A DNA stretch of 55,724 nt, taken from the NCBI RefSeq assembly GCF_016428645.1, contig NZ_JAELXW010000050.1:1-55724 (forward strand). The letters are read 5' to 3'. Positions 1 to 55,724 of the stretch are shown piece after piece. The position numbers and the translations under genes are program-made. The first letter of the stretch is position 1; each line of letters starts with the position of its first letter. Under the pieces are notes generated by a model. That model searched no databases. It had not been told where the DNA came from and saw only the letters and a program-made list of their open reading frames with translations. The DNA is from Glycomyces salinus. GTDB lineage: Bacteria > Actinomycetota > Actinomycetes > Mycobacteriales > Micromonosporaceae.

Positions 1-1488
1 GCCGGCGTGGCGATGGCGGCCGCGGCCGCCATCGCCACGCCGGCGACCCTGCCGGCAGCCGCCGACGACGGCGACAACGTTGACTGGACCGCGTGCCCGG
101 AGGACGTGACCGGCGGCGAGCGCCTCGAATGCGCGACGCTGGATGTGCCGCTGGACTACGGCCGGCCCGACGGAGACACCATCGACATCATGATCTCACG
201 GCTGGCCAGCCCGAACCCGGAACAGCGGCGGGGCGTACTGCTGCTCAACCCGGGCGGGCCGGGAGGCTCCGGACTCTCGCAGCCGACCGAGCTGGTCGAC
301 CTGGGGCTGCCGTCCACCGTCTCCGACGCCTACGACCTCATCGGAATGGATCCGCGCGGCGTCGGGCACTCCTCGCCAGTAAGCTGCGGTTTCACCGTCG
401 AGCAGGACTACTGGGGCAATGTCCCCCCGTACGCGGCCGACGCGGCGGCGGTCGCCGACCGGGCCGAGGCCGCCGAGGCGATCGCCGACCAGTGCGCCGC
501 GAACGACCCCGACGGGATCATGCGGCACATGACCACGGCCAACACCGCGCGCGACATGGACTTCATCCGCGAAGCCCTCGGCGAGGACGAGATCAGCTTC
601 TTCGGAGCCTCGTACGGCTCCTCACTGGGCTCGGCCTACGCCTCGATGTTCCCCGAGCAGAGCGACCGGATCGTGATCGACAGCAACCTCGGTGGGACCG
701 CGCTCGACTGGGACGCGCAGCGCCGTTGGGGACCGGGATTCGAAGAGGCATTCCCGACCTTCGCGGCCTGGACGGCCGAGCGGCACGACAGCTATGGGCT
801 CGGGCAGACCGCGGACGAGGTGCGGGACGGCTTCCTCGCCTTGGCCGAGCAACTCGACGAGCAGCCGGTCGGGGGCGTCGACGGCGCGTCGTTCCGCTTC
901 CAGATGTTCTTCGCGCTCTACTCTGAGGCGTCGTACGCTCCGATGGCGAGGCTCTGGCAGTCGCTGACCGCATCCGACCAGGAGGAGGTCCGCACCCGGC
1001 TCGACGAACTTCAGTCGGCACCGCCGCTCGAAGCCGCCGAGACGACGCCTGAGCTCTCGCCCTACGACAACACCTGGTCCGCGCACCTGGCCGTCACGTG
1101 CAACGACACCGAATGGCCGAAGGACGTGCAGACCTACCAGGACGCGGTCGAGGCCGACCGCGAGCGGTACCCGATGTTCGGCGCCGCCGCCGCGAACATC
1201 AACCCGTGCGCGTTCTGGCACAATGACCCGGCCGAGCCGCAGGTGGAGATCGCCGATGAAGGGCCGCGGAACGTCCTGGTGCTCCAGAACCAGCGGGACG
1301 TGGCCACCCCGCTCGAGGGCGGACAGCTCGTGAGAGAGGCGTTCGGCGACCGGGCCCGCCTGGTCACCGTGGACGGCGACGGCCACGGCGTCTACGTGTA
1401 CGGCGACAACCCGTGCGCGTTGAACACCGCCACGCGGTACCTCGTGGACGGCCGGATGCCCGACTCGGACGTCTCCTGCCCTGCTTAG
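1..1488 (+). CDS. Exported alpha/beta hydrolase, S33 tripeptidyl-aminopeptidase-like (5' end cut by window)
   Basis: An open frame runs in from the window edge, so the true start and most of the signal peptide are missing. What remains of the leader is Ala-rich and ends near AAADD, as expected for an exported protein. The alpha/beta hydrolase core shows NPGGPGGSG (oxyanion region), the nucleophile motif GASYG (Ser codon at 610), an acid motif NQRDVATP and a catalytic DGHGVY His near the C terminus. The TAP-like C-terminal domain holds paired Cys residues (NPCA, VSCPA). The family removes N-terminal tripeptides, or hydrolyses related substrates, outside the cell. A strong terminator follows. 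Substrate is not predictable from sequence. Confidence 0.88.
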   Translation, partial: AGVAMAAAAAIATPATLPAAADDGDNVDWTACPEDVTGGERLECATLDVPLDYGRPDGDTIDIMISRLASPNPEQRRGVLLLNPGGPGGSGLSQPTELVDLGLPSTVSDAYDLIGMDPRGVGHSSPVSCGFTVEQDYWGNVPPYAADAAAVADRAEAAEAIADQCAANDPDGIMRHMTTANTARDMDFIREALGEDEISFFGASYGSSLGSAYASMFPEQSDRIVIDSNLGGTALDWDAQRRWGPGFEEAFPTFAAWTAERHDSYGLGQTADEVRDGFLALAEQLDEQPVGGVDGASFRFQMFFALYSEASYAPMARLWQSLTASDQEEVRTRLDELQSAPPLEAAETTPELSPYDNTWSAHLAVTCNDTEWPKDVQTYQDAVEADRERYPMFGAAAANINPCAFWHNDPAEPQVEIADEGPRNVLVLQNQRDVATPLEGGQLVREAFGDRARLVTVDGDGHGVYVYGDNPCALNTATRYLVDGRMPDSDVSCPA

Positions 1489-1508
1489 AGCGAGTCGGCC
1501 CAGGCGAT

Positions 1509-1550
1509 CACCGGGCCGGGTCCCGCGATAGTGCGGGACCCGGCCCGGTG
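1509..1550. terminator. Bidirectional GC-rich hairpin terminator
   Basis: This is a perfect 18-bp stem (1509-1526 with 1533-1550) around the 6-nt loop GATAGT. It lies between the convergent peptidase and MerR genes. There is no long U tract on either side, which is common in actinobacteria. Confidence 0.85.
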
Positions 1551-1552
1551 CG

Positions 1553-1906
1553 TCATCGTGCGGCCGCCCGCGCCTCGGCGATCGCTATGACGTCGTCGAG
1601 TCGGCGCAGCGCGGTCCGCAGCCGGTCGACGGTGCCGCCGATCCGGTCGCGTTCGGCACGGAGCATCCGCCGCTGCGCCTCGTCGGTGAGCCCGGTGTCG
1701 ATGCACGGCAGTAGCTCGACGATGCGGCGGCTGGAGAGGCCCGCGGCGTACATGTCCTGGAAGAACGTGACCCGCTCGACCGCGCTCTCGGAGTAGAGGC
1801 GCTGCCCGGACGGGCTGCGCTCGGGCTCGAGCAGGCCCTGCTCCTCGTAGTACCGCAGAGCCCGCACGCTGACACCCGTGCGTCCGGCGAGTTCGCCGAT
1901 GCGCAT
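1553..1906 (-). CDS. MerR-family transcriptional regulator
   Basis: A 117-residue protein beginning MRIGELAGRTGVSVRALRYYE, the classical MerR winged-helix start, with RYYEEQGLL and the wing SGQRLY, followed by a coiled-coil dimerisation helix over roughly residues 75-115. No metal-binding Cys set is visible at the C terminus, so it is more likely a small-molecule or redox-type MerR than a metal sensor. AAGGGG lies 8 nt before the ATG; a GTG one codon earlier is possible. It is divergent from the SDR gene and shares with it a palindrome between a long-spaced -35/-10 pair, so it probably controls that reductase. Confidence 0.9.
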   Translation of the reverse strand: MRIGELAGRTGVSVRALRYYEEQGLLEPERSPSGQRLYSESAVERVTFFQDMYAAGLSSRRIVELLPCIDTGLTDEAQRRMLRAERDRIGGTVDRLRTALRRLDDVIAIAEARAAAR

Positions 1907-1930
1907 CACAGTTTCCCCTTCGATTCGCTC

Positions 1931-1970
1931 TTGCCTCTGACGTCAACGTCAGGTTCTAGCGTAGTCCGTA
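1931..1970 (+). promoter_or_regulatory. MerR-type promoter and operator, apparently leaderless
   Basis: TTGCCT (1931-1936) and TAGCGT (1957-1962) are 20 bp apart, the stretched spacing typical of MerR-activated promoters. The spacer begins with the palindrome CTGACGTCAACGTCAG (1937-1952, 7-bp arms). The ATG of the SDR gene at 1970 is only 8 nt past the -10, so the transcript would carry little or no leader. Confidence 0.65.
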
Positions 1971-2680
1971 TGAAGATCAACGGAGCAACAGCAATCGTGA
2001 CCGGAGCCAATCGCGGAATCGGGCGCGCCTTCGCCCAGCACCTGCTCGAGCGGGGAGCCGCGAAGGTCTACGCGGCGGCGCGCCGGCCCGAGACCGTCGA
2101 CCTCCCCGGCGTCGAACCGATCCGCCTCGACATCACCGACTCCGAGCAGGTGCGGCGCGCGTCCGAGATCGCCGGAGACGTGACGCTGCTGGTCAACAAC
2201 GCCGGTATCAACACCTTCCAGGACCTGGTCGAGGGCGACCTCGACAAGATCAGGCTCGACCTCGAGACGCACCTGTTCGGGTCGCTGAGCATGATCCGCG
2301 CCTTCGCGCCGGCACTGGCCGCGGGCGGCGGCGGAGCGATCGTCAACGTCCTGTCGGCCAGCTCGTGGTTCGCGCTGCGGGGCGTCGACTCCTACCACGT
2401 GGCCAAGGCCGCCCAGTGGGCCATGACCAACGGGGTTCGCCTCGAACTCGCCGACCAGGGGACGCTCGTCACCGGCCTCCACCTCGGTCTCGCCGACACC
2501 GACCTGGTCGCCGACATCGACGGACCCAAGCTGCCGCCGTCGCAGGTGGCACGCGCCGCCCTCGACGGCGTCGAGGACGACCGCTGGGAGGTGCTCGTGG
2601 ACGACTGGAGCAAGGGAGTCAAGTCCTCCCTCGCTTTGGACCCGCGCCCGTTCTACGAGAACCTGACGCTTCCCGCCTGA
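1970..2680 (+). CDS. Short-chain dehydrogenase/reductase
   Basis: A 236-residue classical SDR. It has the Rossmann motif TGANRGIG near the N terminus, then LDITD, NNAG, and the catalytic Ser-Tyr-Lys set seen as LSASS and YHVAK. It is expected to be a cytosolic NAD(P)H-dependent oxidoreductase acting on an alcohol or carbonyl. The substrate cannot be told from the sequence. The start at 1970 is chosen because TGANRGIG then falls at its usual position and because the MerR-type promoter lies immediately upstream. It is likely induced through the divergent MerR regulator. Confidence 0.92.
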   Translation: MKINGATAIVTGANRGIGRAFAQHLLERGAAKVYAAARRPETVDLPGVEPIRLDITDSEQVRRASEIAGDVTLLVNNAGINTFQDLVEGDLDKIRLDLETHLFGSLSMIRAFAPALAAGGGGAIVNVLSASSWFALRGVDSYHVAKAAQWAMTNGVRLELADQGTLVTGLHLGLADTDLVADIDGPKLPPSQVARAALDGVEDDRWEVLVDDWSKGVKSSLALDPRPFYENLTLPA

Positions 2681-2705
2681 GACCGATCGGTCGGCGGCTC
2701 GTCCG

Positions 2706-3755
2706 CTACGGCAGCCGGATCGTGGCCAGGACCGGGGAGTGGTCGCTGCCGTCCTTCGGCAGGACCTGGAAGTCCAGGACGGCGGCGCGCTCGTCGGCCA
2801 GGACGTGGTCGAGGGCGACCGCCGGGGGTCTGACCAGTCCCCGCAGGTAGCCCTCGAGCGGCCGCCAGGTCATTGCCAGGCCCTCCCCGGTGGCGTCGGC
2901 CGCGTCGGTGTAGCCGTCGTCGATCAACTCGCGCATCAGATGGTGGTCCAGGGTGGCGTTGAAGTCGCCGGCCAGGATCCACGGGGCGCCGTCGTCGGGG
3001 CGGGGCATCTCGGCGAAGTCCTGTTCCCAGTGCGGGATCCGGTGCGGCGCGTACGGTGCGGCGGCGTGGACGGCCAGGAACCGGACCGTCTCGCCGCCGC
3101 CGAGGTCGACCTCGGCGGCGACCTGGTAGAAGATCCCGTCGGGTTCGGCCTCCTCCAGACGCTCCAGCGGATGCAGCGAGTACAGGGAGGTGCCCTCGGC
3201 GGCCCAGCCGCTGGTGATGATCGAATGCGGCATGAGGTCCTCGAGCCCGAGCCGCGCCAGCTCGTCCTGGGCGTACGGGGTCATCTCCTGGACGCTCAGC
3301 AGGTCGGGCTCGTGCTCCTCGACCAGGTCGACGACGTACTCCAGGTTCCCCGATCCCACATAGAGGTTCACGCTCATGACCGACAGTTCGGGACCGGACG
3401 CGGACGGCTGCTCGTCCGCGATCGCCCTAGGGGCCACCGCGGCCGCCATCGCGACCGCGAGCAGCGCGGTCGCGGCGACCGCCCGCCAGTGCCTGACCGC
3501 GGCCTGGACCCCGGCCCAGACGGCCGCCGCGGCGGCCGCATACGGCACGAACGCGATCGAGGTGACCAGCGGCCAACCTGAATCGATCCCGAACAGCCGC
3601 ACCGCCGCGTAGACGGCGACGCCGAACGTCGAGAACCAAGAGAGACCGCGAACGAGGCGCCGCCGATACCAGGCAGTCCGCGGACGCTCATCTGACCGCT
3701 CGGCGGTCGCTTCGGCCGTATCGGCTCCAGTGGCTTCGCTCATCGAAGGGAGCAT
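2706..3755 (-). CDS. Membrane-anchored endonuclease/exonuclease/phosphatase (EEP) family protein
   Basis: About 349 residues. After a short cytoplasmic segment there are three hydrophobic helices (around LSWFSTFGVAVYAAVRLFG, then an Ala-rich helix, then AVAATALLAVAMAAAVAP). An exported EEP domain follows with metal and catalytic motifs MSVNLYVGSG, QEMTPY, GDFNATLDH and DGSDHSPV. The layout matches the actinobacterial vancomycin-resistance-associated or VanW-unrelated EEP membrane proteins of unknown substrate; phosphodiesterase or lipid/phosphoester hydrolase activity is likely. ATG at 3755 is preferred; 3743 is an alternative. It converges on the SDR gene with 25 nt between, which hold the palindrome GACCGATCGGTC. 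Confidence 0.85.
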   Translation of the reverse strand: MLPSMSEATGADTAEATAERSDERPRTAWYRRRLVRGLSWFSTFGVAVYAAVRLFGIDSGWPLVTSIAFVPYAAAAAAVWAGVQAAVRHWRAVAATALLAVAMAAAVAPRAIADEQPSASGPELSVMSVNLYVGSGNLEYVVDLVEEHEPDLLSVQEMTPYAQDELARLGLEDLMPHSIITSGWAAEGTSLYSLHPLERLEEAEPDGIFYQVAAEVDLGGGETVRFLAVHAAAPYAPHRIPHWEQDFAEMPRPDDGAPWILAGDFNATLDHHLMRELIDDGYTDAADATGEGLAMTWRPLEGYLRGLVRPPAVALDHVLADERAAVLDFQVLPKDGSDHSPVLATIRLP

Positions 3756-3837
3756 AGCGGGCCCCGGCAATCGAACCCGCCAACCGGAGTCCAATGAGGA
3801 GTCGCGCCCAAGCCGCGAACTCGGCGGCGAGTGTGGT

Positions 3838-5040
3838 TCAGCGCATGGCGTGGACCATGCGGGTGTAGTCGCCGAAGGCTCGGTCGACCGCGTCCTCGTC
3901 GAGGCCGTAGTGCGCCAGGCTGTACTCGTGCCCGCGCTTCATGCCCGGGCGGGCCAGGACGCGGCCGAGGTTGTCGTGGTCGTCGTCGGTCCAGTCCATC
4001 TCCAGGCGCTCGAAGATCCCCGGCAGCTCCCCGTAGGGGTTGCCGGTGAGCTGGTGGTAGGAGACGTCGACGATCTGGTTCCGGGGAAGCTTGGCGCGGC
4101 TGCTGCGGGCCGTGTCGACCATCCGCGAGAGCATCTCGATCCAGTCGGCGCCGATGTGGTGCGGATCGTACTCGCGGTTGGCCAGCGCCGTGCCCGACTC
4201 CATGAGCGAGCACCAGGACCCCATGACCGTGTTCGGGTCGCGGTGGGTCCACAGGATCTTCGCGTCCGGGAAGACCTTCAGGATCGTGTCGAGGTTCTCC
4301 AGGTGATAGGGGGACTTGAGGACCCACCGCTTGCGCGGGGCGCCGGTCTGGAGGACCTGGAGCACCTGCTTGTAGTACTGGAAGTCGGCCAGGTAGTCGT
4401 GCTCGTCGAGCCACGCGCGGTACTCCGGGAGCCGGAAGCACACCAGGAGGTTCCGCCCGTGCGGCAGGGCGAACACGCACTCCTCGGGGGATTCGGGCTC
4501 CATCGGGTGGATCTGCTTGAGCGAGGGCGCGAACCGGTGGCCGAACGCCGACATCTGCGCGGCGACCTTGCGCCGCTTGCGCTTGAGTCGCTCGTCGATG
4601 TCGAAGCGGTCGGTGGCCTGGAGCTCCCACATCAGCGGGGCCCGGTTCCCTTCAGGACGGGCGAGGATCTTGTGCGCCAGCGTGGTCGCGGTGCGGGGGA
4701 GCCCGGTGACGATGACGGGCCGGTCGATCGGCTCGTCGGCGATCTCGGGGTGCTCGGCGATCAGGCGGCGGACCCGGAACCGGTTGGCCATGCGGGTGCG
4801 CAGATCGGTGAGCATGCCGGTCCAGCCGAGCCCGGAGATGGTCGGGACCGTCGCGACCTCGCGCAGGAGCGTGCGGTACTCCTCGAGGAACGTCTCGTCG
4901 CCCGCGGACGAGCCTCCGGAGTCCTGCTCCGCCCGCGCCACGATCTTGTCGAACGCCGCGTCGGCGTCGGAGCGCTGCTTGCGCGACGAGGACTGAAGCA
5001 TCGCATTGATCGGAACGACCATTCTGGAGACACGGCGCAT
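3838..5040 (-). CDS. PAPS-dependent sulfotransferase family protein
   Basis: A 400-residue protein with the two hallmarks of the fold: a 5'-phosphosulfate-binding loop TGLPRTATT around residue 112 and a 3'-phosphate-binding segment HRDPNTVMGS around residue 270, with KSPYHL between. The family transfers sulfate from PAPS to hydroxyl or amine acceptors. The N-terminal 90 residues resemble the extended lipid or carbohydrate-type bacterial sulfotransferases. The acceptor is unknown. GAGAGGAAC lies about 10 nt before the ATG. No PAPS synthesis genes are in the window. Confidence 0.88.
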   Translation of the reverse strand: MRRVSRMVVPINAMLQSSSRKQRSDADAAFDKIVARAEQDSGGSSAGDETFLEEYRTLLREVATVPTISGLGWTGMLTDLRTRMANRFRVRRLIAEHPEIADEPIDRPVIVTGLPRTATTLAHKILARPEGNRAPLMWELQATDRFDIDERLKRKRRKVAAQMSAFGHRFAPSLKQIHPMEPESPEECVFALPHGRNLLVCFRLPEYRAWLDEHDYLADFQYYKQVLQVLQTGAPRKRWVLKSPYHLENLDTILKVFPDAKILWTHRDPNTVMGSWCSLMESGTALANREYDPHHIGADWIEMLSRMVDTARSSRAKLPRNQIVDVSYHQLTGNPYGELPGIFERLEMDWTDDDHDNLGRVLARPGMKRGHEYSLAHYGLDEDAVDRAFGDYTRMVHAMR

Positions 5041-5073
5041 CTGATTCAGTTCCTCTCAGGGGGGCAAAGGGTT

Positions 5074-5089
5074 CCAGTTCGAATCCTGG
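5074..5089 (+). other. tRNA T-arm-like fragment
   Basis: CCAGTTCGAATCCTGG has the form of a tRNA T arm (CCAGG-TTCGAAT-CCTGG) missing one G. No acceptor, D or anticodon arm can be fitted upstream, so this is not a tRNA gene. It may be a tRNA-derived scar or chance. Confidence 0.25.
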
Positions 5090-5166
5090 CACAGTCGCGG
5101 GCGGACGGCCATACCGGATCGGAAACAAACTTTGCCGTGATCCCCCCTTGGCGCCGGGCCGGCGGT

Positions 5167-5628
5167 TCACCGGGTCGCGGCGAAGCGCTCGACCGCCCGG
5201 TCCAGGAAGCAGTCCATCTCCCAGTCGATCCCGGCGGCCCTGGCCGGGCGGAACTCGCAGTGCATGCGAATGCCGTTGTCGCCGTCCTCGCTGGAGACCA
5301 CGTGGTCCCAGGCGTCCCGGTCGTCCCTGGTCGCCAGCCAGCTGTAGGTGGTGACCTGGTGGCCTTGGACCAGTTCCGGTTCCAGGAACAGGAGGTTTCC
5401 CATCACCTCCCCGAAGTTCAGACCGCGCACGCCGGTCTCCTCCACCGCCTCGCGGATCGCGGCCTCACCAGGTGTCTCGCGAGGGTGCGCTCCGCCTCCG
5501 GGAATCTGGGTCCCCGCCTCCGGGGCGTCGAGGTGGAGCATTACCAGGACCTCGATCTCGCCGTCGGCGGCTCGTCGGAGCACATAGGAAGCGGCGCGCT
5601 GGCGGAACTCGAGGACGTTCTTGAGCAT
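5167..5628 (-). CDS. NUDIX hydrolase
   Basis: A 153-residue single-domain protein. The Nudix box is complete: GGAHPRE, seven residues, then REAVEETGV, supplying the metal-binding glutamates. The family cleaves nucleoside diphosphates linked to another moiety. The first residues (MLKNVLEFRQRAASYVLRR) and the C-terminal FLDRAVERFAATR resemble actinobacterial house-cleaning NUDIX proteins; the substrate is not predictable. The frame stays open upstream to 5859, but that extension is low-complexity and would overlap the next gene, so the ATG at 5628 is chosen. Confidence 0.88.
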   Translation of the reverse strand: MLKNVLEFRQRAASYVLRRAADGEIEVLVMLHLDAPEAGTQIPGGGAHPRETPGEAAIREAVEETGVRGLNFGEVMGNLLFLEPELVQGHQVTTYSWLATRDDRDAWDHVVSSEDGDNGIRMHCEFRPARAAGIDWEMDCFLDRAVERFAATR

Positions 5629-5785
5629 CGGCACCAGCCCAGTCTCGCAACGGAACCGACCGGCGGCAACAGAGATTTCACCAGACCGGCCCGCGTAGCA
5701 GGAGTCCGCGGCACCGGGGATCCGGTGCCGCGAACGGGTGTTTCCTGGTGTTCTGTTCGGGTGTTCCGACCGGACGAGTCCGCCG

Positions 5786-6208
5786 TCAGGCCGGGGCCGG
5801 TTCGACCGCGGACTCGGCGCCCTCGGACCGCTCGGCGAGCTTCTTCTTGGCGATTCCACCGGCCTTGCCGGCGACCTCCATCATCCCGATGCCGACCGCC
5901 ACGTGCAGCATGAAGATCACCTGGCCGACCACAGTGCCCTCGGTGCTGACCAGTACGATGACCGACTGGAGGACCACCATCCCCAGCAGGATCGCGGCCA
6001 GCCCGACCAGTCGGCCACCGGCCCTGGCGAGCGCCGCGAACAGGATGCCCAACAGGGTCACGACAGTGATCAGGCGGCCGTTCAGGATGTGCAGCTCGAA
6101 GTCGTCCCCGATCGAACCGCCGCCGTAGACGCCGTAGCCGGCCAGCAGGAACTGGAGGCCCAGCAGGATCCCCAGGATCACCATCCAGACTCGGAAGAAC
6201 TTAAGCAT
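5786..6208 (-). CDS. Small four-helix integral membrane protein
   Basis: A 140-residue protein with four hydrophobic segments (about residues 5-28, 43-62, 66-88 and 93-110) and a charged, Lys/Glu-rich cytoplasmic tail (KKKLAERSE). I do not recognise a family with confidence; it resembles the generic small actinobacterial membrane proteins annotated as hypothetical. Its start overlaps the stop of the AhpD-like gene by 8 nt, so the two are translationally coupled and probably work together or at least share expression. Confidence 0.75.
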   Translation of the reverse strand: MLKFFRVWMVILGILLGLQFLLAGYGVYGGGSIGDDFELHILNGRLITVVTLLGILFAALARAGGRLVGLAAILLGMVVLQSVIVLVSTEGTVVGQVIFMLHVAVGIGMMEVAGKAGGIAKKKLAERSEGAESAVEPAPA

Positions 6209-7217
6209 CGACCGCTCCCAACTGCTCGCACTCAGCCTGAATCCGGTCCACCGCGCTCATCGCCCCGAACGAGGCCAGCATGACCACGCAGTGATCGGAG
6301 ATCTCCCCGCCCCGCCAATCCTCGACCTCCCGGTCGGTCAGCGACCCGGGGTCCAGGGCCGCCTTCGCCGCCACGCGCGCCCCCAGCGCCGCCCGAGCCG
6401 GAAGCCCGTCCAGCCCCTCGATCTCGACCGGCCACGACAGCAGGCCCAGCTCCCGGTCTACTGTGGCCTCGACGGCCCGCGCCGCCCGCTCGCTCAGCAG
6501 GCCCCGCCCGCACGAGGCGACCGCGCGCAACTGCGCGTACGCCCGCCCGCTCGGCGAGTCCCCGGCCCAGGCCGGGACGGTCAGGTCCAGACCCGGCCAG
6601 AGCTCCTCGAGCCACGCGGGCCGGTCCTCCAGCAGCGCCAGGCTCGAACCGGGCTCCAGCCGCAGACCCACCGCGTTCCGGACCATCCGCGAGGCCACCG
6701 AGCGGCCCAGCCTGGTCGACATCGACGGGTGCGGAGGTGCATTGGTGGCCATCACCTTGACCATGCGAGTGATGAACTCGAACGCCAGCAGCGTCCCGAT
6801 GAAACGCGGAGCGGCCTCGGCCTCGAACGGCCCGACCGGTCCCGGCCGCTCGGTCCAATCGACCAGTTCGGCGTGGGTGCGCGGCCTGCGTCCCTCGCTG
6901 AGAGTATCGGCCAACTCCTGCTCGCCCAGCGCGTGCAGCAGCACGCTGTGGGCGTCGACGCAGAACCGGCACGAGTTCTTCACCGCGACCGACAACGCGA
7001 CCACCTCCTTGGCGGCCCGCTCCTCCGGACCGCCGACCAGAAGGGACTCGCGCAGCAGCGACCACATCGCGGCGAGCGTCTCGGGGGAAGGGGTGAGCAT
7101 GGCGAACGTGGCGCCGACCGCCCCGAGCTCGGCGCGGGCCTGGCGGTACACCTCGGCTATCACGCCCTCGGCGTCACCGGGGTCGACCGGCGTGATGTGT
7201 CGTATGGAGGGTGGCAT
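6201..7217 (-). CDS. Carboxymuconolactone decarboxylase / AhpD-like protein
   Basis: A 338-residue protein. Near residue 85 is the AhpD-type active site SCRFCVDAH (Cys-x-x-Cys-x-x-x-His), preceded by an all-helical segment typical of the carboxymuconolactone decarboxylase superfamily. The length is about twice that of single-domain AhpD; the C-terminal half is helical without a second Cys pair. The likely role is a thiol peroxidase-like or CMD-fold enzyme protecting against peroxide. It forms an operon with the downstream small membrane protein (8-nt overlap) and is divergent from the histidine kinase. Confidence 0.8.
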   Translation of the reverse strand: MPPSIRHITPVDPGDAEGVIAEVYRQARAELGAVGATFAMLTPSPETLAAMWSLLRESLLVGGPEERAAKEVVALSVAVKNSCRFCVDAHSVLLHALGEQELADTLSEGRRPRTHAELVDWTERPGPVGPFEAEAAPRFIGTLLAFEFITRMVKVMATNAPPHPSMSTRLGRSVASRMVRNAVGLRLEPGSSLALLEDRPAWLEELWPGLDLTVPAWAGDSPSGRAYAQLRAVASCGRGLLSERAARAVEATVDRELGLLSWPVEIEGLDGLPARAALGARVAAKAALDPGSLTDREVEDWRGGEISDHCVVMLASFGAMSAVDRIQAECEQLGAVDA

Positions 7218-7428
7218 GACACTTCTCCTCGATGGGTTCGCGGCGAGGGGAATGCCCCGCCTGCCATCCAGCCTCCCCGCCGCGGGCCCCCGCGTCGTCG
7301 TCCCGGCGGCGGCAATCCCGCCCTCGCCGAGCGCCGCAGGTGACGTGCCCGCATACGCCCCGGGTAGTACGCCCGGCCTGGAGCCGCAGGTAGACGCCGC
7401 CTCGGATTCCCCGGCCTAGGATGAAACG

Positions 7429-8559
7429 ATGTTCAAGCGCCTGCCCATCGGACGAAGGGACCTGGCCCTCGCCATCGCCCTCGCGGTGCTCATCGAGACG
7501 CTCGCCGTCCTCCGCGGAGAGCCCCTGCCCCCGTGGGCCTGGATCGTTCTGGGGATCAGCCCTGTCGCCCTGATGTTCCGCCGGGCGTTCCCGCGCACCG
7601 TGATGGGCGTGGCCATCGGCTGCATGCTCGTCCTGGCCCACCTCCAGTTCGGGGCCCTCACGATCCTGCCCGCGCTGGTGGCCATCGGCACCGCCATGTA
7701 CACCGGGTACCGGGCCTGGACCATCAGCGCGGTCTTCGCCGTCTCCGCGTTCGCCGCGCTCAGCTTCTGGCAGGGCGCCGACCGGCAGCTCAACGCCGAG
7801 GTCGTCCGGAACACGCTCCTGGTGGTCGGCTGGCTCCACGTCGCGATGATCACCGGCGAGTCGCGGCGCCAGCGGGACGCCTACATGGAGGAGGCCGAGC
7901 ACACCAAGGAAGAAGCGGTACGCCGCAAGGCCGCGGACGAACGCGTGCGGATCGCCCGCGAGCTGCACGACTCCCTGACGCACTCGATCTCGGTGATCCG
8001 AGTCCAGGCCGGAGTAGCGATCCATTTGGCGCGCAAGCGCGGCGAGCAACCGCCCGAAGCGCTGGTGGTGGTCGAGGAGGCCGCCAAGGACGCCACGTCC
8101 GAGCTGCGCGAGACCCTGACGATGCTGCGCGGCGACGAAGGGCCCCGCCTCGCCCGGGTCAAGGAGCTGGCAGCGCGATACGAGGGACTGGGCTTCGACC
8201 TGGAGATCGACTGCCTCGCCTGCGACGAGGTCGACGTCGCCCCCGAGGTCGACCACGCGGCCTACCGGATCGTGCAGGAGGCGCTGACCAACGCCGTCAG
8301 GCACTCGGGCGGCGACCGCGTGACCGTCACCGTCGCCCACGACAGAGGCGAGCTCGCCATCGAGGTGTTCGACAACGGCACCCCGGGCGGATTCGAACCA
8401 GGACGCGGCATCACCGGCATGCGCGAGCGCGTCGATTCCCTGGGCGGGGAGCTCGCGGTCGGACCCACCGCCGGCGGCTTCGCCGTCCGCGTGCGTCTCC
8501 CGGCCCGCGCCGACGTCCTGGAGCCCCAGGCCGTGGACCTAGAGAGGATCGAGCAGTGA
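7429..8559 (+). CDS. NarL/DesK-type sensor histidine kinase
   Basis: A 376-residue kinase. The N-terminal third has four to five membrane segments and little extracellular sequence, suggesting a membrane-state or small-molecule signal. HisKA_3 dimerisation follows, with the phospho-acceptor His180 in ARELHDSLTHS. The HATPase domain shows the N box (QEALTNAVRHS), a G1 region DNGTPGG and GRGITGMRERV. The stop overlaps the start of the response regulator (GTGA), so the two are made in step. Target genes are unknown; none next door is obviously dedicated. Confidence 0.93.
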   Translation: MFKRLPIGRRDLALAIALAVLIETLAVLRGEPLPPWAWIVLGISPVALMFRRAFPRTVMGVAIGCMLVLAHLQFGALTILPALVAIGTAMYTGYRAWTISAVFAVSAFAALSFWQGADRQLNAEVVRNTLLVVGWLHVAMITGESRRQRDAYMEEAEHTKEEAVRRKAADERVRIARELHDSLTHSISVIRVQAGVAIHLARKRGEQPPEALVVVEEAAKDATSELRETLTMLRGDEGPRLARVKELAARYEGLGFDLEIDCLACDEVDVAPEVDHAAYRIVQEALTNAVRHSGGDRVTVTVAHDRGELAIEVFDNGTPGGFEPGRGITGMRERVDSLGGELAVGPTAGGFAVRVRLPARADVLEPQAVDLERIEQ

Positions 8560-9218
8560 TCAAGGTGCTGCTGGCCGACGACCAGCCGCTCATGCGCGGC
8601 GGCTTCAAGGCGCTCATCGAGGCCGAGGACGACATGACCGTCGTCGCCGAGGCCGCCGACGGGCCCGCCGCGGTCGAGCTGGCGCTCGAGAGCCGCCCCG
8701 ACGTGGCGCTGGTCGACGTGGAGATGCCCGGCGGCGACGGTATCAGCGCCGTCCGCGAGATCGCCGAGTGCGCGCGGCTGGCCGACCTGCGCGTGGTCAT
8801 GCTGACCAACTACTCGTTCGACTCCTATGTGTTCGACGCGCTGCGCGCCGGAGCGGCCGGGTACCTGGTCAAGGACACCGAGCCGGAGGAGTTGCTGCGC
8901 TGCGTCCGCGCCGCCGCGGCGGGCGAGACGCTGCTGTCCCCGGCGATCGCCTCGAAGCTGGTGGCCGAGTACGTGGCGCACCCGCCTTCGCGGCTGGCCG
9001 GGAAGGTCGACGGACTGACCGAGCGCGAATCCGAGATCGTGGCGCTGGTCGCGCGCGGCCTGACCAACACCGAGATCGCCGAGCGCCTGTTCATCAGTCC
9101 CGCCACGGCCAAGACCCACGTGCACCGGGCGATGATGAAGCTGCGGGTGCGCGATCGCGCGGGCCTGGTGGTGTTCGCCTACGAATCGGGCATGGTGCAG
9201 CCCAGAACCGGCCAGTGA
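8556..9218 (+). CDS. NarL/FixJ-type response regulator
   Basis: A 220-residue protein starting at a GTG that overlaps the kinase stop. The receiver domain has the acidic pair Asp8-Asp9, phospho-acceptor Asp54 (ALVDVEMPG), and the conserved Lys in GYLVKD. A LuxR-type helix-turn-helix (LTERESEIVALVARG, TNTEIAERLFIS, TAKTHV) occupies about residues 148-205. It is the partner of the preceding kinase. It ends 3 nt before the end of the convergent YihY gene. Confidence 0.94.
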   Translation: MIKVLLADDQPLMRGGFKALIEAEDDMTVVAEAADGPAAVELALESRPDVALVDVEMPGGDGISAVREIAECARLADLRVVMLTNYSFDSYVFDALRAGAAGYLVKDTEPEELLRCVRAAAAGETLLSPAIASKLVAEYVAHPPSRLAGKVDGLTERESEIVALVARGLTNTEIAERLFISPATAKTHVHRAMMKLRVRDRAGLVVFAYESGMVQPRTGQ

Positions 9219-9221
9219 TCT

Positions 9222-10061
9222 TCAGTCGACGGCGGCCTCGTCCTCGTCCGGCTCGGTCCGGTCCGAGGCGTTGAACTCCGAGCCGAACAGCAGGACGGCG
9301 TTGGTGATCCACAGCCACACCAGGAACACGATGACGCCGCCGAGGGTGCCGTAGGTCTTGTCGTAGCTGCCGAAGTTCGCCGCGTACAGCCCGAACAGGG
9401 CCGAGGCGGCGAGCCACAGCGCCACGGCCAGGGCCGCGCCGGGCGCGCGGAAGCCGAAGCCGCGCCGCTCGGCCGGGCCCAGCCAGTACAGCAGCGCGAC
9501 GATGACGACCACCAGGACCAGCACGACGGGCCACTTCACCCAGTCCCACACGGTCACCGCGGTATCGGTGGCGCCGACCGCGCCGCCGATCTGTCGGGCG
9601 AGCGCCCCTCCGGTCGCGGCCACCATCGCGCAGGCGGCCACCATCGTCCCGACGATGACCGTCAGCACTACGCGCACGATCAGGACCGCCCACCACTTGC
9701 GGGTGCGGCTGGCCCCGTCGACCGCGTCGAGCGCCCTGGAGAAGGCCGCCACCCAGTTCGAGGCCGCCCACAGCGCGCCGGCGAGGCCGACCAGGGCCAG
9801 CACTCCGGCCGCCGCGGGATTCCGCTGGAGCCCGTCGACGGCGGTCTCGACGATGTCGAACCCGTCGGCCGGGACGATATCGCGCGCGCCGTCCAGCAGC
9901 TCGGCGGTGGCGTCGTCGTCGAGCATGCCGATGATCGAGGTGCCGACGAGGATCGCCGGGAAGATCGACAGGACCGAGTAATAGGTCAGGGCAGCGGCGG
10001 TGTCCGAGCGGTTCTCCGCACCGAACCGCTTCGCCGCCCGCACCACTGAACGTCCCGCCAT
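9222..10061 (-). CDS. YihY/virulence factor BrkB family membrane protein
   Basis: A 279-residue integral membrane protein with six predicted helices. The signature FGAENRSDTAAALTYYSVLSIFP-type opening (TAAALTYYS, LSIFPA) and later GASRTRKWWAVL and LVWLWITNAVLL place it in the YihY/UPF0761 family. The family was once called ribonuclease BN in error; its function is still unsettled. The C-terminal tail is acidic (EPDEDEAAVD). It sits 4 nt after the DUF7144-like gene and is probably co-transcribed with it. Confidence 0.9.
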   Translation of the reverse strand: MAGRSVVRAAKRFGAENRSDTAAALTYYSVLSIFPAILVGTSIIGMLDDDATAELLDGARDIVPADGFDIVETAVDGLQRNPAAAGVLALVGLAGALWAASNWVAAFSRALDAVDGASRTRKWWAVLIVRVVLTVIVGTMVAACAMVAATGGALARQIGGAVGATDTAVTVWDWVKWPVVLVLVVVIVALLYWLGPAERRGFGFRAPGAALAVALWLAASALFGLYAANFGSYDKTYGTLGGVIVFLVWLWITNAVLLFGSEFNASDRTEPDEDEAAVD

Positions 10062-10065
10062 CGTT

Positions 10066-10551
10066 TCACCGTGCCAGGCGGTGCGCCGGGTGTGGGCCTA
10101 AACGGGAGATTCGGTCCCGCTCGTCGGCCTCGGGCCCCGCCTCGATCCGGATGGCGAGGACCCAGATGACGAGGACGTCGGCCGCGATCGCCAGCGTCGA
10201 CCACAGCGGGTACTGCGGGGCCAGGAAGAACTGGCCGATCGCCGAGACCGCCGCGACGCCGCACGCGAGCAGGGCGCCCGCACGCCGCCGCCGGTCGCCG
10301 CGACCGGACGCGGTCATCACGACCGCCAGGACGATCGCGGCCAGGCCGAGGAGCAGGTTGAGCCAGCCCCAGCCGGGGCCGTCGGCCCGGTGCCAGTAGC
10401 CGTCGCCGGAGAACGCGGCCGCCTCGCCGGTGGCGATCGAGTAGCCGATGAGCACCTGCCAGGCCCCGGTGAGCAGCAGCAGCATCGACGCGAAGGCGAG
10501 ACCGCCGTCGGGCCGGGGCCCGGGGCGAGGATTCCAGTCCTCTCGAGTCAC
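10066..10551 (-). CDS. DUF7144-like four-helix membrane protein
   Basis: A 161-residue protein with four hydrophobic helices (about 18-42, 62-82, 91-110, 115-138) and the motif YWHRADGPGWGWLNLLLG, which is typical of the actinobacterial DUF7144 group. The N and C termini are charged and hydrophilic. The function is unknown. It lies immediately upstream of the YihY gene on the same strand. Confidence 0.78.
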   Translation of the reverse strand: MTREDWNPRPGPRPDGGLAFASMLLLLTGAWQVLIGYSIATGEAAAFSGDGYWHRADGPGWGWLNLLLGLAAIVLAVVMTASGRGDRRRRAGALLACGVAAVSAIGQFFLAPQYPLWSTLAIAADVLVIWVLAIRIEAGPEADERDRISRLGPHPAHRLAR

Positions 10552-10636
10552 GTGTCAGCAGTCCCCCGCGTCCGTGTGGGTGTGCGGATCGGTGCGGATC
10601 GACCGGACGCCGCGGCCCGATCGACCGCCTCGGTTC

Positions 10637-11233
10637 CTAAATGGCCTCACGAGCCGATTCGGGCAGCCTCCCCAGCCAGTTCTCCAGGAGGGCGCTGCCG
10701 TCCTCGGTGAGGATCGATTCGGGGTGGAACTGCACGCCCTCGACGTCGGCGTCGAGGTGGCGCAGCGCCATGACCACGCCGTCGGCCGTGGAGGCGGTCA
10801 CCGCCAGCGGAGGGGAGACGGTATCAGGCTCGACGGCCAGGGAGTGGTAGCGGGTGGCGGTCATCGGGCTGGGGCAGCCGGCGAACAGGCCGGAGCCGTC
10901 GTGGATGATCGCGGAGGTCTCGCCGTGGCGCAGTTGCGGGGCGCGGACGACCGAGGCGCCCCAGTGCTCGGCGATGACCTGGTGGCCCAGGCACACGCCG
11001 AGGATGGGCACGCGGCCGGTGAAGCGGTCGAGCAGCTCGTGGCCGAGGCGGGCCTCCTCGGGGCGGCCGGGGCCCGGAGAGAGCAGCACGCCGGCCGGGC
11101 CGAGCTCGACGGCCTCGTCGACGCTGGTCTGGTCGGAGCGGCGGACTTCGACGCGGGCGCCGAGGGCCCGCAGGTAGCTGACGATGGTGTGAACGAACGA
11201 GTCCCGGAAGTCGACGACCAGGACACTACCCAT
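10637..11233 (-). CDS. pabA: Class I glutamine amidotransferase, aminodeoxychorismate/anthranilate synthase component II
   Basis: A 198-residue GATase. It has the nucleophile Cys81 in GVCLGHQ, the oxyanion motif SPGPGRP, and the catalytic His-Glu in QFHPES. It supplies ammonia from glutamine to a chorismate-using partner (PabB or TrpE), and no such partner is in the window. In actinobacteria this gene sits beside crgA, a class E sortase and the pknB cluster near oriC, and is usually annotated pabA or trpG; the context fits that. ATG at 11233 is chosen because it gives the canonical VLVVDFRDSF start. It overlaps the upstream small membrane gene by 8 nt. Confidence 0.9.
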   Translation of the reverse strand: MGSVLVVDFRDSFVHTIVSYLRALGARVEVRRSDQTSVDEAVELGPAGVLLSPGPGRPEEARLGHELLDRFTGRVPILGVCLGHQVIAEHWGASVVRAPQLRHGETSAIIHDGSGLFAGCPSPMTATRYHSLAVEPDTVSPPLAVTASTADGVVMALRHLDADVEGVQFHPESILTEDGSALLENWLGRLPESAREAI

Positions 11234-11546
11234 CGCCCTCCTGATCGTCCTCGCCCGGCTCCGGCGACTCCGCGGTCTCGTAGTCCTCGGGATCGGCGTC
11301 GCTGTGCCTGCAGTCAACTCCCGGGGTGCAGGTGGGTTCGTCTCCGGCGGGCTCGTCATCGCCGCCCTCCTCGTTCTCGACCAGCGATCCGCCCTCGTCC
11401 GGGATGTTGCTCCAGGGCATGATTGGGCGGACGGCCGGGAAGATCGCGAACCACAGCAGCGCCAAGACGCCCGCTGTCAGGGCCAGCGATCCGATGATCT
11501 TGCCGGGCAAGCCCAGCGGAAGTTTTCGCCAGATCCATCCGTACAT
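11226..11546 (-). CDS. Small sortase-associated membrane protein
   Basis: A 106-residue protein beginning MYGWIWRKLPLGLPGKI, followed by one membrane helix (about residues 18-40) and a long acidic, Glu/Asp-rich extracellular or cytoplasmic tail with two Cys (TCTPGVDC). Proteins with this opening are found next to class E sortases in actinobacteria; the function is unknown. It lies 1 nt after the sortase stop and overlaps pabA by 8 nt, so sortase, this gene and pabA form a tight operon. Confidence 0.82.
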   Translation of the reverse strand: MYGWIWRKLPLGLPGKIIGSLALTAGVLALLWFAIFPAVRPIMPWSNIPDEGGSLVENEEGGDDEPAGDEPTCTPGVDCRHSDADPEDYETAESPEPGEDDQEGDG

Positions 11547-11547
11547 C

Positions 11548-12546
11548 TCAGACCTCCGGATCGACCGCGGCGTCGGGCAGGTCGCTGTCGGGGTCGCGTT
11601 CGACGGTGTCGACCAGCTGGGAGTAGACGACGTACCGCTCGAAGTTGTCCCACAGCGGATGGCACGTGAACAGCGTCATCCAGTAGTCGTCGTCGCCGGG
11701 CTCGACGCCGGGCTGCTGGGGTACCGGCGCGGTGATGTCGACCTCGGTCTCGTCGACCACGACGTGATCGGTGACCTCGTAGACGTAGAAGTTCTCCTTG
11801 GTCTCGATGACGACCTTGTCGCCGGGTTCGAGCTCGCGGATCTTCTGGAAGATGATCGGCACGTTGTGCCCGGCGAGGGTGAAGTTGCCCTGCTCGCCGG
11901 GGTAGGCGCCGTCCAGGTAGCGGCCGGGCGCGTACTCGATGTCGGACAGGTCGGTCCCCTCGACCAGGATCCAGGGCTCGGGCCGGATGTCCGGGGCCCA
12001 CATGCGGGCGAAGGCGTCGCCGAGCTCGGGCACGGGCGCGCCGTCGACCTCGTCCTCGCCGGTCTCGGCCTGGTCCCACATGATGTCGAGGTCGCCGGAG
12101 AGGTCCTGCTGGTGGTCGTTGACCTCCGCGGCGACGCCGTAGACCTCGTAGACGGCGTAGAGCAGGACGATGACGCCGAAGGTCACCAGGATCTCGCCGA
12201 TGCCTCGCACGGCCTTGCGGCCCGTGCCGCCGCCCTCGCCGCGGTGGCGCTTGACGGTGAGCTTCTTGCGGACCTCGCTGCCGGCGCCCTCCGGGGCCGG
12301 GACCTCCCCGCCAGGGATCTGCGGGAGGATCGCGGTGCCGTCGGGAGTCGGGATGAGCCCGGGCCGGTCCTTTCCGGCCGAAGGCGGTCGCAGCGGCGTG
12401 GTCTGGTCGCTCGGAGGCTCGTCGCCTCCGCCGGGCGCCTCGGATCCGGGACCGGGCACACGGGCCCTGCCCGAGCTCGGGTTGCCGCCCGGCTGCCCGC
12501 TCGGCGGCTCCGAGCCGGGGAAGGGCGACCAATCCTGGTTGCTCAC
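11548..12546 (-). CDS. srtE: Class E sortase
   Basis: A 332-residue transpeptidase. A long Pro/Ser/Gly-rich cytoplasmic segment (about 1-95) is followed by one membrane helix (GVIVLLYAVYEVYGV) and the sortase beta-barrel. The catalytic set is visible: His227 (LAGHNVP), Cys295 (TLFTCHP) and Arg304 (FERYVV). Class E enzymes attach secreted proteins bearing LAXTG-like signals to peptidoglycan. GTG at 12546 is chosen, with GGAGG about 13 nt upstream; an extension to 12645 is open but unlikely. No LAXTG substrate is encoded in the window. It is divergent from crgA. Confidence 0.9.
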   Translation of the reverse strand: MSNQDWSPFPGSEPPSGQPGGNPSSGRARVPGPGSEAPGGGDEPPSDQTTPLRPPSAGKDRPGLIPTPDGTAILPQIPGGEVPAPEGAGSEVRKKLTVKRHRGEGGGTGRKAVRGIGEILVTFGVIVLLYAVYEVYGVAAEVNDHQQDLSGDLDIMWDQAETGEDEVDGAPVPELGDAFARMWAPDIRPEPWILVEGTDLSDIEYAPGRYLDGAYPGEQGNFTLAGHNVPIIFQKIRELEPGDKVVIETKENFYVYEVTDHVVVDETEVDITAPVPQQPGVEPGDDDYWMTLFTCHPLWDNFERYVVYSQLVDTVERDPDSDLPDAAVDPEV

Positions 12547-12729
12547 TTGGGGCGCTCGCCTCCGTCGGTGCAAGTGATCGGCTCGTAGAGAAGGTTCCGA
12601 AACCTTAACGTCTGAACCCAGCCTATGGTTACGACTCAAGTTCAAGTATCGCCCGAACGGGCAAAGCGGTGTGTACCGGCGCTCACGGTACGCTAGAGCC
12701 GGACCTGTCCCTCAGTTGGAGATTCGACG

Positions 12730-12990
12730 ATGCCGAAGTCACGTGTGCGCAAGAAGAAGGTCTACTCGAACCCCACCAATACGGGTTCACAGACCAGCGA
12801 CAGCTACGAGCCGAGCCCGCTGTGGGTGCCGATCACCGCGGTCTCGCTGATCGTGATCGGGATCGGCTGGCTGGTGCTCTACTACCTGTCCGGGCAGGCC
12901 TACCCGGTGGCCGCATGGGGCTACTGGAACCTCGCGGTCGGCTTCTCGTGCATGGTCGCGTCTCTGCTGGTGCTCTCCAAGTGGCGATAG
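12730..12990 (+). CDS. crgA: Cell division protein CrgA
   Basis: An 86-residue protein with the CrgA layout: a basic N terminus (MPKSRVRKKKVY), a linker ending in SPLWVP, and two membrane helices (about 33-54 and 62-82) ending in KWR. In actinobacteria CrgA helps place or stabilise the divisome and interacts with FtsZ, FtsQ and PBPs. Its position beside srtE and pabA matches the conserved order. TTGGAG precedes the ATG. TACGCT upstream (about 12689) is a plausible -10. Confidence 0.95.
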   Translation: MPKSRVRKKKVYSNPTNTGSQTSDSYEPSPLWVPITAVSLIVIGIGWLVLYYLSGQAYPVAAWGYWNLAVGFSCMVASLLVLSKWR

Positions 12991-13150
12991 CGAGGCCGCA
13001 CTCACACTGAGGCGGCCACCGCTCCCGCACGATATGTCGGACCCCGGACTTAGACTTGTCGTTGGACCAATTTACGGCTTGCAAGCTTCGCCGAGGCGGG
13101 GTTCCTTTATGTCGTATTTATCGCTTTAAATCGGGTTTCACTTTTCGCGG
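12991..13150. other. AT-rich gene-free spacer between crgA and the thiolase gene
   Basis: This 160-nt stretch between convergent genes is markedly richer in A+T than its surroundings, especially 13050-13145. It holds the 10-bp palindrome GCTTGCAAGC (13078-13087). I see no gene or clear terminator in it. Confidence 0.5.
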
Positions 13151-14311
13151 TCACCGCAGCAGCTCGAAGACTGTGGCGTTCGCCATACCGCCGCCCTCGC
13201 ACATCGTCTGGAGCCCCCGGTGCGCGCCGGTGTCCCTCATGTAGTGCAGCAGCGTCGTCGCCAGCCTGGCGCCCGAGGCCCCCAGCGGGTGACCCAGCGC
13301 GATCGCGCCACCGCGCGGATTGAGCCGGTCCTCGTCGGCGCCGATCTCGGCCAGCCACGCCAGCGGCACCGAGGCGAACGCCTCGTTGACCTCGAAGACG
13401 TCGATCTCGTCCAGATCCAGACCGGCGCGGTCCAGGATCCTCGCCGTGGCCGGGATCGGACCGTCGAGCATCGTCACCGGGTCCGAGCCGACCGCCGTCG
13501 CCGCCGCGATCCTCGCCAGCGGCGCCACCCCGAGCCGCCGCGCGTGCTCGTCGGTCGTGATCACCAGCGCCGCGGCCCCGTCCGAGATCTGCGAGGACGA
13601 CCCGGCAGTGACCGAACCGTCGGCCTTGAACACCGGCTTCAGCCCGCCGAGCTTGGCCATGTCCGTGTCGCGCCGGATGCCCTCGTCGGCCTCCACCCCG
13701 GCCAGCGGCGCGATCTCGGCCGCGAAGGCGCCCTTATCGGTCGCGTCCGCGGCCTTCTGGTGGCTGGCCAGGGAGAACTCGTCCATCGCCTCACGGGCGA
13801 TTCCGTAGCGCTCGGCCACCAGCTCGGCGGCCAGCCCCTGCTGGAACAGCACCGCCTCGCCCGCGTCCACCCGGTCGGCGTAGCGCACGCGCACCGCCGG
13901 ACCGTAGGGAGTGCCGACCCCGGTCGAGACGTTCGAGCCCATCGGGGCCCGGCTCATCGACTCCACGCCCCCGGCCACCACCACGTCGGCGTGCCCGGCC
14001 AGGACCGCCGCGGCCGCGCTCGACACCGTCTGCTGGCTGGAGCCGCACTGCCGGTCGACCGTGGCGCCCGGGATCGTCTCCGGCCACCCGGCGGCCAGCA
14101 CCGCGTTGCGGGCGATGTTCCAGGACTGCTCGCCGACCTGCGTGACGCATCCGAACAGCACGTCGTCGACCGCGTCGGGCTCCAGGCCGGAGCGCTCCAG
14201 AGCCGCGTTCAGCGCGTGCGCGGCCAGATCGACCGCGTGCACCCCCGACAGGCCGCCGCCGCGCCTGCCCAGCGGCGTGCGCGCCGCCGCCAAGACCACC
14301 GCCTCAGGCAT
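13151..14311 (-). CDS. Acetyl-CoA C-acyltransferase (thiolase)
   Basis: A 386-residue thiolase II-type enzyme. The acyl-accepting Cys89 is in VDRQCGSSQQ, the GHP loop is GGAIALGHPLGASG, and the C-terminal catalytic Cys is in MCEGGGMAN. It catalyses thiolytic cleavage of 3-ketoacyl-CoA in beta-oxidation, or the reverse condensation. It begins inside the end of the PEBP gene (8-nt overlap), so the pair is translationally coupled, an unusual pairing. No other fatty-acid gene is adjacent. Confidence 0.95.
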   Translation of the reverse strand: MPEAVVLAAARTPLGRRGGGLSGVHAVDLAAHALNAALERSGLEPDAVDDVLFGCVTQVGEQSWNIARNAVLAAGWPETIPGATVDRQCGSSQQTVSSAAAAVLAGHADVVVAGGVESMSRAPMGSNVSTGVGTPYGPAVRVRYADRVDAGEAVLFQQGLAAELVAERYGIAREAMDEFSLASHQKAADATDKGAFAAEIAPLAGVEADEGIRRDTDMAKLGGLKPVFKADGSVTAGSSSQISDGAAALVITTDEHARRLGVAPLARIAAATAVGSDPVTMLDGPIPATARILDRAGLDLDEIDVFEVNEAFASVPLAWLAEIGADEDRLNPRGGAIALGHPLGASGARLATTLLHYMRDTGAHRGLQTMCEGGGMANATVFELLR

Positions 14312-14819
14312 TGCGGTACACCGGGGTGATCAGGCCGCGCGCCAGCACGGCGAAGGTCAGGTTGAAACTGCCGACCGCGTTCGAGGCGTCCGGCGGCACC
14401 TCGACCTTCTGGCGCAGGGCGTGCACGGCGAAGATGTAGCGGTGCGGGTAGTCGCCGGCGGGCGGGGCCGCGCCCATGTAACCGACCTTCCCGCCGTCGT
14501 TGCGCAGCTGCACCGCCCCGGCGGGCGGGGCGTCGGCGGCCCCGGTCGGCAGCTCGGTGACCGAGGCGTCGAGGTTGAGCAGCATCCAGTGCCAGAAGCC
14601 CGACCCGGTCGGGGCGTCGGGGTCGAAGCAGGTCACGGCGAACGCGGCGGTCTCGTCCGGGAAGCCGGACCAGGACAGCTGCGGGGAGACGTCGTTGGGG
14701 GCCACCTGCGGCTGCGGCAGCGTCTCGCCGTCGACGACGTCGGTCGAGGTGACCTCGAACGACGGGATCCGGGGCAGGAAGTCGTACGGCCAGGGAGCCT
14801 GCGGACGGTCGAGCGTCAT
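14304..14819 (-). CDS. YbhB/YbcL family PEBP-like protein
   Basis: A 171-residue phosphatidylethanolamine-binding-protein fold. The ligand-site motifs are DPDAPTGSGFWHWML and GDYPHRYIFAVHAL, with VGYMGAAPP between. The bacterial members are cytosolic and of uncertain role (Raf kinase inhibitor-like by name only). ATG at 14819 has an excellent Shine-Dalgarno, AGGAGG, 7 nt upstream; the frame is open further up but without a site. The thiolase follows with an 8-nt overlap. Confidence 0.93.
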   Translation of the reverse strand: MTLDRPQAPWPYDFLPRIPSFEVTSTDVVDGETLPQPQVAPNDVSPQLSWSGFPDETAAFAVTCFDPDAPTGSGFWHWMLLNLDASVTELPTGAADAPPAGAVQLRNDGGKVGYMGAAPPAGDYPHRYIFAVHALRQKVEVPPDASNAVGSFNLTFAVLARGLITPVYRNA

Positions 14820-14965
14820 CGATTTCCTCCTAGTGGCGAAGCCTCTGGGGCCCAAAGGAGAGCCCCTCACTTGCACCGTATCGCGCCGAGCCCGCGCCGG
14901 TCAGGTGCACCGCGCCACCGGCAAGCCGCTCGACGGAGCCGTCGGCGGCCGCATACCCTGAGGGC

Positions 14966-16060
14966 ATGCCGAACACCGACGTCATCTCATTCTCCCGGGG
15001 CGCTCCGTCGCTCGACATCGTCGACACCGAAGGAATCAAGGCCGCCGCCGCAGCCGCGATCGACAAGGACCCGGCGCGGGTCACCGGCTACGGCACCTCC
15101 GTCGGCTACCCGCTGCTGCGCGAGTGGATCGCCGCCAAGCACGACGTTCCGGTGGAGTCCGTGCTCGTCACCAACGGCTCGATGCAGGCCGACGCGTTCC
15201 TGTTCGACCAGCTGGTCGAGCCCGACTCCCCGGTGATCGTCGAGCGGCCCACCTACGACCGGACCCTGCTGGGCCTGCGCAACCGGCACGGTCGGCTCCA
15301 CCCGGTGACCGTCCAGGCCGACGGCCTCGACGTCGACGAGCTCGAAGGCCTCCTCAAAGGCGGCGTCCGCCCGACGCTGGCCCACATCATCCCGAACTTC
15401 CAGAACCCGGCCGGCGTGACGCTCTCGGGCGAGAAGCGCGCCCGCCTGCTGGCGCTCGCCGAGGAGTACGACTTCACGATCTTCGAGGACGACCCGTACC
15501 TCGACATCCGCTTCCGCGGCGAGCAGTTCCCGACCATGCTCTCCCAGGACGACTCGGGGCGCGTGGTGTACGCCTCCTCGTTCTCCAAGACCGTCTGCCC
15601 GGGGCTGCGCACCGGCTACCTGGTCGGCCCGCCCGACCTGATCAAGTCGATCGCGACGGCGGCCACCAACACCTACATCGCCCCGAACATGTTCGCCGAG
15701 GCCACCATCTACCAGTTCGCCGCCTCCGGGGCGCTGGACCGGTCGATCGCCACGGTCAAGGCCGCGCTCGAGGAGCGGGTGGACCAGCTGGCCGCGAGCC
15801 TGCGGGCGCACCTGCCGGACGCCGAGTTCGTCGTGCCCGACGGCGGATACTTCCTGTGGGTGGACCTGGGCGAGGGCGTCGACTGCGCCAAGGTCTCGGC
15901 CGCGGCGGCCGACGAGGGGGTCCAGGTGGTCAAGGGCACCGACTTCGTCGTCGACGGCGGCGAGTCCTGCCTGCGTCTGGCCTACTCGGCCGTCCACGCC
16001 GACCGGATCGACGAAGGGGTGCGGCGCCTGGCGAAGGCAGTCGAGGCCTCCCGCGCCTGA
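14966..16060 (+). CDS. PLP-dependent class I/II aminotransferase
   Basis: A 364-residue fold-type I enzyme. The Schiff-base Lys208 is in SSFSKTVCPGLRTGY; other cofactor contacts are VTNGSMQADA, NFQNPAG, EDDPYLDIR and the C-terminal CLRLAYS. It resembles the 2-aminoadipate/LysN-type and MocR-derived aminotransferases but has no N-terminal helix-turn-helix. The amino donor and acceptor cannot be assigned. A single gene, divergent from the PEBP/thiolase pair and followed by a strong hairpin. Confidence 0.92.
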   Translation: MPNTDVISFSRGAPSLDIVDTEGIKAAAAAAIDKDPARVTGYGTSVGYPLLREWIAAKHDVPVESVLVTNGSMQADAFLFDQLVEPDSPVIVERPTYDRTLLGLRNRHGRLHPVTVQADGLDVDELEGLLKGGVRPTLAHIIPNFQNPAGVTLSGEKRARLLALAEEYDFTIFEDDPYLDIRFRGEQFPTMLSQDDSGRVVYASSFSKTVCPGLRTGYLVGPPDLIKSIATAATNTYIAPNMFAEATIYQFAASGALDRSIATVKAALEERVDQLAASLRAHLPDAEFVVPDGGYFLWVDLGEGVDCAKVSAAAADEGVQVVKGTDFVVDGGESCLRLAYSAVHADRIDEGVRRLAKAVEASRA

Positions 16061-16105
16061 CCACTACTTCACGTAGCGGTCGAAACACTTTGTGTGGAAA
16101 CGGGA

Positions 16106-16137
16106 TGGCGGTTATGCGACATGGCGTATAACCGCCA
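16106..16137. terminator. Hairpin terminator after the aminotransferase
   Basis: A 13-bp stem (TGGCGGTTAT paired with ATAACCGCCA, extended inward by three pairs including one G-T) closes a 6-nt loop. It begins 46 nt after the aminotransferase stop. No U tract. Confidence 0.65.
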
Positions 16138-16474
16138 CCGGAAAACCCTTCACATAGGGCCTGCGGGGCGCGAGAATCGGTCTCGTGAAACGCGGCGGAT
16201 GGCTGCGACGCTCACCGAGAGACACGGTGAGACCGCGGATTCAGCCGCCGGCCGCGCGGAATGACCGTATTCCCGCCCCCATTGGCGCCGGATCGGTGAA
16301 CTCGCCCACTCCCCCCCGGGGCGAGGCACCGGTCCGGCGTTCAACTTCTCATCACGAACGGGCAGAGCGGATTTCGAGCAGCCTCCACCATGCCCCCGGC
16401 CCCGCGCGCGGCGCCGTGCACCGAGCGATCCATCCGTTCGGCCGGGGGTCATCGGGCCGCCTTCGGCTCCGGCC
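16138..16474. other. Gene-free stretch
   Basis: About 340 nt between the hairpin and the DUF5324 stop codon. Open frames here have no recognisable domain, poor third-position bias and no ribosome site. I see nothing to annotate. Confidence 0.5.
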
Positions 16475-16861
16475 TCAGCGCGTCACGCTGTCGACGAGCT
16501 CCTCGCCCAGCTGCGGGTCCTGGAGCCGCGGGTCGTCCCGCGAGGGCTCCTCGGTCTCGTCGAGCAGCTCGTCCGCCAGCAGCGCCTCGCCCATCGACTC
16601 GGTGCGGCGGCGGTAGATCAGGTAGGCCAGCGCCCCGCCCGCGGCGACACCGACGCTGATCGCGCCGGCCACCCACGGCCACTTGGCGGCCTGCTTCTTC
16701 CTGATGCCGACCTTGGTGAGCATGACCTCGACTCTCGGTCCGGCGGCGTCGCGCGTGCCCTTCGCCGCGGCCACCCCGGCGTTCTTCAGGTGGGAGACCC
16801 CCTGGCTCAGGTTATCCCTGACCTCCCGGGCCGGTGCGGTCGATTTCCGGCTGAAACCCAT
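16475..16861 (-). CDS. DUF5324-like membrane protein
   Basis: A 128-residue protein with an amphipathic N-terminal region ([29 protein letters not shown]), one membrane helix near residues 62-82 ([20 protein letters not shown]) followed by RRR, and an acidic C-terminal tail. This layout fits the actinobacterial DUF5324 group, which lies next to the cyclophilin and crgA genes in other genomes. The function is unknown; an envelope or division accessory role is a guess from position. It is divergent from the cyclophilin gene. Confidence 0.75.
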
Positions 16862-16979
16862 CGTGATTGCCTCCTCTAGGTGCTTCCGTACGTCTCATGT
16901 TGCCCCGCCTTGTGACACCCGTCGAGGGAAACGGGGGAGAAAGTTGGAACGACATCCGGCACATGGCACCATGGACGGC

Positions 16980-17486
16980 ATGACTGTGGCGACTCTCAAT
17001 ACCAATGTCGGTGACATCAAGATCAAGCTCTACGACGACCACGCGCCCAAGACCGTGGCGAACTTCGTGGGCCTGGCCGAAGGCACCAAGGAGTACAAGG
17101 ACCCCAACACCGGGCAGCCGGGCTCGGGTCCGTACTACGACGGTGTCATCTTCCACCGGGTCATCGACGGCTTCATGATCCAGGGCGGCGACCCGACCGG
17201 CACCGGTCGCGGCGGCCCCGGCTTCCAGTTCGCCGACGAGTTCCACCCGGACCTGCACTTCGGCAGCCCGTACCTGCTGGCCATGGCCAACGCCGGGCCC
17301 GGCACCAACGGCTCCCAGTTCTTCATCACCCTCGGCCCGACCCCGCACCTCAACGGCCGCCACACCATCTTCGGCGAGGTCACCGAGGGCCAGGACGTGG
17401 TCGACCGGATCGGCAAGACCGCGACCGGACCGTCGGACAAGCCCGTGAACGACATCGTCATCAATTCGGTGAGCATCGAGCGGTAG
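16980..17486 (+). CDS. Cytosolic peptidylprolyl cis-trans isomerase (cyclophilin)
   Basis: A 168-residue single-domain cyclophilin. The active-site Arg is in [14 protein letters not shown] and the second block is [10 protein letters not shown], with HTIFGEV near the end. It catalyses Xaa-Pro isomerisation. It has no signal peptide. It equals the ppiA-type gene found near oriC in mycobacteria and streptomycetes. ATG at 16980 is preferred; an in-frame ATG at 16971 adds three residues. The rhomboid gene starts at the next base after its stop. Confidence 0.93.
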
Positions 17487-18458
17487 ATGAGCGAGGAGCA
17501 GTCGCCCCCGGTCTGCTACCGCCACCGGAACCGCCAGACCTACCTGCGGTGTGTCCGCTGCGATAAGCCGATCTGCGCCGACTGCCGAATCGACGCGCCC
17601 GTGGGGTTCCAATGCCCCGACTGCGTCGCCGAAGGCCGGAAGTCGGTCCGCCGAGCCCGCACGGCCTTCGGCGGCCGCGCCACCACCGCCTTCGGTGGCG
17701 GCGCGGGCGGATCGGCCGGCGTCGTCACCAAGACGATGATCGGCGTCAACGTCGCCATGTTCGTGCTCACGCTCGCCGTCGGCGGCATGAGGGCCGTCGG
17801 CGGGGCCGCCACCGAGCTGCACTACGCGTTCGCTCAGGCGAGCTTCTTCTTCTACAACACCTCTACCGGCGGCACCGTGGCCCGCCCCGACGCCCACATC
17901 GACCTGTTCGGCAACCCGCTCTCACTGCCCGGGGTCTCGACCGGCGGCGAGTACCGGCTGCTGACCTCGACGTTCATGCACTACGGCGTCATCCACCTTC
18001 TGTTCAACATGGTGGTGCTGTGGATCCTGGGCCGGGTCCTGGAGAAGGACCTCGGCTCGCTGCGGTTCCTGTCGGTCTACCTCCTCTCCGGTCTTGCCGG
18101 GAGCGTCGCGACCTACCTGTTCGCCGACCCCGCCACGCTCAGCGCCGGCGCCTCGGGGGCCATCTACGGCATGTTCGGCGCGCTCATCATGATCAACCGG
18201 CGGCTGAGCCGGGACAACTCCGGCCTGTACGTGCTGCTGGGCCTGAACCTGGTGCTGACATTCATGGTGCCCTCGATCAGCATCACCGGGCACCTCGGCG
18301 GCCTGGTCGGCGGCGCGATCACCGGCGCGATCCTTTCCTTCACGCCCCGGAACAAGCGCTACCTGCACTGGATCGGCTTCGCCGCGTTCCTGGCGCTGAT
18401 GGCGGCCCTGACCGTATGGCGCACCGGCGTCCTCGAAGCCCAGTACGGGCTCGTCTGA
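17487..18458 (+). CDS. Rhomboid intramembrane serine protease with N-terminal zinc-binding domain
   Basis: A 323-residue protein. The first 50 residues carry a B-box-like zinc site (CYRHRNRQ, CVRCDKPIC, CRIDAP, CPDC). About seven membrane helices follow, starting near residue 80. The catalytic Ser223 is in GASGAIYGMFGA and the catalytic His269 in GHLGGLVGG; the HLLFNMVVLW stretch is the usual helix 2 signature. It cleaves membrane proteins within the bilayer. It is expressed with the cyclophilin (no gap) and converges on the mobA-like gene. Confidence 0.94.
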   Translation: MSEEQSPPVCYRHRNRQTYLRCVRCDKPICADCRIDAPVGFQCPDCVAEGRKSVRRARTAFGGRATTAFGGGAGGSAGVVTKTMIGVNVAMFVLTLAVGGMRAVGGAATELHYAFAQASFFFYNTSTGGTVARPDAHIDLFGNPLSLPGVSTGGEYRLLTSTFMHYGVIHLLFNMVVLWILGRVLEKDLGSLRFLSVYLLSGLAGSVATYLFADPATLSAGASGAIYGMFGALIMINRRLSRDNSGLYVLLGLNLVLTFMVPSISITGHLGGLVGGAITGAILSFTPRNKRYLHWIGFAAFLALMAALTVWRTGVLEAQYGLV

Positions 18459-18464
18459 TCCCGG

Positions 18465-19133
18465 CTATTCCTTCAGCTCCGCCGCCCACCCGCGGGCCTG
18501 CTCCAGGTCCTCGGGGGTGTCGCAGTCGAACCACGGCGGCGGTCCGTCCAGGTCCCAGCACACACTCCGGGTGCTGATCCGGTCGAACAGCCGCCGCGCC
18601 GGGTCGCCCGGCCGCACCTTGGCGGCGCCCGCGCGCAGGGCCGCGGCGGGCCACATGCCGCACAGCCACTGCCTGCGCCCGGCGTCGTCGTGGAAGACCA
18701 CCCCGACTCCGTCGCCGGCCGGCCCGGAGGCCCCCAGCAGGAGACCGATCGCGGTCGGGCATAGGAACGGCAGGTCCCCGGGGAAGACGGCCACCCGGTC
18801 GATCCCGTCCGGGATCCGTCCGAGTCCGACGGCCACCGCCATCGCCGGGCCCGAGCCCGGCGGGTCCTCGACGGTCGAGACCACCCCGGCCGGCAGCGGC
18901 TCGGCCCAGGAGGGCCTGGTCCCCACCACCACCCGGGCCGCCGCGTCGCCGCAGGCGGAGAGCATCCGGTGCAGGATGGTGGCGCCGCCGATCTCCAGCT
19001 CGCTCTTGGCGATGCCGCCCAGGCGCTTGGCCCTGCCGCCGACCAGGAACATCGCCGCGTAACCGCCCGCCCCCGGCTCCGCAGGCGGCTCCGAACCGGA
19101 GTGGACACCTTGCCTCGATGGGGTGTCAGCCAT
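18465..19133 (-). CDS. MobA-like NTP transferase (molybdenum cofactor guanylyltransferase family)
   Basis: A 222-residue nucleotidyltransferase. The nucleotide-binding loop is FLVGGRAKRLGGIAKSELEIG, and FPGDLPFLCP supplies the metal-binding Asp. MobA adds GMP to molybdopterin. No other molybdenum-cofactor gene is present, so a related nucleotidyltransferase role is possible. It lies 9 nt after the DUF4192 gene on the same strand, and the pairing of these two is seen in other actinobacteria. Confidence 0.85.
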   Translation of the reverse strand: MADTPSRQGVHSGSEPPAEPGAGGYAAMFLVGGRAKRLGGIAKSELEIGGATILHRMLSACGDAAARVVVGTRPSWAEPLPAGVVSTVEDPPGSGPAMAVAVGLGRIPDGIDRVAVFPGDLPFLCPTAIGLLLGASGPAGDGVGVVFHDDAGRRQWLCGMWPAAALRAGAAKVRPGDPARRLFDRISTRSVCWDLDGPPPWFDCDTPEDLEQARGWAAELKE

Positions 19134-19142
19134 GCGACCAGA

Positions 19143-20120
19143 CTATCCATTCGGCGACTCCGCGTGGTCCCCGCCGCCGATTCTGTCGAGCGCGCTCGGC
19201 GGCATTCCGGCCTGGAGCGCGGCGATCAGCATCTGCGCCAACCGGTAGTTCGGCTGCGCCCGCAGCGCCAGCTCGAAGGCCTCGAGCGCCAGCACGCCGT
19301 TGCCGTTCCGGTAGGCGGCGAAGCCCGCCACCGTCGCCGCCGGTGCGACCAGGTCGTCCTCGAGGTGGCGGGCGAGCCAGATCCACAGGTCGGCGCGGCC
19401 GTCCGGGAGGCCGCCGGCGCCCACCCGCCGCAGCGCGTAGTCGCGGATGTCGACATCGCCCAGGGCCAGGCCGAGCGTGGCGATGTCGGACGGGCCCGGC
19501 AGGCGCTCGGACTCCAGCCAGTGGTCGACCGCGTGCAGGTCGCGCCCGCGCTGGGCGGCCCAGTCGCTGTCGGCCTCGGCCGCCAGGGACAGCTCGACCT
19601 CGCGGGCCACCGCGGCGCGAGCCCCGGACCCGGCCGGGTCCAGGAGCGCGGCGACCTGCGCCCGGTCGCCGAACGCGTAGCCGCCCGCGACGGCCACTTC
19701 GCACGAGGCCGCAGAGGTCTCGGGGACCTCTCGGCCCTGGGGAGGGCAGCAGTCCCGGCCGCATCTGAGGCTGTACCAGCGGTCATCGGTGACGCGGAGG
19801 AGGTCGAGGGCCTCGGCGCCGGCCGCCGCGAGCCGCACCGCCGACCGCTCCAGGGCGGCCTCGGCGACCTCCTGCTCGCCGTAGGCGATGAGGACCGTGC
19901 CGTCGCAGTCGTTGCGGGAGAGCTGGGGCGTCAGGTCGGGCAGGTGCTCGATGTGCTCGGCCGAGCCGGGCAGGTCGACACGGAACGTGCACTGCACGTG
20001 TCCGTCGACCAGCCCGACCGCGACCAGGCTGTGCTCGGGTTTGAATCCGAGGAGCAGCGGAACTGTGGTTATGAGATCGGTGGGTCCTGTGAGCTTGATC
20101 TGCGCTTCGGTGACGTTCAT
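19143..20120 (-). CDS. DUF4192 domain-containing protein
   Basis: A 325-residue protein opening with IKLTGPTDLITTVPLLLGF and PEHSLVAVGL, the defining start of DUF4192, an actinobacterial family of unknown function. Near residue 110 is a Cys cluster (RCGRDCCPPQG). The C-terminal 100 residues are helical and repeat-like (FAAYRNGNGVLALEAFELAL, then QPNYRLAQML), reminiscent of a TPR. Its promoter region contains two perfect DnaA boxes. It is probably transcribed with the mobA-like gene downstream. Confidence 0.88.
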   Translation of the reverse strand: MNVTEAQIKLTGPTDLITTVPLLLGFKPEHSLVAVGLVDGHVQCTFRVDLPGSAEHIEHLPDLTPQLSRNDCDGTVLIAYGEQEVAEAALERSAVRLAAAGAEALDLLRVTDDRWYSLRCGRDCCPPQGREVPETSAASCEVAVAGGYAFGDRAQVAALLDPAGSGARAAVAREVELSLAAEADSDWAAQRGRDLHAVDHWLESERLPGPSDIATLGLALGDVDIRDYALRRVGAGGLPDGRADLWIWLARHLEDDLVAPAATVAGFAAYRNGNGVLALEAFELALRAQPNYRLAQMLIAALQAGMPPSALDRIGGGDHAESPNG

Positions 20121-20142
20121 GCCTCAAGGGTCCGCCGACGAC

Positions 20143-20201
20143 GCATCCACACCAAAAGTAAGTCTTCTTCTTGTGGATAACTTCCCGTATCCTGTGGATA
20201 A
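20143..20201 (-). promoter_or_regulatory. Paired DnaA boxes upstream of the DUF4192 gene
   Basis: On the minus strand TTATCCACA, the perfect DnaA box, occurs at 20201-20193 and again at 20180-20172. The two have the same orientation and are 21 bp apart, about two helical turns. A weaker match, GCATCCACA, lies on the other strand at 20143-20151. The boxes lie 52-81 nt upstream of the DUF4192 start, where they would overlap or flank its promoter. Confidence 0.7.
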
Positions 20202-20221
20202 CTCCGACTCACATGAGCGGT

Positions 20222-20260
20222 GCTCGCGGCCGAATGCCTGTGAGGCATCCGGCCGCGAGC
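20222..20260 (-). terminator. GC-rich hairpin terminator
   Basis: An 11-bp stem (GCTCGCGGCCG with CGGCCGCGAGC), an A-C mismatch, then a further 5-bp stem around the loop TGTGA. It starts 3 nt after the stop of the 20264-20689 gene and insulates the DUF4192 promoter. Confidence 0.8.
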
Positions 20261-20263
20261 CGC

Positions 20264-20689
20264 TCAAGCGGCCTTGAGTCGCCGCAGCCCCACCTCTTCG
20301 AGCACGACGAACACCGCCACCAGGGCCGCGCCCGCGAGCATGACGCCCACCCCGGCCGCGTTCAGGTCCACGAACCCGGTGAACGGCAGCGCCAGCAGCG
20401 CCGCGGCGGCCACGACATTGTTGACCACGACGCCGGCGACCTGCCCGGCCACCAGCCGCGGATAGCCAGCGACCAGCAGCAACGCCACCGCGCAGCCGAG
20501 CAGGTAGACACCGAACGGCAGCGCCCACGCCACCGGCAGGCCCAGCAGCGCCTCGACCAGCGGCGCACCCGCGGCCATCACCACGCCGAGCGCGCCGCAG
20601 GCGGCGGCGTCCCAGCGCAGCACCGAGCGCAGCCGCGCCGCGGCCTGGCCCGCGCCGATCGCCTCTGCGGAAAGTGAATGAGCAGTCAT
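20264..20689 (-). CDS. Four-helix membrane protein of unknown function
   Basis: A 141-residue protein with four hydrophobic helices (about 28-50, 54-74, 79-101, 107-128) and a basic end (LRRLKAA). No family is recognised with confidence. GGAGG lies 6 nt before the ATG. It is divergent from the MmyB-type regulator, with two palindromes between them, so it is probably that regulator's target. The strong terminator right behind it marks a single-gene transcript. Confidence 0.75.
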   Translation of the reverse strand: MTAHSLSAEAIGAGQAAARLRSVLRWDAAACGALGVVMAAGAPLVEALLGLPVAWALPFGVYLLGCAVALLLVAGYPRLVAGQVAGVVVNNVVAAAALLALPFTGFVDLNAAGVGVMLAGAALVAVFVVLEEVGLRRLKAA

Positions 20690-20756
20690 GGTGTCCTCCA
20701 GGGAGAGTCGGGTCCAGGGGCCGATCCCCCGGATGCGGTCAATGCTGGCCGCAGCC

Positions 20757-20786
20757 GGTCATGACCGCAATGACCTCCGAGGTCAT
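20757..20786. promoter_or_regulatory. Double palindrome, probable operator of the MmyB-type regulator
   Basis: GGTCATGACC (20757-20766) is followed by ATGACCTCCGAGGTCAT (20770-20786, 8-bp arms round one base). The half-site ATGACC/GGTCAT occurs four times in 30 bp. It lies between the divergent membrane-protein and regulator genes. Confidence 0.65.
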
Positions 20787-20821
20787 GGCCGCGCGACACG
20801 CCGGTGGCTAAGCTGGCCGCC

Positions 20822-21664
20822 GTGAGCGATCGAACCCGGCCCGCAATCGGCGTCCTCCTGAAGCGCTGGAGGGGCCGCCGCCGACTCAGCCAGCTCGAAC
20901 TGTCGGTGCGGACCGGCGTCTCGGCGCGGCACCTGTCCTGCATCGAGACCGGCAGGTCCGAGCCCAGCCGCGAGATGGTCCTGCGCCTCGCCGACGCGCT
21001 CGACGTGCCGCTGCGCGAACACAACGCGCTGCTCCTGGCCGCCGGGTACGCGCCCGCCTGGACCGAGTCCGCCCCGGGAGACGAGCGCCTGGCGCCCGTC
21101 GACCGCGCCGTCGAGATGATCCTGGAGAACCACGAGCCCTACCCAGCCGTCGCGGTCGACCGCCGCTGGAACATCGTCGCGGCCAACCGGGGACTGGCCG
21201 TGCTCACCGAAGAGGTCGCACCCGAGCTGCTGGCCCCGCCGGCCAACATCGCCCGCGCCGCTCTCCATCCCGACGGCCTCGGGCCGCGCCTGCGCAACTT
21301 CGCCGAGGTCCGCGACTACTTCCTCCACCGGCTCCCGGCCCACTACGCCGACGACCCCGAACTCAGGGCGCTCTACGACGAGATCGCGGCCGCCGAGCCG
21401 CCGCCCGGCACCGCCGCTTCCGAGCCGGCCCGTGAAGCCGACCCGGTGACCCTGCCGCTGCGGCTGACCACCCGCCGCGGAGAGTTCGCCCTGTTCACGA
21501 CCATCGTGACGTTCAGTGCGGCCCTCGACGTCACCGTCTCCGAGCTGTCGATCGAACTGTTCTTCCCGCTCGACGAGGCCACCGCCGAGGCGTTCCGGAG
21601 CGCCGCTGAGGCCGACCCCATCCAGGCCCCGGAGTCGGCGCGGACGGCCTCCGGCGGGGACTAG
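20822..21664 (+). CDS. XRE-type helix-turn-helix regulator with MmyB-like ligand domain
   Basis: About 280 residues. The N-terminal helix-turn-helix (LLKRWRGRRRLSQLELS, VSARHLSCIETGRSEPSREM) is followed by ALDVPLREHNALLLAAGYAP, the hallmark junction to the MmyB-like domain. The C-terminal domain (about 100-270) binds a small molecule, probably a fatty acid in characterised relatives. LTTRRGEFALFTTI is the typical family motif. These regulators usually repress a divergent gene; here that is the four-helix membrane protein. GTG at 20822 is chosen; a GTG at 20804 is also open. Confidence 0.88.
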   Translation: MSDRTRPAIGVLLKRWRGRRRLSQLELSVRTGVSARHLSCIETGRSEPSREMVLRLADALDVPLREHNALLLAAGYAPAWTESAPGDERLAPVDRAVEMILENHEPYPAVAVDRRWNIVAANRGLAVLTEEVAPELLAPPANIARAALHPDGLGPRLRNFAEVRDYFLHRLPAHYADDPELRALYDEIAAAEPPPGTAASEPAREADPVTLPLRLTTRRGEFALFTTIVTFSAALDVTVSELSIELFFPLDEATAEAFRSAAEADPIQAPESARTASGGD

Positions 21665-21754
21665 GCTAGGTGACTTGAAGCCCGGCGGAGCCGCCTCGCG
21701 GCGGTGTCGGAGGCCGCGGGTTGAATAGGGCGCAGAGTCAGGGAGCAGTACCTC

Positions 21755-24700
21755 GTGTCGAAGCAGTTCGTTCACCTTCACGTCCACACCGAGTACTCGA
21801 TGCTCGACGGAGCGGCCAAACTCGGGCCCCTGTTCAAGGAGGCCGATCGGCTCGGGCAGCCCGCCATCGCCATGACCGACCACGGCAACATGTACGGCGG
21901 CTACTCCTTCTACCACGCCGCCAAGAAGTCCGGCGTCAAACCGATCCTCGGCATCGAGGCATACCTGGCCCCCCACGACCGGTTCCACAAGAAACCGGTC
22001 TGGTGGGGCGAGCCGAGCCAGCGGTCCGACGACCTCTCCGGCGCGGGCTCGTACACCCACATGACCATGGTCGCCAAGAACTCCGCGGGCGCCCGCAACC
22101 TCTTCCGCCTCTCCAGCCAGGCCTCCTTCGAGGGCTACTACTACAAGCCCCGAATGGACCGGGAGCTGATCTCCCAGCACTCCGAGGGCATCGTCGCCAC
22201 CACAGGCTGCCCGTCCGGCGAGGTCCAGACCCGCATGCGCCTGGGCCAGATGGAGGCCGCCTACCAGGCCGCCAGCGACTACCGGGACATCTTCGGCAAG
22301 GAGAACTACTTCCTGGAGCTGATGGACCACGGCAACGCCATCGAGCAGCGCGTCAAGGACGAGCTGTACGAGATGGGCAGGAAGATGGGCCTGCCGCCGC
22401 TGGTCACCAACGACTCCCACTTCGTGACCGAGGAACAGAAGGACACCCACGCCGCGCTCCTGTGCGTCCAGTCCGGCTCGACCCTGGACGACCCGAAGCG
22501 GTTCAAGTTCGACGGCGAGGGCTACTTCCTGCGCTCGGCCGACCAGATGTACGGCGTCCGCGGCGACGAGATCTGGCAGCAGGGCTGCGAGAACACGCTG
22601 CTGGTCGCCGAGATGGTCGAGGACTACGACGAGATCTTCGCCGTCCAGGACCGGATGCCGAAGATCGAGGTCCCCGAGGGCCACGACCAGGGCACCTGGC
22701 TGACCCAGTTGGTCATGGACGGCCTGAATGAGCGCTTCAGCGGCGGCGAGGTGCCCGAGGAGTACCTCGCGCGGGTCAAGTTCGAGCTCGACGTCATCAT
22801 CAAGACCGGCTACCCCTCCTACTTCCTGGTCGTCGCCGACCTCATCTCCCATGCCCGCTCCATCGGCATCTACGTCGGCCCCGGCCGCGGGTCGGCCGCC
22901 GGCTCCCTGGTCGCCTATGCGCTCAAGATCACCAACATCGACCCGATCGAGTACGGGCTGCTGTTCGAGCGGTTCCTCAACCCCGAGCGCGTCTCGATGC
23001 CCGACATCGACATCGACTTCGACGACCGCCGACGCGGCGAGATGATCACCTACGCCACCGAGAAGTACGGCCAGGAGTTCGTCGCCCAGGTCATCACCTT
23101 CGGCACCATCAAGACCAAGGCCGCGATCAAGGACGCCGCGCGCGTCCACCACGGTCAGCCGGGCTTCTCGATCGCCGAGCGCATCACCAAGGCGCTGCCG
23201 CCGCCGGTGGCCGCCAAGGACATCCCGCTGGCCGGGATCACCGACCCCGAACACGAGCGGTACAAGGAGGCCGGGGAGGTCCGCGGTCTGATCGAGAACG
23301 ACGGCGAGGTCCGCCAGATCTTCGACACCGCCCTGGGCCTGGAGGGGCTGATCCGCAACGCGGGTGTCCACGCCTGCGCGGTGATCCTGTCCTCCCAGCC
23401 GCTGGTCGACTGCATCCCCATGTGGGCCAGGCCGGACGGTTCGATCATCACCGGCTGGGACTATCCGTCCTGCGAGGACATCGGCCTGCTGAAGATGGAC
23501 TTCCTCGGCCTGCGCAACCTCACCGTCATCGGCGACGCGATCGAGGCGATCAAGGCCAACAAGGGCATCGACATCGACCTGGACACGCTTCCGGTCGACG
23601 ACCCGAAGGCGTACGAGCTGCTGGCCCGCGGCGACACCCTGGGCGTGTTCCAGCTGGACGGCACGGCCATGCGGGAACTGCTCAAGCGCTTGAAGCCCAC
23701 CGGTTTCAACGACATCATCGCCGTGCTGGCGCTGTACCGGCCGGGCCCGATGGAGGCCAACTCGCACAACAATTACGCCGACCGCAAGAACGGCCGCCAG
23801 GAGATCACCCCGATCCACCCCGAGCTGGCCGAGCCGCTGGAGGAGATTCTGGCCGAAACGTACGGCCTGATCGTCTACCAGGAGCAGATCATGAAGATCG
23901 CCCAGAAGGTCGCCGGTTTCACCATGGGGCAAGCGGACGTGCTCCGCAAGGCCATGGGCAAGAAGAAGGTCGACGTGCTGGAGAAGATGTTCGCCGACTT
24001 CGAGGCGGGCATGCTCGGCAACGGCTTCTCCAAGGAGGCCATCAAGACCCTGTGGGACATCATGCTGCCCTTCGCCGGGTACGCGTTCAACAAGTCGCAC
24101 GCGGCCGGTTACGGCCTGGTCTCCTACTGGACGGCCTACCTCAAGGCCAACTACCCGGCCGAGTACATGTCGGGTCTGCTCACCAGCGTCGGCGACTCCA
24201 AGGACAAGTCCGCCGTCTACCTGTCCGAGTGCCGCAAGATGGGAATCACCGTCATGCCCCCGGACGTCAACGACTCCCGCCACGTCTTCCACCCGGTCGG
24301 TGAGGACATCCGCTACGGCATGGGGGCCGTCCGCAACGTCGGCGCCAACGTCGTCGAGGGCATCATCGAGGCCCGCGAGAGCGATGGCGTCTTCACCGAC
24401 TTCAAGGACTTCCTGCAGAAGGTCCCGGCGCAGGTGTGCAACAAGCGCACCATCGAGTCGCTGATCAAGGCCGGGGCGTTCGACTCCCTCGGCCACACCC
24501 GCCGCGGCCTGGCCGAGGTCCACGAGAAGGCCATCGACGCGATGGTCTCGATCAAGAAAGAGGAGGCCCGCGGCCAGTTCGACCTGTTCGGCGGCATGGC
24601 CGAGACCACCGACACCATCGGGGTCGACCTGACGATCTCCGATGACGAATGGGACCGGCGCGACAAGCTCGCCTTCGAGCGGGAGATGCTGGGCCTCTAT

Positions 24701-25294
24701 GTCTCCGACCACCCGCTCAACGGCTTCGAGCGACTGCTTTCATCGAACGCCGACCGCCCGGTGGCGGCCCTGCACGGCGAGGAGCTGCCCGACGGCGCCA
24801 ACGTCAAGGTCGCCGGGATCCTCCAGAACGTCGCCAAACGCGTCACCAAGCAGGGCAAGCTGTGGGCCTCGGCCACCCTGGAGGACCTGGCCGGGTCGAT
24901 CGAGGTGCGGTTCTTCCCCAACACCTACGAGCTGGTCTCCGACTCCCTGGCCGACGACCTGATCTGCTGCGTCAAGGGCAAACTCGACCGGCGCGACGGC
25001 ACCGCCCAGCTCATCGCCCAGGACCTGGCCGTCCTGGACACCTCCTCGGGCCCCGAGGCCGGCTCGGCTCCGGTCACGCTCGCGCTGCGGGCCGCGGTGG
25101 TCAACCGCGACCTGATCTCGAAGCTGTCCGACACCTTCCGCACCCACCGCGGCGAGGCCCAAGTGCGCGTCCAGCTCAACGGCGGCCCGCAGCCGACCAT
25201 GCTCGCCCTCGGCGACGAATGGCGGGTCCGGCCATCGGTCGAGCTGTCGGCCGACCTGAAGGCACTGCTGGGAGCCGGAGCCGTCGTGGGCTGA
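21755..25294 (+). CDS. dnaE: DNA polymerase III alpha subunit
   Basis: An 1179-residue replicative polymerase of the DnaE1 type. An N-terminal PHP domain opens with [16 protein letters not shown] and includes [14 protein letters not shown]. The C-family polymerase core has the nucleotide-binding [14 protein letters not shown] (about 375), the catalytic Asp pair in PDIDIDFDD (about 416), and [14 protein letters not shown] helix-hairpin-helix region and a C-terminal OB fold ([10 protein letters not shown] to [10 protein letters not shown]) follow. The length and domain order are standard. The start is a GTG with AGGGAGCA upstream. It is the essential leading and lagging strand polymerase. Confidence 0.98.
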
Positions 25295-25363
25295 CCAGCC
25301 CGGCCCCCTTCTCCGCCGAAGTCGCCTTGACGGCCGAGGGTTGGTAGCCTCAGTCGCCTCCTC

Positions 25364-25390
25364 GCACTCGAGAGTGCACGGAACTATACT
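25364..25390 (+). promoter_or_regulatory. Palindrome and -10-like box upstream of the ATPase gene
   Basis: GCACTCGAGAGTGC (25364-25377, 6-bp arms) is followed by the -10-like TATACT (25385-25390). Downstream, TACTTCC occurs twice, 16 bp apart. No good -35 lies at the right distance, so an activator may be needed. Confidence 0.4.
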
Positions 25391-25433
25391 TCCCATAAGT
25401 GTACTTCCGTGGATTCCCAGCGAAGGTGGGCCG

Positions 25434-26903
25434 ATGCTCGAGAAGCCTCAGGACATGTTCGATCGTGATCGCGAATGGCGGGCGCTGACCGGTTTCGCTT
25501 CCACTGGCCAGCGCAACGCGACGCTAGGGGTGGTCTCGGGCAGGCGGCGCCAGGGGAAGACGTTTCTACTGGAAGCACTGTGCGAGGCCACCGGCGGATT
25601 CTATTTCGCGGCCGAACAGGCCACCGCGGCCGAATCGCTGCGGAGCTTGTCCGAGGCCGTAATGCGTTTCACCGGCACGCCCCTGCCGATCAGCTTCGCC
25701 GATTGGAGGCAGGCGATCGACGCGCTATTGGCCCTCGCCGACGACCGGGAGATCCCGGTGGTGATCGACGAGTTCCCCTACTTGGTGCGGTCGAGCCCTT
25801 CGCTGCCGTCGGTCGTCCAAGCGGCGCTGTCACCGCGACGACCCGAACGGCTGGAATCCCGGGCACGACTGCTGCTGTGCGGATCCGCGATGTCGTTCAT
25901 GGGGTCGCTCCTGTCGGGCTCGGCTCCGCTGCGCGGCCGGGCGGGATTGGAGCTCATCGTCCACACACTCGACTACCGGCTCGCCGCCGAGTTCTGGGGT
26001 ATCGGCGATCCCGAACTGGCGGTCAAGGTCAACGCGATCGTGGGAGGCACCCCCGCCTACCGGCGCGAGTTCGTCGCCGACGATGTTCCCGCAGCACGCG
26101 AGGATTTCGACGCCTGGGTGCTGCGGACCGTGCTCAACCCCGCCAGCCCGATGTTCCGTGAAGCCAGGTACCTGCTGAGTGAGGAGCCGGGAGTGCGCGA
26201 TCCCGGGCTCTACCACTCGGTGCTGGCCGCGGTGGCGTTCGGCAAGCACACCTCTGGCGGCATCGCGACCTATGTCGGCAGGAAGAGCGGCGATATCACC
26301 CATCCGCTGTCGGTGCTGGAGGACAGCGGCCTCCTGCGTCGAGAGACCGACGCCTTCCGGGCCAACCGGTCCCTGTACCGGATCGCCGAGCCCCTGATCG
26401 CCTTCTACCAGGCGATCATGCGCCCCGATTGGCGTGAATGGGAGCACGGCCGCGACCCGGAGGGGCTGTGGCGAGAGCTGCGACACCGTTTCGATGGCAA
26501 TGTGATCGGCCCGCATTTCGAGGACATCTGCCGGGCTTGGTCGATCGACTACGCCCCACGCGAAGTATTCGGAGGCAGGGTCGCCCGGGTGGCCTCCGGC
26601 ACCGTCAACGACCCGCGGGGACGCACCACCCACGAGGTGGATCTGGCCGTCTTCGGAACCGACGGCGATGGGCGCGAGACCCTGCTCGCGATAGGCGAGG
26701 TCAAATGGAACGACGTCATGGGCGTCGGTCATCTCGACAGACTGCGGCGGATACGCGAGCTGTTGTCGCAGGGCGGTCGCTTCGACACGTCGCGCACTCG
26801 CCTGGCCTGCTTCAGCGGAGCGGGCTTCATGCCGACACTCCAGGAAGCGGCCGAGGCTGGAGAGGCGGTTCTGGTCGGTCTCGACGATTTGTACCGGGCG
26901 TAG
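25434..26903 (+). CDS. Archaeal-type AAA ATPase with C-terminal DUF234 nuclease-like domain
   Basis: A 489-residue STAND-like ATPase. Walker A is SGRRRQGKTFLL near residue 38 and Walker B is IPVVIDEFPYLV. A winged-helix segment follows (HTSGGIATYVGRKSGDITHPLSVLEDSGLL). The C-terminal DUF234 domain has a PD-(D/E)XK-like pattern: EVDLAVFG near residue 400 and GEVKW near 420. The role is unknown; such proteins recur in accessory DNA and may act in defence or mobile-element biology. GGTGGG precedes the ATG. Its GC content is lower than dnaE and it abuts a truncated VOC gene, suggesting it arrived by transfer. Confidence 0.85.
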   Translation: MLEKPQDMFDRDREWRALTGFASTGQRNATLGVVSGRRRQGKTFLLEALCEATGGFYFAAEQATAAESLRSLSEAVMRFTGTPLPISFADWRQAIDALLALADDREIPVVIDEFPYLVRSSPSLPSVVQAALSPRRPERLESRARLLLCGSAMSFMGSLLSGSAPLRGRAGLELIVHTLDYRLAAEFWGIGDPELAVKVNAIVGGTPAYRREFVADDVPAAREDFDAWVLRTVLNPASPMFREARYLLSEEPGVRDPGLYHSVLAAVAFGKHTSGGIATYVGRKSGDITHPLSVLEDSGLLRRETDAFRANRSLYRIAEPLIAFYQAIMRPDWREWEHGRDPEGLWRELRHRFDGNVIGPHFEDICRAWSIDYAPREVFGGRVARVASGTVNDPRGRTTHEVDLAVFGTDGDGRETLLAIGEVKWNDVMGVGHLDRLRRIRELLSQGGRFDTSRTRLACFSGAGFMPTLQEAAEAGEAVLVGLDDLYRA

Positions 26904-27015
26904 CCCGGTCCTCGGCTCGTTCGCGCTGACGAGATCGGCGCCGTGCGAGTGGAGATGCGCGACAGTGTCCTCGATGTCGTCGACAACGATGCTGACCTTT
27001 CTCGCGCGTGAATCG
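26904..27015 (-). pseudogene. Remnant of a VOC (glyoxalase-like) gene
   Basis: Read on the minus strand, this stretch encodes KVSIVVDDIEDTVAHLH followed by SHGADLVSANEPRTG, a clear VOC-superfamily segment. There is no start codon, ribosome site, N-terminal strand or C-terminal metal motif. Its 3' side runs into the end of the ATPase gene, so the gene was probably cut when that gene was acquired. Confidence 0.6.
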
Positions 27016-27116
27016 TCACGTTCCGAGCCCGGAGGCCGAATAGAGGGCCGCCGGCCCCGCGGTCGCGAGTCGGCCGAGGGACCGGCGGTACGGAGCCGGC
27101 GGCGGAGAGGTCCGTC

Positions 27117-29018
27117 CTACTGGATGCCGTAGGACCGGATGGTTTGGTGCCGCACGTAGTTGCCCGACTCGTCGGCGGCGGTGAAGCGCACCGAGACGAA
27201 GCCGGGCTCGTCGGGCAGTTCGAGCTCGGCCGAGGCCAGGTCGCCCTCGCGGTCGATCTCGACCTCTTGCCAGGTGGCGCCGTCGTCGAAGGAGACCTCG
27301 AAGGTCATCGACGCGCACGCCTGGTCGTCGCCACCCGGCTGCGTGGCGAACTCCAGGTCGATCCGCTGGGTCGTCCCGGCTTCGGCGTAGCCGTTGACGA
27401 TGCCGGACGGTTCGAAGGTCACGACCGACACCGGCATGATCGGGTTCTCGGCGTCCGGGTCGAAGTCGAACTCCCATTCGGCCTCGGACTTCGTCCCCAG
27501 AGTCGTCCAGTCCGCTTCGCGTTCGGACTCGGCGACCACCTTCATCGAGCCGCCGTCACCGAGCTCGTCCAGATAGACGCCGACTCCGGTTCCGTCGTTG
27601 TTCTCGGCCACGATCTCGCCGTCCAGGCTGAGCCGGATGCTGCCGGGGAGAAAATCGCTGTAGACGCTCTCACCGCCGTTGACGGTCGAGAACAGCCACG
27701 GGTTGGCGTAGAACGAATCCAGTTCGTCCCAGCGCAGGATCTGCGCCGGCGGCCAGTCCCGGGCGTTGTTGTCGAGGCTCACCGATATCGGGGCGTTGTT
27801 CCACGTCATCGACTGCTTCGAGCCCGGTTCGAGCACGCCGCTGGAGTGGTAGACCTCGTCGTAGGGGACGCCGATGCCCTCGAAGCCGAGTGAACCCTTG
27901 TGCGACCAGGAGAGTTCCGAATCGGCGGTGTAGAACTCGGTGCGCCGCCCCGGCAGGTCGACCGCGCCGGAGTCGGTCCACCACCACGCCTCGTAGACAG
28001 GGTGCTCGACCAGGTCGAGCCGCTCCATGGGGACCTCGACGCCGAAGCTCTGGTAGTCGGCGTCGATGCGGGCCAGCTCGTCGTCGTGGACGACCGGGCT
28101 CAGATCGCTCGGGATGCCGTCGGTCTCGGCCCGGAAGAGGTTGTAGCTGTAGGGGTCGGTGCCGCCTTCGGGGCTCGCGTAACCCTGGCGCAGCACGAAT
28201 CCGGCGTCGCGGTCCGCATCGAGGCCGTCGGAGGGGATCGCGTACAGAAGTTCGTCGCCGAACGTCGTGATGCCGCCCCAGGCGCCGTTCTGGGTACCGG
28301 GCTCGTAGCTGATCAGGTCGAGGGCGACCGACTGCTGGACGGCCTTCCGGTCGAGGTCGAAGCCCACGCGTTCGGCCTCGGTGCCGTCGACGGTGACGGC
28401 CGCGCCGTTCTCGTCCACCTCGACTTCGTCGACGGCGACGATGACGTCACCGTCGCCCTCGTTCTCGTAGAGCTGGGTGAGCAGATGGTAGGTGCCCGGC
28501 TCCAACTGAACGGTGGCGGCCTTCCCGTCGGTGAAGTCGGGGCCGTACGTCTCGCCGGAGTCGATGTCCACCAGGGAGATCCCGATCACGGTCGCGCCGG
28601 TGCCGTCGAGCCACCGGCCCTTGACGGTGAGGTCCACGGCCGTCTCGGACGGCGGCTCCACCTCCTCTTCGGTGGCCTCGCCCCTCAGGAGGGCGTCAAC
28701 GTTGAACTGCTCGGTGCTGAGTTCGCCGGAGGCGATTTCGTCGACCGCGTCGAGCGGCACCGCGATGCGGTCGCCGTCGGCGGTCAATCCGGTGGTGAAC
28801 GCGGTCTGGTCGCCGTCCGGCGAGTCGAACGCGAGGGTGCCGTCGGCCAGGGCCCGCACCGTCTCGCCGGTCGGCAGGACCGCCGCGTCGGCGGGGGCTT
28901 CGGGTGGCGCCCCGATGTCGGGCGGGTCGGTTTCGTATGCGGGATCGGCGAAGGCGGCCGCGGGGGCGACGGCGATGATCGCCGCCGTCCCGGCCGCGGT
29001 CAGGTATCGCTTGCGCAT
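27117..29018 (-). CDS. Large exported protein of unknown function, related to subtilase C-terminal regions
   Basis: A 633-residue protein with a clear signal peptide (MRKRYLTAAGTAAIIAVAP, cleavage near AFA-DPA). No catalytic protease domain is visible: no Asp-His-Ser subtilisin motifs. The middle contains beta-rich stretches with Trp/Tyr motifs (EAWWWTDSGAVDLPGRRTE, NPWLFSTVNGG). The last 90 residues (FEVSFDDGATWQEVE, SVRFTAADESGNYVRHQTI, RSYGIQ) look like the terminal beta domain of large actinobacterial S8 proteases. I read it as an orphan non-catalytic relative of those proteins. GGAGG lies 6 nt before the ATG. Confidence 0.75.
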   Translation of the reverse strand: MRKRYLTAAGTAAIIAVAPAAAFADPAYETDPPDIGAPPEAPADAAVLPTGETVRALADGTLAFDSPDGDQTAFTTGLTADGDRIAVPLDAVDEIASGELSTEQFNVDALLRGEATEEEVEPPSETAVDLTVKGRWLDGTGATVIGISLVDIDSGETYGPDFTDGKAATVQLEPGTYHLLTQLYENEGDGDVIVAVDEVEVDENGAAVTVDGTEAERVGFDLDRKAVQQSVALDLISYEPGTQNGAWGGITTFGDELLYAIPSDGLDADRDAGFVLRQGYASPEGGTDPYSYNLFRAETDGIPSDLSPVVHDDELARIDADYQSFGVEVPMERLDLVEHPVYEAWWWTDSGAVDLPGRRTEFYTADSELSWSHKGSLGFEGIGVPYDEVYHSSGVLEPGSKQSMTWNNAPISVSLDNNARDWPPAQILRWDELDSFYANPWLFSTVNGGESVYSDFLPGSIRLSLDGEIVAENNDGTGVGVYLDELGDGGSMKVVAESEREADWTTLGTKSEAEWEFDFDPDAENPIMPVSVVTFEPSGIVNGYAEAGTTQRIDLEFATQPGGDDQACASMTFEVSFDDGATWQEVEIDREGDLASAELELPDEPGFVSVRFTAADESGNYVRHQTIRSYGIQ

Positions 29019-29287
29019 GGAACCTCCATGTGGGGGATTTCGGCGGTAAGCCGCTGTCGCCCCTAATACGTCGGTTCGCGTGCCGTCGTTGCCCATGCCG
29101 CCTCACGCGATCCAAGCGGAACCGACCCCTGGGCGAGATGACTCGGCCCGGTCGAAGCACTCCGATGAATCACGGCGCCGCAAGGAGTCTGATCTAGTGG
29201 GACCGAATGCCGAATCACGGCTCGGATCCCGAATGCAGCTCAACGATCGCGCCCGTACCAGGGTGCGGAGGACGATAGGAATCGAAG

Positions 29288-29857
29288 ATGCGGAAGCTCG
29301 TAGTCCAGCAGTGGGTCACCGTCGACAACTTCGCCGCGGAGGAGGGCGGCGGGCTCGGTTTCGTGTCGGGCGAGCCGTTCGACGACGCGGTCACCGACGA
29401 CCCGTTCCAGAACAGCATGATGGCCTTCATCGACTCGGTCGACACGATGATCCTCGGCGCGAACACCTACGCGATGGCCAAGGGCTACTGGCCGACCGCC
29501 GACGACCAGGGCGAGTACGGGCGGAGGCTCAACAGCCTGGCCAAGTTCGTCGCCTCCTCCAAGCTGGACGAAGCCCCGTGGGGCGACTATCCCGCGGCGA
29601 CCGTGACGCGCGACGCGGCCGCCACCGTCCGGGAACTCAAGGCGCAGGGCGGCAAGGACCTCTGGCTGTGGGGGAGCTTGCAGCTCATGCATTCGCTGCT
29701 GCAGGACGGCCTCGTCGACGAAGTCCGGATGCTGGTCTGCCCGGCCGCGATCGGCAAGGGCACGCCCGTCTTCGAGGATCGGCACGACCTGAAGCTGATC
29801 GAGGCCGCAGGGTTCGACAAAGGCGTGGCACTGCTGCGTTACGGGATCGAGAAGTAG
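29288..29857 (+). CDS. Dihydrofolate reductase / RibD C-terminal family protein
   Basis: A 189-residue protein of the DHFR-like fold used by RibD C-terminal domains. Typical features are MRKLVVQQWVTVDNFAA, LGANTYAMAKGYWP, KFVASSKLDEAPWG, GGKDLWLWGS and LVDEVRMLVCPAAIGKG. Members are NADPH-dependent reductases of unknown substrate, not folate enzymes in most cases. It stands alone, divergent from the large exported protein. AGGAATCGAAG precedes the ATG. Confidence 0.9.
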   Translation: MRKLVVQQWVTVDNFAAEEGGGLGFVSGEPFDDAVTDDPFQNSMMAFIDSVDTMILGANTYAMAKGYWPTADDQGEYGRRLNSLAKFVASSKLDEAPWGDYPAATVTRDAAATVRELKAQGGKDLWLWGSLQLMHSLLQDGLVDEVRMLVCPAAIGKGTPVFEDRHDLKLIEAAGFDKGVALLRYGIEK

Positions 29858-29983
29858 GCGCGTGGCCAGCACCTTGGAGTTCCCCTGATCGTCGAGTAGC
29901 CCGAGCCGCGCCCGAAGTGGTGGTCCACCTCGACTACGAGAACGAGGACTGCACGATCAAGTTCCGTCCCGCTGACGTCGGAT

Positions 29984-30619
29984 TCAATGGGGACCCGTCG
30001 AGACGGCGTCGAGCGACACGAATACTGCGCCGTAGGCGAGCAGCGCGAGCACGCCGACGACGGCCAAGGTGCGCGCCCGTTCGCCGCGCACCGCCAGGAG
30101 CGGCACGGCGATCGCGATCGCGGCGCACGCCCATGCCTGGGCCGGATAGTGCAGCACGACCGCATAGTGGATGCTCTCCGCGCCGAAGACGCCGCCGAGG
30201 GCGCCGAGGCCGGCCGAACGGTGCCATACGGTCCGGCCCCGCCGCCACCAGGCCGCCGCGACGGCGAAGAGGGGGCCGGCGACGAGGGCGAATGCCGTCC
30301 AGATGAGCGGCCAGCCCAGCAGCGAGTCGACATCGTCGTGCCGCGCGAGGACGGCGTACCCGTAGTACCCGGCGACCAGGCCGATCTCGACGCACGCGCC
30401 CGCCGCGGCGATCGTCGGGTACCGGCAGCGCCCGGCCAGCGCGGCTCCGGCCGCGAAGGCGAACGCGGCCCAGACCGCCCCGGAGTTCGCGATCTGGTTC
30501 CACGCGCCAGGAAGCCAGCCCTGAGCGAGGTTCGTGAGCACCCCCAGGACGAGACCGCCTGCCAGGGAGCACGCCAGGGCCGCCGGCGGTGAAGTCGGAT
30601 TCGGGGTCGTTTCGGTCAT
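29984..30619 (-). CDS. DUF6518-like multi-pass membrane protein
   Basis: A 211-residue protein with six predicted helices. Motifs are GLVLGVLTNLAQGWLPGAWN, SGAVWAAFAFAAGA, and GLGALGGVFGAESIHYAVVLHY, which match the actinobacterial DUF6518 group. The function is unknown. It lies between the DHFR-like gene (convergent) and the membrane-hydrolase fusion (same strand, 138 nt upstream). Confidence 0.8.
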   Translation of the reverse strand: MTETTPNPTSPPAALACSLAGGLVLGVLTNLAQGWLPGAWNQIANSGAVWAAFAFAAGAALAGRCRYPTIAAAGACVEIGLVAGYYGYAVLARHDDVDSLLGWPLIWTAFALVAGPLFAVAAAWWRRGRTVWHRSAGLGALGGVFGAESIHYAVVLHYPAQAWACAAIAIAVPLLAVRGERARTLAVVGVLALLAYGAVFVSLDAVSTGPH

Positions 30620-30757
30620 TTCCGTATTCTCGCCTCGACGAAACCAGGATGCCTACGGGGTATGTATCGAGAGGGAAGCGTCACTGCCCGCGGAGGTCCT
30701 CGCTGAACGACCCGGCGATCCCGCGCGGGGACCGCCGGTCGTGCCCGGCTCTCTTCG

Positions 30758-32209
30758 TCACGCGTCTTCGAGGAGGCCGCGCAATGCCGCCGACCACGCC
30801 TGGGGCTGGTCGAAGTAGGCGATGTGGTGGCCCGGGAAGACGGCGGTCTCATGCCCGAGTTCGGCGGCCAGGATCGGGGCGGTGCGGCCGTAGTAGTCAC
30901 CGGTGTCGAGGGTGAGTCGGCCCGCGGCCATGATCAGGTCCACTCCGTTGGACTCGATCGCGTCGGTGTCGGGGCGGTAGTTGACGAACGGCAGCATCTC
31001 GTTCCTGATGAAGAACCCGTGGTTGCCGTCGGCGCGTTCGGCGAAACCTTCCGGTGTGTGACCGAAGGCGCTGAACGGCACGGCCTTGAGCGACATCGAG
31101 AACTGGAAGTTCGCGGTTTGCGGGCCCAATGCGAAGGACGTGCGGTAGACGCTCGCGAACATCCCCAGCCACTTGTCGGCGTCGGGCAGGACGTGCAGGG
31201 TCGGCGGCTCGTGGGCGACGACCGTGCGCAGCACCTCGGGGTGGCTCGCGGCGAGTTCGAGGGCGATGATGGCTCCGGCGCTGTTGCCGAAGACGTGTGC
31301 CGACTCGTGACCCGCCGCCCGGATCACGGCCTCGGCGTCGCGCGCCTGCTGGGAGATGTCGAAGCTGTCGGGGAAGTTGCGGGTGCTCCGCGAGTTCCCG
31401 CGCCGGTCGTAGGTGATGACCTCGTAGTCGTCGGCGAGGATGTCGGCGACGTAGGTGTAGAACCCCGCGTCGCCACCGCCGCCGGAGATCATCAGCAGCG
31501 GCGGTCCCTCGCCGCGGACCTCGAAGTACAGCTCGTCGCCTTCGGTGGTCACCGAGCTCGGGGTCACCGGATGCGTCGCCTCGGGTGCCGCCTGGCCGAT
31601 GCTCGGGGCGATCGCCGCGGCGGTGGTCGCCCAGGCGACGATGAACGCGATCGTCATGCCCGCGCTCACCGCCGCCCGAGTCGCCCTGACGCGTCCGCGG
31701 ACAGCGGCACCGGGTTCGATTCTCCGGCGCGAATGCCGGTAGATCGAGGCGGCCGTCCATGCGACCAGGAGCGCGACCGGGACGGCGACATCGGACGGGC
31801 GCAGGATCGGGTGCGGCGCGAAGAGGAAGTACAGGTTCGCCCCGGCCGCCAGAGCCGCCGCCTGCGGTGGCACCACGAGCAGCGGGCCGGCGGCGGGCTC
31901 ATCCGTGCGCCGGGCGGCGACGATCCGCGGCAGGCTCACCGCGGCGGCGGCCGCGCCTGGGACGGCCGTGAACGCCAGGTGCAGCCACAACAGGTCCGGG
32001 GTCATGAACCAGCTTTGGTCGGTGAGTGCGGCGAGGTCGTATGCGGCCGTCGCGGCCATCGCCGCCACGAAGGTCCCCAGCAGGTTGCGGACTCGGCGCC
32101 GGTAGCGCTGCGGCGCGGTGGGGTGGGCGAGTCGACCGGACTGGATTCCGGCGGCGAACCAGAGCGCGAACGCGAGGAGCGCCAACGGCGTGTCGATGCC
32201 GTAGAGCAA
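30758..32209 (-). CDS. Alpha/beta hydrolase fused to an N-terminal membrane domain
   Basis: A 483-residue two-part protein. Residues 1-215 contain about six membrane helices (FALWFAAGIQSG, NLLGTFVAAMAATAAYDLAAL, LAFTAVPGAAAAAV and more). An alpha/beta hydrolase domain follows from about 230 with LLMISGGGGDAGFY, DRRGNSRST, the nucleophile GNSAGAIIA and the catalytic His in FPGHHIAYF. By topology the hydrolase is probably outside. The start is a TTG with GGGAGA upstream. It is divergent from a TetR gene with a tetO-like operator between, so it is probably repressed by it. The substrate is unknown. Confidence 0.85.
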   Translation of the reverse strand: MLYGIDTPLALLAFALWFAAGIQSGRLAHPTAPQRYRRRVRNLLGTFVAAMAATAAYDLAALTDQSWFMTPDLLWLHLAFTAVPGAAAAAVSLPRIVAARRTDEPAAGPLLVVPPQAAALAAGANLYFLFAPHPILRPSDVAVPVALLVAWTAASIYRHSRRRIEPGAAVRGRVRATRAAVSAGMTIAFIVAWATTAAAIAPSIGQAAPEATHPVTPSSVTTEGDELYFEVRGEGPPLLMISGGGGDAGFYTYVADILADDYEVITYDRRGNSRSTRNFPDSFDISQQARDAEAVIRAAGHESAHVFGNSAGAIIALELAASHPEVLRTVVAHEPPTLHVLPDADKWLGMFASVYRTSFALGPQTANFQFSMSLKAVPFSAFGHTPEGFAERADGNHGFFIRNEMLPFVNYRPDTDAIESNGVDLIMAAGRLTLDTGDYYGRTAPILAAELGHETAVFPGHHIAYFDQPQAWSAALRGLLEDA

Positions 32210-32238
32210 TGGGTGGTCTCCCGTTCCTGAGAGAATTT

Positions 32239-32272
32239 CCTTAGCATTGCTAAGGACTGTGCGGTGCTAAGG
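32239..32272. promoter_or_regulatory. tetO-like operator with an extra half-site
   Basis: CCTTAGCATTGCTAAGG (32239-32255) is a perfect palindrome with 7-bp arms round ATT. A third half-site GCTAAGG is at 32266-32272. The central CATTG matches the classical tet operator. It lies between the divergent hydrolase-fusion and TetR genes. Confidence 0.75.
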
Positions 32273-32319
32273 TATCCCGGCGGAAACGAGCCGTCAACTC
32301 GGGGAAGGCGGTCGGCACC

Positions 32320-32952
32320 ATGAACCGGCGCACCATCGCCGCCGCCGGGCTCGACCTGTTGGACGAGACCGGGCTGGACGGGTTGACCGTGCGCAAGCTG
32401 GCGGCGCGACTGGAGGTGAAGTCTCCGGCGCTCTACTGGCACTTCAAGAGCAAGCACGAACTGCTCGACGAAATGGCTCGGCTCCTCGAATCGGAGCAGG
32501 ACCGCGAATTTCCCGGTGAGGACGAGACGTGGGACGCCTGGATGACCCGCCAGGCGAGAGCGCGCCGCCGGATACTGCTGTCGCGGCGCGACGGCGCCCG
32601 CCTGATCGCGGGCAGCCGCGGCAGCGCGGACGTGCTGTCTCACCTCGACGCCACGATCGCCGCGCTGATCGGGCTCGGGTTCACCGCCGTCCAGGCGTTG
32701 CGGGCGCTGACGACGATCAACTCCTACGTCACCGGATTCGTCCTGGAGGAACAGGCGGACCGCCAGCGGCACGCCGACACTGGGGAGACCCCACCGGAGG
32801 ACATGTCACCGGAGCAGCAAGAGCAGCTCCTCAGTGCGACACCGGCCTTGGGGCAGGCGATCAGAGAAGGCGGCGACCCCGGCGGACCGGCGGCCTTCGA
32901 AGACGGCCTGCGCACGATCGTCGCCGGAATCGGTCAAGCTCTGGGCCCATGA
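32320..32952 (+). CDS. TetR-family regulator (TetR class, TetR_C)
   Basis: A 210-residue repressor closely following the true TetR layout: TIAAAGLDLLDETGLDGLTV, RKLAARLEVKSPALYWHFKSK, HELLDEMA. The C-terminal ligand domain includes RDGARLIAGSR and LTTINSYVTGFVLEEQA, as in TetR(A-E) relatives. It is expected to sense a small hydrophobic or tetracycline-like molecule and repress the divergent membrane-hydrolase gene and itself through the operator at 32239. GGGGAAGG lies upstream of the ATG. A resistance or detoxification role is inferred only from family. Confidence 0.92.
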   Translation: MNRRTIAAAGLDLLDETGLDGLTVRKLAARLEVKSPALYWHFKSKHELLDEMARLLESEQDREFPGEDETWDAWMTRQARARRRILLSRRDGARLIAGSRGSADVLSHLDATIAALIGLGFTAVQALRALTTINSYVTGFVLEEQADRQRHADTGETPPEDMSPEQQEQLLSATPALGQAIREGGDPGGPAAFEDGLRTIVAGIGQALGP

Positions 32953-33006
32953 TGGCGGGCCGCGAACCCTGCTCAATGACCGGACCGCGAACGCACCTGG
33001 AGCGCA

Positions 33007-33421
33007 TTACGGGCGATCGGGATCCGCGGTGATCTGTACTTCCTGCGGTGTGTCTCGGGGGAACTTCCAGATGTAGCCGGCCGTGCTGACGGCGGTGAGG
33101 AAGTGGAAGTCCAATTCGACCCTGGAGAACGGATTGGAGGAGACTGAGGTCGCCGCCCATACCAAGGTGCCTGCGAGGACCGGCCTTCCGGCTGCGCGGT
33201 CGAGGCGCCGAACTCGGGGGCCGACCACGAGCCGAGGAGCTGCAACGCCTCGTGCGAGGCCGTATCCGGCTCGGCCGACCACAGCAGGAGCCGCCGCTCG
33301 GGATCGTCGGCTTGGAGGAGTCGATGCTTCCGGCCAGGTCTCGGGCGGACTCGGCGTTGCCGCCGACATCTCCCGCGGCTTCATCGGCGATCCTCCCTGG
33401 AATGTAGGGGAGAGACAGCAT
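33007..33421 (-). pseudogene. Frameshifted gene, unknown family
   Basis: On the minus strand three reading frames in succession give coding-like protein: first MLSLPYIPGRIADEAAGDV and GNAESARDLAGSIDSS, then after a shift PERRLLLWSAEPDTASHEAL and QLLGSWSAPEFGAST, then after a second shift RPVLAGTLVWAATSVSSNPF and ELDFHFLTAVSTAGYIWKFP with a final DPDRP and stop. Each piece has good codon bias; no single frame covers all. Two frameshifts have broken the gene, or the sequence has errors. I do not recognise the family. Confidence 0.55.
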
Positions 33422-33509
33422 GTGGTAACGAGTTCGGTCGGGTCCGATCCGATGCGCGTTCTTGCGGACGCGGTGATCTTGTCGGTGTGGTGTGGCAAGG
33501 TTCGTGACC

Positions 33510-33926
33510 ATGAGGACTCAAGTCACGTTCGATTGCGCCGACCCGCACTCGCAGGCCGTGTTCTGGGCTCAGGTGTTCGGCATCGACGTCGAAGACCACT
33601 CGGCATTCGTGGATCAGTTGGTGGCCGATGGTCGCCTGCCCGTGGAGGATCGGATCATCGTCGGTGGCCGCTCGGCGTTCCGGGATGTCGCGGCTTGCCG
33701 GGACGCTGAGGGCATCGAGCCACGGCTGTTCTTCCAGCGCGTGCCGGAGGGTAAGACCGCGAAGAACCGGGTGCACCTGGATATCCATGTCGAGGAGGGT
33801 CAGAAACGGGCCGAGGTCGAACGGTTGATCGGGCTTGGGGCGGAGTTCATGGCGACGCATAGTGATCGCGGGCCGACGACCTATGTCATGCGTGATCCAG
33901 AAGGCAATGAGTTCTGCCTGCACTGA
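33510..33926 (+). CDS. VOC family protein (glyoxalase-like)
   Basis: A 138-residue VOC protein: RTQVTFDCADPHSQAVFWAQ start, KNRVHLDIHVEE in the middle, and TYVMRDPEGNEFCLH at the C-terminal end, the usual betaalphabetabetabeta repeat signatures. Members act as isomerases, dioxygenases or antibiotic-binding proteins; the function here is unknown. ATG at 33510 is used. It is one of two intact VOC genes in the window (see 39691) and is itself divergent from the frameshifted gene. Confidence 0.88.
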   Translation: MRTQVTFDCADPHSQAVFWAQVFGIDVEDHSAFVDQLVADGRLPVEDRIIVGGRSAFRDVAACRDAEGIEPRLFFQRVPEGKTAKNRVHLDIHVEEGQKRAEVERLIGLGAEFMATHSDRGPTTYVMRDPEGNEFCLH

Positions 33927-34117
33927 GGCGACTCAGGTTCCCTGCGGCCGTTGACAGGCAGGTTGCACGGAATGCACGTAGGTGTTTGCCGGTATCCGCG
34001 CCTTGGACGGATCGGGCTTCACGCCGCACCCAGAGTCGCCCCGGGAAGGAGCCGAGGTTCGGTTCGAAGGTGCGCAGGGGTTTGCGGAGTGGCGCTCGAT
34101 CGCTCGGAGGTCGCGGT
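33927..34117. other. Gene-free spacer
   Basis: About 190 nt between the VOC gene and the DUF397 stop. I see no convincing gene, hairpin or repeat. Confidence 0.5.
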
Positions 34118-34342
34118 CTAGGTGAGGGTGCCGGATTTGGCGGCGGTGATGAGGGCGGTCCAGGTGGCGGCGGAGACGAGGAGGTGCGGGAAGTCGCCGT
34201 CGGTGGGGAGCTTGGAGTCCCGGATCGCGAACGCCGGGGACTCGGTTCCGCCTACGGGAGCGGCCTCGACACATTGACCGTTGGTAGACGACCGGCTGGA
34301 CTTCCGCCAGACGGCTGAATTCAAGTCATTGGCGCTGGTCAT
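34118..34342 (-). CDS. DUF397 domain-containing protein
   Basis: A 74-residue protein with the DUF397 signature: VWRKSSRSSTNGQCVEAA, then AFAIRDSKLP and a terminal LVSAATWTALITAAKSG. DUF397 proteins are small partners of an XRE/DUF5753 regulator encoded just upstream, forming BldB-like or antitoxin-like pairs in actinobacteria. Here the expected regulator survives only as a C-terminal fragment whose stop lies 1 nt before this ATG, so the gene is orphaned. Confidence 0.92.
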   Translation of the reverse strand: MTSANDLNSAVWRKSSRSSTNGQCVEAAPVGGTESPAFAIRDSKLPTDGDFPHLLVSAATWTALITAAKSGTLT

Positions 34343-34343
34343 G

Positions 34344-34466
34344 TCAATCCTTTAGGCTTTGGGCTCGCTGCTTCAGTAGCTTCACCGATTGCTCGGGGCT
34401 CAGCGCGGTGGACCTAATGTGATTATATGCCGTGACCGGGACTGTCCTGTTAAATACACAGTCCCC
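34344..34466 (-). pseudogene. C-terminal remnant of an XRE/DUF5753 regulator
   Basis: The minus strand reads VTAYNHIRSTALSPEQSVKL and LKQRAQSLKD then stop, the standard end of DUF5753 regulators that precede DUF397 genes. The helix-turn-helix and most of the DUF5753 domain are absent. The remnant ends abruptly near 34466, where the tail of another gene begins on the other strand. Confidence 0.7.
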
Positions 34467-34474
34467 ATTGGGCC

Positions 34475-34552
34475 CGCGCCTGGGACGGCGACCGGCTCAG
34501 CCCCGGCATCCTCACCGACGCACGCAACATCGTCCAGCACCCGGCCGAATAG
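34475..34552 (+). pseudogene. C-terminal tail of an unidentified gene
   Basis: The frame RAWDGDRLSPGILTDARNIV-QHPAE ends at TAG 34550 and is followed 4 nt later by a very strong terminator. There is no start codon; upstream the frame is closed by TAA at 34451. It looks like the last piece of a deleted gene with its own terminator retained. Family unknown. Confidence 0.4.
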
Positions 34553-34556
34553 CTCT

Positions 34557-34610
34557 CCGGGCGCGGCGGTGCGGCGTGAGGTCGTTCCCTCGCGGCACCG
34601 CCGCGCCCGG
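34557..34610. terminator. Very strong GC-rich hairpin terminator
   Basis: A perfect 16-bp stem (34557-34572 with 34595-34610) with further internal pairing in the 22-nt loop (GAGG with CCTC). It stands between the truncated tail and the convergent aldo/keto reductase and can serve both. Confidence 0.85.
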
Positions 34611-34638
34611 GCCTTCTCGGTCGCTGGGGAGTCCTTTC

Positions 34639-35733
34639 CTATGCGGCCGTTCGCGGGCGGTACGTCGCCGGTTCTTTCGCGACGGTGTAATCGGGGGTCA
34701 TGAACTGGCGTTGGATCTCTGGGCGCCACATCAGGTGGAGCTTCTCGGTCACCGCATCGCTCGCCTCGTCCAGGCGAGCCATCTGCTCGTCCGTCAGCTC
34801 GAATTCGAGCGCGGCCAGGTTCTGCTCGAGCTGGTCGGTATTGCGGGCGCCGATGATGGTCGAAGCGATCGCGGATCGCCGCGTCACCCAGTTGAGCGCG
34901 ACTTGCGCTATGGGGCGGCCGATCTCGGCGGCCACGGCTTCGGCCGCCGCCAGCGCCGCCCAGTGGCGGTCGCCGAAGCCGCCGGTCATAGACGCGATCA
35001 TCCGCTGTGTCTCGTCTTCCAGGCGGCCGGTGCCGGTCACGTAGTCGCCTTCGCGCCGGTACTTGCCAGAGAGAAACCCGCTGGCCAGCGGCCCCCAGGG
35101 GATCAGACCGATGCCGAGGTCGAGGGCGGCGCCGACGTACTCGGTCTCGATATAGCGGTTGGCCAGCGAGTACTCCATCTGGAGCGCCGCGACCGGCTCC
35201 CAGCCGCGCCAGCGCGCGGTCACCTGCGCCTTGGCCGCGTACCAGGACGGCACGTTGGAGAACCCGAACGCCCGGACTATCCCGGCGCGCACCAGCGCGT
35301 CGAAGGTCGACATGACCTCTTCGACCGGAGTGACGGTGTCCCAGATGTGGACCCAGTACAGGTCGATGTAGTCGGTGCCGAGCCTCCGCAGCGAGGCATC
35401 GAGCGAGGCGATCAGGTTCTTGCGCCCGTTGCCGGACCGGTTCGGGTCGGCGCTGCGGTCGCCCTGGGAGAACTTGGTGGCCAGCACGACCGAGTCGCGC
35501 AGTCCCGATTCGCCGAGGAACTTGCCGAGCAGTTCCTCGCTGCGGCCGGAGGAGTAGACGTCGGCGGTGTCGATGAAGTTGCCGCCGGATTCGAGGTAGC
35601 GGTCGAGGACGGCCCGCGAGTCGGCCTCGTCGCTGCCGAACTGCTCGCTGCCGAAGGTCATGGTGCCGAGGGCCAGCGGGGAGACGCGCAGGCCGCTGCC
35701 GCCGAGGAGGCGGTAGTCGTTCATGGCGGTCAT
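34639..35733 (-). CDS. Aldo/keto reductase
   Basis: A 364-residue AKR of the YajO/Tas-like type. Key motifs are LALGTMTFGSEQFG, NFIDTADVYSSGRSEELLG (catalytic Asp and Tyr), VLATKFSQG (Lys), DLYWVHIWD (His) and the NADPH-binding GARNTDQLEQNL. It reduces aldehydes or ketones with NADPH; the substrate is unknown. AAGGAG lies 7 nt before ATG 35733, which therefore beats the ATG at 35724. It is divergent from a TetR gene with two matching operators between, and is probably repressed by it. Confidence 0.93.
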   Translation of the reverse strand: MTAMNDYRLLGGSGLRVSPLALGTMTFGSEQFGSDEADSRAVLDRYLESGGNFIDTADVYSSGRSEELLGKFLGESGLRDSVVLATKFSQGDRSADPNRSGNGRKNLIASLDASLRRLGTDYIDLYWVHIWDTVTPVEEVMSTFDALVRAGIVRAFGFSNVPSWYAAKAQVTARWRGWEPVAALQMEYSLANRYIETEYVGAALDLGIGLIPWGPLASGFLSGKYRREGDYVTGTGRLEDETQRMIASMTGGFGDRHWAALAAAEAVAAEIGRPIAQVALNWVTRRSAIASTIIGARNTDQLEQNLAALEFELTDEQMARLDEASDAVTEKLHLMWRPEIQRQFMTPDYTVAKEPATYRPRTAA

Positions 35734-35763
35734 GGATAGGCTCCTTGCCGTGAGAGAATGAAG

Positions 35764-35806
35764 CGGAATGCTGGTTCCGCTTTCAATATACGGAATCATC
35801 ATTCCG
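35764..35806. promoter_or_regulatory. Two copies of a TetR-type operator
   Basis: CGGAATGCTGGTTCCG (35764-35779) and CGGAATCATCATTCCG (35791-35806) share the form CGGAAT-N4-(A/G)TTCCG and are 27 bp apart. They fill the gap between the divergent aldo/keto reductase and TetR genes. Confidence 0.75.
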
Positions 35807-35827
35807 TTTACAAGCGAGGGGGCGGCA

Positions 35828-36373
35828 ATGGGCGACGAGCGGCCGTTGCGGGCGGACGCGGCGCGCAACCGCGCCAGGATTCTCCAGATCGCCGAGGAGG
35901 TCGTGTCCGAGCGCGGGTTCGAGGTGCCGGTCAGTGTGATCGCCGCCGAGGCCGGGGTGGGGGTGGGCACCGTCTACCGCCACTTCCCGACCAAGGAGGC
36001 CCTGTTCGGGGCCATCCTGACCGACAAGATCGGCCAGGTCAGGGAGTATGTGGAATCGCTGGCCGAATCGGACGATCCGGCGGCGGCCTTCCGCGAGTAC
36101 CTGAACGGGATCGTGGACTGGACCATGCGCGACCGCTCGATCTACAAGGGCCTCGCCGAGGTATCCGGCACCGACCTGCACGCGCTGGCAGACGGACTGC
36201 GCCGGGCCGAGGCGCGGCTGCTCGGCCACGCCCAGGCCGCTGGAGGCGTCCGCGCCGATCTGACGCCCTCGGACCTGAAGAGCATCATGATGGGCTGCGT
36301 CGTCATGGTCGAGCACGGCACCCCGCTGGAGCGGGCCGTGCAACTGGCCACCGAAGGGCTCGGACCGCGGTGA
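35828..36373 (+). CDS. TetR-family regulator
   Basis: A 181-residue repressor. The DNA-binding domain reads RADAARNRARILQIAEEVVS, EAGVGVGTVYRHFPTKEALF; the C-terminal domain (about 80-180) has the SbtR/TetR_C_33-like helical composition with VDWTMRDRSIYKGLAEV. Ligand unknown. GAGGGGG precedes ATG 35828. It is divergent from the aldo/keto reductase and convergent with the MarR gene (6 nt apart). It likely binds both CGGAAT-N4-ATTCCG sites to control the reductase and itself. Confidence 0.92.
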   Translation: MGDERPLRADAARNRARILQIAEEVVSERGFEVPVSVIAAEAGVGVGTVYRHFPTKEALFGAILTDKIGQVREYVESLAESDDPAAAFREYLNGIVDWTMRDRSIYKGLAEVSGTDLHALADGLRRAEARLLGHAQAAGGVRADLTPSDLKSIMMGCVVMVEHGTPLERAVQLATEGLGPR

Positions 36374-36379
36374 CCGGCC

Positions 36380-36823
36380 TCAGAGGATCTTGCGCAGCGC
36401 CTCGACCAGCGGGGCGTACTCGGGTTCGCCCTCGGCCTCGGCCAGGGCCTCTTCGAGGGCCCGGTCGTGGGTGGGGCGGGCGGCCTGCAAGAGCGCCGCT
36501 CCGGAGGCGGTGACGTCGGTGTAGATGCCGCGCCGGTCCGACTTGCAGATGGTGCGGGCCAGCAGGCCCCGGTCCTCGAGCCGGGCGACCAGGCGGGTGG
36601 TGGCGCTCTGGCTCAGCACCACGGCCTCGGCCACCTGGCGCATCTGGAGGTGGCGGCCCTCGCTCTGGCGGCTGAGGACGGTGAGCAGGGAGAATTCGCG
36701 CACGCTCAGATCGTGCTCGGCCTGCAACCGCTTCTCGATGCGGCCGGCGATGCGCTCGTGCAGGGCCGACAGCGCGCACCACTGCTGCGCCAGTTCCGTG
36801 CCCGCGAGCGGCGTGGTCGACAC
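36380..36823 (-). CDS. MarR-family regulator
   Basis: A 147-residue MarR protein. The winged helix is EFSLLTVLSRQ, MRQVAEAVVLSQSATTRLV, ARLEDRGLLARTICKSDRRG, with the wing Asp-Arg-Arg intact. The sole extra Cys residues are at about 16 and in TICKSD, so thiol sensing is possible but not shown. It is divergent from the redox operon starting at 36972, and the gap contains repeats suited to a MarR dimer. It is expected to repress that operon. Confidence 0.92.
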   Translation of the reverse strand: MSTTPLAGTELAQQWCALSALHERIAGRIEKRLQAEHDLSVREFSLLTVLSRQSEGRHLQMRQVAEAVVLSQSATTRLVARLEDRGLLARTICKSDRRGIYTDVTASGAALLQAARPTHDRALEEALAEAEGEPEYAPLVEALRKIL

Positions 36824-36844
36824 CGTGCTCCTCCGTCCCGGTCC

Positions 36845-36922
36845 GATAGTCGTTCACCTCAGTGTACCGGGATATGCATTACACCACGATAGTCGTCGCT
36901 TGCATTAGTCGGCGTCTGCAAG
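36845..36922. promoter_or_regulatory. Repeat-rich MarR control region
   Basis: GATAGTCGT occurs at 36845-36853 and 36888-36896. TGCATTA occurs at 36875 and 36901. CTTGCA (36899-36904) and TGCAAG (36917-36922) form an inverted repeat with a 12-bp spacer. All lie between the divergent MarR and redox-operon genes. Confidence 0.55.
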
Positions 36923-36971
36923 TAATCTCGGTTTCGGGCCGGAACGACCGCCTCTGAAGGGAAACGGCGAA

Positions 36972-37847
36972 ATGGCAGATCAGCTGACCGTAGCGGTGCT
37001 GGGCACCGGCATCATGGGGGCCGCCATGGCCCGCAACCTCGCCCGGTCCGGACACGCCGTCCGGGCCTGGAACCGCACCAGGGCCAAGGCCGAACCGCTC
37101 TCCGATGACGGCGCGCACATCGCGGACACGCCCGCCGAGGCAGTCGACGGCGCCGACGTCGTCCTCACCATGCTCCACGACGGACCGGCCGTCCGCCAGG
37201 TCATGGGCGAGGCCGCGCCCGGCCTGCGCGCCGGCGTCCGCTGGGTCCAGTCGACCACCGTCGGCATCGAGGCCGTCGGCCCCCTCGCTGACCTCGCCGC
37301 CCGACACGAACTGGTCTTCTTCGACGCGCCCGTCCTCGGCACCCGCGAACCGGCCGAGGCCGGCAAGCTCACCGTCCTGGCCGCCGGGCCCGCCGAGGAC
37401 CCCCAAGCCCAGGCGGTGTTCGACGCCGTCGGCGCAAAGACCGTGCGGACGAGCGAAGACGCCGCCGACGGCAGCGCCTCGGCCCTCAAACTCGTCGCCA
37501 ACAGCTGGGTGTTCATCCTCACCCACGGCATCGGCGAAGTCCTCGCGCTCGCCAAAGGGCTCGGCGTCGACCCCGCCCGCTTCTTCGAACTCATCGACGG
37601 CGGACCGCTCGACGCCGGATACGCCCGCGTCAAGGGCTCCCTCATCCTCGACGGCGGCCTCGACCCGGCCAGTTTCGGCCTGGACACCGCCGCCAAGGAC
37701 ACCCGGCTCATCCTCGAAGCCGCCCGCGAAGGAGGCGTCCGCCTCGACCTGGCCGAGGCCGGCCTGGAACGCTTCCGCCGCGCCTCCGACCAGGGCCACG
37801 GCGACCAGGACATGGCCGCCGGCTACTACGCCAGCTTCGACCGATAG
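36972..37847 (+). CDS. NAD(P)-dependent beta-hydroxyacid dehydrogenase family protein
   Basis: A 291-residue protein of the 6-phosphogluconate/3-hydroxyisobutyrate dehydrogenase family. The Rossmann motif is VLGTGIMGAAMARNL, followed by AWNRTRAKAE (the Arg favours NADP), a substrate loop APVLGTREPAEAGKL, and the catalytic Lys in ALKLVANSWVF. The C-terminal domain is helical with LDTAAKDTRLILEAAR. These enzymes reduce small aldehydes or imines. It heads a three-gene operon with DJ-1/PfpI (17-nt gap) and OYE (14-nt gap). Confidence 0.93.
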   Translation: MADQLTVAVLGTGIMGAAMARNLARSGHAVRAWNRTRAKAEPLSDDGAHIADTPAEAVDGADVVLTMLHDGPAVRQVMGEAAPGLRAGVRWVQSTTVGIEAVGPLADLAARHELVFFDAPVLGTREPAEAGKLTVLAAGPAEDPQAQAVFDAVGAKTVRTSEDAADGSASALKLVANSWVFILTHGIGEVLALAKGLGVDPARFFELIDGGPLDAGYARVKGSLILDGGLDPASFGLDTAAKDTRLILEAAREGGVRLDLAEAGLERFRRASDQGHGDQDMAAGYYASFDR

Positions 37848-37864
37848 CGAAGGGAACCAACGAC

Positions 37865-38557
37865 ATGGCGAAAATCCTGTTCATCATGACCGGCTCCGGC
37901 ACCTGGACCCTCGCCGACGGCACCGCGCACCCGACCGGGTACTGGGCCGACGAGGCCGTGATCCCGCTCGAGGCGTTCAAAGATGCCGGACACGAGGTCA
38001 CCGTGGCCACCCCCGGCGGCGTCGTCCCGCCGGTCGACCAGGGGTCGCTGAGCCCCGACGCGAACGGCGGCGAGGACAACGCCGCCCGCGTCCGCGCCAT
38101 CGTCGAGACCGCCCCCGAATTCGCCTCCCCGGTCGCGCTCGACGCGGTCGACCTCGCCGACTTCGACGCCGTCTACATCCCCGGCGGGCACGGCCCCATG
38201 GAGGACCTGGCCGCCGACGCCGACTCCGGGCGCCTGCTCGCCGCCGCCCTCCAAGGCGGCAAGCCCGTCGGCGTGGTCTGCCACGGCCCGGCCGCGCTGC
38301 TCGCGGCCTCCGGAGAAGGGAAGAACGCCTTCGCCGGCTACCGGATCACCGCCTTCACCAACGCCGAGGAGCACGCCGCCGGGCTCGCCGAGCGGGCGAA
38401 ATGGCTGCTCCAGGACCGCCTCACCGAAGCCGGGATCGACGTCGTCGCGGACGAGCCGTTCGCCGCCCACGTCGAAGTCGACCGCAACCTCGTCACCGGC
38501 CAGAACCCGGCCTCCGCCCCCGGAGCCGCCTCCGCGCTGCTCGAACTCATCGCATAA
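37865..38557 (+). CDS. DJ-1/PfpI family protein (Hsp31/YhbO-like)
   Basis: A 230-residue protein of the class I glutamine amidotransferase-like fold. The nucleophilic Cys139 lies in VVCHGPAAL, with TGYWADEAVIPLEAF near the N terminus (the catalytic Glu region) and the YIPGGHGPMEDLA loop before it. Relatives are glyoxalases, protein deglycases or chaperones protecting against methylglyoxal. In this operon with an OYE and an aldehyde reductase it fits reactive-carbonyl detoxification. A good ribosome site (GAAGGGAACC) precedes the ATG. Confidence 0.92.
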   Translation: MAKILFIMTGSGTWTLADGTAHPTGYWADEAVIPLEAFKDAGHEVTVATPGGVVPPVDQGSLSPDANGGEDNAARVRAIVETAPEFASPVALDAVDLADFDAVYIPGGHGPMEDLAADADSGRLLAAALQGGKPVGVVCHGPAALLAASGEGKNAFAGYRITAFTNAEEHAAGLAERAKWLLQDRLTEAGIDVVADEPFAAHVEVDRNLVTGQNPASAPGAASALLELIA

Positions 38558-38571
38558 GAGGAACAACCATC

Positions 38572-39651
38572 ATGTCCAGCAACTTGTTCGCACCGATCAC
38601 TCTGCGCGGGATCACCATCCCCAACCGGGCCTGGATGGCCCCGATGTGCCAGTACAGCGCCGCCGTCTCCGGGCCCGGCACCAGCGCGCCGAACGACTGG
38701 CACGTCCAGCACTACGGTTCCCGCGCCGCGGGTGGGGCCGGTCTGATCCTCACCGAGGCCACCGCCGTCGTCCCCGAAGGCCGCATCAGCCCCGCCGACC
38801 TCGGCATCTGGAACGACGAGCAGGCCGCCGGGCACCGGCGCCTGACCGAGCTCATGCGCTCCTTGGGCGCCGTCCCCGGCATCCAGCTCGCCCACGCCGG
38901 CCGCAAAGCCTCCACCGACATCGAATTCCACGGCGGCAAGCCACTGGCCGACGACGAAGGCGGCTGGGAACCGCAGGGCCCCAGCCCCATCCCCTTCTCC
39001 GAGCGCCACCGCACCCCGCACGAACTCAGCGCCGACGAGATCGCCGGGACCGTCGAAGCCTTCGCGCGGGCCGCCCGCCGCGCCGTCGAGGCCGGATACG
39101 ACGTCATCGAGGTCCACTCCGCCCACGGCTACCTGCTCCATGAGTTCCTCTCCCCGGTCTCCAACCACCGCGAGGACGCCTACGGCGGCTCGTTCGAGAA
39201 CCGCACCCGGTTCGTGACCGAGGCGGTCGAGGCCGTCCGCGAGACCATCGGCCCCGACCGGCCGCTGCTGGTGCGCGTCTCGGCCACCGACTGGATCGAG
39301 CCCGACGGCTGGACCGGCGACGACACCGTGCGGCTTGCCGCGCACCTGGCCGAACGCGGCGTGGACATGCTCGACATCTCCACCGGCGGCAACCTCACCG
39401 GCGCCAAGATCCCGGTCGGCCCCGGATACCAGGTCCCCTTCGCCGCGCGGGTGCGGCGCGAGACCGGCCTGTCGGCCGCGGCCGCGGGCTTGATCACCGA
39501 GGCCGAGCAGGCCGAGAAGATCCTCGCCAACGGCGAAGCCGACGCCGTCATGCTCGGCCGCGAGCTGCTGCGCAACCCGTACTGGCCGCACCAGGCCGCC
39601 CGCGAACTCGGCGACGAGCACCACCTGCCGATCCAGTACGGCCGCGCTTAG
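38572..39651 (+). CDS. NADH:flavin oxidoreductase, old yellow enzyme (YqjM-like)
   Basis: A 359-residue OYE-family flavoprotein. It has NRAWMAPMCQYSA (the Cys that tunes FMN in YqjM-type enzymes), LAHAGRKAST, the substrate-binding VHSAHGYLLHEFLSP, and FENRTRF, with the FMN phosphate loop GREL near the end. It reduces activated C=C bonds of enones and nitro compounds with NAD(P)H. AGAGG precedes ATG 38572. It closes the MarR-controlled operon, consistent with defence against electrophiles. Confidence 0.95.
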   Translation: MSSNLFAPITLRGITIPNRAWMAPMCQYSAAVSGPGTSAPNDWHVQHYGSRAAGGAGLILTEATAVVPEGRISPADLGIWNDEQAAGHRRLTELMRSLGAVPGIQLAHAGRKASTDIEFHGGKPLADDEGGWEPQGPSPIPFSERHRTPHELSADEIAGTVEAFARAARRAVEAGYDVIEVHSAHGYLLHEFLSPVSNHREDAYGGSFENRTRFVTEAVEAVRETIGPDRPLLVRVSATDWIEPDGWTGDDTVRLAAHLAERGVDMLDISTGGNLTGAKIPVGPGYQVPFAARVRRETGLSAAAAGLITEAEQAEKILANGEADAVMLGRELLRNPYWPHQAARELGDEHHLPIQYGRA

Positions 39652-39690
39652 GGCCCGAGACTGTCACAGGTGGCGCCTACGCTTCGAGCC

Positions 39691-40029
39691 ATGAGCCTGA
39701 AGATCGCGAACGTAACGGTCAACACCGCCCGCCCACGCGAGCTCGCCGACTGGTGGGCGAACGCGCTGGGCGAGCGGGTCACGACCGACTGGGGCGAATA
39801 CGTCATGGTCGGCGGCGGCATCGCCTTCCAGTACGTCGAGGACACCAGTCCCGGGCGCATCCACGTCGACCTGGTCGCCACCGACCACGCCGGCGAGGTC
39901 GAGCGCCTGGTCGCCTCCGGAGCCGAGCGCCTGGCCGACCACCGGATCCCAGGCGTCGGATTCTCCTGGACGGTCCTGGCCGACCCCGACGGCAACGAGT
40001 TCTGCGTCAGCGGAGGCCACGCGGACTGA
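39691..40029 (+). CDS. VOC family protein (glyoxalase-like)
   Basis: A 112-residue VOC protein: SLKIANVTVNTARPRELADW, GRIHVDLVATD and a terminal VLADPDGNEFCVSG. It fits the compact actinobacterial VOC proteins of unknown substrate. The gap to the OYE gene is 39 nt, so it may be a fourth member of the redox operon, which would suit the carbonyl-detoxification theme. ATG 39691 is chosen. A hairpin starts right at its stop codon and ends the transcript. Confidence 0.88.
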   Translation: MSLKIANVTVNTARPRELADWWANALGERVTTDWGEYVMVGGGIAFQYVEDTSPGRIHVDLVATDHAGEVERLVASGAERLADHRIPGVGFSWTVLADPDGNEFCVSGGHAD

Positions 40030-40047
40030 CCCGGCCCGGCCGGGTCA
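40027..40047. terminator. Palindromic terminator
   Basis: TGACCCGGCC-C-GGCCGGGTCA is a perfect palindrome with 10-bp arms; its first three bases are the stop codon of the VOC gene. Confidence 0.7.
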
Positions 40048-40204
40048 GCGCCCGAAGTAGTGGCCCTCGGCGAGGTTGCGGAACGGGACGGACTCAGCGG
40101 CCTCGCCCATCGCGCTTCGCGTAGCGGCTACGCTCCCCGGGGAGGCCCGCGGATCGCTTAGGATGCCCTGTACCGGCAGCACCACCATTGAGTCGAGGTC
40201 CACG

Positions 40205-40795
40205 ATGAGCGCCGCCGAAACCGCCCGACCCCGCTCGATCGCCGCGGCGAGCGCGATCCTGTGGGTCGTCGCCGTGGCGCTCTTGGCGGCCGGGGCCGCG
40301 AAGATCGCGATGTACGACCAGTTCGACGATTCCGTGGGCGAGGCCGTCCAGACCGTGTTCGAGCGCATGCCCGAGGAGGGCTTCGACGACGCCTCCTCAC
40401 CGGGCGAGCAGTTCGGCAGCGTCCCCATGTACGCCGCCTACCTCGCCTCGGCCACCGGCTTCATCCTGTTCGGAGTGTTCTTCCTCTCGACGGCGATCGC
40501 CGTCGGCCGGGCCCGATCCGAGTCGAGAGCGGTGGCGGTCGTCGGCGGCGGCATCGCGATCGTCCTGTGCGCCGTGCCGAATCTGATCGACCTGGGCTGG
40601 ATCATCGCCATCGGCGCCTCGAACCAGGCCGACTCCCTGGTGGCCGAACGGGTCCGAGCGGCGGTCCCGACCTGGACCGTCATCGCCGACAACGCCGCCG
40701 CGGCACTGCTCGTCCTCGGCTCGATCGCGGCCGCGCTGCTGCTGCACCGCCCGGAGGCGAAGGAGTACCTCAGCCCCCGTCCAGACGCCGCCTGA
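40205..40795 (+). CDS. Four-helix membrane protein of unknown function
   Basis: A 196-residue protein with four hydrophobic helices (about 15-35, 70-95, 105-130, 155-180). The segment between helices 1 and 2 is acidic and probably outside (DQFDDSVGEAVQTVFERMPE). The C terminus ends in a charged, Pro-rich tail. No family recognised. A perfect palindrome GCGTAGCGGCTACGC (40119-40133) lies upstream and may be an operator. Its 3' end overlaps the convergent phosphatase by 26 nt. Confidence 0.75.
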   Translation: MSAAETARPRSIAAASAILWVVAVALLAAGAAKIAMYDQFDDSVGEAVQTVFERMPEEGFDDASSPGEQFGSVPMYAAYLASATGFILFGVFFLSTAIAVGRARSESRAVAVVGGGIAIVLCAVPNLIDLGWIIAIGASNQADSLVAERVRAAVPTWTVIADNAAAALLVLGSIAAALLLHRPEAKEYLSPRPDAA

Positions 40796-41387
40796 CCGCC
40801 TCGAAGTGCCGGGCGGCGACGCCCGCCCCCGTCAGGAACCCCTCGGCGCCGCCGTGCCGTTCCCGGAGGTCGGCGAGGAACGCCGTCATGGTCTCGGGGT
40901 CGGTGCCATCGGTCAGCGCGTACTCGGCGGCGATGGCCTCGTCCGACGCGCCCGCGACAGCCAATGCCAACGCGACCAGGACACCGGTCCGGTCGCGCCC
41001 GCCGTGGCAGTGCACCATGACCGGCCCGTCGGGTGCCTCCGCGAGCGCGGTGAACGCGGCCGCGATGGTGCCGGGCGTGTCGGTCAGAGTCCGGTAGTCG
41101 TCCTGCGCGTTTGGATCGAACTCGGGCCGGTCCCGGTCGAGCGGCACGTTCGCGTAGATCGGATCGGAGGCGAACGGACTGGGAAACTCGCGGGCCTCCC
41201 ACGCGTGGCGCACATCGAGAATGCGCCGGACCCCGAGCCGCCGGACCGCGTCGATCCCGGCCGGGGTGAGCTTGTCGTGGTTGTCCGTCCGCAGCAGCAC
41301 GCCCTCGGCGACCGCGCGGCCACCGGTGAGTGGCACGCCGCCGACGTCGCGGGCGTTCCGGCAGGCGGGAAGGTCCAGAAAAGCCAT
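40770..41387 (-). CDS. Tyrosine-protein phosphatase (LMW-unrelated, DSP/Y-phosphatase 3 type)
   Basis: A 205-residue protein with the phosphatase P-loop VMVHCHGGRDRTGVL (catalytic Cys127, Arg133) and the general-acid region NVPLDRDRPEF. The opening ACRNARDVGGVPL is the standard PTP-like family start. Substrates of these bacterial enzymes include phosphotyrosine, phosphoinositides and perhaps cell-wall intermediates. ATG 41387 is chosen; an in-frame extension to 41456 would run into the TetR operator region. It is divergent from the TetR-SMR operon and may share its operator. Confidence 0.92.
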   Translation of the reverse strand: MAFLDLPACRNARDVGGVPLTGGRAVAEGVLLRTDNHDKLTPAGIDAVRRLGVRRILDVRHAWEAREFPSPFASDPIYANVPLDRDRPEFDPNAQDDYRTLTDTPGTIAAAFTALAEAPDGPVMVHCHGGRDRTGVLVALALAVAGASDEAIAAEYALTDGTDPETMTAFLADLRERHGGAEGFLTGAGVAARHFEAVRRRLDGG

Positions 41388-41464
41388 GGCGCTCCGGTTC
41401 GGGGAGAGGGACGTACAGATTATCCGGTCGGCGCGATTTCGAGTCGGGTCGGTCACATCCGGTT

Positions 41465-41496
41465 CGATAATTTACCTTCCGGTTGGTAAAGTATCG
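41465..41496. promoter_or_regulatory. Large TetR operator at the start of the SMR operon
   Basis: CGATAATTTACC (41465-41476) and GGTAAAGTATCG (41485-41496) are inverted repeats matching at 11 of 12 positions round TTCCGGTT. It ends 3 nt before the TetR GTG, so a bound repressor would block both the promoter and its own start. Confidence 0.78.
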
Positions 41497-41499
41497 AAT

Positions 41500-42036
41500 G
41501 TGAAACCGAGTTCTCGAACCCAGATCCTCGAAGGCGCGCTGGACCTCCTCAGGGAGGGAGAGGCTGTCTCGCTGGAGTCGGCCGCGCGGCGCGCGAACCT
41601 GACCAAACCGGGGGTGATGTACCACTTCCCGACCAAGGAAGCACTGATGCTCGCACTGCTCGACTGGGTGGTCGACTGCTGGGAACGCGACCTGAACGCA
41701 CAGCTCGAAGGGCCCCTCGAACAGGCCACGCCGGAGCAGCGGACGTACGCGTACCTGGACTGGGCGCTCTCCGGGAAGGTCGACCGGGCCGACCTCGTCA
41801 TGCTCGCCGACCCGAGACTGCGCGAACCGCTGACGGCGCGCTGGTGCGAGCGGATGCATCCGTGGCTCGACCTGCCCGACGACCTCCCGGCCGCCGACCG
41901 GGCCCGGCTGACGGCGGTCCGACTGATCGCCGACGGCGCCTGGATCGACGAGGCGCTGGGCGCCTACTCGCCCGCCGCCGACCTGAGAGGACCGCTGCGC
42001 GAGGTCGCCGCATCGATCATGGAGGGCAAGGAATGA
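41500..42036 (+). CDS. TetR-family regulator of the SMR exporter operon
   Basis: A 178-residue regulator starting at a GTG. The DNA-binding part reads SSRTQILEGALDLLREGEAV and AARRANLTKPGVMYHFPTKE; the ligand domain is short and helical with YLDWALSGKVDRADL, as in the TetR proteins next to SugE/EbrAB-type pumps. Its stop overlaps the next ATG (ATGA). It probably binds the palindrome just upstream and derepresses the exporter when its cationic or guanidinium-like ligand is present; the ligand is inferred from the pump class only. Confidence 0.92.
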   Translation: MKPSSRTQILEGALDLLREGEAVSLESAARRANLTKPGVMYHFPTKEALMLALLDWVVDCWERDLNAQLEGPLEQATPEQRTYAYLDWALSGKVDRADLVMLADPRLREPLTARWCERMHPWLDLPDDLPAADRARLTAVRLIADGAWIDEALGAYSPAADLRGPLREVAASIMEGKE

Positions 42037-42383
42037 AGTGGAAACCGTGGCTCCTGCTGGCCGGGGCGATCGCCAGCGAGGTGACCGGCTCGCTCTCGCT
42101 CAAGGCCGCCCTCGATCATCCGGCCTGGTACGCGCCGGTGGCGGTCGGCTATCTCACCTCCTTCACGCTCCTCGCCGCCGTCCTGAGCCGAGGCATGCAA
42201 CTGGGGGTCGCCTACGGCATCTGGGGCGCGACCGGAGTCGCCCTGACCGCGATCCTGGCGGCGGCGATCTACGGCGAGGCGCTCACCGCGGTAATGGGAC
42301 TTGGGATCGCACTGATTGCGCTCGGCGTCCTCACCGTCGAGTTCGGATCGCAGAAGGCCAGGGAACGGGAGGAGACGGCGTAA
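42033..42383 (+). CDS. Small multidrug resistance (SMR) family exporter subunit 1
   Basis: A 116-residue four-helix SMR protein. The essential membrane Glu is in GAIASEVTGSLSLKAA; other signatures are AYGIWGATGVALTAILAA and GIALIALGVLTVEFG. It overlaps the TetR gene by ATGA and the second SMR gene by TAATG. Paired SMR genes usually form a heterodimer (EbrAB, YkkCD style) that exports quaternary ammonium or related cations by proton exchange. The C-terminal tail is charged (KAREREETA). Confidence 0.94.
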   Translation: MKWKPWLLLAGAIASEVTGSLSLKAALDHPAWYAPVAVGYLTSFTLLAAVLSRGMQLGVAYGIWGATGVALTAILAAAIYGEALTAVMGLGIALIALGVLTVEFGSQKAREREETA

Positions 42384-42700
42384 TGGAATGGGTGTATCTG
42401 GCAGGCGCGATCTTGACCGAGACCGCGGCCGCGCTCTCCCTGAAGGCGGCGACGAACGGCCGCCGCATCTGGTACGCCGCCGTGATCGCCGGGTACCTGT
42501 CGGCCTTCGGATTCCTGGTGTTGACGCTCGGCGAGGGCCTGGGCATCGGCATCGCCTACGGGATCTGGGCGGCGGCGGGCGTGGCCATCACGGCCGTCGC
42601 GAGCAAGTTCCTGTTCAAGGAGCACTTCACGCGCCTCATGGCCCTGGGAATCGGACTCATCTCCGCCGGAGTCCTGCTCGTCGAGCTGGGCAGTCACTGA
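42383..42700 (+). CDS. Small multidrug resistance (SMR) family exporter subunit 2
   Basis: A 105-residue SMR protein with the Glu in GAILTETAAALSLKAA and AYGIWAAAGVAITAVASKF, four helices. It starts inside the stop of subunit 1 (TAATG), so the two are made in equal amounts, as needed for a heterodimer of opposite topologies. The end converges on and overlaps a broken quinone reductase by 7 nt. Confidence 0.94.
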   Translation: MEWVYLAGAILTETAAALSLKAATNGRRIWYAAVIAGYLSAFGFLVLTLGEGLGIGIAYGIWAAAGVAITAVASKFLFKEHFTRLMALGIGLISAGVLLVELGSH

Positions 42701-42909
42701 CCTCGTGCCTCATCGGCGACAATGAGGACGATCTTGCCGGTGTAGAACCCGCTCTCGCGGGCGGCCGGGTCGACCGGGTTCACCCCGGAGGAGCAGACCC
42801 GCACTGGCACCTCGCCGTAAGAGGGTTCGGGCCGTTCGGTCTCGGCCAGCTCGAGGACTTCGGGACCGCCGAGGACCGACTGGCTCACGGCTCGTATCGT
42901 CTCGGGCAT
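42694..42909 (-). pseudogene. Internally deleted NADPH:quinone oxidoreductase
   Basis: The frame is open for 71 codons but joins two ends of a QOR-type protein. Codons 1-55 (VLGGPEVLELAETERPEP, VRVCSSGVNPVDPAARESG) are the usual N terminus of the GroES-like domain, and the last 15 (TGKIVLIVADEARGQ) are the usual C-terminal strand. About 240 residues, the whole NADPH-binding domain, are missing in frame. The product could not bind cofactor. Confidence 0.75.
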
Positions 42910-42914
42910 AGGCG

Positions 42915-44099
42915 TCAGTCCTCCGTGTGGCTTGGTTCTCTTTCTTGTTCTCGCGCATCGGATTCTGGAAGTAGTACTCGACCATCGCCATAGACTGAGA
43001 CGTCTAGCCTGGGCGGGCGCGACCAGTCCTCGACCTTGGTGAAGTCGAGATACTCCGATCCGAGAGCGGTACCGTCAAAGGAGACTTCCGCACCGGAGAA
43101 GCAGGCATCTGCGAAGCCTATGGAAGGACCGAAGGCGTCCGTCTCTCCGGCCGGATCGTTCGGCACAATCTTGAATTCGACCCTCCCGCCGATGAACTTG
43201 GTCCCGTCGAACCAGGTAGGTCCCAGGAACTTCGCGCTCCGGAAGAACAGCCCGCCGTCGGACACCGTCATCTCGGCGAAGGTCGAGTTGCGATGGAACT
43301 CGGCGGAATCGAAGACGACGTCGCCCCCGTCGATGGTCGCCCTCCGGAAGTTGAACGGGCCCGCGAAGACGGCGCCCGTGAAGTTGACCATCGATCTCGG
43401 GAAGCGGGCGTAGGCGAACGAGGCAAAGCCCAAGAATCTCGCGTTTCGGAAGTCGCCGTCGTCGAGTGTCGCTCCGTTGAAGTTGAAGTCGCACCAGTGC
43501 CACGTGCGCCCCTCGACCGGTTCGGCGCGCAGGTGTTCCCCGATCACGTCCGTCACGGTGTGGCGGACCAGCCGCTCCTCGATCACCGATTGGAAGCGCC
43601 CCGGTTCGGCCGCGTCGCGTTCCGCCCGGTGGGGCGGTGGTTCGTACGGCATTCGCACGTACGCGCACAGGACGTCCACACAGGTCTGGCGGCCCGCGTC
43701 CCAGTCGTCGGCCAGGGCCGCCATCGCGTAGACGCCCGCGAGGCGGTTCGCGGCCTGCTCCGAGGCGAGTTGCTCGGCGGCGGCCGCGAACCGCTCGTTG
43801 TAGAGCTTGGTGTCTTCGCGTTCGTCCGCCGCCTCGTGGAGGCGCTGCCGACGGTAGGCGACGGTCAGCGCGACCACGCCGCCGATGCCCGCGACGGCGT
43901 AGAACGCCAGCCGGATCGCCTCCAGCACCGAACGGTCGTCCGGGCTCGGACTCAACGGCGACGTCCGGTCGCTGGTCAACAGCCACAACAGGACGAGGAC
44001 CAACACCACGGCCACACCGACCATGCCGAGGACGTGCAGCCACAGCGGCGCCGACCGGGCGGGCGTGGAGCGGGCGAGTGATCTGCGACGGGGGGTCAC
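42915..44099 (-). CDS. Pentapeptide-repeat membrane protein
   Basis: A 394-residue protein. Two membrane helices (about 20-45 and 65-85) are followed by a helical Ala/Arg-rich region and then by pentapeptide repeats from about 190 to 330, e.g. FNGATLDDGDFRNARFLGFA, FTGAVFAGPFNFRRATIDGG, FAEMTVSDGGLFFRSAKFLG. These A(D/N)LXX-type repeats form a right-handed beta helix, a protein-binding scaffold. The role is unknown; many actinobacteria have several such proteins with this TM layout. The next gene, the broken quinone reductase, lies 5 nt downstream on the same strand. Confidence 0.9.
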   Translation of the reverse strand: MTPRRRSLARSTPARSAPLWLHVLGMVGVAVVLVLVLLWLLTSDRTSPLSPSPDDRSVLEAIRLAFYAVAGIGGVVALTVAYRRQRLHEAADEREDTKLYNERFAAAAEQLASEQAANRLAGVYAMAALADDWDAGRQTCVDVLCAYVRMPYEPPPHRAERDAAEPGRFQSVIEERLVRHTVTDVIGEHLRAEPVEGRTWHWCDFNFNGATLDDGDFRNARFLGFASFAYARFPRSMVNFTGAVFAGPFNFRRATIDGGDVVFDSAEFHRNSTFAEMTVSDGGLFFRSAKFLGPTWFDGTKFIGGRVEFKIVPNDPAGETDAFGPSIGFADACFSGAEVSFDGTALGSEYLDFTKVEDWSRPPRLDVSVYGDGRVLLPESDAREQEREPSHTED

Positions 44100-44185
44100 C
44101 GCTAAGTTCTACCAGAATCCAAGCGGCCGAGGGCACCTCGATCCACCAACCGACTCCTCGGGGTCGAAGCCTCGGACCAGTGGGC

Positions 44186-45337
44186 TCAGGTCCGCTGCCG
44201 AGCACGCTCGGCTTCGCCGATGTGCAGGACCGCGTCGGCTCCGTCCAGGGTCTCCTGGTCCAGCGGGAAGTATCCCTGTTCCGGCCTCGTGTCGGTGCGC
44301 GAGACCGCTGAGCGGTCGGCGCCTGCCACCTCCAGGCGCCAAGCGGCGGCCCCGGCCTGGAGTCGTCCCTCGTGGGTGCCCGGGTCGGGCTCGGCGAGCC
44401 CGAGCCCTTCGCTGCGACCCAGGCTGCCCGCGATGAAGGCGTACCGCGTGCCCAGCAGGGACGCGAGGATGGCGCCGGTCCCGAACCAGGTGAGGTCCAT
44501 GCCCGCCATGCTCATATGGCTCGGATTCCGCTGTAGGTGCACGTTGCCCGCGAACACCAGTGTCGGGCCCCGGCGGGCCTCGATGTCGCGGATGTCGAGG
44601 AGGTTCCGGGCCATCAGCGCGTCCCGGACCGCCGACAGGCGCGACCACCTGAGGCCGTTCTCGATGCGCTCCGCGGCCTGCCGGTGGTAGCGCAGCAGCC
44701 CGATACCGGAGGTGAGCTGGATCTTGGCCCGCTGCCAGTCGTCGCGCGAGGTGGCCGCGATCAGTTCGGGCGCACGGGCGTAGAGCGCGGCGAGCATGTC
44801 GTCGGCGATCGCGCGAAGCCTCTCGGCCCCGGCGGTGTCGCCGGGCGATTCGGCCGGGTCCATGACCGCCTCCGCGCGGCCCCAGCGCTCGTCCTCGCCT
44901 GCCGGGCCCGCGATGTCGAGATCGAGCCCCAGAAAATCGCGGGCGTATTCGAGATAGGGCCGCGGGCTGGGGGCGCTGAACTCCATCGGGGCGTCCATAC
45001 CGTGGAAGGCCAGCCGCTCCTTCGGGGAGCGGCCCGTGTTGTACTCGCGCATCCACGCCACCAGGCGCCGGTTGCCCTCCGATACGCCGAACATGGCATG
45101 AGAGAAGCCCTCGCGCATCACCGTGTCGAGCGAACCCGGTCCTCCTTGCACGAAGTCGTTCACGACCAGCGCCGCCGCCCGGCCGGTCTCGAGTGCGATC
45201 GACCGGAAGCCGCGGTCGACGAGCTGCGCGAACAGCTCGTTCCGCACGTGCGCGAAGGCCGGTTCCCGATGCGTCGGCTCGCCGAGCCCCACCAGGTCGC
45301 ACGAGATGCTCACGAAGTCTCCGATGTACTGAGTCAT
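44186..45337 (-). CDS. Erythromycin esterase family protein
   Basis: A 383-residue protein of the EreA/EreB superfamily. Signatures are LGEPTHREPAFAHVRNELF (the His-Glu active-site region), RSIALETGRAAALVVNDF, FHGMDAPMEFSAPSP, LVFAGNVHLQRNPSHMS and a terminal helical segment. True Ere enzymes open the macrolide lactone ring, but most family members have other, unknown substrates. ATG 45337 fits GAGG upstream. It is divergent from a tandem-HTH MerR protein across 88 nt and is probably activated or repressed by it. Confidence 0.88.
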   Translation of the reverse strand: MTQYIGDFVSISCDLVGLGEPTHREPAFAHVRNELFAQLVDRGFRSIALETGRAAALVVNDFVQGGPGSLDTVMREGFSHAMFGVSEGNRRLVAWMREYNTGRSPKERLAFHGMDAPMEFSAPSPRPYLEYARDFLGLDLDIAGPAGEDERWGRAEAVMDPAESPGDTAGAERLRAIADDMLAALYARAPELIAATSRDDWQRAKIQLTSGIGLLRYHRQAAERIENGLRWSRLSAVRDALMARNLLDIRDIEARRGPTLVFAGNVHLQRNPSHMSMAGMDLTWFGTGAILASLLGTRYAFIAGSLGRSEGLGLAEPDPGTHEGRLQAGAAAWRLEVAGADRSAVSRTDTRPEQGYFPLDQETLDGADAVLHIGEAERARQRT

Positions 45338-45401
45338 GGCCTCAAACATATCGTTGAAACAGCGGTTGATACTTTCATCGCATCCGGCCTCGGAAATAAG
45401 G

Positions 45402-45415
45402 GTTGAAGTCTCAAC
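45402..45415. promoter_or_regulatory. Palindrome in the esterase/MerR divergent region
   Basis: GTTGAAGTCTCAAC (5-bp arms, 4-bp spacer) lies 11 nt before the MerR ATG. Two further GTTGA half-sites occur at about 45353 and 45365, in direct orientation. Confidence 0.55.
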
Positions 45416-45425
45416 AGGGGATGAC

Positions 45426-46184
45426 ATGCGACCATCGGATCTGGCGCGGGAGCACGGCCTCTCGACCCAAGCGGTCCGCAACTACGAACGCGACGGCCTC
45501 ATCCCACCCGCCGAACGCACCGGCAGCGGCTACCGCGTCTACACCCGGGCCCACGCGGCGGCGCTCCGCGCCTTCCTCGCCCTCGCCCGCGCCTACGGCC
45601 ACTCGACGGCCCGCGAGATCATGCACGCGATCGGGGACGGCGATCTCGACGGCGCCCTGATGGTCATCGACCGCGGCCACGAGCAGTTGCTGCGCGACCG
45701 GAGCACGCTCGACTCGGTGCGGGCGGCGATCCGACGCCTCGCGTCCGAGCCCGACGCCGCCCCGGACCGGGCGGCACCGCCGACCCCGTTCACCATCGGC
45801 GAGCTCGCGCGCCGGCTCCGCGTCACCCCCGCGACCATCCGGAACTGGGAGGAGGCCCGAATCCTCGCGCCCGAGCGCGATCGGGCCACCGGCTACCGCC
45901 GCTACCGCGCCGCCGACGTCCGCGACGCCGAACTGGCGCACCTGCTGCGGCGCGGCGGCTACCCCCTCGACCACATTGCGACCGTGGTCCGGCAGCTCCG
46001 CACGGCGGGCGGCACCGAATCCCTCTCGGCGGCCCTGGACGACTGGCGGCGCAGGCTGACCGACCGGGGCCTGGCCATGCTCGAAGCATCCGCCCGCCTC
46101 GACGACTACCTAACTGATCGGCCGCCGGGTTGCATTCGACTCCCGGCTCGCGTTCCGGGTCGTGCTTCGCAATCCTCAATATGA
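45426..46184 (+). CDS. MerR-family regulator with two DNA-binding domains in tandem
   Basis: A 252-residue protein holding two complete MerR-type helix-turn-helix units. The first is at residues 1-70 (MRPSDLAREHGLSTQAVRNY, RVYTRAHAAALR); the second at about 120-190 (FTIGELARRLRVTPATIRNW, YRRYRAADVRDAELAHLL). Each is followed by a helix. This doubled TioE-like arrangement is found in some actinobacterial MerR regulators and would let one polypeptide bind a longer or asymmetric site. It is divergent from the erythromycin-esterase-like gene, its likely target. Confidence 0.88.
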   Translation: MRPSDLAREHGLSTQAVRNYERDGLIPPAERTGSGYRVYTRAHAAALRAFLALARAYGHSTAREIMHAIGDGDLDGALMVIDRGHEQLLRDRSTLDSVRAAIRRLASEPDAAPDRAAPPTPFTIGELARRLRVTPATIRNWEEARILAPERDRATGYRRYRAADVRDAELAHLLRRGGYPLDHIATVVRQLRTAGGTESLSAALDDWRRRLTDRGLAMLEASARLDDYLTDRPPGCIRLPARVPGRASQSSI

Positions 46185-46384
46185 GTGAATTCGCCGCGCC
46201 CGGAATTGCGCGTCCAGAACGTGCGCACGCGGGTTCACCTGGGCGAGTAGGCATTCGTTTCCATCTGATGGACATGCTCGGAAAGAGATTCTCAGATCAC
46301 TCTCGGTAAGGTGCAGGTGCCCTTTTCCAAGCGCGTGGGGACGGTCGATCGCCGCGCCGAACCCGGCACTCAAAAGGAGACCGT

Positions 46385-47791
46385 GTGGACATCGGATCGC
46401 TCGTCGCCGAGCGCTACCGTCTCGACCGCCCCATAGCGGCCGGCGGCATGGGCGAAGTGTGGCGGGGGTTCGACACGCTGCTCGAACGCCGAGTGGCGGT
46501 GAAGATCCTCCACCGATCGGACGGCGACCCCGACCGCCTCGGCGACCGCTTCTTCAGAGAGGCCAGGATCCTCGCCAGCCTCCGCGGCCCGGGTCTGGTG
46601 GAGGTCTACGACTACGGCCGGGACTCCTCCAGCGGGCGGCCCGTGCGGTACATCGTCATGGAGCTGGTCGAGGGCACCTCGCTCGCGGACGTGCTCGACC
46701 GGCGCGGCCCGCTCCCGCCCGATGAGACCCTGCGGTACCTCGCCGCCACCGCCGAAGTCCTCGAAGTCACGCACGGCGGCGGCGTCGTCCACCGGGACAT
46801 CAAACCGGCCAACCTGCTCATCGAGCCCGACGGCCGGCTGCGCCTGGTGGACTTCGGCATCTCGCTCACCGACGGCGGGACCCGCCTGACACGGCCGGGC
46901 GGCATCCTCGGGACCACCTCGTACGTTTCGCCCGAGCAGCTCAACGGGCGGGAGGTCGGCGGCGGTGCCGACCTCTACTCGCTCGGCGCGGTCGCCTACG
47001 AATGCCTCGCCGGACGCCCGCCCTTCGCCGCCGAGGACCCGCTCGGTGTCGTGCGGATGCACCTGTACGAGGAACCGCCGCCGCTGCCGGACGGCCTGCC
47101 GCCCGCCGTCGTCGAGATCGTGATGCGCTGCCTGCGGAAGGACCCGCAGCAGCGCTGGCCGTCCGCGGCCGCGCTCGCCGCGTCCTGCCGTCTCGCCGCC
47201 GACGCCGGGGACCCCACGGAGGTCGTCGCCGCCCGGACCGGCCAGGACGGCGGCGATTCGGCCGGGAGGCACCGGCGGCGTTCGCGGCCGACGCTGCTCC
47301 TGATCGCGGTGGCCCTGGTGCTCGCCGCGGTCGGCCTGCTCTTGCTGCGGCAGTTCTCGGTGTCCGAGGTCGAACCTCCGGCCGAGGCCGGAGCGGCGGG
47401 GATCGACAGGTCCACCTCCGAGGCGCCCGCCGCGGCGTCCGGATCGCCGGAGGAGGCCGAGGAGCCGTCCGCCGAGCCGGCCGCCTCCAGCCACGAGCCG
47501 TCGACCCCGTCCGAGACCGACGAGGCGTCCCCGCGGCCGAGCGAGACCGGTGACGCGACGCCCGCGACGGGCGACGTGCTGCCCGACGTGCTCGGCGTGG
47601 ACGTCTCGGAGGCGCAGGAGTACCTGAACTCCCTGGGCTGGACGGACGTGCGCATCGTGTCCACGCTCCTGCTCAGCGAGTCCCAGCCCGAGGACTGCGA
47701 GGTCGTGTCGCAGAACCCGAAGCCGGACACGGTCGTCGAGTACGACGATCCCGTCAGGATCGCCTACTGGGGGCTCCACGACTGCCCGTGA
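46385..47791 (+). CDS. Ser/Thr protein kinase with one PASTA domain
   Basis: A 468-residue membrane kinase. The catalytic domain (about 1-270) has the Gly loop AAGGMGEVWRG, the Lys in VAVKIL, catalytic loop HRDIKPANLL (about 135-145), DFG in VDFGIS, and activation-segment YVSPEQL. A basic linker leads to one membrane helix (about 304-322), then a 70-residue Ser/Glu/Pro-rich stalk and one PASTA domain (LPDVLGVDVSEAQEYLNSLG to the end). PASTA binds peptidoglycan fragments. PknB has several PASTA repeats; this has one. AAAAGGAGACC precedes the GTG start. No phosphatase or division gene is adjacent. Confidence 0.94.
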   Translation: MDIGSLVAERYRLDRPIAAGGMGEVWRGFDTLLERRVAVKILHRSDGDPDRLGDRFFREARILASLRGPGLVEVYDYGRDSSSGRPVRYIVMELVEGTSLADVLDRRGPLPPDETLRYLAATAEVLEVTHGGGVVHRDIKPANLLIEPDGRLRLVDFGISLTDGGTRLTRPGGILGTTSYVSPEQLNGREVGGGADLYSLGAVAYECLAGRPPFAAEDPLGVVRMHLYEEPPPLPDGLPPAVVEIVMRCLRKDPQQRWPSAAALAASCRLAADAGDPTEVVAARTGQDGGDSAGRHRRRSRPTLLLIAVALVLAAVGLLLLRQFSVSEVEPPAEAGAAGIDRSTSEAPAAASGSPEEAEEPSAEPAASSHEPSTPSETDEASPRPSETGDATPATGDVLPDVLGVDVSEAQEYLNSLGWTDVRIVSTLLLSESQPEDCEVVSQNPKPDTVVEYDDPVRIAYWGLHDCP

Positions 47792-47792
47792 C

Positions 47793-47839
47793 CGGGCCGG
47801 GATCGCCTGCGCCGCCCGGAAGGAGGACGATCCGGCCCG
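47793..47839. terminator. Hairpin terminator after the kinase
   Basis: CGGGCCGGGATCG pairs with CGATCCGGCCCG (one bulged G). It begins 1 nt after the kinase stop and sits 20 nt before the OsmC start, so it could also influence OsmC translation. Confidence 0.6.
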
Positions 47840-47858
47840 CGGAGGATAGGGTTCGCGG

Positions 47859-48332
47859 ATGGACAGGCAGCACAGCTATGAAGTGACGGTGGAATGGACC
47901 GGCGACCTCGGTTCGGGAACCAGCGGTTACCGCGCCTTCAGCCGCGACAACGTGGCCTCGGCCGAGGGCAAGGCGTCGATCGACGGCTCCTCCGAACCCG
48001 CGTTCCGCGGGGACGCCTCGCGTTGGAATCCGGAGGAGCTGCTGGTGGTCTCGCTGTCCCAGTGCCACATGCTCTGGTACCTCCACCTCTGCTCGGCCGG
48101 AGGGGTGCGGGTGGTCGGCTACGTCGACCGGCCGCGCGGCGTGATGGAGATGGACGAGCGCGGCGGTGGAGGCGCGTTCACCGATGTCGTCCTGCGCCCC
48201 GAGGTGACGGTGGCCGAGGCCGGGATGGTCGCCAAGGCCGAGCGCCTCCACGCCGACGTGCCGGCCCGGTGCTTCATCGCCCGCTCGGTGAACTTCCCGG
48301 TGCGCCACGAGCCGGTGGTCGGGCACCGGTGA
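47859..48332 (+). CDS. OsmC family peroxiredoxin-like protein
   Basis: A 157-residue OsmC/Ohr-fold protein. The first Cys is in LVVSLSQCHMLWYLHLCSA, and the peroxidatic region continues with DVPARCFIARSVNFPV near the end. The family reduces organic peroxides using the two Cys residues. A single gene between the kinase and the convergent xylanase. Its function in defence against organic hydroperoxides is by homology. Confidence 0.9.
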   Translation: MDRQHSYEVTVEWTGDLGSGTSGYRAFSRDNVASAEGKASIDGSSEPAFRGDASRWNPEELLVVSLSQCHMLWYLHLCSAGGVRVVGYVDRPRGVMEMDERGGGGAFTDVVLRPEVTVAEAGMVAKAERLHADVPARCFIARSVNFPVRHEPVVGHR

Positions 48333-48360
48333 GCCGCCCGCTCACCGGCGCCCGAGCGTG

Positions 48361-49053
48361 TCAGCTCGTCCAGATGTTGGAGTAGCCGCTGCTCTGGTAG
48401 CCCTCGGTCGCCGTGATCATGTAGTAGGCGAAGCTTCCGAGGTTCATTCCCGCGCCCGCCCACGCGTCGAAGTGGTTCCCGGTGGTGATCTGGCCGCCGG
48501 AGTAGTTCTTCGAGGTGCGGACGCTCCAGTACTGGTCGAAGGTCTGGGTGCCCTCGACCGACGGGGCGTCGTAGCGGGTCGTCTTGTAGATGTCGTACGT
48601 GCCGCCGTCGCTGTTGACCGTGCCGCGGTGCTCGCCGGTGGGGCGGTAGGAGCCCCAGTTGTCGACGATGTAGTACTCGACGAGCGGGTTCGAGGTCCAT
48701 CCGTAGACGCACAGGTAGGCGTTGCCGGACGGGCTGAAGTTGCCCGACCAGTTGACGGTGCGGCGGCCGCCGTTGCTCCAGCCCTTGCCGATGACGAAGT
48801 TCCCGGTGTTGGACCAGTCGACGGAGTAGTTGCCGCCGGACTTGAGCACGCACGAGACGGAGCCGGGAGCGTCGGTCCAGAACGAGTAGAAGTAGCCCTC
48901 GTGGGTGCCGGTCTGGTTCGAGGTCACTGTCTGGTCCGCGTGAGCGGTACCGGGCATGAGCAGTGCGGACGCGCCGAGCCCCAGGAGTCCGGCACCGCCG
49001 AGCAGCAGGCTCCTGCGGCTCTTGGGGTTCTGGGGGGCGTTCTCTTCGGACAT
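48361..49053 (-). CDS. Endo-1,4-beta-xylanase, glycoside hydrolase family 11
   Basis: A 230-residue exported enzyme with a twin-arginine signal ([20 protein letters not shown], cleavage near AHA-DQT). The GH11 jelly roll is clear: [36 protein letters not shown], the nucleophile Glu in [36 protein letters not shown] and the acid/base Glu in [11 protein letters not shown]. It hydrolyses internal beta-1,4 bonds of xylan. It has no carbohydrate-binding module, the protein ending right after the catalytic domain. A very clear sigma70-type promoter, repeats and a xylanase-type palindrome lie upstream. Confidence 0.96.
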
Positions 49054-49160
49054 GGATCCTCCTCGATCGATTCGGCCTGGTGCGGCCGCCGCGCGTCGGG
49101 CGACCGGAGTTCGAGCCCCCATCACTTTGTATTGATGAGAGTCGATTTGTTTCGTTCGCA

Positions 49161-49189
49161 ACGATATGTCCGTGCCAACGGTGTGTCAA
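49161..49189 (-). promoter_or_regulatory. Xylanase promoter
   Basis: On the minus strand TTGACA (49189-49184) and TATCGT (49166-49161) are 17 bp apart, a near-consensus vegetative promoter. The leader would be about 100 nt. Confidence 0.75.
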
Positions 49190-49192
49190 TGA

Positions 49193-49243
49193 CTTCCGGA
49201 AAAATACCGATATCTTCCGGAGGATCGGATGCCCGCCTTCCGG
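49193..49243. promoter_or_regulatory. Three CTTCCGG direct repeats upstream of the xylanase promoter
   Basis: CTTCCGG occurs at 49193-49199, 49214-49220 and 49237-49243, spaced 21 and 23 bp, about two helical turns each. The first lies 4 bp upstream of the -35. The arrangement suits a regulator binding repeatedly on one face of the DNA. Confidence 0.6.
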
Positions 49244-49337
49244 TCATAATAGCTGGTAAGAGAGCTGAATGAGGCTTCGTGATCGGACGAATTCAGTGAT
49301 GGTGCTCGATCTGCTGCAGTCGATCAGGTATTTCGGC

Positions 49338-49348
49338 CGAAACTTTCG
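49338..49348. promoter_or_regulatory. CGAAACTTTCG palindrome, xylanase-type operator
   Basis: A perfect CGAAA-N-TTTCG inverted repeat 285 nt upstream of the xylanase start. As I recall, the same motif has been described upstream of several streptomycete xylanase genes. It also lies 19 nt past the stop of the ECF S-component gene. Confidence 0.65.
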
Positions 49349-49366
49349 CTCTGGGGGCCGGGGCCC

Positions 49367-50158
49367 TCACAGCCACCGGGCCTTGCGGGCGGTGCGGCGC
49401 AGGACCTTCAGCAGGACCGGCCCGGTCAGGGCGATCAGGACGGCCGTCGTCACCGCCCGGCCGATGTCCCAACCCAGCGAGGTCGCCAGCGTGTAGGCGA
49501 CGAGCCGGGGCAGGTTCTCCCCGGGACCGGCGCCGGGGACGTACGCCAGCTCGCCCTGGGTGAACACGAACGGCCACAGCGACATGTTCAGCATCAGCCC
49601 GTAGGCCAGCGAGGCCACCAGGGCGTAGGCGACCAGCATGGCGAGCTCGGCGGCGCGCCCGCCCCGGCTTGCCGGGGCGCGCCCCGGCAGCAGGCCCGCG
49701 CCCAGGCCGACGAACGCCGAAGCGAACATCTGGTACGGCATCCACGGCCCCACCCCGCCGGTCAGCAGCGCCGAGGCGAACAGGCCCGTATTGCCCAGGA
49801 TGAACCCGAACGCGGGCCCGAACACCCTGCCGGCCAGGACGATCAGGAAGAACACCGTCTCCACTCCGGCCGCTCCGGCCCCGAACGGACGGACGGCCGC
49901 GACCACCGCCGACAGCACGCCCAGCATCGCCACCGCCCGGGCGTCCATGCCGCCGTCGGACAGCTGTACCAGTGCCACGGCCGTCACCAGCGGCAGCAGC
50001 AGCGCGAACAGCCAAGGGCCCGAAGTCGTCTCGGTCAGCACGCCTCCGGGCTCGGCCAGCAGCGGCCACCCCATCGCGACCAGCCCGAACCCGGCTGCCA
50101 GCGCCACGGCCAGACCACCGCGCAGGCGCAGAACCGGACGAGGGCTAGCGGCCGCCAT
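49367..50158 (-). CDS. ECF transporter S component, probable cobalamin-specific
   Basis: A 263-residue integral membrane protein with six to seven helices, including GPWLFALLLPLVTAVALVQL, AAGVETVFFLIVLAGRVFG and LGNTGLFASALLTGGVGPWM. The length is larger than most S components and similar to those next to SCO2322-type genes. The S component binds the vitamin and docks on the T/A module. It starts 14 nt inside the end of the double ATPase gene. The cobalamin riboswitch at the head of the operon is the reason to propose B12 as substrate. Confidence 0.85.
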   Translation of the reverse strand: MAAASPRPVLRLRGGLAVALAAGFGLVAMGWPLLAEPGGVLTETTSGPWLFALLLPLVTAVALVQLSDGGMDARAVAMLGVLSAVVAAVRPFGAGAAGVETVFFLIVLAGRVFGPAFGFILGNTGLFASALLTGGVGPWMPYQMFASAFVGLGAGLLPGRAPASRGGRAAELAMLVAYALVASLAYGLMLNMSLWPFVFTQGELAYVPGAGPGENLPRLVAYTLATSLGWDIGRAVTTAVLIALTGPVLLKVLRRTARKARWL

Positions 50159-51749
50159 CGGCCCCGCCCAGCGCCGCGGCAACCTCGGCCACCGTCAGCC
50201 AGCCCGGCAGGATCTTCTCCACCTGCGGGGCGAACATCGGTGAGGCCGAGACGATCTCCCGCGCCGGGCCGTCGGCCACCACCTGCCCGTCGGAGAGGAT
50301 CACCACCCGGTCGGCGAACTCGGCCACGAACTCGACGTCATGGGTCGCCACCGCCACGCAGTGCCCGGCCTCGGCCAGTCCCCGCAGGCGGCGAGCCAGG
50401 GCCGCCTTGCCCGGATAGTCCAGGCCGCGCGTCGGCTCGTCGAGCAGCAGCAGCGGCGGGGCCGCCGTGAGGGTGACGGCCAGGGCCAGCGCGAGCCGCT
50501 GCCCCTCGGACAGGTCCCTGGGATGGGTGTCGGCCCCGATCCCCTCGGCCAGGTCGGCGAGGATCTTCGCGCAGGCCCCGGCGCTCGCGCCGCCGTCGCG
50601 GTCGGCCGCTTCGCATTCGGCAGCGACGGTGTCGGCGTACAGCAGATCCGCCGGCTCGGCCGGGACCAGGCCCGCCAGGGTGCGGCGCCGCACCGGCTTG
50701 AGCCCGCCCGGATCGGCGCCCTCGATCGCGACCGCGCCGCCCGACCGCTTCCCGGTGCCCTGGAGTGCCCACAGGAGACTGGACTTGCCGGACCCGTTGC
50801 GGCCCATCAGAGCGATCCGCTCCCCGCGCCGGGCTTCCAGGTCGATCCCGTCGACGGCGTGGACCCCCGGGTAGTCGACGGTCACCGCCTCGGCCACCAG
50901 CAGCGCCGGCCCGGCGCTCGGCCCGCCCCTCTCGGCCGGGGCGAGCCCCGCCAGGCGCTCGCGCAGCCCGCCCGCTTCCCGCCTGGCCTGCCTGATCGTG
51001 ACCGGCGGGCCCGGCCAGTCGGCGAGCTTGCCCAGGTGGACGACGGGAGGCGCGACCGGCGAGTCCGCCAGGATCCGGCCGGTGTCACCGGCGCGGACCT
51101 CGCCGCCTTCGAGCAGCAGCGCCGAGTCGGCGTACTGCACGACGCGCTCGAGGCGGTGCTCGGCGAGCAGGACGGTGACGCCGAGGTCGTGCACGAGCCG
51201 GTGCAGCGCCGAGAGGACCTCGTCGGCCGCGCCGGGGTCGAGCGCCGAGGTCGGCTCGTCCAGGACCAGCGCCCGCGGCCCGGCGACCAGGGCCGCGCCG
51301 ATCGCGACCCGCTGCCGCTGCCCCGAGGAGAGCGCCGCGAGGGTGCGGTCGCGCACCTCGGCCAGGCCCAGCAGGTCCACGATCTCGGTGACGCGCTTGC
51401 GCATCGCGGCCGGAGCGATACCGAGTTGCTCGGCGGTGTAGGCCAGTTCGAGTTCGACGTCGTCGGTGACGAACCCGGCCAGGGGGTCCTGGGCGACGTA
51501 GCCGACCACATCGGCCAGGTCGGCCGGGGTCGAGCCGCGCACCGGCCGCCCGGCGACGGTGATCTCGCCGCTCATGGTCCCGCCGGTGAAGTGGGGGACC
51601 AGGCCGTTGACGGATTTGAGCAGTGTGGACTTCCCGGCGCCGGTGGCGCCGACCAGCAGGCAGAACTCGCCTTCGGGGACGGTGAAGGAGGCGTCGTCGA
51701 GGATCGGCCGGTCGGCGTACCGGAAGGTCACCTGGTCGAAGCGGATCAC
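50145..51749 (-). CDS. ECF transporter ATPase with two fused ABC domains
   Basis: A 534-residue protein with two complete ATPase units. The first (about 1-235) has Walker A VGATGAGKSTLL, signature LSSGQRQRVAIGAALV, Walker B ALVLDEPTSALD; the second (about 295-520) has MGRNGSGKSSLL, LSEGQRLALALAVTL, LLLLDEPTRGLD. Both His switches (AEHRLE, ATHDVE) are present. It is the energy-coupling A/A' pair in one chain. The GTG start overlaps the T-component stop (GTGA). Confidence 0.95.
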   Translation of the reverse strand: MIRFDQVTFRYADRPILDDASFTVPEGEFCLLVGATGAGKSTLLKSVNGLVPHFTGGTMSGEITVAGRPVRGSTPADLADVVGYVAQDPLAGFVTDDVELELAYTAEQLGIAPAAMRKRVTEIVDLLGLAEVRDRTLAALSSGQRQRVAIGAALVAGPRALVLDEPTSALDPGAADEVLSALHRLVHDLGVTVLLAEHRLERVVQYADSALLLEGGEVRAGDTGRILADSPVAPPVVHLGKLADWPGPPVTIRQARREAGGLRERLAGLAPAERGGPSAGPALLVAEAVTVDYPGVHAVDGIDLEARRGERIALMGRNGSGKSSLLWALQGTGKRSGGAVAIEGADPGGLKPVRRRTLAGLVPAEPADLLYADTVAAECEAADRDGGASAGACAKILADLAEGIGADTHPRDLSEGQRLALALAVTLTAAPPLLLLDEPTRGLDYPGKAALARRLRGLAEAGHCVAVATHDVEFVAEFADRVVILSDGQVVADGPAREIVSASPMFAPQVEKILPGWLTVAEVAAALGGADGGR

Positions 51750-52828
51750 GCGGGCCTCCCAGCGGCGGCGGTTCTGGCGGACGGGACGAGCAGGGCCGGC
51801 GCGGCGGCGGCGATGATCCCGGCGGCGGCGACAGGCGGCACCGGCGGCATCGAGACCGGGTTCGCGGCCGGCCACAGCGCGCCCGGATCGAGCGCGGCGG
51901 CCGCGACGGTCCCGGCGACGGCGGCGGCCCCGGAGGCGACGACGGCCCAGTCGCGGCCGCTGAACCGGTCGGTGCGGTAGCGGGTGTGCGGGACGCGCGC
52001 CGAGGCGAAGGCGATCCCGAACACCGCGGCGGCGGCCCCGAGCGCGAGCACGCTCCACGCGAGCGGCGCGGGGGTGGCGGACCCGAGCAGCGCGTACGCC
52101 CCGGCGCACAGCCCGAGCAGGCCGGTCAGCAGCATCGCCGAGGTGGCTCGGCGGTCGCGGGAGGGGATGCCGGCGGCGCGGCCGTAGCCGCGCGAGGCCA
52201 TGGCCGCGGCCAGCGCCAGGGACCGGTCGAGCGCGTCGTGCAGGACCGGCACGACGACGGTGCGCATGAAGTGGGCCGGGCCCCTCCCGGTGGTGCCGCG
52301 CAGCGCCCTGGCGCGCCTGATGCGCGCGACCCCGGCGACCAGTTGTGGGGCCACCGACAGCGCGACGACCACGGCGACGCTGACCTCGTAGAGCGCGGCG
52401 GGCATCGACCGCAGGAGCCGCCTGGGGCTGGCCAGGGCGTTGGCCGCGCCCACGCACACCAGGAGGGTGGCCAGGCGCAGGCCGTCGTAGGCCGCGGCCA
52501 GCGCGCCCTCGGCGGTGACCGCGCCGCCGAGTCGGAAGCCCGCCGCCCAGTCGGGAAGCCGGACCTCGGGCAGCGTGAACAGGACCGTGGCCCCGTCGGC
52601 GCCGCCGAACACGATATAGAAGACCATCCTGACGGCGATGGCCGTCCCGCCGATGAGCAGGAACACCCGGTAGGCGCCCGACCAGGGCTCGTCACCGCGG
52701 CACCAGGTGACTACTAGGCCGGAGACGGCGACGATGAGCGCCAGCAGCCACGGGTTGCCGGTCCGGCTGGCGGCGGTGGCCAGCAGCAGCGCCCAGCCCC
52801 ACCAGGCGACCGGGTGCGCCCGCCTCAT
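51746..52828 (-). CDS. ECF transporter T component (CbiQ/EcfT-like)
   Basis: A 360-residue membrane protein, six to eight helices. Two coupling motifs contain the Ala-Arg-Gly-type signature: RRARALRGTTGRGP and AAAMASRGYGRAAG. These helices transmit ATPase movement to the S component. The C-terminal extension adds about four more helices, longer than the usual 260-residue EcfT. The gene is coupled to the upstream and downstream genes by ATGA and GTGA overlaps. Confidence 0.93.
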   Translation of the reverse strand: MRRAHPVAWWGWALLLATAASRTGNPWLLALIVAVSGLVVTWCRGDEPWSGAYRVFLLIGGTAIAVRMVFYIVFGGADGATVLFTLPEVRLPDWAAGFRLGGAVTAEGALAAAYDGLRLATLLVCVGAANALASPRRLLRSMPAALYEVSVAVVVALSVAPQLVAGVARIRRARALRGTTGRGPAHFMRTVVVPVLHDALDRSLALAAAMASRGYGRAAGIPSRDRRATSAMLLTGLLGLCAGAYALLGSATPAPLAWSVLALGAAAAVFGIAFASARVPHTRYRTDRFSGRDWAVVASGAAAVAGTVAAAALDPGALWPAANPVSMPPVPPVAAAGIIAAAAPALLVPSARTAAAGRPA

Positions 52829-53403
52829 GAGGCGGAGCCGCGTCGCCGCCGCCAGACGGCGAGGGCGATGATCGCGACCAGGGCGACCGCGCCGATCAGC
52901 CACGTCGACGACGGGGTCGACTCGGACTCGGATTCGCTCTCGCCCTCGGCTTCCCGGGCCGCGACCGCGGCCTGCCCGGGTTCGATGGACGGCGGGGCCG
53001 AGCCGTCCCCGAACACCCATCCTTCGATGTCGCCCGGATCGGGCTCGAAGGTCCCGGCACCGACACTGGAGAACGTCCACTTCTCGCCGTCGCCGTGCCA
53101 GTACGACCAGGACGCGCCGGCCTCGGGCATGTCGGCGCACTCGGCGCGCGGGTACCGGTCGATGCGGCAGACCGCGCCGGGGAACGATGCGACCTCGTCG
53201 ACCTCGAACCCGGCCTGGGTGAGCGCCTCGATCCCGGTGGCGGGGTCTTCGGCGCAGCCGACCTCCGGGTCGTGCTCGTCATGCCGGTCGACCACGACGA
53301 CCACGCCGCCGCATTCGCCGTCCTGGGCCGAGACCGGCGCCGCCCACGCCGGGACGACCGCGAACGCGGCGGCCCCGGCGAGGGCGGCGAGGCGTCGGAT
53401 CAC
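52825..53403 (-). CDS. SCO2322/DUF4430-like exported membrane-anchored protein
   Basis: A 192-residue protein. The signal peptide runs to about residue 28 (VIRRLAALAGAAAFAVVPAW, cleavage near SA-QDG). The exported domain has four Cys (GECGG, VGCAED, VCRIDR, AECADM) and the stretch ASWSYWHGDGEKWTFSSVGA, then PGDIEGWVFGDG, which follows the pattern of a DUF4430 domain (YW-x-x-nG, vG, GD-x-x-W-x-F). A Ser/Glu linker (ESESESES) leads to one C-terminal membrane helix and RRRR. It starts by GTGA overlap on the preceding alpha-repeat gene. I believe this family is annotated SCO2322; its role is not established. Confidence 0.85.
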   Translation of the reverse strand: MIRRLAALAGAAAFAVVPAWAAPVSAQDGECGGVVVVVDRHDEHDPEVGCAEDPATGIEALTQAGFEVDEVASFPGAVCRIDRYPRAECADMPEAGASWSYWHGDGEKWTFSSVGAGTFEPDPGDIEGWVFGDGSAPPSIEPGQAAVAAREAEGESESESESTPSSTWLIGAVALVAIIALAVWRRRRGSAS

Positions 53404-54605
53404 TCCTCGTCCTTGGCCTCGTCCGACGACGAGGCGGAACCGGCCCCGGCGGCGCTCTCGGTCGAGGAGCCGCGGCGGCCGCGGACGACCGCGAAGGCGA
53501 TCGCGGCGACCAAGAGCACGACCGCTGCGGCGATCACCCACGGCAGCCAGGAGGTGCCTTCGTCGTCGGCCTCGTCATCGGCGGCCGCCTCGGTGGTCTG
53601 GTCGTCCTCGGCGCCGCATTCGACGGCGGGGATCTCGGCTTCGATGGCGCTCGCGTCGAGTTCGGCCAGGCTCTGCCCCGACAGCGGAACGAGCGCCTGA
53701 GTGGTGGCGAACTGGAGGGAGAGCGGGTCCGAGCCGTCGTCGTCCTCGGAGAAGCGGATGGCGCCGGCGGATTCGTCGCCGCAGCCGACCTGGAGGCCGA
53801 TGAGGTAGGTCAAGGAGGTCTCGGCGGCCTCGGGCCGTCCGTCCGAGGCCAGCATCGCCTGCGAGGCCATCGCGGTCGAGTTGGCGTTGGCGTCGAAGTC
53901 GCCCGCCTCGCCCTGGTTGTCCTCCAGCCAGGTCAGGGCCGCCTCATAGGCGTCGGAGGCGTCGCCGCCGATCGCGGCCAGGGCCGAGGTGGCCACTCCG
54001 GTCGTGTCGGGGCTGCCGGTGCAGTCGCCGCCTTCGAGGGCGTCGTAGGTGAAGCCGCCGTCGTCGCACTGGGCCGCCAGAAGCGTCTCGGTGATCTCGT
54101 CGGTGACGCCGTCGTCGGTGCGGGCCAGCCCGAGCGCGGCCCAGGCGACCGAGTCGGGGGCGACGCCCTCGAGCGGGGCGTCGGCGACCTCCTCGGCCAG
54201 GCGGACGCCGCCGAAGTCGGTCGGGTCGCCTCCGGCGGTGGCCACCACGTACATGACCTTGCCGGCCGCTCCGGGAGCGAGCACGGACTCGTCGGTCTCG
54301 GGGTCGGGCTGGTAGATGTAGGAGGACAGGACGTCGGGCTCGTTGAGCCATTCGAGGGTGTCCTGCACCTGGTCGCCGCCGACTCCGGCGGCCATGAGGC
54401 CGATGACGGCGTCCATGGTGCCGCCGACGCCGATGTCCTCCCAGGAGGGCCCTTCGGCTTGAGCGGTGAGCCAGGCGGCGGCCGCGGCGGACGGGTCGCC
54501 GAACGGCTCGTCCTGGGCCCCGGCGGGGGAAGCGGGCGCGAGGGCGACGATGGGCAGGACCGCGGCGGCAGCGGTGAGCTTCCGCCAGGTCGACGTTTGG
54601 CGCAT
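53400..54605 (-). CDS. Exported membrane-anchored terpenoid-cyclase-like alpha-repeat protein
   Basis: A 401-residue protein with a signal peptide (cleavage near GAQ-DEP). Residues 35-320 are alpha-alpha repeats of the prenyltransferase/squalene cyclase type: DPSAAAAAWLTAQ, APDSVAWAALGLAR, QCDDGGFTYDALEGGD, SPDTTGVATSALAAIGG, NSTAMASQAMLASDG, LQFATTQALVPLSG. No cyclase catalytic DXDD is seen, so the fold is probably used for binding. A Thr/Glu/Asp linker leads to one membrane helix (LPWVIAAAVVLLVAAIAFAV) and a basic, Ser-rich tail. It is first in the riboswitch-controlled ECF operon; the next gene starts by GTGA. Confidence 0.9.
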   Translation of the reverse strand: MRQTSTWRKLTAAAAVLPIVALAPASPAGAQDEPFGDPSAAAAAWLTAQAEGPSWEDIGVGGTMDAVIGLMAAGVGGDQVQDTLEWLNEPDVLSSYIYQPDPETDESVLAPGAAGKVMYVVATAGGDPTDFGGVRLAEEVADAPLEGVAPDSVAWAALGLARTDDGVTDEITETLLAAQCDDGGFTYDALEGGDCTGSPDTTGVATSALAAIGGDASDAYEAALTWLEDNQGEAGDFDANANSTAMASQAMLASDGRPEAAETSLTYLIGLQVGCGDESAGAIRFSEDDDGSDPLSLQFATTQALVPLSGQSLAELDASAIEAEIPAVECGAEDDQTTEAAADDEADDEGTSWLPWVIAAAVVLLVAAIAFAVVRGRRGSSTESAAGAGSASSSDEAKDEE

Positions 54606-54659
54606 TGCCTGACCTTTCCTGGTGCGCGCGAGGTCTCGGGCAGGCGGCTACGCCGCAAG

Positions 54660-54681
54660 CGCCTGTAGACCGCGACAGGCG
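54660..54681 (-). promoter_or_regulatory. Hairpin in the riboswitch expression platform
   Basis: CGCCTGT and ACAGGCG form a perfect 7-bp stem with an 8-nt loop between the aptamer and the start codon. A further GC-rich hairpin (GCGGC-GTA-GCCGC) follows nearer the gene. Confidence 0.5.
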
Positions 54682-54694
54682 TTGATTATGGACA

Positions 54695-54850
54695 GTGGCG
54701 TCCGGCGGGCATTCGGGCTCACGCGGGCGGGCCGAGCCATCGTTCGAGAGGTTGTCTGCTCGGCTGGAGTTCTGGAACGAACCGCGACTACCGTTGCGGG
54801 TCAGCGCCGGCTTCCGACCGGACTTCCCCCGCAGGGCGCCTGTTGAGTTT
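54695..54850 (-). ncRNA. Cobalamin riboswitch (aptamer)
   Basis: The minus strand reads GGGGGAAGTCCGGTCGGAAG then CCGGCGCTGACCCGCAACGG, the hallmark core of the B12 aptamer (54827-54791). A B12-box-like AGCCCGAATGCCCGCC follows at 54718-54703, then GCCACTG. It lies between a consensus-like promoter and the alpha-repeat gene and would switch the whole ECF operon off when B12 is plentiful. The exact ends are estimated. Confidence 0.85.
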
Positions 54851-54856
54851 CCGTTC

Positions 54857-54886
54857 ATTCTGCTGCGCGGGGCTACGGGGTGTCAA
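54857..54886 (-). promoter_or_regulatory. Promoter of the B12 riboswitch-ECF operon
   Basis: On the minus strand TTGACA (54886-54881) and CAGAAT (54862-54857) are 18 bp apart. The predicted start near 54850 is just ahead of the aptamer. Confidence 0.7.
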
Positions 54887-54943
54887 GAAGGTCGAGCGCT
54901 GAGTGGAGCTGTTCACTGGAGCCACTCGGGCACCTTCCACCTC

Positions 54944-54980
54944 CCGGTTATTGACCGGTAGCGCCGAGTGTCGATACGGT
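54944..54980 (+). promoter_or_regulatory. TetR promoter and operator, apparently leaderless
   Basis: TTGACC (54951-54956) and TACGGT (54975-54980) are 18 bp apart. CCGGT-TATTG-ACCGG (54944-54958) overlaps the -35. The GTG at 54987 is 7 nt past the -10. Confidence 0.65.
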
Positions 54981-54986
54981 GCAAAT

Positions 54987-55568
54987 GTGAGCAGAAATAA
55001 GAATGCCGATTTGGACAGAGTCCTCCGCGCCGCCACCCGAACCTTCCTCGAGCGCGGATTCACGGCTACCTCCATGTCGGACCTGGTGGCGGCCACGGGA
55101 ATGAACCGGGCCGGTCTCTATTCGGCCTTTGGATCGAAGCATCAGCTTTACATCACCGCACTCAACCGATATCGCGAGGACACCGAACCCGAGATGCGGG
55201 CCCTCGCCAGACGGGCGCTCGACGGCGACCCCGACGACGCCGTGGACGCCCCGAGAGTGATCGGCGACATACTGGAAGTGGTGGCCCGCCACTCGAAGGA
55301 AGGCGGCTTCGTGGTGCGCGCCGCCGTCGAGCTGGCGGACGACCCGGCGACGATGCGCCGCGTCCAAGAGGCCTGGACCGAACTCGAACGCGACCTGACC
55401 TCGATCCTGGCCAAGGCGGCCGACCGCGGCGAGGCCAGCATCGCCGACCCCAGGCGGCTGGCCCGCACGGTCCTGGTGTTCATCCAGGGCGCCTACGTCG
55501 TCGGCCACGCCGACGAGGAGGAGCGGCGCCTGGCCGACGCCGTCGCCGGACTGACCGACCTGCTGTGA
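54987..55568 (+). CDS. TetR-family regulator (AefR-like)
   Basis: A 193-residue regulator starting at GTG. The helix-turn-helix reads DRVLRAATRTFLERGFTATS, MSDLVAATGMNRAGLYSAFG, SKHQLYITALNRY, typical of the AefR/TetR_C_6-like group. The C-terminal domain includes RHSKEGGFVVRAAVELADDP and GAYVVGHADEEER. The palindrome over its own -35 suggests autorepression. It is divergent from the B12 operon with only 64 bp between the two -35 boxes, so it could affect that operon too, but its usual target for this group is an adjacent enzyme or transporter beyond the window. Confidence 0.9.
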   Translation: MSRNKNADLDRVLRAATRTFLERGFTATSMSDLVAATGMNRAGLYSAFGSKHQLYITALNRYREDTEPEMRALARRALDGDPDDAVDAPRVIGDILEVVARHSKEGGFVVRAAVELADDPATMRRVQEAWTELERDLTSILAKAADRGEASIADPRRLARTVLVFIQGAYVVGHADEEERRLADAVAGLTDLL

Positions 55569-55584
55569 ACACCCCGATCGCGCG

Positions 55585-55613
55585 ACCGGCGGCCCCGGGC
55601 CGGTTTCCTTCCT
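55585..55613 (+). terminator. Terminator after the TetR gene
   Basis: ACCGGC (55585-55590) and GCCGGT (55599-55604) pair around GGCCCCGG and are followed by TTCCTTCCT, a partial T-rich tract. The remaining 111 nt to the window end show no gene. Confidence 0.65.
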
Positions 55614-55724
55614 CCCACTGACCCCTGCGAGCGCCCGAACCGATCCGCTTCCGCCCACCCCGCCCGAGAGCGGAGGCGAAGGGCCTAGACGCAATGCCGT
55701 TCGGTTAGGGCTGGGGTGTTGGTG

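Follow-up and report, generated by a model that had tools for sequence, protein, structure and literature searches.

We propose that A and B, the first two proteins of an operon from Glycomyces salinus, are the two halves of a corrinoid clamp of the transcobalamin/intrinsic-factor type, which feeds a riboswitch-controlled ECF importer. We consider this proposal likely to be correct. The operon (Table 1) lies within the window, which is the whole stretch of DNA that was analysed (55,724 nucleotides). A sequence-only reading had suggested a transcobalamin-like pair at the head of a B12 ECF operon, and this suggestion is supported by the anatomy of the operon, the predicted folds, the regulation, the comparative context, fusions of A and B, and the cobalamin-type riboswitches that precede A or B in 37 of 44 genomes. 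(From a larger group, 296 genomes of the phylum were searched with the SCO2322-family model NF040672, and the 44 are those that matched at E ≤ 0.001; the 14 control genomes gave no match.)

In the proposed mechanism, A and B would be exported, and a C-terminal helix in each would tether it to the outer face of the cytoplasmic membrane. The beta domain of B and the toroid of A would close over one molecule of B12, their presumed ligand, at the cell surface, and would raise the local concentration of the scarce vitamin. A and B might then pass B12 on to the neighboring ECF transporter's S component, and the T-AA' module would turn S to bring B12 inside. When B12 is abundant, the riboswitch would lower the expression of the operon.

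Organization of the operon

Table 1. Features of the A/B operon in the window
Feature	Positions	Strand	Details
Operon	54858 to 49367	minus	Cobalamin riboswitch and five overlapping genes (A, B, T, AA', S)
Cobalamin riboswitch aptamer RF00174	54687..54858	minus	27.3 bits, E 4.9e-5, full model 1-189
Gene A	53400..54605	minus	401 aa; signal peptide, alpha/alpha toroid, acidic linker, C-terminal membrane segment, tail
Alpha/alpha toroid domain of A (alpha-domain counterpart)	53667..54497	minus	A-family HMM 1.2e-76, hmm 4-282
Gene B	52825..53403	minus	192 aa, GTG start; signal peptide, beta domain of ~105 residues, acidic linker, C-terminal membrane segment
Beta domain of B (beta-domain counterpart)	52999..53307	minus	B-family HMM 3e-34
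ECF T component, CbiQ family	51746..52828	minus	360 aa; PF02361 27.9 bits (cut-off 25)
ECF AA' ATPase	50145..51749	minus	Two ABC domains in one chain; PF00005 (ABC_tran) 164.4 bits, two stretches
ECF S component	49367..50158	minus	ATG at 50158; PF12822 24.1 bits, under the cut-off of 30.7

Stop and start overlap at all four junctions of the operon (GTGA at A/B, ATGA at B/T, GTGA at T/AA', and an overlap at AA'/S), which suggests that the five genes form one translationally coupled unit. The mechanical open reading frames of B and S open earlier, at 53541 and 50182; we took the starts in Table 1 instead. As the earlier reading had it, A and B are two consecutive proteins that appear to be exported and anchored at the C terminus. 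We assigned their signal peptides and membrane segments by reading the sequence, and the C-terminal helix of B is present in its predicted structure. A divergent TetR-type gene lies upstream of the operon, and a gene for a GH11 xylanase lies downstream.

The genes after A and B had been read as the T, AA' and S components of an ECF transporter. T passes its Pfam cut-off, AA' has two ABC_tran stretches (and scores 252.6 bits against TIGR04521, under the cut-off of 330), and the match of S is sub-threshold. Among relatives, S is typically the final gene of the operon. An S-family profile did not match the solved S components, and phmmer with S against PDB sequences found nothing.

The T component matches CbiQ, "cobalt transport protein," and some cobalt transporters are regulated by B12. 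Could the operon encode a cobalt transporter, with a CbiQ-type T component and unusual extracellular metal-binding partners? We think this very improbable. Pfam uses the name CbiQ for ECF T components generally, B matches B12 carriers, and little need for cobalt is expected in this host, in which the corrin-pathway genes that we sought were not found.

Predicted folds of A and B

The best fold matches of B are B12 carriers: residues 27–135 of its model align to the carriers' beta domains. PF28005 is precomputed on P0060, which is nearly identical to B, and on most relatives of B. The end of B had been described as DUF4430-like. The predicted fold agrees with this description, but Pfam's DUF4430 model (PF14478) is silent: it has no match in the window's genome, and it exceeds its cut-off in just 3 of 40 genomes. 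(PF14478 and PF01122 were searched in 40 of the 44 genomes, leaving out G128, G161, G182, and G193.) In two other genomes, a DUF4430 protein over the cut-off lies inside the locus, either between the riboswitch and A (L062) or after A (L092). G107 has a stand-alone DUF4430 protein with a sub-threshold cobalamin riboswitch (27.1 bits) near its start.

For A, the fold is taken from a domain of the homologous protein P0075, to which the window's A is linked by HMM only (1.2e-76). In its predicted structure, the toroid of P0075 aligns to intrinsic factor, transcobalamin, and terpenoid cyclases. By way of P0075, then, A does appear to consist of terpenoid-cyclase-type alpha-alpha repeats, as had been claimed.

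Family-level sequence comparisons gave less. Pfam and NCBIfam offered no name over the cut-off for A or B, and phmmer with A and B against PDB sequences found no B12 carrier. A profile of A-B chains against PDB sequences matched squalene cyclases and no B12 carrier. PF01122 has no match in the window's genome and is over the cut-off in none of the 40 genomes searched; at E ≤ 1 it matches in four of the 40, with three of these matches at A loci.

Several relatives of A are named "prenyltransferase/squalene oxidase repeat-containing protein," and A might be an exported class II terpenoid cyclase-like enzyme whose link to B12 uptake is incidental. Class II terpenoid cyclases carry a DxDD-T/S-A/G motif. 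This pattern is absent from all 124 distinct A sequences, many of which are closely related; a looser D.DD occurs somewhere in the region in 15 A sequences (not made distinct). Furthermore, A is exported, linked to riboswitches, and fused to B in relatives. We rejected the cyclase explanation, to which we give almost no credence.

Regulation by cobalamin riboswitches

In the operon's leader, the match to RF00174 ends about 80 bases 5' of the start codon of gene A. A search of the window against Rfam at the gathering score (31.5) missed this riboswitch, and it was recovered only by an E-value search. A riboswitch was found at the same place in all four of the Glycomyces loci tested, and three of these (from G. 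tenuis, G. arizonensis, and G. terrestris) are over the cut-off. The claim that the operon lies under a cobalamin riboswitch is upheld, with a sub-threshold match in the window itself. At the Corynebacterium suicordis locus, no riboswitch was seen.

Of the 37 genomes with a cobalamin-type riboswitch upstream of A or B, 20 have a match over a gathering score (19 to RF00174 and, in G200, one to the AdoCbl riboswitch RF01482), and 17, including the window's genome, have a match below it. As a control on the weak matches, we asked where sub-cut-off matches to RF00174 lie: of 28 such matches in 22 genomes, 19 immediately precede an A or B gene, and the other 9 lie elsewhere. At 37 of 38 loci, the riboswitch is 126–341 nucleotides from the start of the A or B domain, and at the remaining locus, where a DUF4430 protein lies in between, the distance is 570 nucleotides. 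No riboswitch was found at A or B in G023, G107, G193, G225, G002 and G242 (where A is near a contig end), or G108 (where only the gathering score was used). At most 72 candidates per genome were scored in the 22 genomes, so the absence of a riboswitch from a large genome is weak evidence. In G294, the riboswitch sits before a second B gene, and it is this gene that is oriented toward the operon.

The strongest single regulatory point comes from the four genomes in which A is not linked to B. In all four, A has a riboswitch of its own (RF00174 at 30.4, 32.5, and 30.1 bits; AdoCbl at 52.6 bits), and B is preceded by one as well (30.0, 28.1, 29.9, and 36.6 bits). With a riboswitch on each, two separate genes answer to the same vitamin.

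Probable B12 use by the host

The window's assembly is 5.4 Mb and 98.8% complete, and the nearest named relatives of its A and B are from Glycomyces species. The genome encodes the B12-dependent methionine synthase MetH (1371.7 bits) and the class II ribonucleotide reductase NrdJ. It has two cobalamin riboswitches that we found, and directly behind the one outside our operon is the B12-independent MetE. Three families of the corrin pathway were tested: the models for CobI/CbiL and CobJ/CbiH reached about 43 bits, far under their cut-offs and both at one place in the genome, and CobN had no match. Because MetH and NrdJ are present and the three corrin-pathway genes were not found, the host is likely to use B12 and to be unable to make the corrin ring.

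The riboswitch and the ECF context imply a corrinoid without saying which one. A and B might bind corrinoid precursors or other cobamides, such as cobinamide, rather than cobalamin; ECF-CbrT is reported to take both cobalamin and cobinamide (PMC5997447). But the fold matches are carriers of complete cobalamin, and the host keeps B12-dependent MetH and NrdJ. We consider another corrinoid to be quite improbable as the ligand.

Recurrence of the locus

We examined the neighborhoods of B in the 44 genomes using stop-to-stop frames, with A and B mapped by family HMMs and with T, AA', and S mapped by the window's own proteins. A adjoins B in 37 of the 44 genomes and is elsewhere in the genome in four (G102, G134, G166, and G284). 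In G166, the match to the unlinked A runs over one TGA, yet it is covered by an open frame of 338 amino acids. A was not found anywhere in the genomes of G062 and G225. In G058, the contig ends after B begins and the matches to A elsewhere are weak and partial (1.7e-10); this genome was not counted either way. An ECF ATPase together with T or S is present at 40 of the 44 loci. G058, G108, and G200 show no ECF genes, since the contig ends there, and in G036 A and B follow a riboswitch, with no ECF genes found in 13 kb.

We also looked at 18 further loci, taken from named genomes and metagenome bins, and in 16 of these A precedes B. Another locus starts at a contig edge, and A is present on a different contig of that genome. 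The remaining one, from Corynebacterium suicordis, has B and ECF genes, and no A was found in its genome. We rejected a chance neighborhood as the explanation, given the recurrence in dozens of genomes, the fusions, and the riboswitches of the unlinked A genes.

Fusions and circular permutations

Both domains occur in one chain in 19 of 100 proteins collected (13 AB, 3 ABB, 2 BA, and 1 BAA; these proteins came from a fusion-seeded search, so 19 of 100 is not a frequency). In the relatives P0075–P0090, the alpha domain precedes the beta domain in a single chain, whereas the window has two genes. When we aligned 16 AB or ABB chains, 13 had cell-wall-binding repeats (CWB2) and one had an SLH domain. 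In L043, L050, and L071, three loci from one genus to which the Euzebya contigs belong, the fusion is one open frame within the same kind of ECF operon. The existence of both fusion orders is an argument for joint action of A and B. With the cell-wall repeats excluded, the best Foldseek match of such a fusion is transcobalamin. The ligand-free model of the fusion differs from holo intrinsic factor in the placement of the domains (rmsd of about 21 Å over both domains). The alignment used for folding left out P0092 and P0094, which were misaligned in the B region. The device had been described as split into two chains; it is split here, but related bacteria hold unsplit versions, and B without A was found in a few.

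These few suggest the main rival to our proposal: B alone might catch B12, and A might be an accessory, such as a docking toroid, that makes no contact with the vitamin. B and ECF genes without any A were found in G062, G225, and C. suicordis; an extra B lies beside the fusion in L043, L050, and L071; and a structure of human transcobalamin's beta domain on its own, with cyanocobalamin, has been solved (PDB 5np4, by its title). However, A is tied to B12 by the fusions in both orders, by its position beside B in 37 of the 44 genomes, and by the cobalamin-type riboswitches that precede unlinked A genes in four of four genomes. We think it unlikely that B acts alone.

Circularly permuted forms of both domains are also found. 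In the genus that we label g8, all eight operons that contain a SCO2322-family gene over the cut-off have a permuted A (HMM positions ~80-106 to 281 and then ~3-112, in one frame) and a permuted B (~40-62 to 105 and then ~2-66). Taken singly, the matches of the second pieces of B are weak (E ~2e-4 to 4e-3). We infer that g8 is Streptomyces from the class and from the name of the family (SCO, for S. coelicolor). B is also permuted in G062, and A in G194 and G108; the second operon of G171 has A and B both in the ordinary order. Permutation explains why NF040672 reaches the window's B over just 34 residues (a partial match of 32.3 bits, with a cut-off of 85): relative to B, the model's Streptomyces-like members are circular permutants. 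For a toroid to tolerate permutation, its ends must lie near each other.

Relationship to known systems

Like the proposed A/B pair, the animal carriers (intrinsic factor, transcobalamin, and haptocorrin) consist of an alpha/alpha toroid and a small beta domain, and their alpha-then-beta order is shared with natural bacterial A-B chains. Unlike the animal carriers, which are single chains with an endocytic receptor, the bacterial proteins are two membrane-anchored chains beside an ABC-type importer. There is also no family-level sequence match over the cut-off between the two, and the placement of the domains in the model differs. The fold of each half is already known; the novelty lies in their separation into two chains, in the permuted forms, and in their pairing with an ECF importer. 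Bacteria would probably be using the same kind of clamp as the human B12 carriers, in two pieces. A more tentative idea, which we regard as doubtful, is that the two-domain B12 clamp is an old bacterial invention, which actinobacteria retain as split halves, fusions in either order, and permutants serving ECF importers. It would then be the first dedicated extracytoplasmic capture device for ECF transporters, and the animal carriers would have descended from a bacterial alpha-beta chain.

Many bacteria must import B12, and to our knowledge, little is known about its capture outside the membrane by Gram-positive bacteria. ECF transporters, as far as we know, do without separate binding proteins. 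If our proposal is true, capture proteins outside the cytoplasm would be added to a transporter class thought to be free of them, two families that carry no function now would have one, and the origin of the animal B12 carriers would become a question. The natural splits, the fusions in both orders, and the permutants are ready constructs for studying how the domains close over the vitamin.

Another surface B12 catcher, BtuG of Bacteroides, has a beta-propeller fold. It is likewise anchored at the surface and works with an importer (BtuB), but it is a single outer-membrane lipoprotein, with femtomolar binding (PMC6143338). Among ECF importers, ECF-CbrT of Lactobacillus delbrueckii is proven to transport B12 (PMC5997447), and it shares the ECF architecture and the predicted substrate with the window's operon. 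In the window, by contrast, the operon is dedicated, AA' is one chain, and two extracytoplasmic partners stand in front. ECF modules behind cobalamin riboswitches have also been proposed as cobalamin transporters in the acI lineage; these are actinobacterial too, and the portion of the report consulted mentions no A- or B-like proteins (PMC5301498). The sequence-only reading knew of no description of such a pair in actinobacteria. Among the open-access PMC papers listed by our searches, no title or abstract beginning points to a description of A, of B, or of a transcobalamin-like pair in bacteria.

B belongs to the same family as PF28005 and the SCO2322 family (NF040672), whose name gives no function. 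RUMGNA_00854 of Ruminococcus gnavus (PDB 3u7z), which is from another phylum, is titled "putative metal binding protein."

Variants of the A-B-ECF layout

The genes for the exported alpha/alpha toroid protein (A) and the exported beta-domain protein (B) are usually followed by those for the ECF components T, AA', and S, but some loci depart from this layout. At locus L124 of Corynebacterium suicordis, B is followed by ECF T, AA', and S; we did not find A in this genome, and there was no riboswitch match within the locus. At L060 (genome G036), the order is riboswitch, diverged B, A, and a second B, and no ECF genes were found inside 13 kb.

Some of the proteins are circularly permuted. Both A and B are permuted in the eight Streptomyces-like operons (L033-L036, L053, L055-L057). 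B is also permuted in G062 (L038), and A in G108 and G194 (L067, L076).

Related genes elsewhere

In three genomes of one family, a glycine riboswitch lies no more than a few kilobases from an A gene that is not beside B (L097, G134; L098, G284; L099, G102). Judging from its sequence, the large gene behind this riboswitch looks like a glycine dehydrogenase.

A DUF4430 protein stands alone in G107 (L091 8595-9278); close to where it starts lies a cobalamin riboswitch match below threshold (G107:C8:27247-27369). It is possibly an additional B12 protein that belongs to no ECF operon.

In the host genome, the NrdJ match (G000:C131:90685-93807) is in two pieces about 1.3 kb apart, both within a single open frame of 1402 amino acids, as an in-frame insertion (for instance, an intein) would give. 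Besides the riboswitch of the operon, one more of the cobalamin type was found in the host, upstream of metE (L052 8698-12481, G000:C138); after metE comes a gene predicted to encode alanine racemase.

Genes flanking the operon
Gene	Window position	Strand	Remarks
GH11 xylanase	48361-49161	minus	PF00457, 249 bits; downstream of operon
TetR-family regulator, divergent	54903-55568	plus	ScbR-like, though the match is weak (54.4 of 150 bits)
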